Shown here: positions 1 through 36,756 of the stretch, piece after piece
How the letters are laid out: every line of letters starts with the position of its first letter
Numbering within the stretch: the first letter of the stretch is position 1
From: Thermoproteota archaeon
GTDB taxonomy: Archaea > Korarchaeota > Korarchaeia > Korarchaeales > Korarchaeaceae
Length of the DNA stretch: 36,756 nucleotides
NCBI GenBank assembly: GCA_027061785.1
Contig: JAMOVA010000078.1
Coordinates: forward strand, 1 to 36,756
Direction: 5' to 3'
Notes under the pieces: model-generated
The model's database searches: none
What the model was told of the DNA's origin: nothing
Seen by the model: the letters and a program-made list of their open reading frames with translations, nothing else
Made by a program: the position numbers and the translations under genes

Positions 1-1
1 T

Positions 2-1402
2 CTGGCCAAGGCTCAGGATAAGGAGGTAGGCGACGGCACCACAACCAGCGTTGTGCTAGCTGGAGAGCTCCTCACCGAGGCCGAGAACCTCCTCCAGAAG
101 GACATCCACCCGACCATCATAATAGATGGGTACGAGAAGGCCCTCAAGTTCGTGGAGCAGGAGCTGGAGAAGCTGGCCATAGAGGTCAATCCCGACGATG
201 AGGAGTGGCTGAAGAAGGTGGCTGAGACTGCCATGAGCAGCAAGCTCATAAGCGCGGAGAAGAAGAAACTGGCTGAGATTGCCGTCAAGGCTGTCAAGGC
301 CGTGGAGGAGAGGAAGGGGGACAAGAGGTACGTGGACATAGACAACATCAAGATAGTCAAGAAGAAGGGAGGGAGTCTCTCTGACACCGAGTTCATAAGG
401 GGTGTCGTTCTCGACAAGGAGGTAGTGCACAGGGACATGCCCAAGAGGGTGAAGGACGCCAAGATAGCGATACTCAACCTCTCCTTGGAGATAAAGAAGC
501 CTGAGATCGATCTGGAGATCCAGATATCCTCGCCTCAGGAGCTTAGGGAGTTCATAGAGCAGGAGACTAGGATACTCAAGGAGAAGGTCGAGAAGATAGC
601 TGCCACCGGAGCGAACGTTGTGTTCTGCCAGAAGGGTATAGACGAGGTGGCCCAGCACTTCCTTGCGAAGCACGGCATAATGGCCGTGAGGAGGGTCAGC
701 GAGAAGGACATGCAGAGGATAGAGAAGGCAACCGGTGGAAAGATAGTGAACAACCTGGACGACCTCACCGAGGCCGAGCTGGGTCACGCTGGCCTAGTTG
801 AGGAGAGGAAGATAGGGGACGACAGGATGATCTTCATAGAGGAGTGCGAGAATCCCAAGGCCGTGACCATACTCCTCAGGGCGGGCGCCGATACCATACT
901 GGACGAGGCTGAGAGGGGCCTGAAGGACGCCCTTTACGTGGTGAGGAACGTCGTGGAGGACGGCAAGGTGTTCTACGGAGGCGGCTCCATACAGGCCGAG
1001 CTGGCCCTCAGGCTGAGGGACTACGCCCACACTGAGAAGAGCAAGGAGCAGCTGGCCATGGAGGCCTTCGCCAACGCGTTGGAGAGCATACCTAGGATAC
1101 TGGCCGAGAACTCCGGAATGGATGCCGTGGATGCGTTGGTGGAGATAAGGAACGCCCACAAGTCCGGGAACATATACGTTGGAGTAGATGCGGTGAACAG
1201 CAAGGTGGCGGACATGAAGGAGCTGGGAGTGGTCGACACCTACAGAGGGGTTAAGAACGCCATAGCCGCTGCCACCGAGACTGCCATACTGATAGTTAAG
1301 ACCGATGACATAATCGCAGCGAAGCCCTACGAGGAGAAGGGTAAAGGCAAGGGCGAGGAAGGAGAAGAGGAAGGCAGTGAGTTTAAATCTGAGTTCGACT
1401 GA
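2..1402 (+). CDS. Thermosome (group II chaperonin) subunit, 5' truncated by window edge
   Basis: ATP-driven cytosolic protein-folding chaperonin subunit. The open frame enters from the window edge and 466 codons are visible. The ATP-binding GDGTT motif is at visible residues 10-14, so roughly the first 80 residues of a usual ~545-residue subunit lie outside. The intermediate and apical domains are recognisable (ATGANVVFCQKGIDEVAQHF), as is the returning equatorial part with GGGSIQAELA and the IRNAHKSGNIYVGVD segment. The C-terminal tail is charged (KGKGEEGEEEGSEFKSEFD) and lacks the Gly-Gly-Met repeats common in thermosomes. The next gene starts 9 bases downstream on the same strand. An ORF caller would start at the internal GTG at 53, but that is a codon inside the conserved ATP-binding region and not a real start. 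Family assignment is firm; which paralogue (alpha, beta or gamma) cannot be said. Confidence 0.97.
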   Translation: MAKAQDKEVGDGTTTSVVLAGELLTEAENLLQKDIHPTIIIDGYEKALKFVEQELEKLAIEVNPDDEEWLKKVAETAMSSKLISAEKKKLAEIAVKAVKAVEERKGDKRYVDIDNIKIVKKKGGSLSDTEFIRGVVLDKEVVHRDMPKRVKDAKIAILNLSLEIKKPEIDLEIQISSPQELREFIEQETRILKEKVEKIAATGANVVFCQKGIDEVAQHFLAKHGIMAVRRVSEKDMQRIEKATGGKIVNNLDDLTEAELGHAGLVEERKIGDDRMIFIEECENPKAVTILLRAGADTILDEAERGLKDALYVVRNVVEDGKVFYGGGSIQAELALRLRDYAHTEKSKEQLAMEAFANALESIPRILAENSGMDAVDALVEIRNAHKSGNIYVGVDAVNSKVADMKELGVVDTYRGVKNAIAAATETAILIVKTDDIIAAKPYEEKGKGKGEEGEEEGSEFKSEFD

Positions 1403-1411
1403 AAACGCGGG

Positions 1412-2296
1412 ATGAAGCTAGTAGACAGGAAAAGCGGCAAGATCTTAGGCGTAAACGCCTTCGATCTTTTTTTAATCTTGATAATTGTCGCATTTGCTGG
1501 TTATTATGCCTATGAGAATCTCCTCCCCCCACCTCAGGAGGTCAACGCGTACTCAGGCCTAAATATCAGGAACGCAGCATTGGAGTTTAGCAGACTTTCC
1601 ACCATGGGATACATAGTCAAGGCAAGGGTAGATGGCGTGTGGACCATGAACGGGACGGAATTTCATGACGATGTTCTCATAACTTGGTCCTACGAGACGA
1701 GGCTCTTCGGATGGTACAAGGGCAAGAGGATAACCATCGGGGGCCCGAACGCTTACGTTGAGGACATAGCCGCCTCGAAAATAACCTTCAAGACGACCGC
1801 TCCCTCAGTCATAAGGATTTACACTTATCCGATAAAGGCAGGTAGCATTAGCAAGATAGCTGATAAGCTGGAGGAGATAAGCGGGAAGGTAGCGGGAGAG
1901 TACGGCGTCAGGGATGTGAAGGTCAGATCTTCACTGATCATAGACGTGCCGGGCCTCAAGCCGAACGCATATCTATACAGTCAGTTGAAGTGGAATATCT
2001 ATAAGAGGATCCCCTGGGGTTTCATCTTCGTTTACTTGGGCGACTCGTTCATAACCATGAAATTCGACTATACTCAGAAGGTGGCCCTCACACCTGACGA
2101 TCTGAGGGAGATCGATTCTATACTCAGGGATCTGGGAGTCAACTACACCAGCGCCATGCTGGACGCCGCTTACGTTTATGCCGGAACGGAGAAACCTTTA
2201 ACAGGAGTCTCGGTATATGCCAACCTGTTGGATAACGCACGACCCCTGTCAGATTACATAGATGTGACCAGACTGACATTCATCCCCAAGCCGTAG
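1412..2296 (+). CDS. DUF4330-like membrane-anchored protein
   Basis: Function unknown. The 294-residue protein starts MKLVDRKSGKILGVNAFDLF followed by one hydrophobic segment (about residues 19-36, LFLILIIVAFAGYYAYENLL). This N-terminal layout of a short charged lead, a glycine or asparagine turn and a single helix resembles DUF4330 proteins. That assignment is from memory of the family pattern. The rest is predicted soluble and probably extracytoplasmic, with no recognised catalytic motif. It follows the thermosome gene by 9 bases and precedes a polytopic membrane protein by 4 bases. It is therefore probably cotranscribed with the two downstream membrane proteins and may act with them at the cell surface. 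That link is inference from position only. Confidence 0.7.
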   Translation: MKLVDRKSGKILGVNAFDLFLILIIVAFAGYYAYENLLPPPQEVNAYSGLNIRNAALEFSRLSTMGYIVKARVDGVWTMNGTEFHDDVLITWSYETRLFGWYKGKRITIGGPNAYVEDIAASKITFKTTAPSVIRIYTYPIKAGSISKIADKLEEISGKVAGEYGVRDVKVRSSLIIDVPGLKPNAYLYSQLKWNIYKRIPWGFIFVYLGDSFITMKFDYTQKVALTPDDLREIDSILRDLGVNYTSAMLDAAYVYAGTEKPLTGVSVYANLLDNARPLSDYIDVTRLTFIPKP

Positions 2297-2300
2297 GGGG

Positions 2301-3614
2301 ATGGTTTTGCTGGTTTCCCTCTTATTAAGATCGTTCAGTACCTCGGTTTTGGGAAGGGCATGGAGGAAACTAGGCGTGCCCAAACTGGTCAGGACAAGCA
2401 TAACCTATAGGCTCCTCATCACCTCATATGAGGTGCTATCAACAGCCGCTCAATCCTCCATATTCCTAAGGATCATTAGGAGGACCTGTAGCTATGTCAG
2501 TACGCTCACCTCAGGTATAAGCAAAATAGCTCCGCGGTGGGGCATAGGCCTTCCAATAATAAGAAGATTGATTGATATACTACTTTCCCCATGGATGCTC
2601 CCTTTGGGCTTCCTCCTATTCTTCTGGTCATCAATGGTTAGAGTCTCAACTCTGACCATGATCTTGATTTATTCCACCGTACTCGTGATGGCCTTAGGGA
2701 TTCTCTTGGCTTATAAGGAGGAAGATCTTCGCGTTATCGATAACAAGGGGCTGGTTATCTTTCTCGGCGTTGTCATGTTCCTGTTAGGCTACATAGCCTT
2801 CATCATGCAGGTGTCAAGAGTAGGGGGCCTTCCTTTACTGAACGATGAGCTCAGAAGAGGGCTATCCCCCATCCTCAACTATCTAGCTTGGACCACCGTT
2901 CCCGGCACCGCATTTCTCCTCTCCTCTTTGAAATTGAGGAGATGCGAGGCCTACTCGCTAGCTCTAATAGGATTCATTCCCTCGTTTTTCTTGGCTTTCA
3001 GAACTGAGATGATAGCCTACATATTGATGGCCCTTGTTGTGCTCTATCACAGGAAAATGATCAATTACAAGCAGGTTTTCCTCGGCCTGTTGATGGCAGC
3101 AGCTTTCTTCCTCGGGGTAGGCGCGATAAGATCGTTAACCACCGGCCTAGCCCAGAACCCGCTTCTCTCGGTTCTTTATAGACCAACAATCACAATAGCG
3201 GCTCTCGACACGATAGTCAGGCTATACGCCTTCAGACCGGTTACTGGCGGATGGGTACATCTAGCGGCTCTATCATCACTGGGGCTCATCAGAGGGTCGC
3301 GTTATGGTCCTAGAACCTTGATAAGTATCTACGTGGGAGGCAGGAGGACTGTATCGACTACGGCAACCTTGATAGGAGGGCCTCTCCTAGACTGGGGGAT
3401 ACTAGGTGCGGTAGTGGTCTCTCTCGTCTTCTCTTACCTACTGGCCCTAGCCTACAGGTTCTCCAAGAAAGCGGACTACCTGCTCGGCCCCTACTCCGTG
3501 CTATTCGCCTATTTGATCGTCGGGATAGAGACGGGAATACTGGACCTCAACATATACATCTACCTCCTCCTCGCCGTGATGGTTCTTCTCACCTCCCTGA
3601 GGCCGGAGAAATGA
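2301..3614 (+). CDS. Polytopic membrane protein, oligosaccharide repeat-unit polymerase-like (copy 1)
   Basis: A 437-residue protein with about nine or ten hydrophobic segments, beginning near residue 100 after a basic N-terminal region. Two features resemble Wzy-like/O-antigen polymerase families of archaea: an FRTE segment at residues 233-236 in a membrane-loop context, and a loop near residues 350-370 reading TVSTTATLIGGPLLDWGILG. Both recur in the next gene, so the two are probably tandem paralogues. The expected role is joining lipid-linked glycan units outside the membrane for surface polysaccharide or glycoprotein. This is a family-level inference and no catalytic residue is proven. 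The ATG lies only one or two bases after the G-rich tract, so the start is uncertain. The stop overlaps the next start (ATGA). Confidence 0.6.
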   Translation: MVLLVSLLLRSFSTSVLGRAWRKLGVPKLVRTSITYRLLITSYEVLSTAAQSSIFLRIIRRTCSYVSTLTSGISKIAPRWGIGLPIIRRLIDILLSPWMLPLGFLLFFWSSMVRVSTLTMILIYSTVLVMALGILLAYKEEDLRVIDNKGLVIFLGVVMFLLGYIAFIMQVSRVGGLPLLNDELRRGLSPILNYLAWTTVPGTAFLLSSLKLRRCEAYSLALIGFIPSFFLAFRTEMIAYILMALVVLYHRKMINYKQVFLGLLMAAAFFLGVGAIRSLTTGLAQNPLLSVLYRPTITIAALDTIVRLYAFRPVTGGWVHLAALSSLGLIRGSRYGPRTLISIYVGGRRTVSTTATLIGGPLLDWGILGAVVVSLVFSYLLALAYRFSKKADYLLGPYSVLFAYLIVGIETGILDLNIYIYLLLAVMVLLTSLRPEK

Positions 3615-4786
3615 GATCGCTCAGAGAAGCGATATACCTCTTCTCAGTGCACCCCACGATAGGTATATCCACGATTCTAGTGGCGATCCTTCTATTGGGC
3701 TCTCAAAGTTACGGGCTGGATTACAGGTGGGTACTGGTATCTGGGTTGGGTGTTCTAGCCTTTCAGCTGGGTCTTGTCGCTGACTCCAAGGTCGGCGGTA
3801 GGAAATTGCATAGGATATCACTCGTCATCAGTGAAGTCCTAGTGGTCACCCTATTGGCAGTTTCCTTCAAGGAGATAACTCCTCTCTACCCACTAATAGC
3901 CCTGACGTGGGTGGCTGCGCTCAACTTGGCCGCCTACATCATTGCACACAGCAAGGGCGAGACACCCATCTTCCAACTCTTGGTTTATGCCTCTGGAACC
4001 TTCTTCGTGGTGCACTCATTCCTCCAATATGGAGACTGGGGGGTCATAAGGGAGCTACCGCTGACTCCCGTCGAGGGAGCTTTCGGGATGTTCCTGATCT
4101 TCATCTCCTACCCGAGCCTCTTGTGGCGGTTGATGGAAGGCGGACGCAGGCTCTCTCCTTGGGTCTTCTTGTCCCTGACCTCCGCGTTGATGATGCTCCA
4201 CGGATTCAGGGCGGATGTCTTCTTGGTGATCCTGTCCACCTTCCTACTTCTGGTCAGGAGGAGGGATCCTAGGGGCTTCGCACTCATGATTATCCTTCTA
4301 GTGCTGTTCATCGCCATCGGGGAGGTGAGGTCGTACGTTCACGTGCCGACCTATGAGAGGGTCGCTTTCAGACTCACAACTACCTACTATTACTCGAAAG
4401 AGTTGTGCAGCTACTTCCTGACACCACTACCTCCATATGGGCCCTTCTGGCTCTCATCCATACCCCTGCACCCATCGCAATCCTTGGGCAGGGGGATCTT
4501 CGGCAAGGCTTACGGGATCACGCCCACCATGTTCATCGGCCTACTTGTGGATCTGGGCCTGATAGGCATGATGGTCCTCTCCGTGCTGATAGGGTTCCTC
4601 TCGGGATACAGCTACCGCCTATCAATGGAGGGAGGCAATGACCTGTTCTCATACAGCATAGTATGGCCTATACTCATTACGAGGACCGAGATAGGATTCA
4701 GTCAACTGGATTTGGCCCTCATAGCGGGCTCGGTGGTGTTCGCCTCCCTAGCCAATCTTATTAATGGGAGTGATCAAGCTAGCTAG
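3611..4786 (+). CDS. Polytopic membrane protein, oligosaccharide repeat-unit polymerase-like (copy 2)
   Basis: A 391-residue protein with about ten hydrophobic segments and almost no long soluble domain. GFRAD at residues 198-202 and a later ITPTMFIGLLVDLGLIG loop parallel the FRTE and TVSTTATLIGGPLLDWGILG segments of the gene before it. This supports an ancient tandem duplication of a Wzy-like polymerase. It is translationally coupled to that gene by an ATGA overlap. The substrate is unknown and no glycosyltransferase genes lie beside it in the window. Alternatives are another integral-membrane glycan-processing enzyme or a transporter. The product is surely membrane-embedded; the enzymatic role is tentative. 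Confidence 0.6.
   Translation: MRSLREAIYLFSVHPTIGISTILVAILLLGSQSYGLDYRWVLVSGLGVLAFQLGLVADSKVGGRKLHRISLVISEVLVVTLLAVSFKEITPLYPLIALTWVAALNLAAYIIAHSKGETPIFQLLVYASGTFFVVHSFLQYGDWGVIRELPLTPVEGAFGMFLIFISYPSLLWRLMEGGRRLSPWVFLSLTSALMMLHGFRADVFLVILSTFLLLVRRRDPRGFALMIILLVLFIAIGEVRSYVHVPTYERVAFRLTTTYYYSKELCSYFLTPLPPYGPFWLSSIPLHPSQSLGRGIFGKAYGITPTMFIGLLVDLGLIGMMVLSVLIGFLSGYSYRLSMEGGNDLFSYSIVWPILITRTEIGFSQLDLALIAGSVVFASLANLINGSDQAS
4757..4766 (+). promoter_or_regulatory. Probable TATA box for rps8e-srp19-gar1
   Basis: CTTATTAATG lies inside the 3' end of the preceding membrane-protein gene, about 38 bases before the rps8e ATG. Archaeal TATA boxes sit about 26 bases before the transcription start, which would place the start near 4787 and give a leader of about 13 bases. 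Seen by eye only. Confidence 0.4.
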
Positions 4787-4799
4787 GTGAAGTGGGAAC

Positions 4800-5204
4800 A
4801 TGCCGTACTACTACCACGGTCCAGTAATGCCCGGAGGTAGGAAGCCTACCGGTGGTAAGGTAAGGAAGAGTAGAGGGAAGAGGAGGAGGGAGGCCGGTAG
4901 ACCGCCAGCCTTCACTGTAGTTGGAGCTAGGAAGCTCAAGCCGATCAGGATAATGGGCGGCGGAAGGAAGCTCAAGCTGGTGTCGGACCACGAAGTCAAC
5001 GTCGCGCTGGGCGATGGCACCACGAAGAAGGTGAAGATATTGGATGTGGTTGAGAACCCGGCCAGCAAGGTGCTGACTAGGAGGAAGATAATAACGAGGG
5101 GAGCGCTGGTCAAGACCGAGCTAGGCTTGGTGAGGATAACATCTAGGCCCGGCCAGCACGGGATCCTGAACGGGGTTCTACTGAGGGAAGAGGTTGCCTC
5201 GTAA
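4800..5204 (+). CDS. rps8e: 30S ribosomal protein S8e
   Basis: Small-subunit ribosomal protein of the archaeal/eukaryotic type. The 134-residue length fits archaeal S8e. The N-terminal region has the family pattern RKPTGGKVRKSRGKRRREAG followed by RPPAFTVVGARK. The C-terminal part ends in an ITRGALVKTELGLVRITSRP-like segment, and GQHGILNGVLL follows, as in other S8e proteins. It is first in a tight operon: the srp19 TTG start lies inside its last codons. S8e joined to SRP19 and Gar1 groups translation, membrane targeting and rRNA modification. The start is ATG with weak Shine-Dalgarno complementarity. Confidence 0.96.
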   Translation: MPYYYHGPVMPGGRKPTGGKVRKSRGKRRREAGRPPAFTVVGARKLKPIRIMGGGRKLKLVSDHEVNVALGDGTTKKVKILDVVENPASKVLTRRKIITRGALVKTELGLVRITSRPGQHGILNGVLLREEVAS

Positions 5205-5475
5205 GGGCCCCAAGATCATATACCCCTCCTATTTCGATTCTAGGTTGAGCAGGTCCGAGGGCAGGAGGGTACCTCGCTCCCTTGCTGTGAGGAAACCGAC
5301 CCTCCAGGATGTGGTGAGTGCCCTGAGATATCTCTCCCTAGAATACGAGGTGGAGGAGAAGCACAGGCCCTCGAGGTGGTACAGGTTCGAGGGGAGGGTG
5401 AAGGTGGTCTACCAAGGAAGCAAGGAGGAGCTCCTTAAGAAGGTGGCTGAGGCGATCAGGAGGTCTAGGAAGTGA
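5194..5475 (+). CDS. srp19: Signal recognition particle 19 kDa protein
   Basis: SRP19 binds helices 6 and 8 of 7S RNA and helps SRP54 load during co-translational membrane targeting. The 93-residue protein carries the family signature: KIIYPSYFDSRLSRSEGRRV near the N-terminus, then PTLQDVVSALRYLSLEYEVE and a basic RPSRWYRFEGRVKV strand. The start is a TTG at 5194 that overlaps the end of rps8e by 11 bases. No other in-frame start precedes the conserved N-terminus. The 3' end overlaps the gar1 start (GTGA). Confidence 0.95.
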   Translation: MPRKGPKIIYPSYFDSRLSRSEGRRVPRSLAVRKPTLQDVVSALRYLSLEYEVEEKHRPSRWYRFEGRVKVVYQGSKEELLKKVAEAIRRSRK

Positions 5476-5750
5476 GGGTGCTGGGAGAGGTCGTGAAACT
5501 GACTAGGTCTAGGAACTTCTTGGTGAAGATGAAGCCCCCGGTCAAGGAAGACCCTAAGGACAGGAGGGTCGTCTCCGAGGATCTGCTCCTCGTTGGAGTG
5601 GTCAGCGACGTAATTGGGCCGGTTCACGAGCCGTACGCACTGGTGAAGATCGTGATACCCTTGGACAAAGCCAAGGAGTTCGTGGGCAAGAGGCTGTACT
5701 TGGTGGAGCGCAGGGAGGAGAGCAGGCTCATAACCTACCCAGATACCTGA
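5472..5750 (+). CDS. gar1: H/ACA RNP protein Gar1
   Basis: Gar1 is the Cbf5-binding component of box H/ACA RNPs that make pseudouridine in rRNA and tRNA. The 92-residue protein has the core beta-barrel pattern GVVSDVIGPVHEPYALVKI (about residues 41-59), which is diagnostic. The start is a GTG that overlaps the srp19 stop as GTGA. The last 23 bases overlap, tail to tail, the end of the minus-strand THEP1-like gene. Its partner Nop10 is encoded in the same window near 34.3 kb; Cbf5 and L7Ae are not in the window. Confidence 0.95.
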   Translation: MRVLGEVVKLTRSRNFLVKMKPPVKEDPKDRRVVSEDLLLVGVVSDVIGPVHEPYALVKIVIPLDKAKEFVGKRLYLVERREESRLITYPDT

Positions 5751-6270
5751 GGATCCTCTCCACTAGCTTCTCCGCGACTCTTTCAGCCATCCCCCTCTCT
5801 ATCCAGAAGACCTCAGACAGGGAGCATATCTCCTCTACGAATTTGATTTTGGAGACGGGGGCTGTGCCGAGAGCCGCCTTCTCCGACCCCCACAGCTTCC
5901 TCACAACCTCCACGAACCTATCAGAGAACAGTTCCATCTTGCCGATCTCATCAACCAAGACTAGGTCGCATTCCCTCATCGAGTTCTCCAAGGCAGGAAT
6001 TGCCACCTTCTCAAAGAGATCTATCCTGACACCGTATTTGGAGATCCTAGGACCATCCCTGTAGTTGACAGAGGCGAACAGGGCTCTCTCCCCCGTCAGT
6101 AGGTCCTCCACCTCAAATCCTATCCTCCTCCCTCCAGACCTGACCTCTGGGGTCCTTATTCCCCCTACCCTCACTCCTAGGTTCTCTAAACGCTCCTTTA
6201 CCATCATAGCGGCTGTGGATTTTCCAGATCCTGGTTTACCCCTTATAATATACTTGCCCTCCCTCCCCAT
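5728..6270 (-). CDS. THEP1-type nucleoside-triphosphatase
   Basis: Member of the COG1618/PF03266 NTPase family, thermophilic nucleotide phosphatases whose cellular role is not settled. Starting at the ATG at 6270 gives 180 residues. The Walker A motif GKPGSGKST is at residues 11-19, right after the opening strand, as in family members. Walker B is LVLVDEIGKMELFS. In-frame upstream alternatives are ATG at 6291 and TTG at 6300. I prefer 6270 because it gives the standard short lead before the P-loop. The start codon abuts and overlaps the start of divergent trm1. The 3' end overlaps gar1 by 23 bases. Confidence 0.9.
   Translation of the reverse strand: MGREGKYIIRGKPGSGKSTAAMMVKERLENLGVRVGGIRTPEVRSGGRRIGFEVEDLLTGERALFASVNYRDGPRISKYGVRIDLFEKVAIPALENSMRECDLVLVDEIGKMELFSDRFVEVVRKLWGSEKAALGTAPVSKIKFVEEICSLSEVFWIERGMAERVAEKLVERILRYLGRL
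6243..6251 (+). promoter_or_regulatory. Probable TATA box for trm1
   Basis: TATAATATA-like stretch inside the coding sequence of the divergent THEP1-type gene. Its centre is about 25 bases before the trm1 ATG at 6272, the spacing expected for a leaderless archaeal transcript. Confidence 0.5.
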
Positions 6271-6271
6271 G

Positions 6272-7402
6272 ATGGAACCCTCGCTCAGCATACCGCTCAA
6301 GCTATATAGGGAGGGAAGCGTGACCTTCTACTCCACCGACTTGGAGCACTTGGAGAGGATGGGCCTGTCCTACACGAAGGCGCCAGTGTTTTACAACCCG
6401 CGAATGAAACTGAACAGGGACATCACCATCTCAATCGTCAGGTCCTTGAACGTGGAGAGCGCCGCCGATCTCATGGCAGCGTCGGGGGTCAGGGCCCTCA
6501 GACTGGCAGTTGAGGGAGGAGTCGATGAGGTGCTGGCCAACGACTCCAACTGCTTGGCAGTCCACGTGATAAAGCTGAATGCGAGGCTCAATGGGGTGAG
6601 GATCAGGGCGACCTGCTCAGACGCCAGGCTGGAAGCTGAGAAGCTCGCATGGGAGGGAAATAGACCCCACTATCTGGATCTAGACCCTTTCGGCTCCCCG
6701 GCTCCCTACATGGATTCCTTCCTGAGAGCCGTCAGGAGGGGTGGCCTGTTGGGAGTCACGGCCACGGACACCCCGCCCCTGTTCGGCATCTACCCGGACA
6801 AGCTGTTCAGGTACTACGGGGTGTGGGGGAGGAAGCTTCCCTTTCACAAGGAGTTCGGGATACGCGCTTTGATCTCCTTCACCGTCAGAGTAGCGGCTAG
6901 GCTCGACCTAATCGCCAGACCCCTGCTCTCCTACGGGAGGGAGCATTACGTCAGGGTGTTCTTCTCCATCGATAGGGGGCCTTCGGCCTCCAGCCGTCAG
7001 CTCAGGGGATCTCTGGGCTGGGTGGAGACATGTGATGGGGAGCACGTGATCCATAAGGGGATCGATCTGCCTGATGCTGAATGTGGGGAACTGCTAGGTC
7101 CCCTGTGGCTGGATGAGATCACGGATCCGCAATTCTTGGATGGGGTGACACCAATCAATGAGGAAGTTGAACGCCTCCTGAACGCCCTGAGGGAGGAGTC
7201 CGGGGGTCCTCCCCTCTACTACATGCTCGATGACATCTGCTCGCGTTTACGCGTTAAAACGCCTAAGATGAGCGATGTTATCGCCGCCTTGAGGGAAAGA
7301 GGATACTTCGCTGCTAGGACACACTTGGAACCCCTCGGGGTAAAGACGACGGCGAGCAGGGCCGAGATAGAGGAAATAGTGAGGGAGATCACAGCTTCCT
7401 GA
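6272..7402 (+). CDS. trm1: tRNA (guanine26-N2)-dimethyltransferase Trm1
   Basis: SAM-dependent enzyme that mono- and dimethylates G26 at the tRNA D-stem/anticodon-stem junction. The 376-residue product has the family N-terminus: an EGSVTFYS strand, then APVFYNPRMKLNRDITISIV. The SAM-binding segment is SAADLMAASGVRALRLAVEG, and the catalytic region is YLDLDPFGSPAPYMDSFLRA followed by TATDTPPLFG. A C-terminal winged-helix-like domain follows (about residues 310-376). The open frame continues upstream, but homology starts only after 6272, so ATG 6272 (or the adjacent ATG 6269) is the start. It overlaps fibrillarin tail to tail by 14 bases. Confidence 0.95.
   Translation: MEPSLSIPLKLYREGSVTFYSTDLEHLERMGLSYTKAPVFYNPRMKLNRDITISIVRSLNVESAADLMAASGVRALRLAVEGGVDEVLANDSNCLAVHVIKLNARLNGVRIRATCSDARLEAEKLAWEGNRPHYLDLDPFGSPAPYMDSFLRAVRRGGLLGVTATDTPPLFGIYPDKLFRYYGVWGRKLPFHKEFGIRALISFTVRVAARLDLIARPLLSYGREHYVRVFFSIDRGPSASSRQLRGSLGWVETCDGEHVIHKGIDLPDAECGELLGPLWLDEITDPQFLDGVTPINEEVERLLNALREESGGPPLYYMLDDICSRLRVKTPKMSDVIAALRERGYFAARTHLEPLGVKTTASRAEIEEIVREITAS
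6303..6308 (-). promoter_or_regulatory. Probable TATA box for the THEP1-type NTPase gene
   Basis: TATATA, read on the minus strand inside the first codons of trm1. A start of transcription about 26 bases away would fall near 6279, giving a leader of about 8 bases before the ATG at 6270. Confidence 0.4.
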
Positions 7403-8072
7403 AGACCATCATTGCATGCTTGGGGTCGTAGGGAGAGAGATCAACGGTCTCCAGCAACTTATATCTCCCAGTGGAGGTGACCTCCTTCTCGACCAGCCTG
7501 TAGACCTTCTTGGGCGGGAGGGTCACATCTATGCTGCTGGCTTTGACGGCTATCATTGCCACACCACCCTTCCTCAGGAAGATATCCGCGTTCTTCACGA
7601 GTATGCTGGCCTGATCGGGCTGTGCCACATCCTCGTACACCACATCCACCTCGGAGACGATCCAGGAGTAGCTTTGAGGCCTTCTAGCACTTTCCATGAT
7701 GGGTACTATGTTCCTCCTCACCTCAGCCACTCTTAGAAGATCCCTGAGAACCCTATGAGCTATCTCCACACCGAATATGATCCCATCATCCTCAATCACG
7801 TCGCTCACATGAGAGGCGGTCGTCCCCGATGCGATGCCCAAGTACAGGACCTTGGTTCCCCTCCTGAACGGGAAGTTCTTCAAGCCCTTGTATATGGCTG
7901 CCGCTAGCTTTGACCTGTAGGGGTTCCATATCCTGTACTCCTCTCCCTTGATCTGCCTCACAATTTCATCGTAGACCCTGTGACCCGGGGCTATGCTCTT
8001 GGTGGCCAGCTGCCTCTTACCATCCAGTATCCAGAACAGGTTGCGGAACTTCTGGTCCTCCTTAACCCTCAT
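7389..8072 (-). CDS. flpA: Fibrillarin-like rRNA/tRNA 2'-O-methyltransferase
   Basis: Catalytic subunit of box C/D RNPs, adding 2'-O-methyl groups at guide-specified sites. The 227-residue protein has the fibrillarin order: an EYRIWNPYRSKLAAAI segment, the SAM-binding loop VLYLGIASGTTASHVSDVI, then VDVVYEDVAQPDQASILVKN and the C-terminal MIAVKASSIDVT strand. The catalytic set expected for the family (Lys in WNPYRSKLAA, Asp in YEDVAQP, Lys in AVKASSID) appears present. It is coupled to nop5 through an ATGA overlap, the usual archaeal arrangement because Nop5 recruits fibrillarin. Confidence 0.96.
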   Translation of the reverse strand: MRVKEDQKFRNLFWILDGKRQLATKSIAPGHRVYDEIVRQIKGEEYRIWNPYRSKLAAAIYKGLKNFPFRRGTKVLYLGIASGTTASHVSDVIEDDGIIFGVEIAHRVLRDLLRVAEVRRNIVPIMESARRPQSYSWIVSEVDVVYEDVAQPDQASILVKNADIFLRKGGVAMIAVKASSIDVTLPPKKVYRLVEKEVTSTGRYKLLETVDLSPYDPKHAMMVFRKL

Positions 8073-9205
8073 TTCCTACCACCCCTCAGGATCTCCCTCA
8101 GCTTCTCGTCTATCTCCTTCCTCAACTCGTCCCCTATGTACCTGCCATCTCCAAAGGCATCCACTCTAGCAGCTATGGCTATCTTGGTCGCCAACAGCCT
8201 TGCGACCTTCCCCCTCAGCTTCTTAGGTGCGGTCCTCACCTCCTTGGCCTGGAAGAGTATACCGTGCTTCGGAGGCTTGGCTCCCTTCACCAAGTGCATG
8301 AAGATGGCCTTGTGGGCACCTAAGATCTGGATGGAACTGGCTGGTAGGCTCGCAAGCCTGCTCAGACCTCCAGCCACGGCTATGAGTCTGGCCCCCACCA
8401 GCGGATGGACGACCGCTGAGAGGTTGGGAGCGGCGCGTTTCATGAGGTCCTCTATAAAGGCCTCCACCATCTTCCTAGATTCGTAAAGGGATGTCCAATT
8501 CTCAGCGACCTTCCTCAATATCTCCAGATCGCTCTCCTCGAAATCGGCTCCTATCGAATTTCTCGCGGCCTCCATCACCTGCCTAGCCTTAGCGTCGCTT
8601 AACCCAGCCTCCTTCAGTATTTCTAAGGTCATTTTCCTCCTGTCAGGCTGTAGGGAAACCACCTTCATGAACAGCGGGTGATCCTCCACCAAATCGTTCA
8701 GCTCTGGGAAGTGGATGGAGTACCACTCCCTGATGGCCGGGGCCAGGACGTTCAGCGCCTTGTTAGCGTGGTCGATGTAGTCTATGGCCTTTATGACCTG
8801 CTGATCCAAGGAGCTCAGCTGCTTCTTTATCCTGATCCTCGTAAGCTCTATTCCAATCTCGTTGAGAATCCTGAAGTACTCCTTTTGTTTTATCCCTCCC
8901 CATATCTGGGAGGCGTAGCGATGAGGCGTTCTCCTCAGCTGGAGGAAGACCTCATCGGCTGGCGAGAGTACCGATCTAATATCTTCCCTATCCAGCAGGT
9001 CCTTCAGTATCTGATCGCTTACCACGAGCTCATCAGCTTTCAAACCAGCGAGCAGTTTCCTGAGGGGCTCTTCCAGTAAGCTCTCATCGGTCAGTATGCT
9101 GGCGATCTTCTCGGGATCCTTGGGGAATCCCCAAGACTTCAGGACCTTGCCCTTGTGATCAAGCAGTAGTATTCCATAGGGCTGGAGGGCCAAGAATGCT
9201 CGCAA
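8069..9205 (-). CDS. nop5: Box C/D RNP scaffold protein Nop5 (Nop56/58)
   Basis: Nop5 links L7Ae-bound C/D guide RNA to fibrillarin. The 378-residue product has an N-terminal fibrillarin-binding part (about 1-110), a coiled-coil dimerisation segment (about 120-240) and the Nop RNA-binding domain. The last is seen in the GARLIAVAGGLSRLASLPAS segment followed by IQILGAHKAIFMHL and GILFQAKEV. A basic tail ends at GGRK. The start is TTG at 9205, preceded by a GGGAG Shine-Dalgarno-like sequence. No ATG or GTG lies between it and the upstream in-frame stop. The gene is followed directly by flpA. Confidence 0.95.
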   Translation of the reverse strand: MRAFLALQPYGILLLDHKGKVLKSWGFPKDPEKIASILTDESLLEEPLRKLLAGLKADELVVSDQILKDLLDREDIRSVLSPADEVFLQLRRTPHRYASQIWGGIKQKEYFRILNEIGIELTRIRIKKQLSSLDQQVIKAIDYIDHANKALNVLAPAIREWYSIHFPELNDLVEDHPLFMKVVSLQPDRRKMTLEILKEAGLSDAKARQVMEAARNSIGADFEESDLEILRKVAENWTSLYESRKMVEAFIEDLMKRAAPNLSAVVHPLVGARLIAVAGGLSRLASLPASSIQILGAHKAIFMHLVKGAKPPKHGILFQAKEVRTAPKKLRGKVARLLATKIAIAARVDAFGDGRYIGDELRKEIDEKLREILRGGRK

Positions 9206-9249
9206 GTTATCTCCCTTCGAAGTAGGACCGAGGTCCTAAAAAATCTCTC

Positions 9250-9417
9250 TTATATCGGGTGCTGTCCGGGCTTCCTTCCGAGTATGAACCTCTTGCGGTA
9301 GATGCTCTTTATCCTCACTCTAGGGACAGGACTCCTCCTAGGTCTAGCCTCAACCTTCGGTGTGAGGGATCTGACCTTCCCAGCCTTATTCAACGCACCG
9401 TGCGTACCTCTCGGCAT
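9250..9417 (-). CDS. rps30e: 30S ribosomal protein S30e (short gene)
   Basis: A 55-codon gene. The product begins MPRGTHGALNKAGKVRSLTP, continues KVEARPRRSPVPRVR and ends RKRFILGRKPGQHPI. This matches archaeal S30e, a small basic 40S-type protein. The ATG at 9417 has a GGTGG Shine-Dalgarno-like sequence six bases upstream. The stop is TAA at 9250-9252. It lies between the DUF460 gene and nop5 on the same strand, 32 bases after the former's expected promoter region. S30e is characteristic of the TACK side of Archaea and usually missing in Euryarchaeota, which helps place the organism. Confidence 0.93.
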   Translation of the reverse strand: MPRGTHGALNKAGKVRSLTPKVEARPRRSPVPRVRIKSIYRKRFILGRKPGQHPI

Positions 9418-9446
9418 ATTTTACCACCGGTGTGATATGATCCGTC

Positions 9447-9458
9447 CGATTAATATAC
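9447..9458 (-). promoter_or_regulatory. Probable TATA box for rps30e
   Basis: On the minus strand the sequence reads GGTATATTAAT just after the stop of the upstream gene. It lies about 35 bases before the rps30e ATG and would give a leader of roughly 10 bases containing the GGTGG ribosome-binding site. The run of genes rps30e-nop5-flpA may be transcribed from here. Confidence 0.5.
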
Positions 9459-9459
9459 C

Positions 9460-11493
9460 TTACTCTAGATTCGCCTCCTCTACCGATTCCTCCCCACCAT
9501 TCACCGCCCTGAGCAGAGCCATCCTGTAGTCCCTTATTATGTTTAGAACATCTAGCTCACTCCTACGATCAATCTCCTTTGATTCCCGTTGAGTACTCAC
9601 GGTAGACAATAATCTGAGTGCCTCTTCTGATGGGAGAACGGGATCCAGCCCCTTCCAAGAGATCTTGAACTCGTCCAGAGGGGCTACTGTGATGCCCTCG
9701 AACTTGGCCCTCTCTATGAACTCCTTTGGTGGGGGATTACCGCGGTAGAGGATGGCCTTGATGCCTATCTCCTTCAACCTCCTCAGGATGCTGGTGCTGG
9801 CTCCGGTAGCGTCGAGAGCCAGCAATACGCCTTCGGGGACCTTATCCCCGAGCTCATCGATCTTCTCCTTGGAGAGGGATGGTAAAACGGTCAGTTTCAC
9901 ACCATCGACTGCTCTGGGAGAGCTGGCGAGCTGCCTCATCTGGGACCTGAGGAGCTCATTCCTCCACCTTTCCCTCTCCAGTTCCTGCTCGAGCTCTTTT
10001 ATCCTCGCATCCCTGATGGAGATCCTCCTATCCACCTCCAGCTCCTTGGACCTCCTGTCTTCGAGATCCTCTATCTTCCTCCTCAGCTCGCTTATCTCCC
10101 TCTCCTTCTCCATCAATAACTCGTCCTTCCTCTCAAGCTCTCTCTTCAACTCCCCAATTCTTTCGTTGAGGCTCCTCACGTATTTGTTGAGTCTCCTGAG
10201 CTCCTTCTTCAGCTCGGCGTAGGTGAGCTCTCTTACCTCCCGCTCTTCCTCCCTCTCAGCTAGTATCTCGTCTATGGCCACCGAGATGGGGGTTCCCTTG
10301 AGCACCTTGGTCAGGATGCGGTCGATCTCGCTGGACAGTCCCTCCTCCTTAGCCCTCAACCTCGCCTTGGAGACCAGATTCTTCACCCTGTAGTAGACCT
10401 TGAGGGCTGCAGCTAAGGAGTCCCTCTCATGGGAGCTCTCTACTCTAATTCCCCTGAGCTCCTCATAGTCGGCCACGATCCTCTTTTTCTCGTCAGCCTT
10501 CATGTCGTACTTCGCCACCATCAACTTGGAGTCGAACATGCTGGCTATTCTAACGACGCTCTTGGGTGGAGGACTCACATCCGTCGCTATTATCACGGGA
10601 TAGCCGTGATTAAGTATCTCCTCTACTATTTCGGATCTGGACGCCCTTCTCATTGTCTTCAAGGCTAGCAGATTACCGTTCAGATCGATGACAGCGAGGC
10701 CAACGGACATACCCGGGTCTATACCGACTATTATGGGCCTAGATCTAGGCAAGGGTGAGAGGCGGCTTGAGGGGAACTTTATCTTACTCCTCCAGGACTG
10801 CCTCACAATCACTCTCAAGGGCGTCCACTCACTACTCTCTCTCACTATCCTCTTGACATCGTCGATTCCCGCGTAGACTATGAACTCCGCCCTCCTCAGC
10901 CCTCCAGAAGCCCTCTCCACGTACAGGTCGTAATCGAGGTTGGCAGCGTCGAGCTCCGTGGCTATCTTATTGGCCTCGCTAAGTATGCTGGCCTCTATAG
11001 ACCTCCTCCACCTGTCACTCCCTGAACCTCCCTGTCTTATACTTCTATTCTTCGTTATGAGAACTCTCGTCTCTGGATACATGGCGATGACCTCTATTCC
11101 CACCCCCCTCTGCGCCAACCTGGCGACGATCCTAGCGGTACCGAGCGGATCCCTGTGGGAGGGAGATGGAAGACCAGCCTCCTTTGCTATCGATGAGAGA
11201 GGTCTTATCCCATGAGGAGATCCGGTGACCTGAACGAGCTTGCTGCCCGGGGGCATCCTCTCCATGACGAGCCTGAGTCCCTTCATGTCCTCCGCAAGCT
11301 CGTAAACGTTGTCCGTGGCGAGTATAACAACCCCATATCTCCTCATCAGGGAGAATACCTCGTCGAGAGTGACCTCTTCGTCCTCGAAGAGGGTATCCTC
11401 TCCCCTTATTATGGACACCGAGTAAGTAGGTCTCTTCTTTGATCTGGGTGAACCAGATCTTATGTCTATTCCGGCTATCACCAAATCGTCCAT
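9460..11493 (-). CDS. COG2433/DUF460 protein with RuvC/RNase H-like domain and coiled coil
   Basis: Conserved archaeal protein of unknown function, predicted to have an RNase H-like fold. The 677-residue chain has three parts. The N-terminal region (about 1-240) looks like a degenerate RNase H-like unit (VIAGIDIRSGS, ILATDNVYELA). The second unit, starting IIVGIDPGMSVGLAVIDLNG with GIDPG at 257-261, carries the family's conserved segments YPVIIATDVSPPPKSV and ESSHERDSLAAALKVYYR. A long Glu/Arg-rich coiled coil (about 425-520) leads to a C-terminal alpha/beta segment (about 545-625). Family knowledge suggests nuclease or nucleic-acid binding; this is not established. The start ATG at 11493 faces the divergent exoprotein gene across a shared AT-rich box. 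Confidence 0.88.
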   Translation of the reverse strand: MDDLVIAGIDIRSGSPRSKKRPTYSVSIIRGEDTLFEDEEVTLDEVFSLMRRYGVVILATDNVYELAEDMKGLRLVMERMPPGSKLVQVTGSPHGIRPLSSIAKEAGLPSPSHRDPLGTARIVARLAQRGVGIEVIAMYPETRVLITKNRSIRQGGSGSDRWRRSIEASILSEANKIATELDAANLDYDLYVERASGGLRRAEFIVYAGIDDVKRIVRESSEWTPLRVIVRQSWRSKIKFPSSRLSPLPRSRPIIVGIDPGMSVGLAVIDLNGNLLALKTMRRASRSEIVEEILNHGYPVIIATDVSPPPKSVVRIASMFDSKLMVAKYDMKADEKKRIVADYEELRGIRVESSHERDSLAAALKVYYRVKNLVSKARLRAKEEGLSSEIDRILTKVLKGTPISVAIDEILAEREEEREVRELTYAELKKELRRLNKYVRSLNERIGELKRELERKDELLMEKEREISELRRKIEDLEDRRSKELEVDRRISIRDARIKELEQELERERWRNELLRSQMRQLASSPRAVDGVKLTVLPSLSKEKIDELGDKVPEGVLLALDATGASTSILRRLKEIGIKAILYRGNPPPKEFIERAKFEGITVAPLDEFKISWKGLDPVLPSEEALRLLSTVSTQRESKEIDRRSELDVLNIIRDYRMALLRAVNGGEESVEEANLE

Positions 11494-11518
11494 TCGATAT
11501 GACCCTGATGCGACTAGG

Positions 11519-11530
11519 TTAATAAAGCTT
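11519..11530. promoter_or_regulatory. Shared bidirectional TATA-like box
   Basis: TTAATAAAGCTT is the only AT-rich stretch between the divergent genes starting at 11493 (minus) and 11549 (plus). Its centre lies about 25 bases from the plus start and about 31 from the minus start. One box could therefore serve two nearly leaderless transcripts, read as TTAATAAAG one way and CTTTATTAA the other. Confidence 0.5.
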
Positions 11531-11548
11531 AGCTCCCCCTAAGGGCTG

Positions 11549-12877
11549 ATGAAAGCAGCCTCCGCCGTTCTCTACCTCATGACGACGCTTCTAATTCTGA
11601 GCCTCATGGCACCACTACTAGCCCAGTCTCAGGAGGCCGAATTGAGCGTCACCGTGGAACCAAGAGACCCCTGCGTAGCGGGCTACCCCTGTGCAGTGAA
11701 CGTATCGATAGCGAACATGGACGGGATCGTCCTCATCGATTACGTGAAGTTGATCACCCCCTGGGGGGCCTTCACTAGGAACTTAGGTTTGAGGGAGCTC
11801 AGGCCTAATACAACGATGATAGTCCCCATAATAGTGGATGTAGATAGGAACTCCTTGGAAGGCCCCAACTTCGTGAGGCCCGTGGTCAGATTCTTCAAGA
11901 AGGGAGAAGTGGGCCTCAAGTTGGTGGAGGGTAACGCCTCATCCGTTATGGTGATTAAACCACGCATAAACGCTAGCCTGATCGTTGTTCCACAGTCCAG
12001 AGAGATCGCCTTGGGCCAGCTACTTTCGATCCAAGTGAGTTACAAGGTTGAAGGAATCCCCCGAGATTATAGCCCAACAATCTCGGTGTACTTGGATGGC
12101 CAGCTCGCCATGGAGAGAGAACTTAACGGTACGTCCGGTGAGATCGGCCTATCTTTGCCGGTAGAAGGTGAGGGAAATCACACGGTTATAGTGAGTTTGT
12201 GCTACGGGATCGGATGCACCGACAGGAGCTTCGAGGTCAACGTTAGAAGGACCGTGAGGGTGATCTCCGGATATAACAAGGAAGAGCTCGAGGCCTCCCT
12301 AAAAAAGGTGAAGGAGGAGAGGAAGCTGCTTCAGAGCATTTATGAGAGATCTGTGGAGGAGGGACTCCCAATTCCAGAGAACGTGTTGGTAAATATCTCC
12401 ATCGTCGATTCTAAAATCAGAGAGGTGGAATTCCTCCTCAGCAAGGGGAACATATCCTACGCGGACATCCTCAGGGTCAAGATGCTCCTCAATCAGTCAT
12501 CTACCGCGATCTCGCGTTTGAAGGAGAGGCTCCTCATGACCTACAAGAGTAAGATGATAGAGATGATCAGCAAGGCCATGAGGGAGATAGAGGAGGTTAA
12601 GAACGTAAACCAGACAGAGTACAGAGCAATGAAGGACCTCCTCGCCAATTTATCAGCCCAGGTGGATAAACTAAACTTGACAAACGCGCCGGACGTCTAC
12701 TCTAATGTAACACAGGAGTTATCAGCCTTGGAGGAGAGGATAAGGGCGATCAAGGAAAGAGCTGCTGAGGAAGCTAGGCTCCTGTCGGGCGTGACCGTAT
12801 CGTTGATATTCGTTGCGATGATTTCAGGTGCAACCATTATCTTGAGGAAATGGAAGTCAGAGCTGATGAGAGAATGA
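11549..12877 (+). CDS. Membrane-anchored, sequon-rich exoprotein with coiled coil
   Basis: Not recognised as a named family. The 442-residue protein has an N-terminal signal peptide (residues 1 to about 25, hydrophobic core then AQSQEAE). Two beta-rich regions resembling Ig/CARDB-type folds follow (about 26-135 and 140-232), then a long charged helical region (about 238-405) likely to form a coiled coil. One transmembrane helix (about 412-430) and a short basic cytoplasmic tail (RKWKSELMRE) end the chain. By eye I count 13 Asn-X-Ser/Thr sequons, spread along the outer part. This predicts a heavily N-glycosylated stalk outside the cell. glmS, which makes glucosamine-6-phosphate for sugar donors, starts 12 bases downstream. 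Confidence 0.75.
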   Translation: MKAASAVLYLMTTLLILSLMAPLLAQSQEAELSVTVEPRDPCVAGYPCAVNVSIANMDGIVLIDYVKLITPWGAFTRNLGLRELRPNTTMIVPIIVDVDRNSLEGPNFVRPVVRFFKKGEVGLKLVEGNASSVMVIKPRINASLIVVPQSREIALGQLLSIQVSYKVEGIPRDYSPTISVYLDGQLAMERELNGTSGEIGLSLPVEGEGNHTVIVSLCYGIGCTDRSFEVNVRRTVRVISGYNKEELEASLKKVKEERKLLQSIYERSVEEGLPIPENVLVNISIVDSKIREVEFLLSKGNISYADILRVKMLLNQSSTAISRLKERLLMTYKSKMIEMISKAMREIEEVKNVNQTEYRAMKDLLANLSAQVDKLNLTNAPDVYSNVTQELSALEERIRAIKERAAEEARLLSGVTVSLIFVAMISGATIILRKWKSELMRE

Positions 12878-12889
12878 GGTGCTTCTGAA

Positions 12890-14677
12890 GTGTGTGGAAT
12901 AGTGGGCATAGTGAGGAGACGCTTGGGAGTGGCTGAAGATCTGGTGAGATCCCTAAAAAAGCTGGAGTACAGGGGATACGACTCAGCTGGAATAGCGGTG
13001 ATGTCCAATGGGGATATAGAGGTTGTGAAGGGCGTAGGCACGATAGATGCGGTAGTAGGAGACGCAGAGATAAGGGATGGATATGTGGGGATAGGTCATA
13101 CTAGATGGGCCACCCATGGTGGGGTGAGCCCTGAGAACGCCCACCCTCACCTCTCCTGTAATGGGGAGGTGGCTGTTGTTCACAACGGGACTCTCGACGA
13201 TTTTGAGGGTATGAGGAGGGAGCTGATAGCCAAGGGGCATGTGCTCCGGTCCGAGACGGACACAGAGGTTGTGGCCCACTTGGTGGAGGAGAACCTCAAG
13301 TCGGGGGACGAACCTCTTTCAGCATTCGTAAAGGCCATCAGGAAGTTGAAAGGAAGTTATGCCATAGTATCCATCATATCGGGCGAGAGGGCCCTCTTCT
13401 TGGCTAGGAACAAGAGCCCCTTGGTTATAGGTCTGGGAGAAGATGGTAATTACTGCGCATCTGATGTGGCTGCACTGCTCCATCTGACGAACAGGTTCAT
13501 CTTCATGGAGGACGGAGAGATAGCCTTACTCACCCCCTCTGAGGTCGAGATCTGGAGGTTGAAGGGAGACAGGCTGGAAAAAGTTCACAAGGAGGCCGAA
13601 GAGGTGGAGTGGACGCCTCAGTTGCTGGATAAGGGGACGTACGAGCACTTCATGCTGAAAGAAATATACGAGCAACCACACATACTTAGGAAGCTCGCAG
13701 AGAGCATTGACTACTACACGAGGTTCTCCGAGAGGCTGAGCTCCCTGCTTAGGGATGGTTCTCTGACGATAGTTGCTGCCGGGACCTCCTATCACGCCGG
13801 TCTGATCGGAAAGTACCTCTTATCCAAGCTAGCTGGCATCAGATCCGAGATTATAGTGGCCTCTGAGTTCCCGGAATGGTCCTCTCACCTGAGACAGGGC
13901 GATGTCGTCTTGGCCATTAGCCAATCAGGTGAAACCGCAGACGTACTGGAAGCCGTTAGAATAGCGAGGTCAAAGGGCTCCAAGGTGGTTTCCATAGTGA
14001 ATGTCCCCGGAAGCACGCTCACAAGAATTTCCGACGAGTCCGTCTTCATACAGGCAGGTCCGGAGGTGGGAGTCGCGGCGACTAAGACCTTCTCAGCCCA
14101 AGTAGCCGTCCTCTACATCGTTTCCTCCCTCATTAGCGGCAGAGGCGAGATTTCCAGGGAACTCATCGAGGTGTCAGAGCTACTGAAGGACTCTATGGAC
14201 TCTCTGGAGGAATTTTCCAAGAGGATGAGCGACCTCCTCAAGGACAAGGAGCACGTGTTCTTCTTGGGGAGGGGGATAAACTACCCGACGGCATTGGAGG
14301 GAGCGCTCAAGCTCAAGGAGATAAGTTACATACACGCTGAGGGCTACCCAGCTGGCGAGTACAAGCACGGACCGCTCGCCCTAATAGAGGAGGGCACACC
14401 CGCCATCGTGCTGGTTCCGGTGAATGAGGAGCTCCGAAAGAAGACGATATACAACATCATGGAGGTGAGATCTAGGGGAGCCTTCACCATAACGATACAG
14501 CCCAGAGGTATCGAGGTCCCGACTGACGCGAGCTTGGAAATGGATGTCTGGGATGAACTCATCTCCCCACTGATCTACACGGTTCCGCTGCAGCTGATAG
14601 CTTATCACACAGCGGTAATCCTTGGAAGAGATCCTGATAAACCCAGAAACTTGGCTAAAAGTGTGACTGTGGAGTGA
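12890..14677 (+). CDS. glmS: Glutamine-fructose-6-phosphate aminotransferase (isomerising)
   Basis: Makes glucosamine-6-phosphate from fructose-6-phosphate and glutamine, the first step to UDP-GlcNAc and N-glycan sugars. The 595-residue enzyme is complete. Cys2 (mature Cys1) in MCGIVGIV is the glutaminase nucleophile, followed by LEYRGYDSAGIAV and GHTRWATHGG. The first SIS domain has AAGTSYHAGLIGKYLLSKLA and ISQSGETADV. The second has FFLGRGINYPTALEGALKLK and EGYPAGEYKHGPLALI. The C-terminal DKPRNLAKSVTVE is the family's usual end. The start is GTG at 12890 with GAGGTG upstream, and the following TGT gives the invariant Cys. It converges on the Sm-like gene with a 4-base gap. Confidence 0.97.
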   Translation: MCGIVGIVRRRLGVAEDLVRSLKKLEYRGYDSAGIAVMSNGDIEVVKGVGTIDAVVGDAEIRDGYVGIGHTRWATHGGVSPENAHPHLSCNGEVAVVHNGTLDDFEGMRRELIAKGHVLRSETDTEVVAHLVEENLKSGDEPLSAFVKAIRKLKGSYAIVSIISGERALFLARNKSPLVIGLGEDGNYCASDVAALLHLTNRFIFMEDGEIALLTPSEVEIWRLKGDRLEKVHKEAEEVEWTPQLLDKGTYEHFMLKEIYEQPHILRKLAESIDYYTRFSERLSSLLRDGSLTIVAAGTSYHAGLIGKYLLSKLAGIRSEIIVASEFPEWSSHLRQGDVVLAISQSGETADVLEAVRIARSKGSKVVSIVNVPGSTLTRISDESVFIQAGPEVGVAATKTFSAQVAVLYIVSSLISGRGEISRELIEVSELLKDSMDSLEEFSKRMSDLLKDKEHVFFLGRGINYPTALEGALKLKEISYIHAEGYPAGEYKHGPLALIEEGTPAIVLVPVNEELRKKTIYNIMEVRSRGAFTITIQPRGIEVPTDASLEMDVWDELISPLIYTVPLQLIAYHTAVILGRDPDKPRNLAKSVTVE

Positions 14678-14681
14678 AAAA

Positions 14682-14912
14682 TCACTCCAGCGTTATGAAG
14701 AGTACGTTGTTCCCCCTTATGAAGAGGGTGCCCATGTTCCTCCTCACTTCTTTCGTGTCGGGATCTATTTCCCTGGCCGAATCTAGGACCAAGTTCATCA
14801 TCTCATCGTAGACCAGCAGCTTGCCCCTTATTTCACTCCCATTCTTCAACCTGACGGTAATCTCGGCGCCATGGGCCTTTCTGAGATGCGATATCGGAAG
14901 CTCCCTACTCAT
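14682..14912 (-). CDS. Sm-like archaeal protein (LSm/SmAP)
   Basis: RNA-binding protein expected to form a six- or seven-membered ring that binds U-rich RNA. The 76-residue chain is one Sm fold. Sm1 covers about residues 15-50 (AEITVRLKNGSEIRGKLLVY, then DEMMNLVLDSA). Sm2 is the near-terminal GTLFIRGNNVLFI, matching the conserved IRGxxV strand. The ATG at 14912 has its own TATA-like sequence upstream, so it is probably transcribed separately from the rps7 gene that precedes it on the same strand. Confidence 0.95.
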   Translation of the reverse strand: MSRELPISHLRKAHGAEITVRLKNGSEIRGKLLVYDEMMNLVLDSAREIDPDTKEVRRNMGTLFIRGNNVLFITLE

Positions 14913-14940
14913 AACTCATCACCAAAACTCAGAGTCCTCA

Positions 14941-14950
14941 TATTATAAAT
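14941..14950 (-). promoter_or_regulatory. Probable TATA box for the Sm-like gene
   Basis: On the minus strand ATTTATAATA lies about 33 bases before the ATG at 14912, in the 57-base gap after rps7. This gives a predicted leader of about 8 bases. Confidence 0.5.
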
Positions 14951-14969
14951 GGATGGGATGGAAGCGGGA

Positions 14970-15623
14970 TCACCTGCTGCTCAGGGCGATCCTCTCTATC
15001 TCCTCCTTCCTCCTTATGGCGAAGCTCTTGTTCCTATCGTACTCGGCAGCAGCGATTATCTCGTCAGCGAGGGCCTCGGCCAGGCTCCTCGGGCTCCTGA
15101 ATGCCTTCATGGCCGCTCCCTGTGCTATGTGCCTGATGGCGAGGTCTACCATCCTGCTCGGGGACGTGTCGACGGCGTGGAAGTAGCTGACTCCTCCGTA
15201 CATGATCCTGGTAACTTCCTCCCTTATTATGGAGTTCTCGATGGCGTCTATGAAGACCTGTATGGGGTTCCTGCCGGTCCTCAGCTCGATGATCTGGAAC
15301 GCGTACTTGACGGTCCTCAGGGCCTTGAGCTTCTTACCTGGATTCTTGCTGTTCACGTGGTCCTTCTTACTACCTGCGTTGATCGCCTGACTCATGAGCC
15401 TGTTGACCAGTCTCTCAACGATGGGAAGCTCGAGCTTCCCGAACCTCTTGTGCTCGTGCCTTCCGCCGGTGTGCGGGAGGTAAACGGGCTTGAGGGAGAT
15501 CACCCTCTTCAGAGCGACGTTCTTTACCTCAACTCCCTCATAACTCCACTTACCGAACAGCTTTATTTCGGGACCACTAGACTTAGGGCTCTCCTCGGCC
15601 TTGGCCTCAACTTCCTCACTCAT
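14970..15623 (-). CDS. rps7: 30S ribosomal protein S7
   Basis: Primary 16S rRNA-binding protein of the small-subunit head. The 217-residue product has an archaeal-type N-terminal extension rich in Glu and Ser (about 1-20). It then has [13 protein letters not shown], the [14 protein letters not shown] segment, ERLVNRLM and the conserved [20 protein letters not shown] near the C-terminus. It lies 4 bases after rps12 and is the last gene of the rpoH-rps7 run. In many archaea EF-1 alpha and rps10 follow here; neither does in this window, where an Sm-like gene is next. Confidence 0.97.
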
Positions 15624-15627
15624 GCGA

Positions 15628-16068
15628 TCACCTGCTGGGCTTCTCCTTCTTACCCTGCAGTATCGCTTGCAGGGATACGCCGTTGACCTTTATCACCTTG
15701 TACCTGACTCCGGGTATATCTCCCATGGACCTGCCCCTGGAACCGCCGATGCCCTCGATTATCACCTCGTCGTGCTCATTGATCACGTTCAGAGCGCCGT
15801 CTCCCGGCGCAAACGCGGTGACTATGACTCCGTTCTTGGCTAACTGGACTTTGACCGCCTTCCTCAGCCCGGAGTGGGGTTGCCTCGCCTCGAGACCCAC
15901 CTTCTCCAGCACTATGCCCCTAGCCATGGGCGCACCCTCCAAGGGATCGAACTTCTCCTTCAGTCTGTACAGTCTCCTCCTGACCTTCCAGCTGTGAAGC
16001 CTCTTCTCCTTGTACTTCTCAGCTAGCCCTCGAGCAGCGTACAGTCCCAGTGGGGATTTCTTACCCAT
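15628..16068 (-). CDS. rps12: 30S ribosomal protein S12
   Basis: Decoding-centre protein of the small subunit. The 146-residue length is typical of the archaeal/eukaryotic (S23e) form. Visible marks are [20 protein letters not shown], the segment [20 protein letters not shown], and the conserved [20 protein letters not shown] near the end. It starts at ATG 16068, nine bases after the nusA stop, with a GAGGTGGTT Shine-Dalgarno-like stretch. It ends 4 bases before rps7. Confidence 0.97.
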
Positions 16069-16077
16069 GCAACCACC

Positions 16078-16548
16078 TCACGAGGTAGGGGTAGTCCATG
16101 TTGCTATTTTAATGTTGTCTATGTCGTACCACCTCTTGGCCAGCATTCTGGCCCTCTTTATCCTCCTGCCGTTCTTTCCTATCGCTATGCTCTTATCCTG
16201 TTCGACCACATAGGCGATAGCGACAGTCTCGTCTCCTTGCTTCACTATCCTGACCTTAGGCACCCTGGCCGGGCTCAGCAGATTGATCACGAAGCCCTCC
16301 GGAGTGTCGTCGAACTCCACGACCTCGATGGACATGTCCAAGTCCCCTCTCAAGAGGCGCCTCATGGTCTTCAGCTTCCTACCTCCCCTTCCAACCGCCC
16401 TTCCCAGGTCGCCCTTTTCCACCACGAAGATCAGCCTGTTCTCCTCCTTGTCCTCCACAACGTCCTTGGGCCTGACCCCGAGCATGTTGTGGAAGAGCTG
16501 TATGTAGCGGAACTGTTCAGGAGTTATGATGACCTTCCTACTCGGAAT
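16078..16548 (-). CDS. nusA: NusA-like transcription factor with KH domains, probable ATT start
   Basis: Archaeal NusA is two KH domains binding RNA, encoded between rpl30e and rps12 as here. Both KH loops are visible: GRAVGRGGRKLK and SIAIGKNGRRIK. The first ATG, at 16485, is too late. In-frame codons before it encode RKVIITPEQFRYIQLFHN, which matches the opening strand and helix of other archaeal NusA proteins. No ATG, GTG or TTG exists between the rpl30e stop and this segment. The codon ATT at 16548-16546 stands seven bases after a perfect GGAGGTG, so I place the start there (156 residues). If only canonical starts are allowed the product would be 135 residues and lack its first conserved elements. 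The family call is firm; the start is inference. Confidence 0.85.
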   Translation of the reverse strand: MPSRKVIITPEQFRYIQLFHNMLGVRPKDVVEDKEENRLIFVVEKGDLGRAVGRGGRKLKTMRRLLRGDLDMSIEVVEFDDTPEGFVINLLSPARVPKVRIVKQGDETVAIAYVVEQDKSIAIGKNGRRIKRARMLAKRWYDIDNIKIATWTTPTS

Positions 16549-16555
16549 CCCCCTA

Positions 16556-16562
16556 CACCTCC
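16556..16562 (-). promoter_or_regulatory. Strong ribosome-binding site for nusA
   Basis: GGAGGTG on the minus strand between the rpl30e stop and nusA. Seven bases separate it from ATT at 16548, while the first ATG is more than 70 bases away. This spacing decides the proposed nusA start. Confidence 0.7.
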
Positions 16563-16566
16563 ATGA

Positions 16567-16878
16567 TCACTCCACTCCTAGGACCTCTAAGATCCTAGAC
16601 TCACCCTCCTCCATCACCGCTGCTACTGAAACGAAGAAGGGCTTCTTAAAGGCCCTTCCCAGATCGATGGATTTGCCGGGATACCGGTAGACAGGTACAT
16701 TGGCCAGCTTAGCCAGGTACTCGACCTCCATCTTTACGTCAGGCGGCGCGTTGCTGGCGACTATCACCAACTTTGGATTCTCACCGGATTTCAGCTGCTT
16801 TATCACCCTCCTAGCGCCCAGTATCACATTTCCAGACTTGAGAGCTAGGTAAAGCTCAGGTTCGACTTCGCTGCTCAT
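16567..16878 (-). CDS. rpl30e: 50S ribosomal protein L30e
   Basis: L7Ae/L30e-family RNA-binding ribosomal protein, 103 residues. Family marks are LYLALKSGNVILGARRVIKQ, KLVIVASNAPPDVKMEVEYL, and NVPVYRYPGKSIDLGRAFKK. Its ATG overlaps the rpoA stop by four bases. In archaea L30e normally sits between rpoA2 and nusA, as here. Its reading frame is the same as that of nusA, and a single TGA separates them. Confidence 0.96.
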   Translation of the reverse strand: MSSEVEPELYLALKSGNVILGARRVIKQLKSGENPKLVIVASNAPPDVKMEVEYLAKLANVPVYRYPGKSIDLGRAFKKPFFVSVAAVMEEGESRILEVLGVE

Positions 16879-19800
16879 TCACCATCACCTCTACTGCTAC
16901 CGGGCGGGCTGAGATCCCACCTGACCGAAACCCTTCCCGTCCCTATTGGCGGGGTCTGTCCCATTATTAAAGCGTCTAGTGGCCCCACTATCGGATTATC
17001 CTCACCGCGCCTAGCGGTATTCAGGATGACGTGGGTAGTCCACTCGAAGGCCATCTTACTGAGAGGAGTCTTCATCTCGCTGAAGAACCCAGATGCAACC
17101 CCAGCAGCCTGCAACCTTATGGCCTCTATGGTGCCGGAGTAGGTCATCGTATCAGCCACTAGGGAGATGTACCTCCTATCAACTTCCAGACCCTGTTCCT
17201 CCAGTATGCGGGCCAGTTCCTTGAATATGCAGTTCCTAGCGGCCTCTATCCCCAGAACTTTCTCGATCTCCTTACAATCATTGGTTATCGTTTTAGATAC
17301 GTCGACGCAGCTCAGGTTGAGCACCTCAGCTAGGTTGGATCCCGTGGTCCTTATCACGTACTCCTTCTTACCGTTAACCTCCACGGTCTCGACCCACGCC
17401 CTCTTTATCCCCTTTATACCGGAGACCAGCTTATCCAGCACCCTGTACGACCAGGATCTAAGGGTCTGAAGGGGCTTATCCTTCTTAGCCGCCTCAAATA
17501 GCTCCACTATGACCTTATCGCCCTCTAAAGAGACCTCTCCCTTCATATTCTTGACGGCGCTCCTTATGTAGCTCACAAACTTGTCCAAGGTGATGAGGTT
17601 ACTCTCCAGAGCTCTCATGTCGGGTTTCAGTATGAGCCTGTAGCCGAAGTTGTCTATAGCGTACTCCTCTATCAGATCCCTTATCCTCAGCTCCCTGATG
17701 CTCCTTATCACCTTCCTTATCTTCACCTCATCGTCCTGACACTCGGGCTTGAGGTGTATCTCCATGGTGGGAGTACTCGTGGAAGCGTAGAACACGAGCT
17801 CCTTGAACCTCTCCACCCCGTGGGTCACGTCCATGGCCAGCAGTCCGGGTGCGTGGAAGGTCCTGAGAACCATCTGAGTGGTGGGCTCCGCTATGCTCTG
17901 GGCACTGATGAGACCTATTGGAGTCAAGACCTCGACCTTAGCTTGCTCGAAGCCCTCCTTCAGCTCCTCTATTATGGCCTTGAGCTCGGACTCCTTCGGC
18001 CTTGCCTCGTGTATCTTCTCCGCCAAGGCCGTCGGGAGCCCAGCCTCCCTCAGTGCCTCCTCTATCCTACTCTTGGAGACGCCCCTCTTCCTCTTGCCCT
18101 TCACATGCTTCTCTATTATCCTCTTGATGTTGACAGGCTCGTTCCTGAACAACTTGGTCGGATCATATCCATCACCGCCGAACCTGAACTGGAGGATGTG
18201 TCCCAACGAGTCTCTGACCGTTTCATCATAGGACACGTAGACGTCCTTGAGGGAGTTAGCCACCCTCCTGTAGAAGTACCCGCTGTCCTCTGTTCTCCTA
18301 CCCTTGTCTATGAGAGACTCCCTGCTGGACATGGCGTGGAATATGAACTCGACGGGGTTCAATCCCTTGACGTAACTGTTCCTCACGAACCCCCTCGCCT
18401 CAGGGCTCAGATCGCCCCTCTCGAAGTAGGAGAGCACCCTGTCCCTGTACCCCTTCCTGGGCCTGCCGCTGGTCAGCACGAATCCGATCCTCGTCTTGAT
18501 CTTCTGCTGCCCGACCTGACCCATTATCTGGGACAGGTTAGCTATCGAACCCCTGGCTCCGGTCTTGGCCATTATGGCCACATTGGATTTCGGATCGACG
18601 TACTTAGCGACGACATCGCTGACCTTGCTCCAGAAGCTATCTATCGTCTGAACTATATCGAATTCGAGCATTTGCTCCTCTCTCATCAATCTGAGGAGCT
18701 CTTCCTTGGTCCTGTAGATGGCGGCCTTTCTGATTATGGGCCTGCTCCTTATCAGCTCCATTACTTCCTCCTTGAGCTGGGAGTAGATGCCGTCTATCTC
18801 CTTGTAGGCTTCCTCAGGCATCATCAACTCCTTGGGCGAGGTGGTTATTCCGTAGAGCATGACCTCCTTGGCAGCTATCTTCAATAGCTTGTTGAGGAAG
18901 TCGGCGGCCACGTCATTACCGTAATCCCTTATGAGTACATCTATTATCGTGAGCTTCCCCTTAACGAGGGTGCCTACAACATCATCATCCAAGACCCCGG
19001 ATAGGAGCTGACCTTTCCTTATCAGCACGTACCCATCTCCGGGACAGGAGGGATCCTTGCACTCCACTCCCTTGGCTGACTTGGCCACGGACTCGAAGTC
19101 CAGATCCTTGGGGAGCAGCACAGATATGAGCTGCTTCCCGGTCCAGAGCTCTTTGGGCTTCTTTATGGCCGGTTCAGGAAGCTCGGTTATGCCAGCTCTA
19201 GCGAGAATCCTCGTAGCCTCCGACTTATCGAAGAGCGAGTCCTTCTTCGTTATCATGTACAGGACCGTTATGAGGTCCTGCCTCGCCCCCACGATGGAAC
19301 CTCCAGTCCTCGGGGAGAGCATGTTGTTCTTCACGCCCATCAGCTCCTTGGCCTCGATCGCCCCGTCGAGGAGCTGGGGCGCGTGGAGGTTCATCTCATC
19401 CCCATCGAAGTCTGCATTGTAAGGAACGCAGACAGCAGGATGAAGCCTGAACGTAGCGCCGGGCAGCACCTTCACCCTGTGCCCGAGCATGGAGAGCTTG
19501 TGCAGTGACGGCTGCCTGTTGAATATGACGTAGTCGCCATCCATCAGGTGCCTCTCTACAACGTCACCTGGCTCCAGCTGCTCGGCTACCTCCTTGAGCG
19601 CTTCCTTGCCCTTCCTCTGGATTATCTTCAGGCTCAATGGGGTGGCTCCACCTTTCCTCACGGTGTTGGCGCCGGGATACTCATCAGGCCCCCTCATGAC
19701 GAGCTCCTTGAGCTTCTCTATGTTGTTCTCATTGACGTACTCCGGAACGGTGAGGACCATGGCTATCTCCACCGGTACTCCGACCTCGTCTATGTCTATC

Positions 19801-20846
19801 ATAGGATCGGGGGAGATCACGGTCCTGCTGGAGAAGTTGACCCTCTTGCCTATGAGGTTCTTCCTGAGCCTCCCCTCCTTACCACTGAGCCTCTGGAAGA
19901 GGGATTTGAGGGGCCTCCTAGTCCCCTTCTGCGTGGCCACAGGCATGTTAGCGGCCGCGTTATTGAAGAACACGCTCACCCAGTATTGCAGGAGATCCCA
20001 CTCGCTCTCAACCATGCTGCTGGGAGCGCCTAGCCTCTTTGAGTTGTGGAGCTTTCTATTCACCTTAAGTATCTCCACTAGAATGTGCGTGAGATCGTCC
20101 TCGGATCTCTCACCGGTCTCCAAGTAGATTGAAGGTCTAACCGGGAGAGGAGGCACGAGTAACACGGTGAGGACAGTCCATTCTGGCCTGGCCCTCTCCG
20201 GGTTAAATCCTATAAGGAGAGAGTCATCATCACTAACTCTCTCGAGTATATCCCTTATCTCGGTAGGCCACAGCCTCCTAGGCTCCGGTTCCTTGACTAT
20301 GAACTTGTATACCTCCTCCAGCTCCACTCTCTGCACGTCCGCCCCACAGTGAGGGCACTTCTTGTGCTTCTTGGTGTACTTCTTCACCTCCTCCCTGACC
20401 TGCCTGACCAGCTCATCATCTATCTTCTTCAGGGGGTTCTTCTCAGCCACTTCCTTGGCCTTGGATATGAAGTAGGCTCTCTCCTCTTCAGGAAGAAGGA
20501 CCTTACCGCACTTGTGACAGACGGTGTTCAGGGCATCCTTTATCCTCTTAACGTAGCCTATGTGAACCACAGGCATCGCTAACTCTATCCTACCGAAGTG
20601 CCCGGGGCAGTTCTTCGGATAGTTCCCGCAGATGGGACACCTCTTCCTGGGATTTATCGTTCCGAGCCTGGGGTCCAGCACACCTCCTTGTACTGGTAGG
20701 CCGCCCTCATCGTAGGCGGTCGGCTCGGTTATCTCGATAAATCCTATCCTCCGTGCGTCAGACGGTGAGATGAGACCGAACATTACCTTTCTGAGGCTGT
20801 AGGGGATGGCCTCCTCATCAGTCACCGGTTCCCATATTAACGCCAT
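16875..20846 (-). CDS. rpoA: DNA-directed RNA polymerase subunit A, A' and A'' in one chain
   Basis: Largest catalytic RNAP subunit, 1323 residues. Most archaea encode it as separate A' (~880) and A'' (~390) genes; here one uninterrupted frame covers both. N-terminal zinc sites are RCPICGNYPKNCPGHFG (about 67-85), CHKCG and CPHCG. The catalytic Mg motif is NADFDGDEMNLHAPQ, with Asp479, 481 and 483. The bridge-helix region reads MSSRESLIDKGRRTEDSGYF and the trigger-loop region QSIAEPTTQMVLRTFHAPG (983-1001). Both differ from the usual family strings. The C-terminal A'' region runs to the end with MAFEWTTHVILNTARRGEDN. The start ATG has a good GGAGGTGAT ribosome-binding site. Confidence 0.97.
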   Translation of the reverse strand: MALIWEPVTDEEAIPYSLRKVMFGLISPSDARRIGFIEITEPTAYDEGGLPVQGGVLDPRLGTINPRKRCPICGNYPKNCPGHFGRIELAMPVVHIGYVKRIKDALNTVCHKCGKVLLPEEERAYFISKAKEVAEKNPLKKIDDELVRQVREEVKKYTKKHKKCPHCGADVQRVELEEVYKFIVKEPEPRRLWPTEIRDILERVSDDDSLLIGFNPERARPEWTVLTVLLVPPLPVRPSIYLETGERSEDDLTHILVEILKVNRKLHNSKRLGAPSSMVESEWDLLQYWVSVFFNNAAANMPVATQKGTRRPLKSLFQRLSGKEGRLRKNLIGKRVNFSSRTVISPDPMIDIDEVGVPVEIAMVLTVPEYVNENNIEKLKELVMRGPDEYPGANTVRKGGATPLSLKIIQRKGKEALKEVAEQLEPGDVVERHLMDGDYVIFNRQPSLHKLSMLGHRVKVLPGATFRLHPAVCVPYNADFDGDEMNLHAPQLLDGAIEAKELMGVKNNMLSPRTGGSIVGARQDLITVLYMITKKDSLFDKSEATRILARAGITELPEPAIKKPKELWTGKQLISVLLPKDLDFESVAKSAKGVECKDPSCPGDGYVLIRKGQLLSGVLDDDVVGTLVKGKLTIIDVLIRDYGNDVAADFLNKLLKIAAKEVMLYGITTSPKELMMPEEAYKEIDGIYSQLKEEVMELIRSRPIIRKAAIYRTKEELLRLMREEQMLEFDIVQTIDSFWSKVSDVVAKYVDPKSNVAIMAKTGARGSIANLSQIMGQVGQQKIKTRIGFVLTSGRPRKGYRDRVLSYFERGDLSPEARGFVRNSYVKGLNPVEFIFHAMSSRESLIDKGRRTEDSGYFYRRVANSLKDVYVSYDETVRDSLGHILQFRFGGDGYDPTKLFRNEPVNIKRIIEKHVKGKRKRGVSKSRIEEALREAGLPTALAEKIHEARPKESELKAIIEELKEGFEQAKVEVLTPIGLISAQSIAEPTTQMVLRTFHAPGLLAMDVTHGVERFKELVFYASTSTPTMEIHLKPECQDDEVKIRKVIRSIRELRIRDLIEEYAIDNFGYRLILKPDMRALESNLITLDKFVSYIRSAVKNMKGEVSLEGDKVIVELFEAAKKDKPLQTLRSWSYRVLDKLVSGIKGIKRAWVETVEVNGKKEYVIRTTGSNLAEVLNLSCVDVSKTITNDCKEIEKVLGIEAARNCIFKELARILEEQGLEVDRRYISLVADTMTYSGTIEAIRLQAAGVASGFFSEMKTPLSKMAFEWTTHVILNTARRGEDNPIVGPLDALIMGQTPPIGTGRVSVRWDLSPPGSSRGDGE

Positions 20847-20863
20847 GAGATCACCTCCCTTCT

Positions 20864-23800
20864 TTAGACCTCCTCCCTCACGTCGAGCCTCACGTCTATG
20901 TGCCCGCTCATTAGCTCATCAATGAACAGCTTCGAGGCGTGGCTGGTGATCAGCGGCTTCACCTCAACGGATGACTGGCACCTCGGGCAGAAGAACTCGT
21001 TGGTCCTTTGGTTGAAGAACGCCACCGTGCCGCAATTCTTGCAGACGTAGATTATCGTCTTGTCCGACTGCTCAACGTACCTATCCCTTATCACCGAAGC
21101 GGCTCCGTGCGAGATGAGCACCTCTCCCTCCATCTCACCGAGCCTGAGCCCGCCACCCCTGGCCCTTCCCTCGACCGGCTGCCTCGTCAGGAGCTGCATC
21201 TGTCCCCTAGCCCTAGCGTGTATCTTGTCCCTGACCATGTGCTTGAGCCTCTGGTAGTAGCTGATGCCTATGAATATGGGGGCCTTTATCATCCGACCGG
21301 TCCTGCCATCGTACATTATCTCCTCGCCACTGTACTCGAATCCGAGCTTCTTCAGGGCCTCCATGAGGTCCTCCACTGGCTCGGACATGAACGGAGTGCC
21401 GTCAACGAACCTGCCCTCTAGGGCACCCACCTTCCCTGCCAGTATCTCGTAGAGCTGGCCTATGGTCATCCTAGAGGGTATAGCGTGTGGATCGAGCACA
21501 ATGTCCGGCACTATTCCCTCGGAAGTGAAGGGCATATCTTCCTGCCTGTATATCATGCCGATCACTCCCTTCTGACCGTGTCTCGTGGCGAACTTGTCTC
21601 CCAGTTCAGGGGGCCTCGTGTCCCTAACCTTAACCCTGACCAACTTCTCCCCGCCGGTCTTGGTTGCCAGCAGGACATCCGTGACCACACCCTTCTCCCA
21701 AGCCCTCATGGCTATCGAGGTGTCCCTCCTCTCGAAGGTGTACTGATATCCTCCTCCGATGGACAGCTCCGGTGAGAACCTGGGCGGACTCGTCTTACCT
21801 ATGAGGACGTCCCCTCCCTCAACGTAGGTCTCGGGATCCACTATGCCGTCCTCTCCGAGCTTCTGGTAGTACTGCTCCTCCTTCTTTCCAGACACCTTCT
21901 TGAGCGGCAGGGGGTTCTCGAACCGGTCACCCTCTATTATGGCCTGCCTCCTGGCCTCTGCCTCATAGGTCCTGAAGAAGACCGCCCTCGCGGCTCCCCT
22001 ATCTATGGAGCCTTTCGACATGACCAAGGCGTCGTCCATGTTGTACCCGTCCATGGGTATGAGGGCGACGACCAAGTTCTGCCCGGACGGCCTGTAATCG
22101 TAACCCGTGATCTCAGATCCCCGGGTCTTCACTATGGGCCTCTGCGGGTAGAACATGAGGAATGCCCTAGAGTCGAATCGGAGCCTCCAGTTCGCTACAT
22201 ACTCGCCTAAGCCCTGCCTGACCATGTTGGCGCCGATTATGTCTCTGGGTATGTTGTTGTGCTCCGCATATGGTATCTGGGATGCAGCGACGCCGAACAT
22301 CGCGTAAGGAGCGAAGTCAAGATGGGTGTGCTTCTCGTTCAGCTCCTTGAGGCTATAGGCAATGACCGCAGACTCCTCCTCATCCACATCCAGCAACTCC
22401 ACAATCCCCATCTTCACGAGGTCGGAGAAGCTTATGTTGCCGGCCTCTACCTCGGGCAGGAGCTTTATCGCCTCCTCTATCTTGTCGACGGGTATGAGGG
22501 GCCTCCTCATCCTGCCAGCATCAGCGTTTATGTAGACGGCATTCTCCTCCTTATTATAGGTGAAGTTTATCTCCGGGCTCATCTCGGGCCTCTTCTCCCT
22601 GAGGAAGGCTATCAGATCCTCAGGCTTATCGGTGAACGCTATTAGCCTGCCATCCACGTATATGGGGGTTAACCTCCCCACCTCCTTGGGCGTTGCCTGG
22701 GCTGCGGGTTTGGCGCCCCAGTCCAAGACCATCTCTATAACGGGCTCCGGATCGGTCCCGAAGGTCACATCGCTGAACACAGCTAGGCTCCTGACCAACC
22801 CTACATTCGTTCCCTCAGGGGTCTCAAGAGGACACAACCTGCCTATGGATGTACCGTGGATCTGCCTCGCCTCGTGAAGGGGCAGTCCAGCTGGTAGGGG
22901 TGAGTTTACCCTCCTCAGGTGGTGCAGGGTCGCTATGTAATTGGTCCTCTCCAAGTTCTGGCTGACGCCCAGGTCGCCTCCCGGCCAGGCTCCCGTAGCT
23001 ACCGCCCTCAATATACGTTGAGTGATCATCTTCTGACTCATCAGGATCCTCCTGACATCCAGGTCGTAGACGCCGCTGCTGAGCTGCTCATCCGCCTTTT
23101 CCTTCAGTCTCCTCACCAGCTGATAGAACGCATCTCTGAAAACCTCCTGCATCAAGGTTCCAGCCAGTCTGAGCCTCTTGTTAGAGAAGTGATCCTTATC
23201 ATCGGGAGCGATCTTACCCCTGACGACCTTGAGCAGCTTCTCTATCATCTTAGCCAGGAAGTAGGCCTTCACTATGTTGTCCTCTTCACTATTCCCGATG
23301 TGAGGCAGCAAATTGTTCTTCAGGTACTCCCTCGCGTACCTCACCCTATCCGCCTTGGGAACCGCCTGCACGAGCCTCCTGCCTATGTAGTCCAAGGCCT
23401 CCTCCTGAGTGAGCATCCCCACAGTGCCTTCCTCCTCGGCCCGCCTCTGGACATCATCGAGGCTGTAGAGGAACTCGTTCCTTATCTCCTCGTCGCTGGA
23501 TATGGCATCGACTATGTCCTCGTCCCTCTCGAGTCCGAGGGCCTTCAGCAGCATGGCGACGGGAACTCCCCTTATGGCCCCGGTGGAGGCCTTTATCGTC
23601 CCGTCCCTAGTGTAGTACTCCAAGTAGAGCCTGGTCCTCAGACCCGCCTTAGCGGACACTATCTGGGCCACATGCGAGTAGGGTTTATTCTCTGCCGTGG
23701 TCTGCTCGACTATCACCTTATTGGGCGCCAGATCGTCCCTGATGACGAGCACCCTCTCCGATCCGTTTATGATGAAGTAGCCTCCGGGATCCCTGGGGTC

Positions 23801-24253
23801 CTCGCCCTTCTCTATCAACCTCTTCTCATCCAGCCCGTAGAGGTAGCAGCCCTTGGACCTGACCATTATGGGTATGTGGCCTATCCTCACCCTCTCGCTC
23901 TTCAGCTCCATTCCTCCGGAGTACACCTTTATCTCCAGCTCTATTGGAGCGAGGTAATTGGCGTTCCTCAGTCTTATCTCGTTGGGCATCGCCGGGAGCG
24001 ATGAGCCATCGTACTCCTCCACCTCAGGCCTGCCCACGTAGACCCTGCTCAACACCAGCTTGTAGTTCTCCACGAGCTCTAACTCCTTGAACGCATCTAT
24101 GACCTCCTGTATTCCCCTCTCCAAGAACCTGTTGAAGGACTCTATCTGGACATCCGAGAGCTTCCGCTCCCGGAAGTAGGCCTTCACTATAGGGTAGAAA
24201 TCGATATTCACATCCCCAACATTCACGGTCGACGACACGGAAACAACCCCCAC
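20864..24253 (-). CDS. rpoB: DNA-directed RNA polymerase subunit B (undivided)
   Basis: Second catalytic RNAP subunit. At up to 1129 residues it is the unsplit form, not the B'/B'' pair found in methanogens and some other Euryarchaeota. Diagnostic segments are RRVNSPLPAGLPLHEARQIH, GRLCPLETPEGTNVGLVRSL, VVALIPMDGYNMDDALVMSK and GDKFATRHGQKGVIG. A C-terminal zinc site reads CKNCGTVAF ... CPRCQ. The start is uncertain: GTG 24253 is the longest choice, but GTG 24238 has a better placed G-rich ribosome-binding site. Conserved sequence begins around IDFYPIVKAYFRERKLSDVQ, after both. It follows rpoH by 15 bases. Confidence 0.97.
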   Translation of the reverse strand: MGVVSVSSTVNVGDVNIDFYPIVKAYFRERKLSDVQIESFNRFLERGIQEVIDAFKELELVENYKLVLSRVYVGRPEVEEYDGSSLPAMPNEIRLRNANYLAPIELEIKVYSGGMELKSERVRIGHIPIMVRSKGCYLYGLDEKRLIEKGEDPRDPGGYFIINGSERVLVIRDDLAPNKVIVEQTTAENKPYSHVAQIVSAKAGLRTRLYLEYYTRDGTIKASTGAIRGVPVAMLLKALGLERDEDIVDAISSDEEIRNEFLYSLDDVQRRAEEEGTVGMLTQEEALDYIGRRLVQAVPKADRVRYAREYLKNNLLPHIGNSEEDNIVKAYFLAKMIEKLLKVVRGKIAPDDKDHFSNKRLRLAGTLMQEVFRDAFYQLVRRLKEKADEQLSSGVYDLDVRRILMSQKMITQRILRAVATGAWPGGDLGVSQNLERTNYIATLHHLRRVNSPLPAGLPLHEARQIHGTSIGRLCPLETPEGTNVGLVRSLAVFSDVTFGTDPEPVIEMVLDWGAKPAAQATPKEVGRLTPIYVDGRLIAFTDKPEDLIAFLREKRPEMSPEINFTYNKEENAVYINADAGRMRRPLIPVDKIEEAIKLLPEVEAGNISFSDLVKMGIVELLDVDEEESAVIAYSLKELNEKHTHLDFAPYAMFGVAASQIPYAEHNNIPRDIIGANMVRQGLGEYVANWRLRFDSRAFLMFYPQRPIVKTRGSEITGYDYRPSGQNLVVALIPMDGYNMDDALVMSKGSIDRGAARAVFFRTYEAEARRQAIIEGDRFENPLPLKKVSGKKEEQYYQKLGEDGIVDPETYVEGGDVLIGKTSPPRFSPELSIGGGYQYTFERRDTSIAMRAWEKGVVTDVLLATKTGGEKLVRVKVRDTRPPELGDKFATRHGQKGVIGMIYRQEDMPFTSEGIVPDIVLDPHAIPSRMTIGQLYEILAGKVGALEGRFVDGTPFMSEPVEDLMEALKKLGFEYSGEEIMYDGRTGRMIKAPIFIGISYYQRLKHMVRDKIHARARGQMQLLTRQPVEGRARGGGLRLGEMEGEVLISHGAASVIRDRYVEQSDKTIIYVCKNCGTVAFFNQRTNEFFCPRCQSSVEVKPLITSHASKLFIDELMSGHIDVRLDVREEV

Positions 24254-24268
24254 AACATAATTGTAAAA

Positions 24269-24694
24269 TCAACTCCTACTAACCACGTACCTGTAATAGA
24301 AGCCCTCCTCACGATGTATCCGGATCAGATCTCCCTCCTTAGCACCCAATTTTATCACTATAGGATCGGTCAGGAGTATCTTGGGAAACAGATCTAGGGA
24401 TCCGTACACCCTCTCCAATTCCTTCTTTTCATCCTCACCGACTATCTCGTGCTTGGGCACCATGAAGTTCTCAGTTGGATCGTACTTAATCGTCTTCTTT
24501 GCCTTCTTGGTTCTGGCAGTCTTGGTCCTCTTTTGAGTCTTCTTCTCCTTCTTGGTCTTCGTGGTCTTCTTAGCCTTGGAGGAGGACCTCCCCGATGACT
24601 TCTTCTCGGAAGATTTAGTCTCCTTACTAGGTTTAGGGGAATCGGATCTCTCACCTAGGTCGATATCGACTGGAACATCCTCAGACTCTTCCAA
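24269..24694 (-). CDS. rpoH: RNA polymerase subunit H with long Lys-rich N-terminal tail
   Basis: RpoH (Rpb5 C-terminal domain homologue) is normally about 75-85 residues in archaea. Here the final ~70 residues are the standard domain: FMVPKHEIVGEDEKKELERV, then KILLTDPIVIKLGAKEGDLI and the terminal GFYYRYVVSRS. Before it come about 70 extra residues: an acidic start (MEESEDVPVDIDLGERSD), then a Ser/Lys stretch and repeated KKTTKTKKEKKTQKRTK-type sequence. The start is TTG at 24694 with GGGGGTG upstream; no alternative start exists between it and the previous stop. The gene opens the rpoH-rps7 run. Confidence 0.93.
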   Translation of the reverse strand: MEESEDVPVDIDLGERSDSPKPSKETKSSEKKSSGRSSSKAKKTTKTKKEKKTQKRTKTARTKKAKKTIKYDPTENFMVPKHEIVGEDEKKELERVYGSLDLFPKILLTDPIVIKLGAKEGDLIRIHREEGFYYRYVVSRS

Positions 24695-24745
24695 ATAAGC
24701 ACCCCCTTAAAGGGAACACTGGCATCAGGGTGAGGTGCAATACGG

Positions 24746-24755
24746 TTTTAAAAAG
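24746..24755. promoter_or_regulatory. AT-rich box between rpoH and the gamma-subunit gene, probable promoter(s)
   Basis: TTTTAAAAAG is the only AT-rich run in the 90-base divergent gap. On the plus strand it lies about 34 bases before the TTG at 24785. On the minus strand it lies about 56 bases before the rpoH TTG, giving a leader of about 30 bases that contains GGGGGTG. It may be the promoter for the whole RNAP-ribosomal operon as well as the divergent gene. Confidence 0.5.
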
Positions 24756-24784
24756 TTTACACCCGTAGAACCCGGGGAACGGAT

Positions 24785-25390
24785 TTGGGGGACGACCTCA
24801 TCGAGATCAGGTGGCACGGCAGGGGGGGTCAGGGTGCCGTCCTCGCTTCCAGAATCGTGGCTAAGGCTGCCTTCCTAGAGGGTAAATGGTCCCAAGCATT
24901 TCCATTCTTTGGAGCTGAGAGGAGAGGAGCTCCGGTGATGGCGTTCACGAGGGTCTCCAACTCTCCCATAAGGTTGAGGAGCCAGATATACGAGCCAGAC
25001 ATACTGGTCCTGCTGGATCCCATGTTTCTCAACCTGGAGATAGCTTGGAGGGGTGTGAAACCCGATACGATAGTCGTGATGAACGTTCCCGAAGATCCTG
25101 CAGAGATATTCCTCCCAAAAAGGGTGCGGAGGCTCGCCACTGTAGATGCTACCGCCATCTCCATGGAACTGGGATTGAAGGTGGCCGGTCTTCCCGTCCC
25201 CAACTCGGCGATGGTCGGAGCCTTGGTGAAGGCCACGGGCATAGTGGGGCTGGAGAGCGCGGAGAACGCGGTCAAGGCCATGATGAAGAGGCTCACAGAT
25301 GTGAACTTGGAGGCCCTCAAGCGGGCACACGCGGAGACCAAGGTTTTGGACAATCCTAAGTTCGTTCCGGAGGTAATAGGGGAGGGATGA
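24785..25390 (+). CDS. 2-oxoacid:ferredoxin oxidoreductase, gamma subunit
   Basis: Gamma subunit of a pyruvate or related 2-oxoacid:ferredoxin oxidoreductase, which oxidises 2-oxoacids to acyl-CoA. The 201-residue product has the family opening IEIRWHGRGGQGAVLASRIV, then AFPFFGAERRGAPVMAFTRV and EPDILVLLDP. The expected delta, alpha and beta subunit genes are not adjacent: upstream is divergent rpoH and downstream is convergent elf1. The substrate (pyruvate, 2-oxoisovalerate, 2-oxoglutarate or indolepyruvate) cannot be told from this subunit alone. The start is TTG at 24785. Confidence 0.9.
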   Translation: MGDDLIEIRWHGRGGQGAVLASRIVAKAAFLEGKWSQAFPFFGAERRGAPVMAFTRVSNSPIRLRSQIYEPDILVLLDPMFLNLEIAWRGVKPDTIVVMNVPEDPAEIFLPKRVRRLATVDATAISMELGLKVAGLPVPNSAMVGALVKATGIVGLESAENAVKAMMKRLTDVNLEALKRAHAETKVLDNPKFVPEVIGEG

Positions 25391-25392
25391 GC

Positions 25393-25638
25393 TCAGGCCC
25401 CCTCCGCCCTCTCTATGTAGGAGTCGAAGAACCTGGTGTAGACATCTACTTTGGTCTCTCCAGGCTTCATCTCAATCTCCTCAACCAGCCCGCAGTTGAA
25501 GCACTTGATGACAGCCTTGCCCTCCTTCTCATGGAGCTCAACCATTATCGAGTTGTGCTGGCAAACGGGGCACCTGAAGAAGGCAGATTTCCTCCTCCTT
25601 CTGACTGGTAAGGTAGTTCTCCTCTTTCTTCTTCCCAT
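25393..25638 (-). CDS. elf1: Elf1-family transcription elongation factor (zinc ribbon)
   Basis: Elf1 is a small zinc-ribbon factor that binds elongating RNAP, universal in eukaryotes and patchy in archaea. From ATG 25638 the product is 81 residues. It has a basic tail MGRRKRRTTLPVRRRRK like the MGKRK tail of eukaryotic Elf1. The zinc ligands are Cys23-X2-Cys26 and Cys46-X2-Cys49, and the closing helix motif VDVYTRFFDSYIE (64-76) corresponds to the conserved VDVYxxWxD. A GTG at 25662 would add eight residues, but the ATG matches the family start. It sits next to the RNAP operon, which fits its role. It converges on the gamma-subunit gene with a 2-base gap. Confidence 0.9.
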   Translation of the reverse strand: MGRRKRRTTLPVRRRRKSAFFRCPVCQHNSIMVELHEKEGKAVIKCFNCGLVEEIEMKPGETKVDVYTRFFDSYIERAEGA

Positions 25639-25669
25639 TTCGAAGCACCCGAATCTTACCACACTTCAC

Positions 25670-25683
25670 TTCTAAATTAAGTA
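25670..25683 (-). promoter_or_regulatory. Probable TATA box for elf1
   Basis: On the minus strand ATACTTAATTTAGA lies about 38 bases before the ATG at 25638. It is the only AT-rich run close to the start. Confidence 0.4.
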
Positions 25684-25712
25684 TCCTGATGGACCTGACG
25701 TGGTGGGCCATC

Positions 25713-25720
25713 CTTTATAC
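25713..25720 (+). promoter_or_regulatory. Probable TATA box for the polD replication island
   Basis: CTTTATAC is centred about 30 bases before the ATG at 25747. A transcript starting about 26 bases downstream would have a leader of only a few bases. It may drive the tightly packed polD-OB-pcna-priL-priS run. Confidence 0.5.
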
Positions 25721-25746
25721 CCTCAGTGGGGCGCCTTAACCGGAAT

Positions 25747-28700
25747 ATGTCGGCCGATGAGAGGTACTTCATTTCGCTCGAAGAGGATCTAAAGAGAGTG
25801 CTCGAGGTCGCCAAGAAGGCTAGAGCTGCAGGTTACGACCCTAAGGAGGATGTGGAGATAAAGATAGCGAACGAACTCCATGAGCGAATAGTCGCGCTCT
25901 TCAACGTGGAGTCCTTAGGGGAGAGAGTAAAATACTGGCTGGAGAAGACCGATAACAAGGTAGAGACGGCTTTCAGGGTCATAGCTGAGATGATACCCAG
26001 AGAAGGTGAGGTTCCCAAGATAGATGTCGGAGATAACGACGAATACAGGGCTGAGCTGGCGCTGAGAGTGGGCATGGCCATAATAACCGATGCCACGGTC
26101 TCCGCCCCGATCGAAGGGATAAGCAGGGTGGCCATAAAGGGTGTAGGCCGTGATGCCTACCTCTCCGTGTACTATAACGGACCGATAAGAACTGCTGGAG
26201 GTACTGAGGGAGCTATCAGCGTCCTGATGGCTGACTACATAAGGCAGAGACTGGGTTTGGGCAGGTACGTCCCTACCCATGAGGAGGTTGAGAGGTACAC
26301 CGAGGAGGTCTTCCTGTACAAGAGGGTGGCCCATCTACAGTACAACTCCGAGCCTGAAGAGGTGAGGAGGGCGGTCATGCACATACCAATCGAGGTAACG
26401 GGCCCCCCAACCGAGAAGGAGGAGGTCTCTTCCTTCAGAAACCTTCCTAGGGTGGAGACCAACAGGATAAGGGGAGGGGCTGTCTTGGTCATCAACGACT
26501 GCGTCATACAGAAGGCCAAGAAACTGAAGAAGATCATAAAACAGCTCAAGGAGTCCATAGAGGATTTCGACGATTCCGCTTGGAGATGGTTGGGAGAGGA
26601 CGGCGGTCGGGAAGAGAAGGGCGGCGAAGGAGCGCAGGATGAGGGCTGTCCAGTCGTGGAACCCTCGTACAAGTACCTGAAGGATGCGGTCATGGGAAGG
26701 CCCGTGTTGGCCCACCCCTCTAGGATCGGGGGATTCAGGTTGAGGTACGGCAGATCTAGGAACACGGGACTGGCGAGCATCGGGATGAACCCGGCGACCA
26801 TGTACATCCTCGACAGCTTCGTGGCGGTGGGCACTCAGGTCAGGATCGAGAGGCCCGGGAAGAGCGCCGTTGTGATGCCGGTAGATTGGATAGAGGGGCC
26901 TATCGTGAGGCTCAGGGATGGAAGCGTGATTAGGATCGACGACCCCGAGCAGGCCAGAGAGCTGGCTGGTTCGGTGGAGAAGATACTGCACCTGGGAGAT
27001 GTCCTGATAGGCTTCGGGGAGTTCCTCGAGAACAATCACAAGCTCCTCCCATCAGCTTGGGTGGAGGAGTGGTGGTATTCCCTCCTGAGCGAGAAGGCCG
27101 AAGAGCTGGGAATAGATCCTCCTGTGGAAAGGTGGCAGAGGATCTCCTTTTTAGAGGCCTTGGAGATATCCAAGAAGTTCGGCATCCCACTCCATCCGAG
27201 GTACACTTATTTCTGGGAGCACGTGAGGGTCAGGGAACTGCTGACTCTACTGAAGGCCGTGAGGGAAGGGACCAGATCCGGAGAAGCGATCTCCCTCAGG
27301 GCGAGTGACGAGATCAAGGACATCTTGGAGAGACTAGGGGTTCCTCACAGGGCGGGAATGAACATGCTATGGGTTGAGGGGGACGACGCGGCCCTCCTAG
27401 ATTACTTAGCATCCAAGATACCCACCGAAGTAGATGTCGATAAGATCTCTGAGTACGAGACCCTCAGATTCCTCAATGAGCACCTGGACGTCAAGGTGAT
27501 GCCAAAGGGCCCCACGAAGATCGGCATGAGGGTTGGTAGGCCGGAGAAGGCTAAACCTAGGAAGATGAAACCTCCGGTCAACCTGCTCTTTCCCATAGGG
27601 GGACTCAAGGGGATGACCCGCTCAATGGAGGCCGCATACAATCAGGGCAAGGTAGAGGTCGAAGTGGCCCTGAGGGTGTGTCCCAGCTGCGGAACCAAGA
27701 CCACGAGGTACAAATGCCCGAAATGCGGGGCGAGGACAGTCCCACTCATGTTCTGTCCTATCTGCGGCAAGAGGGTCAACGGCAGGTGCAGGGACCATCC
27801 CAACGTGGATCCGGTTCCTTACAAGAGGATCGTCCTGAACATAAAGGAGGAGGTGGATAGGGCCCTTTCCAACTTAGGAGAGCATGTAGAAGTCTTGAAA
27901 AAGGTTAAAGGTGTTAAGGGGCTGACCAGCGGATCTAAATCACCCGAGATGATAGAGAAGGGCATTTTGAGGGGCAAGTACGACCTCTACGTCTTCAAGG
28001 ATGGTACGATAAGATTCGATGCGGTTAATGCGGCACTCACCCACTTCAAGCCCAAGGAAGCAGGGGTTCCCATCTCGAAGCTGAGGGAGCTGGGCTATAC
28101 CCACGACATTCACGGGGAGGAACTTGTGAGCGAGGACCAGATCCTCGAGCTGAAGGTTCAGGACATGATAATACCTAGGGAAGCTGCGAAGTACCTGTTC
28201 AGAGTCTCCAAGTACGTGGACGAGCTCCTGGAAAAGGTGTATGGCTTGGAACCCTTCTATAACTTGAAGAGCGAGGAGGACTTGGTGGGGCACTTGGTCC
28301 TCACAATTTCGCCCCACACGTTCGTGGCGAATGTCGCCCGGATAATCGGATTCACTGATGCGGACGTTCTCTACGCGCACCCCTTCCTCCATGCCGCCAA
28401 AAGGAGAAACATCGACGGGGACGAGGACTCCATAATGCTCGCCTTAGACGGTCTCATCAACTTCTCCCAGGACTTCCTGCCCTCCACTCCAGGGGGAAGG
28501 GAGGATGCGCCCCTCCTGATGGTGACTAGGGTGGATCCGGAGTACATAGACGACGAGGTGTACAACATGGAAGTAGTGACCTCCCTGCCCTCAGCGTTCT
28601 ATGAAGCCACTTACAGGTACGAGGATCCAGGCAAGCTAAAGGATCTGGTGCCAACGGTGGAGACCGAGCTCTCGAGGGGCGTCAAGTACCCGGAGATTGG

Positions 28701-29274
28701 GTACTCCGTACCCACCTCCCACGTCTACGGGGGGCCGCTCCAGACGATGTACAGGAAGCTGAACAAGATGGAAGACAAGATGAGGGCCCACTTCTCCTTG
28801 GAAGAGAGGATAAAGGCGGTGGATAAGATGGACGCCCTCTCGAGGGCCATCTCGTCCCACTTCATCAGGGACATCGTTGGCAATCTGAGGAAGTTCGGCC
28901 AACAGACGTTCAGGTGCACCAAGTGCAACGCTAAGTACAGGAGGCCGCCGCTCTCGGGCAAATGCCTCGTGTGCGGTGGACCCATACAACTCACCGTGCA
29001 CAAGGGAACGGTGCTGAAGTACTTGGAGCCCACTCTATCCCTCATGCGCGAGTACGGGATTGAGGGATACCTGTCCCAGAGGATAAAGGTGCTCGAGGCC
29101 GAGGCCAGATCCCTCTTCAGGGAGGAAGAGGATGCCAGCTCTTTGAACACCCTGGAATCCGTTCTAGGGGAGAAGCCCTCGGATATGAAGAAGCCTCTAA
29201 GGAACAGGGATGAGGAGAAGAAGGGGGAGAGCAAGGAGAGGCCGGTTGCCAGGAAACTCGTGGATTTCCTGTAG
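25747..29274 (+). CDS. polD2: D-family DNA polymerase large (catalytic) subunit DP2
   Basis: Catalytic subunit of PolD, the replicative polymerase of most archaea other than Crenarchaeota. From ATG 25747 it has 1175 residues; an in-frame GTG at 25726 would add seven. The conserved N-terminal segment VYYNGPIRTAGGTEGAISVL is near 140-160. A zinc site CPSCGTKTTRYKCPKCG starts at Cys645 and continues with CPICGK. The catalytic signature is NIDGDED at 888-894, where Asp890 and Asp892 correspond to the essential acidic pair. A second zinc site, CTKCNAKYRRPPLSGKCLVC, begins at Cys1057. The chain ends RKLVDFL, a possible PCNA-binding tail. No intein is visible. The DP1 exonuclease subunit is not in the window. 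Confidence 0.96.
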   Translation: MSADERYFISLEEDLKRVLEVAKKARAAGYDPKEDVEIKIANELHERIVALFNVESLGERVKYWLEKTDNKVETAFRVIAEMIPREGEVPKIDVGDNDEYRAELALRVGMAIITDATVSAPIEGISRVAIKGVGRDAYLSVYYNGPIRTAGGTEGAISVLMADYIRQRLGLGRYVPTHEEVERYTEEVFLYKRVAHLQYNSEPEEVRRAVMHIPIEVTGPPTEKEEVSSFRNLPRVETNRIRGGAVLVINDCVIQKAKKLKKIIKQLKESIEDFDDSAWRWLGEDGGREEKGGEGAQDEGCPVVEPSYKYLKDAVMGRPVLAHPSRIGGFRLRYGRSRNTGLASIGMNPATMYILDSFVAVGTQVRIERPGKSAVVMPVDWIEGPIVRLRDGSVIRIDDPEQARELAGSVEKILHLGDVLIGFGEFLENNHKLLPSAWVEEWWYSLLSEKAEELGIDPPVERWQRISFLEALEISKKFGIPLHPRYTYFWEHVRVRELLTLLKAVREGTRSGEAISLRASDEIKDILERLGVPHRAGMNMLWVEGDDAALLDYLASKIPTEVDVDKISEYETLRFLNEHLDVKVMPKGPTKIGMRVGRPEKAKPRKMKPPVNLLFPIGGLKGMTRSMEAAYNQGKVEVEVALRVCPSCGTKTTRYKCPKCGARTVPLMFCPICGKRVNGRCRDHPNVDPVPYKRIVLNIKEEVDRALSNLGEHVEVLKKVKGVKGLTSGSKSPEMIEKGILRGKYDLYVFKDGTIRFDAVNAALTHFKPKEAGVPISKLRELGYTHDIHGEELVSEDQILELKVQDMIIPREAAKYLFRVSKYVDELLEKVYGLEPFYNLKSEEDLVGHLVLTISPHTFVANVARIIGFTDADVLYAHPFLHAAKRRNIDGDEDSIMLALDGLINFSQDFLPSTPGGREDAPLLMVTRVDPEYIDDEVYNMEVVTSLPSAFYEATYRYEDPGKLKDLVPTVETELSRGVKYPEIGYSVPTSHVYGGPLQTMYRKLNKMEDKMRAHFSLEERIKAVDKMDALSRAISSHFIRDIVGNLRKFGQQTFRCTKCNAKYRRPPLSGKCLVCGGPIQLTVHKGTVLKYLEPTLSLMREYGIEGYLSQRIKVLEAEARSLFREEEDASSLNTLESVLGEKPSDMKKPLRNRDEEKKGESKERPVARKLVDFL

Positions 29275-29279
29275 GGAGG

Positions 29280-29609
29280 ATGTTCCACTTGAAGTGGGTC
29301 AGGATAGGGGAGGTTAGGGAAGGCGAGGTGGCCATAATAGGGGTGGTCATCAACGTGATAGAGAACTACCTGATCTTGGACGACGGTACATCCCGAGCAA
29401 GGGTTTACTACGATAGGGCCTCCGACTTCAAGCCCAAGGACATAGTGCTGGTGGTGGGTTCGGTGATCACGTCGTCGGAGGATTTCAAAGAGCTGCAGGG
29501 ATACGCAATTGCCGACATATCAGGAATAGATATAAGTTTGCTCAGGGATGTGGATGAGGTAAGGCGAGAAGTGGAGAGAAAACTGAAAGGTGGTAGAGAT
29601 GGTGAATAG
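29280..29609 (+). CDS. Small OB-fold protein between polD and pcna
   Basis: Not recognised as a named family. The 109-residue protein looks like a single OB-fold: beta strands in WVRIGEVREGEVAIIGVVIN, ENYLILDDGTSRARVYYD and KDIVLVVGSVITSS, then a charged C-terminal helix (DEVRREVERKLKGGRDG). The DDGTSRARV strand is typical of nucleic-acid-binding OB-folds in RPA, Stn1 and RMI-type proteins. It starts 5 bases after polD and overlaps pcna, so it is probably co-translated with the replisome. It has no zinc site and lacks the multiple OB-folds of full RPA. The ATG at 29280 is almost on top of its GGGAGG; a TTG at 29289 is better spaced, so the start is uncertain. Confidence 0.75.
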   Translation: MFHLKWVRIGEVREGEVAIIGVVINVIENYLILDDGTSRARVYYDRASDFKPKDIVLVVGSVITSSEDFKELQGYAIADISGIDISLLRDVDEVRREVERKLKGGRDGE

Positions 29610-30351
29610 GGTGGTCTTTGAGGAGGCTAGCACCCTCAAGGCCATAGTTGATGCGGTCGAATCCTTGGTGGGCGAGGCCTCCATCAAGCTGGATCCGGAG
29701 GAAGGCATGGGACTTCAGGCCTTGGATCCCTCGAAAACCGCTATGATCCAGCTGATACTCCCTCGAACCTATTTCATAGACTTTGAGGCGGACCAGTCGA
29801 ACTTCTACGGGATAAACTTCACAGATCTCTCCAAGATACTCAAGAGGGTGAAGGCCAAGGAGAGGGTGGAGCTGGAGTTCACCGAGTCCATGATGAAGGT
29901 GACCGCGACCGATGGATACAGGAAGACCTTCGAGCTGCCTCTGCTGGCCGGGACTCCCTTTGAGTTCAAGACGATAAAGGTGGACTATAAGGCCAAGGCG
30001 AGACTCGACAGCGATGTGATACCTAACGCCATAAAGGACCTGAAGATAATAGGATCAGACGTTGAGATCTACATAGACAGCGAGAAGGTCGAGTTCAAGG
30101 CAGAGAGCGACAAAGGCAGGGCAATAATATCGATCACGAAGGAGGATAGGGCCTTGATAGATGTGTGGGCTGAGGAACCCTCTAAGAGCGTTTACAACAT
30201 GGCCTACTTGGAGAAGATGACGAAGCCTGCGAAGATTTCCGAGGAGGCTGACTTGGAATTGAAGACTCAGGCCCCCCTCAAGCTTACCTACCCTCTCGGA
30301 GGCATAGAGGGGGCTGGCATAACCTATTACCTAGCCCACCTGCAGGTATGA
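29599..30351 (+). CDS. pcna: DNA polymerase sliding clamp PCNA
   Basis: Ring-forming processivity factor for polymerase, ligase and nuclease. From ATG 29599 the product has 250 residues, the standard length. Family marks are DPSKTAMIQLILPRTYFIDF, the centre-loop region with YGINFTDLSKILKRVKAKER, and the C-terminal SVYNMAYLEKMTKPAK and PLKLTYPLGG. The ATG has AAAGGTGG six bases upstream; GTG at 29590 is an alternative three residues earlier. It overlaps the OB-fold gene by 11 bases and is followed 4 bases later by priL. Only one clamp gene is seen here. Whether it forms a homotrimer is unknown. Confidence 0.97.
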   Translation: MVNRVVFEEASTLKAIVDAVESLVGEASIKLDPEEGMGLQALDPSKTAMIQLILPRTYFIDFEADQSNFYGINFTDLSKILKRVKAKERVELEFTESMMKVTATDGYRKTFELPLLAGTPFEFKTIKVDYKAKARLDSDVIPNAIKDLKIIGSDVEIYIDSEKVEFKAESDKGRAIISITKEDRALIDVWAEEPSKSVYNMAYLEKMTKPAKISEEADLELKTQAPLKLTYPLGGIEGAGITYYLAHLQV

Positions 30352-30355
30352 TCAG

Positions 30356-31285
30356 ATGAGGGAAGGGGAGATCCTTCTCATCGCCCCTTTTTCGAGGGAG
30401 GCTGCAGCTCTCCTGGAGGAGCAGGGCCTCACATTGGAAGACTTGGCCTTCGACCCATTGCTGGAGAACGCTAGGAGGCTCGCTAGGGAGAGGTTGATCA
30501 GGGCAATCGAGGGAGGGACCATTCACCCGGATCGGACCAACCCCATGAACGAGGTGTACGCCTTCGTCGCAGCGAAGCTCATAGCCTCGAGGGTCGGGAG
30601 ATCAATGCTCAGCAGGCTGGCCAATTACGAGGCCAAGAGGTTCATGGAACTATCTGAACGCTTGCCCACAGAGAAACTGATTGATCTGGCCAAGGGGACG
30701 TTCGGCTTCGAGCTCAGGCTTGAGGACGGACTCTGGGTCGATGTGGTCAGCTACTCTAACGGTTGCGCCGGTATAGGCGGGCCGAAATGGAGGCTCGTCA
30801 ATCGTGTGGTGAGAAGGGGGTACGTCCTCGTAAATGAGAGGGACCTGAGAAGGCTGATCTCGGAGTACGTAAAGATGAGGGTCATGGAAACCCCTAGAGT
30901 CGAGCTTCCCGAGCCCTTGGAGGAGATAGCCAAGGAGATCTCGGACATGTTCGCCAAGAGGATGAGGAAGAGGTTCAAGAGGCCCAAGAAGGGGGACTTC
31001 CCGCCCTGCATAAAGGACCTGATATCCAAGCTCAGGAGGGGGGAGAATCTGACCCACCAAGCCAGGTTCGCCCTCACATCCTTCCTGCTCAATGTGGGCT
31101 GGTCGGAGGAACAGGTACTGGATCTGTTCCGGAGCGCGCCGGACTTCAACGAGAGGATAGCCTCCTACCAGATCTCTCACATAGCTAGGAGGAAGTACAA
31201 GGCGCCGAGCTGCGAGACCATGAAGAACTGGGGCCTATGCCCCGGTGATTGTGGAAGGAGGTACATGCTGGAGGGCTTGGATTGA
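30356..31285 (+). CDS. priL: DNA primase large subunit PriL
   Basis: Regulatory subunit of the archaeal/eukaryotic-type primase, with a 4Fe-4S cluster in its C-terminal domain. The 309-residue product carries the four likely cluster cysteines: Cys218 (FPPC), Cys286 (APSC), Cys295 (GLC) and Cys299 (GDC). The conserved helical segment ARFALTSFLLNVGWSEEQVL lies between them. The N-terminal half is the helical scaffold that binds PriS. It starts 4 bases after pcna and its stop overlaps the proposed priS start as TTGA. Confidence 0.94.
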   Translation: MREGEILLIAPFSREAAALLEEQGLTLEDLAFDPLLENARRLARERLIRAIEGGTIHPDRTNPMNEVYAFVAAKLIASRVGRSMLSRLANYEAKRFMELSERLPTEKLIDLAKGTFGFELRLEDGLWVDVVSYSNGCAGIGGPKWRLVNRVVRRGYVLVNERDLRRLISEYVKMRVMETPRVELPEPLEEIAKEISDMFAKRMRKRFKRPKKGDFPPCIKDLISKLRRGENLTHQARFALTSFLLNVGWSEEQVLDLFRSAPDFNERIASYQISHIARRKYKAPSCETMKNWGLCPGDCGRRYMLEGLD

Positions 31286-32430
31286 GGGAGCTCGAAATCC
31301 TGTTCGCGAAATACTACAGGAGCATGGCCGGCACGATCTACGTTTCGGACGTGCCGCTCAGGGAGTTCATGTTCAGGGACTTCGAGGGGAAGGTCAGGAG
31401 GCACATATCCTTCAGGGACCTCCCGGAGCTCAGGAGGTACTTGGTGGACAACCCGCCCATGCACGCCTACTACTCCGTCTCCCTGTACAGGAACCCGACG
31501 GCTCCAATGGATGAGAAGGAACCCATAAGGGCCGAGCTCCTCTTCGATATAGACTCCACGGATTTCAAGGACGAGGAGTGCGAGAGGGAATCCATATGGA
31601 GGTGCAAGAACTGCGGCCTCAGTGGGAAGGGGATCCCACCGGAGAAGTGCCCGAAATGCGGGTCTGAGAGGATAGAGGTCAACCACTGGCTCAACGAGAG
31701 GTGTATATCGCTGACCAAGGACGAGGTGAGAAAGCTCATAGAGGTGCTGTCGGAGGACCTCGGCGCCTCCTTGGATGAGATAGCTATCTCCTACACCGGC
31801 AATAGGGGTTTCCACGTCAGGGTATCGGAGGGGAGGCTGACCACACTCTCCAAGGAGGGGAGGAGGGAGGTCGCCTTCTACGTGATGGGCAGGGGCTTCG
31901 ATCCAACCCCCCTATTCATAGTTGAAAGAGGACTTGTGAGGCTGGATCTGAGGAGCGGCATTGTCAGGAGGGCCCTTGAATACTTACTGGACTCCAGCGA
32001 GGATCCTTCAGTGAAGGAGAAGGTGCTCTCCCTCTCCAAAGGTATAGGGGTCAAGCTCAGCTCTAGGGAGAGGAAGCGCCTCCTCAGCCTGCTAAAGGAG
32101 TCAGCCCAGAGATCCGGTGCGAGGATAGACTGGATGGTCACCATGGACACAGGGAGGCTGACTAGGATACCAAACAGCATCCACGGCAAGACCGGATTCA
32201 GGGCTTTACGGCTTTCTCTAGATGAGTACGAGACCTTCAATCCGTTCAAAGATGCAGTCGGTCTGCCCTCAGATCCGGAGATCAAGGTTCGGATGAAGAT
32301 GCCTGTTCCAAAATTCAGATTGAAGGGGGAGACCTTCGGGCCATATCCTCCGGGAGAAGAGGTTCAGCTGCCCGGTTTCGCGGCGGCATTCGTTATCCTT
32401 AGAGGGAGAGCTGAACCACTCAATCATTAA
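31282..32430 (+). CDS. priS: DNA primase catalytic subunit PriS
   Basis: Synthesises RNA/DNA primers for replication. From TTG 31282 the product is 382 residues. The longer open frame, from an ATG at 31249, would overlap priL by 37 bases and adds 11 residues without family similarity. The TTG overlaps the priL stop and has GGAGGG upstream. The catalytic acidic pair is Asp89 and Asp91 in ELLFDIDST. The zinc knuckle is CKNC ... CPKC about 20 residues later, and TGNRGFHVRV holds the conserved His of the nucleotide-binding site. The C-terminal part ends in PPGEEVQLPGFAAAFVIL. Confidence 0.94.
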   Translation: MRELEILFAKYYRSMAGTIYVSDVPLREFMFRDFEGKVRRHISFRDLPELRRYLVDNPPMHAYYSVSLYRNPTAPMDEKEPIRAELLFDIDSTDFKDEECERESIWRCKNCGLSGKGIPPEKCPKCGSERIEVNHWLNERCISLTKDEVRKLIEVLSEDLGASLDEIAISYTGNRGFHVRVSEGRLTTLSKEGRREVAFYVMGRGFDPTPLFIVERGLVRLDLRSGIVRRALEYLLDSSEDPSVKEKVLSLSKGIGVKLSSRERKRLLSLLKESAQRSGARIDWMVTMDTGRLTRIPNSIHGKTGFRALRLSLDEYETFNPFKDAVGLPSDPEIKVRMKMPVPKFRLKGETFGPYPPGEEVQLPGFAAAFVILRGRAEPLNH

Positions 32431-32433
32431 TTA
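32424..32433 (+). promoter_or_regulatory. Possible TATA box for the GINS gene
   Basis: CATTAATTAT overlaps the priS stop and lies about 32 bases before the GINS ATG. The 29-base gap after priS is the largest within this run. A separate promoter for GINS-rpl44e-rps27e-aif2a-nop10 is therefore plausible. Confidence 0.4.
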
Positions 32434-32459
32434 TGGTCGCGCCTCCGTCCTACCGGTAA

Positions 32460-32960
32460 ATGGTAAAGTACAAGGATGTGATCAGGGAAGTACTCATCTC
32501 GCTGGCCGAGGGCCAAATCGATGAATCTCTAGTTGATCGGCTCAAATCAGCCGAAGAAGAGTTACTGAGGGACCTACCGGAGGGCTTAGAGGGCAGGATA
32601 TATCTCAAGGCGGCCGAGGTAATCAGAGATCTGCGAATAGAGGTGGAAAACACTCTATCTCTGACTAGAACATTCAAGAGAGTCCTTTATGGAGGAATAA
32701 TATCGGAAGAGATTCCGAGAGCTGCTGATGAGACCGAGAAGGTGGAATCGAAGGAGGAAACTGAAGAGAGAAGGGTTTTCACTCCTCTGAACGATGGGGT
32801 CGAGAGGGTATTAGTAACGTTTAAAACTCCCGTGACCAAATTCGTTGGTGTAGACATGAAGGTCTACGGACCGTTCTCCAAGGGAGATGTGGCATTCATT
32901 CCCTTGGAGAACGCAGTAGCCTTAAAAGAGAAGGGTGTTGTTGAGGTGGTCGAGGAATGA
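32460..32960 (+). CDS. GINS complex subunit (Gins51/Sld5-Psf1-like)
   Basis: GINS joins MCM and the Cdc45/RecJ-like protein in the replicative helicase and bridges to primase. The 166-residue product has an N-terminal helical A domain (about 1-85). An acidic linker (DETEKVESKEETEERR) leads to a C-terminal beta-rich B domain reading VTKFVGVDMKVYGPFSKGD and then VAFIPLENAVALKEKGVVEV. The A-then-B order and the VGVDxxxYGPF segment match archaeal Gins15/51. Gene position right after priS is a recurrent archaeal arrangement. The last 4 bases overlap the rpl44e start. Confidence 0.88.
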   Translation: MVKYKDVIREVLISLAEGQIDESLVDRLKSAEEELLRDLPEGLEGRIYLKAAEVIRDLRIEVENTLSLTRTFKRVLYGGIISEEIPRAADETEKVESKEETEERRVFTPLNDGVERVLVTFKTPVTKFVGVDMKVYGPFSKGDVAFIPLENAVALKEKGVVEVVEE

Positions 32961-33235
32961 AGGTTCCCGCAGAGATCAACACGTATTGTCCGAGATGCGG
33001 CAGGCATACCAAGCACAAGGTATCCCTATACAAGCAAGGCAAGGCGCGGACGATGTCATGGGGTCAGAGGCAGCTAGAGAGGAAGAGGAGAGGTTACGGA
33101 GGAGAGCCCAGGGGTAAGTTGAGGAGGAAGGCGAAGACTACCAAGAAGGTGCTCCTCGTGCTCACATGCGAGGAGTGCGGCAGAAAGGTCGTGAGGAACT
33201 TGGGGAGGCTCGCTAGGGTGGAGATAAAGAGGTGA
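32957..33235 (+). CDS. rpl44e: 50S ribosomal protein L44e
   Basis: Zinc-binding large-subunit protein, 92 residues. Zinc ligands are Cys11-X2-Cys14 (YCPRC) and the later CEEC, with the basic KARTMSWGQRQLERKRRGYG between, as in the family. The ATG overlaps the GINS stop (ATGA) and its 3' end runs into rps27e. The set L44e-S27e-aIF2alpha-Nop10 is a conserved archaeal cluster. Confidence 0.96.
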   Translation: MKVPAEINTYCPRCGRHTKHKVSLYKQGKARTMSWGQRQLERKRRGYGGEPRGKLRRKAKTTKKVLLVLTCEECGRKVVRNLGRLARVEIKR

Positions 33236-33240
33236 TGTCC

Positions 33241-33447
33241 ATGGGCAAGGTGGAACTGGTCCCTCTCCCCAAGAGCTACTTCGTCAGAGTGAGGTGCCCT
33301 AAGTGCGGCAACGAGCAGATAATCTTCTCCCACGCCTCCAGAGAGGTCAAGTGCCATGTGTGCGATGAGGTACTGGCCAGACCCAAGGGCGGCAAGGCCG
33401 AGATCTTGGCGACTGTCATCGAGTACTTGGGTAGAGTGAGAGAGTGA
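33241..33447 (+). CDS. rps27e: 30S ribosomal protein S27e
   Basis: Small zinc-finger ribosomal protein. From ATG 33241 it has 68 residues, with ligands Cys19-X2-Cys22 (RCPKC) and Cys38-X2-Cys41 (KCHVC) and the YFVRVRCPKCGNEQIIFSHA core. GTG 33232 and ATG 33235 are in-frame alternatives overlapping the rpl44e stop. I prefer 33241 because GAGGTGAT sits about six bases ahead of it. The 3' end overlaps the aIF2-alpha start as GTGA. Confidence 0.95.
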   Translation: MGKVELVPLPKSYFVRVRCPKCGNEQIIFSHASREVKCHVCDEVLARPKGGKAEILATVIEYLGRVRE

Positions 33448-34253
33448 GCTACAAGGCCTTCCCGAGGAGAAACGAGCTTGTTGTCGGTACTGTGAAGAGA
33501 GTAGAGGACCATGGAGTGATAGTAGAGCTAGATGAGTATGAGGGACTCGAAGCCTACATCCCCCGGAGTCACGTGGCCTCGGGAAGGATAAAGGACATTA
33601 GAGATTTCGTAAAGGAAGGAGATAAGATAGTAGGCAGGGTCATCAGGGCCAACAGGAAGCTAGGGCAGGTTGATCTCTCCCTCAGGTACGTCAGCGAGGA
33701 GCAGAAGAAGAGGAAGCTGGAAGAATGGAAAGAAAGAGTTAGGGTGATCTCTCTGATTAAGCTGGCCGCTCAGAGAGCCGGTTTCCCCGATCCAGAAGCA
33801 ATTGCCAAGGACTCGTGGATGAAGCTTGCCGACTACTACAGGAGCCCCATGGAGGCCCTGGAGGACGTGTTATATGAGGGAGTCGAACCCCTCTTGAAGG
33901 CGGGGTTAGATGAAAGGTTAGCTAAAAAGCTGGAGGAGATAGTGAAGGTTCAGATAAAGCCGCCCATCTACATAAAGAACATAGTGGTGAAGCTCGTCTC
34001 CTACGCCCATGATGGAATAGAGAGGATTAAGAAGGCTCTACTGAGGGGACTCTCTACCCCGAAGACTGAAGGCGTTGAGGTAGACATATACACGGCTGGG
34101 GCGCCTAGGTACATAATCTCGATACGCTCCCAAGACCCGAAGCTGGTGAGGAGGATGTCTACTTACATAATCAAGGCCATCTCCAAGGAGCTAGGGGATA
34201 CAGAGATTTTCGAAGTCGTGGAAGAGAAGGAGTACAGGAAGAGACTGGCATAA
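33444..34253 (+). CDS. aif2a: Translation initiation factor aIF2 subunit alpha
   Basis: Alpha subunit of the heterotrimeric factor that brings Met-tRNAi to the small ribosomal subunit. The 269-residue protein has the S1-type OB domain at about 12-84 (ELVVGTVKRVEDHGVIVELD, EAYIPRSHVASGRIKDI, VGRVIRANRKLGQVDLSLRY). A helical domain and the C-terminal alpha/beta domain follow. The last ends in GVEVDIYTAGAPRYIISIRS and EIFEVVEEKEYRK. The start is GTG overlapping the rps27e stop. nop10 follows 78 bases downstream. Confidence 0.96.
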   Translation: MSYKAFPRRNELVVGTVKRVEDHGVIVELDEYEGLEAYIPRSHVASGRIKDIRDFVKEGDKIVGRVIRANRKLGQVDLSLRYVSEEQKKRKLEEWKERVRVISLIKLAAQRAGFPDPEAIAKDSWMKLADYYRSPMEALEDVLYEGVEPLLKAGLDERLAKKLEEIVKVQIKPPIYIKNIVVKLVSYAHDGIERIKKALLRGLSTPKTEGVEVDIYTAGAPRYIISIRSQDPKLVRRMSTYIIKAISKELGDTEIFEVVEEKEYRKRLA

Positions 34254-34331
34254 ATTGGCTGTAAGCGTGGTTAAGTGACGAGCGCAGGTTACCATTATCT
34301 CGATTTCATCCCTTTCAAGGGAGGGTATTCC

Positions 34332-34472
34332 ATGTCCCATCCTAGTAGTATGAGGAGGTGTCCTCGCTGCTGGAGATACACTTTCAGGGACAGGTGTCCG
34401 GTGTGCGGGGAGGAGACAGTCGATCCTCATCCGAAACCATTCTCTCCCCCGAGGTCGCTCCTGAACTCTTAG
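34332..34472 (+). CDS. nop10: H/ACA RNP protein Nop10, short C-terminus
   Basis: Nop10 binds Cbf5 in H/ACA pseudouridylation RNPs. From ATG 34332, preceded by GGGAGGGT six bases away, the product has 46 residues. The zinc ribbon is intact: Cys10-X2-Cys13 and Cys22-X2-Cys25, with RYTFRDRCPVCGEET and the following PHPKPFSP linker. After that linker the usual DxYGxYRR-type helix is replaced by PRSLLNS and a stop. I checked the other frames downstream by eye and saw no displaced helix. Position after aIF2-alpha matches the conserved archaeal order. Confidence 0.85.
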   Translation: MSHPSSMRRCPRCWRYTFRDRCPVCGEETVDPHPKPFSPPRSLLNS

Positions 34473-34510
34473 TCGAGGAGCTATGGAATATACGTCATAT
34501 GTCTACATAA

Positions 34511-34530
34511 GGTTCTTTAATTAAAATTTT
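34511..34530 (+). terminator. Possible T-rich terminator after nop10
   Basis: GGTTCTTTAATTAAAATTTT, about 40 bases after the nop10 stop, has two short T runs on the plus strand, the kind of signal archaeal RNAP uses to stop. No GC hairpin precedes it. Weak evidence. Confidence 0.35.
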
Positions 34531-34680
34531 CAGAGACTTAATTACTGGAAATTAAACTAATAGCGCATTATCTCAATGAGAAAGAAATTGAAGGATTTCT
34601 AGTATATAGCTAATTTCTTGCTTTGAGGAATCCTTTATGAGCTCTCTCGCGACTTCATTATGATCATGGGGAAGCTAGCG

Positions 34681-34693
34681 CTGTTAGTAACAG
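34681..34693. promoter_or_regulatory. 13-base palindrome, operator-like
   Basis: CTGTTA-G-TAACAG is a perfect inverted repeat with a one-base centre. It lies about 100 bases upstream of the S-layer TATA box. Its size suits a dimeric helix-turn-helix regulator; no binding protein is known. Confidence 0.4.
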
Positions 34694-34748
34694 ATAAGAC
34701 TAGTCCAAACATCCCTAAATTTCAAGGAGCTTGCTAGCTCCCCTCTAT

Positions 34749-34773
34749 CAACGTTGTGCAACGTTGTGCAACG
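34749..34773. repeat. Tandem 10-base repeats with palindromic core
   Basis: Two exact copies of CAACGTTGTG (34749-34758 and 34759-34768) followed by a partial third, CAACG. The core CAACGTTG is self-complementary. The repeat period is close to one helical turn, and the tract ends about 17 bases before the TATA box of the S-layer gene, where an activator or repressor would act. Confidence 0.7.
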
Positions 34774-34790
34774 GTTACGATGACAATAAT

Positions 34791-34798
34791 TTTATAAG
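34791..34798 (+). promoter_or_regulatory. TATA box of the S-layer gene
   Basis: TTTATAAG within AATAATTTTATAAGCC. Transcription about 26 bases on would start near 34820, exactly at the left arm of the leader hairpin, giving a leader of about 37 bases. Confidence 0.65.
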
Positions 34799-34819
34799 CC
34801 TCCTTCCATCGACCCTCAG

Positions 34820-34846
34820 CCCCTTGCCACATGAAGTGGCATGGGG
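34820..34846 (+). promoter_or_regulatory. 5' leader hairpin over the S-layer ribosome-binding site
   Basis: CCCC (34820-34823) pairs with GGGG (34843-34846). After one T-T mismatch, TGCCAC (34825-34830) pairs with GTGGCA (34836-34841), leaving loop ATGAA. The right arm includes the first bases of the ribosome-binding site GGAGGTG (34845-34851), which stands five bases before the ATG at 34857. Confidence 0.6.
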
Positions 34847-34860
34847 AGGTGTTACTATGA
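34831..34860 (+). other. Nine-codon upstream ORF overlapping the S-layer start
   Basis: ATG at 34831 lies in the hairpin loop and opens MKWHGEVLL. The TGA stop (34858-34860) overlaps the S-layer ATG as ATGA. It could couple or regulate translation, or be chance. It contains the main gene's ribosome-binding site. Confidence 0.35.
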
Positions 34861-36756
34861 AGAAGGCATACATAATAGCAGCCTTGGTAGTGCTGCTGGG
34901 AGCCAGTCTGCTCCCTGCTATGGCCTACCCGATCCATATGTTCCCGCAGCCCTTCGTGAAGGATGGAACCATTGACTATGACTTCGACGGCATGCCCGAC
35001 ATAGCCATCATACTCGGCAGCAAGGCCGCTCCCGAGGACGTCCTCGGCGCCACCCTCATAGCTGCCAAGATAGCTTCACACCTATACTATACCAATGCTA
35101 TGTGGGTTGACGCCAAGCACGCCGCTGCCAACGGCATAACCCTCTACCATGGCAGCTTCACCGCTGAGGCTTACGGTCACAGGTACCAGGCTCTCGACCT
35201 CGTCGGTACCTGGTCCGAGTACGATGGTGATGACACCACCAACGACTTCTTGGGCTTCCTCTGGAGCTGGAACTGGGGCGCTACCCCTGATCCCTTCGAC
35301 AAGATCTATCCACTGCACGATGGCTACGTGTTTGTGCCCTCTGGCGTGAAGAGCGACCAGAACCCGACCCAGATAACCTACTCCGTGGGTCTGCAGGTTG
35401 ACCCCGACGAGCTGAAGGAGTGGGTGGTCTTCGCTCCTAACTACTTCCCGCCCGCTTACACCGACAATGAGAAGAGCATATACGCTACCAACCTCGACTT
35501 CGACTGCTCCGGGCTCTTCACCTTCAGCTACGATGCTTGGGACACCACCAAGGACTACACTCCTGTGGCTGGCCCGATAACCTACACTTGGGCTCACGGT
35601 GGGTTCTACTTCATACACCCGCTGAACCCGATAGACGTCAAGCAGGGTACCGAGATAACCCTGCCGTGGATGGGTTACAAGCTCGTGGCTGAGACCGTGG
35701 AGGTTGACGAGCCCAACACCTACAGCGTGGGCTTCATAGCCTACAAGATAGGGACCGACACTCCTGTGGACTACTTCCACATAGAGAACAGCATCGGAGT
35801 GCCTCAGGACAACGACCCTGCCAGCTTCCAGAAGTTCCTGTACAGCATGATCCACAGGGACATATACATACTAGCTGACATAAACGGAGACGGTGTGGTC
35901 TCCGACAACGAGAGGCTGGTGCCCTACTTCGGTATAACCGTGAGGGACGTTGATGAGGTCCTCCAGACCGTCACCATGGACTTCTACTCACTGGTGCTCG
36001 CTCCGAACATCTATCCTGGTCACGGTGAGTCCTCTGTCACCTCTGGCGATGCCGCTTATGACTGGACCAACACCAAGTGGTTCTTCGACAGCACCTACGG
36101 ATGGCCGCACCCCGCTGGTAGCGACTACGCCGATGCTGCTGACTCCACTGTAGGAAGCAAGAATGTTGATGTGATACTCGAGCTCTCCACCTACCCGGAC
36201 AGCACCGGTCCTAGGGTCTTCGCTGGAGGCAACATGGGTCTTGTTGCCGGTGGTGATGTCGCTGCCGCTCCGAGCAAGTTCAACGAGTCCAAGGGTTACA
36301 TAGTTGATGAGCAGACCGTCTTCGGTCCGTGGCTCGAGGATCTCGCCGAGGATGAGGCCTTCCTCGGTATAAGCGGCTACTACAAGTCCGAGGACAGCAG
36401 CGATGTGGTCTGGTACATGGTGGTGAAGTCCGGCACCCTTGGAGCCACGCTCTTCACTCAGAACGAGACTGGCTGGTATGAGCCTCTCAACGACGACGGC
36501 CACCTCGTGGTCGGCGGCAAGGACTACTGGTTCACCAGCGTGGTGAGCAAGCAGCTCGTATCTGGACAGGAGTGCCCTGCTCTGCCGCCGGGAATAGCCG
36601 GTGAGTACTGTGGACCTGCCTGTGGACCGACTTGGGGTCTCTACGAGTTCAAGCAGGGCGACGAGATAATGAAGGACCTCGAGTGCAAGGCCTTCGCTGA
36701 GCCCGACACGCTGTTCGGACAGACCTCCGACCAGGATGGAACCTGCGGCAAGTACC
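34857..36756 (+). CDS. S-layer-like surface protein, 3' truncated by window edge
   Basis: The open frame runs to the window end, with 633 codons visible and no stop. A signal peptide occupies about residues 1-23 (MKKAYIIAALVVLLGASLLP, then AMA). The mature N-terminus reads DYDFDGMPDIAIILGSKAAP and then EDVLGATLIAAKIASHLYY. This resembles the conserved N-terminal module of archaeal S-layer proteins (GSxAAxxDVxxAxxIAAKI). A perfect EF-hand-type loop, DINGDGVVSDNE, is at residues 341-352, suggesting calcium binding. Cysteines cluster near the visible end (QEC, EYCGPACGP, LECK, GTCGK). Codon use is strongly biased to C- and T-ending favoured codons. With a strong promoter and leader hairpin, high expression is expected. 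The name is a family-level call. Confidence 0.8.
   Translation, partial: MKKAYIIAALVVLLGASLLPAMAYPIHMFPQPFVKDGTIDYDFDGMPDIAIILGSKAAPEDVLGATLIAAKIASHLYYTNAMWVDAKHAAANGITLYHGSFTAEAYGHRYQALDLVGTWSEYDGDDTTNDFLGFLWSWNWGATPDPFDKIYPLHDGYVFVPSGVKSDQNPTQITYSVGLQVDPDELKEWVVFAPNYFPPAYTDNEKSIYATNLDFDCSGLFTFSYDAWDTTKDYTPVAGPITYTWAHGGFYFIHPLNPIDVKQGTEITLPWMGYKLVAETVEVDEPNTYSVGFIAYKIGTDTPVDYFHIENSIGVPQDNDPASFQKFLYSMIHRDIYILADINGDGVVSDNERLVPYFGITVRDVDEVLQTVTMDFYSLVLAPNIYPGHGESSVTSGDAAYDWTNTKWFFDSTYGWPHPAGSDYADAADSTVGSKNVDVILELSTYPDSTGPRVFAGGNMGLVAGGDVAAAPSKFNESKGYIVDEQTVFGPWLEDLAEDEAFLGISGYYKSEDSSDVVWYMVVKSGTLGATLFTQNETGWYEPLNDDGHLVVGGKDYWFTSVVSKQLVSGQECPALPPGIAGEYCGPACGPTWGLYEFKQGDEIMKDLECKAFAEPDTLFGQTSDQDGTCGKY

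Follow-up and report, generated by a model that had tools for sequence, protein, structure and literature searches.

In an archaeon of the Korarchaeum-like genus, which lies within the heat-loving Korarchaeia, the nusA reading frame can be followed upstream of its first ATG back to the stop codon of rpl30e, and this raises the question of where translation of the gene begins. The window, that is the whole stretch of DNA analysed (36,756 nucleotides), corresponds to contig C78 in a genome of 1.76 Mb whose source organism belongs to the Korarchaeum-like genus. Public relatives of the same genus or family comprise Thermoproteota MAGs and Candidatus Methanodesulfokora washburnensis, and one same-genus genome is a single contig of 1,590,757 bases. 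From knowledge of the archaeal RNA polymerase operon, the gene order on the minus strand is taken to be rpoB, rpoA, rpl30e, nusA, an rps12-like and an rps7-like gene; the identities of NusA (against the solved structure 2cxc) and of L30e (L7Ae/L30e family) were confirmed by comparison. RNA polymerase subunit A is encoded by one ORF rather than by split A' and A'' genes. The features of the locus are:

16875..20846, minus strand: upstream gene, presumably rpoA (name from general knowledge), a single 1323-aa ORF
16567..16878, minus strand: rpl30e, L7Ae/L30e family
16567..16569, minus strand: rpl30e TGA stop, in the nusA frame here, not in several relatives
16553..16564, minus strand: mini-ORF ATG GAG GTG TAG, out of the nusA frame, containing the Shine-Dalgarno sequence
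16556..16562, minus strand: Shine-Dalgarno sequence GGAGGTG, 7 nt 5' of ATT (genus spacing mode 5, mostly 4-8)
16546..16548, minus strand: proposed nusA start codon ATT (AT[T/A] in 15/15 aligned genus genomes and in L036; codon periodicity begins here)
16483..16485, minus strand: first in-frame nusA ATG, codon 22, without a Shine-Dalgarno sequence, rejected as start
16078..16548, minus strand: nusA reading frame, ATT through stop codon, encoding 156 aa with two KH domains
15628..16068, minus strand: downstream S12-like gene with an ATG start, presumably rps12 (name from general knowledge)

The evidence set out below makes it highly probable that nusA is translated from AUU, as one case of an apparently wider use of near-cognate starts in this genus. 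The minus strand reads GTG GAG TGA TCA TGG AGG TGT AGG GGG ATT CCG AGT AGG AAG GTC ATC ATA ACT CCT GAA CAG, and its nusA frame holds no ATG, GTG or TTG between the rpl30e TGA and the ATG at 16485-16483. The sequence-only reading had proposed an ATT start from this absence and from a perfect GGAGGTG seven bases before ATT, and had noted a frame common to rpl30e and nusA across the TGA; re-reading of the strand bore out all three observations, the motif lying at 16562-16556, exactly 7 nt away. The 16S 3' end of members of the genus carries GGATCACCTCC. GGAGGTG by itself is common in the window (18 found vs 9 expected), and the weight of the Shine-Dalgarno evidence rests on spacing and conservation, not on the rarity of the motif. 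The NTG GAG GTG TAG mini-ORF that overlies it is confined to the six closest species, among which the first base of its start varies; its translation was rejected on the ground of this narrow conservation, and it is probably a by-product of the Shine-Dalgarno sequence.

The nusA 5' ends of 15 aligned genus genomes (L002-L016) were compared together with that of L036, a sixteenth genome in which the gene lies at a contig edge. The column of the ATT is ATT in 12 of the 15 and ATA in the remaining three, and L036 reads ATG ATT, so that AT[T/A] stands there in all 16 genomes holding this end of the gene, with the Shine-Dalgarno sequence retained. The alignment of related 5' ends that had been suggested as a check thus lends strong support to ATT initiation, and on these sequences the ATT reading, with AUA in some relatives, is very likely correct. 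A sequencing error at the codon was rejected, the same start being found in independent assemblies. No ATG precedes the column in 12 of the 16 genomes, ten of which (L002-L011) have ATT; L014 reads ATA ATT, L015 AGA ATA, L012 ATG ATT, and L013 and L016 ATG ATA. In eight of the 16 (L002-L007, L010, L011) there is no ATG, GTG or TTG at all ahead of the conserved codon-22 ATG, and the lack of a usable standard start can, like the reading frame, be read from these genomes directly. The others carry a TTG in frame, two codons 5' of ATT and within the Shine-Dalgarno sequence (L008 and L009), a GTG at alignment position 7 (L014 and L015), or an ATG just before the column (L012, L013, L016 and L036); given these alternatives in L008, L009, L012-L016 and L036, ATT is not needed by every species.

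Spacing, counted from the final G of GGAGGTG up to the start codon, was measured in 114 and 110 Shine-Dalgarno-led genes of two genus genomes; it peaks at 5 and is mostly 4-8. The nusA ATT, at 7 nt in the source species and 5-7 in relatives, falls inside this usual range. The ATG of L012 would sit at spacing 2, a rare value, with ATT at 5; this ATG arises from the overlap with the rpl30e TGA; in L014, whose rpl30e stop is TAA, the codon is ATA. In L013 and L016 the ATG at spacing 5 is likely to be the start.

The codons that follow ATT have the character of coding sequence. For the stretch from the start to the first ATG, pairwise differences amounted to 0.146 (codon positions 1+2) and 0.443 (position 3), a pattern similar to that of the rest of nusA (0.061/0.512 and 0.169/0.517), whereas the eight codons upstream of the start gave 0.603 at positions 1+2 vs 0.544 at position 3. 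Third-position periodicity therefore begins right after ATT. The protein aligned with the solved Aeropyrum pernix NusA (PDB 2cxc) over residues 8-147, thus including the N-terminal segment; two KH domains are covered and the gene adjoins rpo and rps12 genes, as expected of archaeal NusA. The earlier claim that the conserved N-terminus is encoded upstream of the first ATG is upheld by this alignment from residue 8 and by the coding-type substitution.

Outside the genus, neither Methanodesulfokora (L049, the same gene as L019) nor L050 has a usable standard start near the NusA N-terminus; in both, a Shine-Dalgarno sequence places ATA of the same column at 5-6 nt, and a GTG five codons upstream in L050 is formed by the rpl30e stop and has no Shine-Dalgarno sequence. 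ATG, GTG or TTG lies close to the conserved N-terminus in 35 of 36 nusA loci of other archaea (L052-L087), the exception being the Methanomethylicota MAG L057, whose nusA is without a standard start (GAGGAGGGATAATTATACCC). The NusA tree was poorly resolved.

In the mechanism that we propose, it is chiefly the perfect Shine-Dalgarno sequence that would position the 30S subunit on nusA. A transfer of the subunit from rpl30e would probably contribute as well; the rpl30e stop stands 18 nt before ATT in the source species, and in the ATGATT, ATGATA and ATAATT forms it runs into the start region of nusA. Such placement could let initiator Met-tRNA begin at the near-cognate AUU, and in relatives at the ATT or ATA of the same column or sometimes at an ATG one codon earlier; the level of NusA might be affected as a result. 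The initiation factor aIF1 (SUI1), which in Sulfolobus helps to discriminate against non-canonical starts (PMC6237735), is encoded in 27 of 29 genomes examined from the phylum, that of the source organism included. A lineage devoid of aIF1 was accordingly rejected as an explanation, and any relaxed fidelity would not stem from its absence.

A survey of 800 kb from each of two genomes of the genus, covering about 630 conserved genes, yielded more cases in which conserved coding sequence reaches 5' of any standard start. The names of the surveyed genes are mostly presumed from general knowledge, except those with domain support. The orc1/cdc6 gene has ATA in both genomes, in G001 behind GGTGAT, and a saccharopine-dehydrogenase-like gene has ATT in both, a case that rests on these two genomes. 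A ferredoxin/ASKHA-type protein gene has ATC in one and ATA in the other, behind GGAGGTG. CTG stands against TTG or ATG of the relative in the genes for a crenactin-like protein, SHMT (again from two genomes), a GTPase, a Pop5-like protein and an ASCH protein; across the phylum, the actin homologue has CTG in two species (L257, L270) and TTG or ATG in most others. In the same phylum-wide comparison the gamma subunit of pyruvate oxidoreductase (POR; porG, L285-L298) has CTG in 11 members of the genus and TTG in 3, and ATG in sister genera. In-frame stops often occur shortly upstream of the start column of this gene. Kae1/TsaD showed GGAGGGGGATGTRCC-ATT in the two-genome survey, and among L229-L244 several species have no standard start, the conserved GGAGGGGGATGTRCC-ATT preceding the gene. 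The conserved DNA of Kae1/TsaD extends upstream of the Shine-Dalgarno sequence, perhaps as an overlapping RNA element. Kae1 makes t6A, the loss of which raises non-AUG initiation in yeast (PMC4717488), and its own near-cognate start could close a feedback loop via t6A.

Among genes lacking a standard start, near-cognates occupied 11 of 51 codons placed by a Shine-Dalgarno sequence (22%, vs 10.2% background, p=0.012), a modest enrichment that is support, not proof; a cruder tally of aligned codons was noisy, CTC being as frequent as CTG. The genes counted as relaxed in their start are nusA, POR gamma, the actin homologue, Kae1, orc1, the saccharopine-dehydrogenase-like gene and others. Tentatively, and with a probability that we would place a little short of even, these comparisons suggest a relaxed start-codon choice in Korarchaeia, aIF1 notwithstanding, with several CTG, ATT, ATA or ATC starts conserved over many species and roughly 1-2% of conserved genes concerned, a figure that is our own estimate from the above lists, some of whose entries were chosen by eye and which had no matched control pair; G033, from another archaeal family, proved too distant from the two korarchaeal genomes to be informative.

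Other readings of the nusA locus have to be set against AUU initiation. If NusA began at the internal ATG at 16485, the stretch before it being untranslated, one could understand why this methionine is conserved throughout the genus; the ATG has no Shine-Dalgarno sequence before it, the codons upstream evolve as coding sequence, and the conserved N-terminus that would be removed falls within the solved NusA fold and follows a normal start in other archaea, which leaves this reading very improbable. Hardly better placed is a start at some other near-cognate or upstream codon: AGG or AAG stands directly before ATT in L005, L006, L010 and L011, and the TTG of L008 and L009 could serve, but none of these is shared as AT[T/A] is, and the TTG overlaps the Shine-Dalgarno sequence. 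The sequence-only reading had offered TGA readthrough, giving an L30e-NusA fusion, as the alternative to ATT. The common frame of the source species recurs in L003, L006-L010 and L015; in L004, L005, L011-L014 and L016 rpl30e is out of frame with nusA, and a fusion is therefore excluded for the genus by these seven genomes. Together with a varying distance between the two genes, a further TAG in frame that precedes ATT by one or two codons in L007 and L010, and a linker devoid of coding periodicity, this makes readthrough the least credible reading of all.

The AUU start might, in addition, serve to regulate NusA specifically by feedback, in the way that AUU does for IF3 in Escherichia coli infC. 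The conservation of ATT across the genus in an operon of the transcription machinery and the infC precedent (PMC5472188) speak for it. Against it, NusA does not belong to the initiation factors, near-cognate starts occur in unrelated genes too, ATG is present in two subclades, and no special RNA structure was found at the nusA start region, which is not unusually structured (z -1.34); such a role thus seems unlikely. The product is a NusA-like KH protein and not a factor of initiation fidelity, so that nusA, although it might act in an infC-like way, does not belong to that type; a loop of the infC kind would require NusA to act on initiation. The earlier idea of an unusual translational control in the RNA polymerase operon is weakened as far as nusA alone is concerned, since CTG, ATT, ATA or ATC seem to serve as starts elsewhere in the genus.

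A search of the accessible literature found no paper on the start codons of Korarchaeota. Across 36 prokaryote groups, one AUG-to-AUU and two AUG-to-CUG switches were reconstructed among 61,358 ancestral AUG starts, on the basis of annotation (PMC5622118). If the AUU reading is true, a start other than AUG, GUG or UUG is conserved in an archaeal core gene, and archaeal initiation can be built around near-cognates. Gene callers would then shorten or overlook a number of genes of this lineage, a first-ATG call of nusA removing the first 21 codons, and the genus would offer a natural case of how aIF1, aIF1A, aIF2 and t6A set start-codon fidelity. The wider near-cognate use is a more interesting lead than nusA alone.

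Among known systems, the A. pernix NusA (2cxc) is a two-KH protein like that described here; the korarchaeal protein is ordinary and differs only in its start codon. Initiation led by a Shine-Dalgarno sequence in archaea (PMC7531240) agrees with the present case in that sequence, in the presence of aIF1 and in the short spacing, but the accessible part of that account names only AUG, GUG and UUG as archaeal starts, and here AUU, AUA and CUG are concerned. The GTC start of Streptomyces sigR (PMC5472188) is likewise that of a regulatory-machinery gene whose start codon was missed by annotation; sigR is bacterial, and its control by IF3 was demonstrated experimentally. The likeness to bacterial infC (IF3), with its AUU or AUC, lies in a conserved AUU-type start of an expression-machinery gene behind a Shine-Dalgarno sequence, whereas nusA is archaeal, is known here from its sequence, and encodes a transcription factor instead of a fidelity factor.

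Follow-up and report, generated by a model that had tools for sequence, protein, structure and literature searches.

Among archaea, heterotrimeric RPA has been ascribed to the Thermococcales (PMC11686378, and the passages found of PMC2643942), and RPA trimers have been modelled for Asgard archaea (PMC10122647). The RPAs of other archaea have been discussed as single proteins or as Rpa1-Rpa2 pairs (PMC8329085, PMC3984812), and the Thermoproteota are said not to encode RPA (PMC10122647). The trimer of Pyrococcus abyssi is held by a bundle to which each subunit contributes one C-terminal helix, and its Rpa3 subunit, which neither contacts ssDNA in the complex nor binds it by itself, touches the N-terminal part of Rpa1 in the neighbouring complex (PMC10122647). 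The winged helix of Rpa2 binds primase and PolD (PMC11686378).

A 36,756-nt stretch of a korarchaeal genome (GenBank accession number JAMOVA010000078.1, positions 1 to 36,756; here the window) was found to carry an unnamed gene between polD and pcna. Its product is very probably Rpa3, the smallest and structural third subunit of a heterotrimeric RPA of the korarchaeon, with the rpa genes scattered over the genome; the probability of this assignment is estimated at about 0.92. An earlier note, made from the sequence alone, had described the gene as packed between polD and pcna in a run continuing with both primase subunits and GINS, and ORF coordinates and Pfam matches confirmed this arrangement. 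The features of the region are as follows.

25726..29274, + strand: polD large subunit DP2, C-terminal ...KLVDFL (Pfam PF03833, PF24844, PF24846)
29274..29279, + strand: GGGAGG, Shine-Dalgarno-like (sequence)
29280..29609, + strand: rpa3, very probable archaeal RPA small subunit (Rpa3/RPA14, OB-4/OB-E), 109 aa; possible alternative start TTG 29289, 106 aa (ORF, PDB profile match, hhalign, AF2, Foldseek, tree, start comparison)
29325..29516, + strand: codons of the predicted five-strand OB barrel, residues 16-79 (DSSP on the AF2 model)
29532..29597, + strand: codons of the C-terminal helix, residues 85-106, presumed trimerisation helix (AF2; HMMER and hhalign alignment with the C-terminal region of P. 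abyssi Rpa3; role by analogy with PMC10122647)
29590..29609, + strand: stretch shared by the rpa3 3'-end and the listed pcna ORF; alternative starts of pcna at ATG 29599 and GTG 29602 (sequence, start comparison)
29590..30351, + strand: pcna, sliding clamp (Pfam PF00705, PF02747)
30356..31285, + strand: priL, primase large subunit (Pfam PF04104)
31249..32430, + strand: priS, primase small subunit (Pfam PF01896)
32460..32960, + strand: gins51 (Gins15) (Pfam PF22090)
32957..34253, + strand: rpl44e, rps27e and aIF2-alpha, translation genes after the replication block (read from translations; order conserved in relatives)

The C-terminal residues of DP2, KLVDFL (window 29257-29274), form an ending that we take to resemble the motif by which PolD large subunits elsewhere bind PCNA at their C-terminus.

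The 109-aa ORF runs from ATG to stop, begins after a gap of 5 nt from the DP2 stop (29274), and shares 20 nt at its 3'-end with the listed pcna ORF, an overlap that suggests translational coupling. The protein is encoded at 38-100% identity in 23 of the 24 genomes of the host's GTDB family, its own included, and the polD-rpa3-pcna arrangement, whose conservation had been proposed as a check, was present at every fetched locus of that family. Thus, the ORF is a genuine, conserved gene and more than a chance reading frame. Translation may start at TTG 29289, giving 106 aa, rather than at ATG 29280, since seven of eight more distant relatives carry an ATG at the codon aligned with this TTG; the Shine-Dalgarno-like GGGAGG lies 9 nt ahead of it. 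ATG 29280 is also possible as the start, as it is kept in the three closest relatives.

The best PDB match of the single sequence was P. abyssi RPA14 (E = 4e-5, residues 8-104 of 109). A profile built from 16 korarchaeal orthologues matched the same protein over nearly its whole length (E = 1.7e-11), the runner-up being yeast Rfa2 (E = 0.008), and hhalign placed the korarchaeal profile with Thermococcales Rpa3 at 97.5% (E = 5.6e-12). The AlphaFold2 model (24-row alignment, pLDDT 88.9) bore out the single OB fold foreseen in the earlier note: it consists of a five-stranded OB barrel, with strands at 16-27, 30-34, 39-43, 55-65 and 70-79, and a C-terminal helix at residues 85-106, and has no zinc finger. 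In the Foldseek search against the PDB, ranks 1-3 were all P. abyssi Rpa3 chains (TM 0.75-0.79, E 3e-7 to 2e-6), followed by RPA32, RMI2 and Ten1. OB folds are readily confused, and the scores of these last three call for caution on the Rpa3 identity, as do the identity of only about 29% to P. abyssi Rpa3 and the position of the gene apart from rpa1 and rpa2, unlike the Thermococcales arrangement. RMI2 was considered as an identity and rejected; it ranks below the P. abyssi Rpa3 chains.

No curated Pfam or NCBIfam model reached its cut-off on the protein, which gave only sub-threshold OB or unrelated matches; PF08661 (Rep_fac-A_3, eukaryotic-type RPA3) was among the models falling short. The characterised Thermococcales Rpa3 also lies below the Pfam cut-offs, scoring just 13.3 bits against the PF08661 cut-off of 23.5, and hence PF08661 does not define archaeal Rpa3. 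The earlier note recognised no named family and saw in the gene a candidate for a new replication protein. Neither statement stood, as the protein belongs to a known family, Rpa3 (RPA14/OB-E), whereas its suggestion of an RPA-like subunit, one option among several, proved correct. Both observations that could have spoken against that note's reading went the other way: relatives keep the gene at this position, and the protein matches a family of DNA-transaction proteins.

The partner subunits are encoded in the same genome. Rpa1 (contig C20, 571 aa) contains OB domains, REPA_OB_2 and a Rep_fac-A_C domain with putative zinc ligands in the form CPNC...CPNC, and matches P. abyssi Rpa1 over AROD-OB-1 and OB-2 (1.2e-27). 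Its gene (L132:4947-6662, +) is flanked by genes for an RNA 3'-phosphate cyclase and an ERCC4-HHH nuclease, and the protein exceeds P. abyssi Rpa1 in length (571 vs 358 aa) and in number of OB domains. Rpa2 (contig C13, 225 aa) matches RPA32 at 2e-8; its AF2 model comprises an OB fold, a helix (126-143) and a winged helix, with P. abyssi RPA32 as the top Foldseek match. The rpa2 gene (L133:4749-5426, -) overlaps that for aIF2-beta and is followed by those for aIF1A and a RIO kinase (L133:4361-4819, 3978-4346 and 3171-3959), a second link between replication and translation genes. The three rpa genes lie at three separate places, and with Rpa1, Rpa2 and Rpa3 all encoded in one genome, no component of a heterotrimeric RPA is missing from this organism.

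The pairing of rpa3 with pcna was followed across archaea with a profile of the korarchaeal sequences and the first distant matches, which matched 131 of 217 archaeal genomes, the weaker matches including Rpa2. Neighbourhoods were fetched for strong matches in other families, picked by score and not by context. Where pcna lay in the fetched stretch, the rpa3-like gene was within 400 bp of it in all but one of 45 loci (44) from beyond the host's family, representing 29 families, and on the same strand in 42; a random placement among ~800 genes would put hardly any of them beside pcna. One locus (L027) has the rpa3-like gene 4.7 kb from pcna, family f26 has no pcna in the fetched stretch, and the Thermococcales carry rpa3 between rpa1 and rpa2. 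Some loci showed further variation. Away from pcna, G127 of family f26 carries a tandem of two adjacent small OB genes (L130:6983-7711, +); in family f56, with genomes of 3.4-3.5 Mb, the rpa3-like gene adjoins pcna in divergent orientation (L124:5991-7306, L126:2891-4192); and at L129:6026-7330 (+) an rpa3-like domain ahead of pcna closes a 435-codon open frame, either a fusion or merely a long open frame.

Rpa3 and Rpa2 occur together in 90 of the 217 genomes, with Rpa3 only in 1, Rpa2 only in 35 and neither in 91 (Fisher p = 1.7e-30, uncorrected for shared ancestry and dependent on the thresholds E<=1e-10 and <=1e-20). A diverged Rpa3 is probably encoded in some of the Rpa2-only genomes, as G186, G173 and G175 show weaker matches ending ~30 bp or less from pcna.

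So constant a neighbourhood would also be explained if the protein, though descended from Rpa3, had departed from the RPA complex to become an accessory factor bound to PCNA or PolD. The nearness of rpa3 to pcna in so many families is in line with this, as is its position away from rpa1 and rpa2, beside which it was not seen outside the Thermococcales in the stretches examined. A PIP-box scan of the protein, however, gave no match, the C-terminal helix is retained in the AF2 model, and Rpa3 tracks Rpa2 across genomes; moreover, an archaeal gene neighbourhood often reflects shared expression and not contact. A PolD accessory factor had been among the earlier suggestions, and no evidence for it emerged. 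We regard this explanation as very unlikely.

The protein could instead be an ssDNA-binding OB protein of the Rpa2/Stn1 type (RPA32 family), as Rpa2 chains appear among the Foldseek matches and, with weak scores, in the profile searches, but Rpa3 outscores Rpa2 in every comparison. A profile of the pcna-adjacent proteins, made without korarchaeal or Thermococcales sequences, matched P. abyssi RPA14 at 2.9e-26 vs RPA32 at 3.4e-7, and against the korarchaeal profile it reached 99.5% (E = 3.7e-23), where the Rpa2 profile gave a weaker match (E = 4e-9). A tree built from 58 OB proteins divided Rpa2 at 100/100 from the korarchaeal, pcna-adjacent and Thermococcales Rpa3 proteins; the alignment was short (124 columns), and branching within the Rpa3 set was mostly unresolved. 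Furthermore, the protein ends after its helix with no winged helix in the AF2 model, and a separate, full Rpa2 possessing one is encoded in the genome, which makes an Rpa2/Stn1 identity extremely improbable.

That the protein is a lone minimal single-OB SSB, as its size and single OB fold led the earlier note to consider, has a negligible probability, given that it matched no SSB family in Pfam (PF21473, the Ssb-like OB family, included) or NCBIfam, that its best relatives are Rpa3 proteins, the P. abyssi member of which does not bind ssDNA alone (PMC10122647), and that the genome encodes, besides Rpa1 and Rpa2, an SSB clearly of the crenarchaeal type at another locus (PF21473, E 6e-11; L136:1899-2408, +; G000:C105:8662-8922).

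As the korarchaeal Rpa3 is homologous to that of P. abyssi, the same structural role is expected for it. By analogy, its helix would pack with the C-terminal helices of Rpa1, from the zinc-finger OB domain, and of Rpa2 into a trimerisation core; ssDNA would be bound by Rpa1 and Rpa2, while Rpa3, presumably not binding ssDNA itself, would hold the core together. As in P. abyssi, it probably also touches the neighbouring RPA along the strand, at the N-terminal OB. The gene is probably co-transcribed and translationally coupled with those for DP2, PCNA, primase and GINS, so that Rpa3 would be supplied together with the replisome.

Rpa3 itself is a known family, of which this gene is an ordinary member standing in a place that allows its recognition across archaea. 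A gene that recurs, unannotated, in the principal replication cluster of numerous archaea can now be named. The interest lies in the context, which may be new, and not in a new protein: no description of rpa3 beside pcna, or of an OB gene upstream of it, was found in the open papers on Rpa3 and PCNA that were covered, though an earlier annotation is possible and no priority is claimed. The Korarchaeia possess all three RPA subunits alongside a crenarchaeal-type SSB, at odds with the assertion that Thermoproteota lack RPA (PMC10122647), insofar as the Korarchaeia are included among them; relatives are deposited as 'Thermoproteota archaeon'. Where an archaeal RPA has been described as an Rpa1-Rpa2 dimer, or such a dimer proposed (PMC8329085), a re-test with a third subunit encoded ahead of pcna is suggested.

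A wider reading joins two propositions. The data favour the first, namely that the rpa3-pcna pair is ancestral to most archaea and that heterotrimeric RPA, hitherto regarded as characteristic of Thermococcales and eukaryotes, was the widespread state in archaea, its third subunit having been overlooked because its gene lies beside pcna and not beside rpa1 and rpa2. The second is that the pairing has been kept because of a physical link, made by Rpa3, between RPA and the PCNA/primase assembly, which may be the case. Taken together, the two are rather unlikely to hold.

Compared with known systems, the cluster has the order pcna, primase and Gins, then L44E, S27E and aIF2-alpha, of the archaeal replication-translation cluster (PCNA, PriS and Gins with L44E, S27E and aIF2-alpha) in the passages found of Berthon et al. 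2008 (PMC2643942); rpa3 ahead of pcna, present in the korarchaeal cluster, is not mentioned in those passages. Eukaryotic RPA3 (RPA14, PF08661) and Ten1 of CST have the same fold as the korarchaeal protein. Ten1 and Ustilago maydis Rpa3 are among the weak matches of the korarchaeal and pcna-adjacent proteins, and direct sequence matching of the korarchaeal profile to eukaryotic RPA3 in the PDB was not significant (114-aa U. maydis chain 4gnx_A, E = 0.48). Thermococcales Rpa3 is encoded in an rpa1-rpa3-rpa2 operon and has an N-terminal extension of the RRRKPA type, whereas the korarchaeal rpa3 adjoins pcna and its product has no such extension. The closest likeness is to P. abyssi Rpa3/RPA14 (PDB 8AAJ, 8AAS, 8C5Y), with which the korarchaeal protein shares, in a near full-length match, the single OB barrel and C-terminal helix, and likewise the presence of Rpa1 and Rpa2 in the genome.
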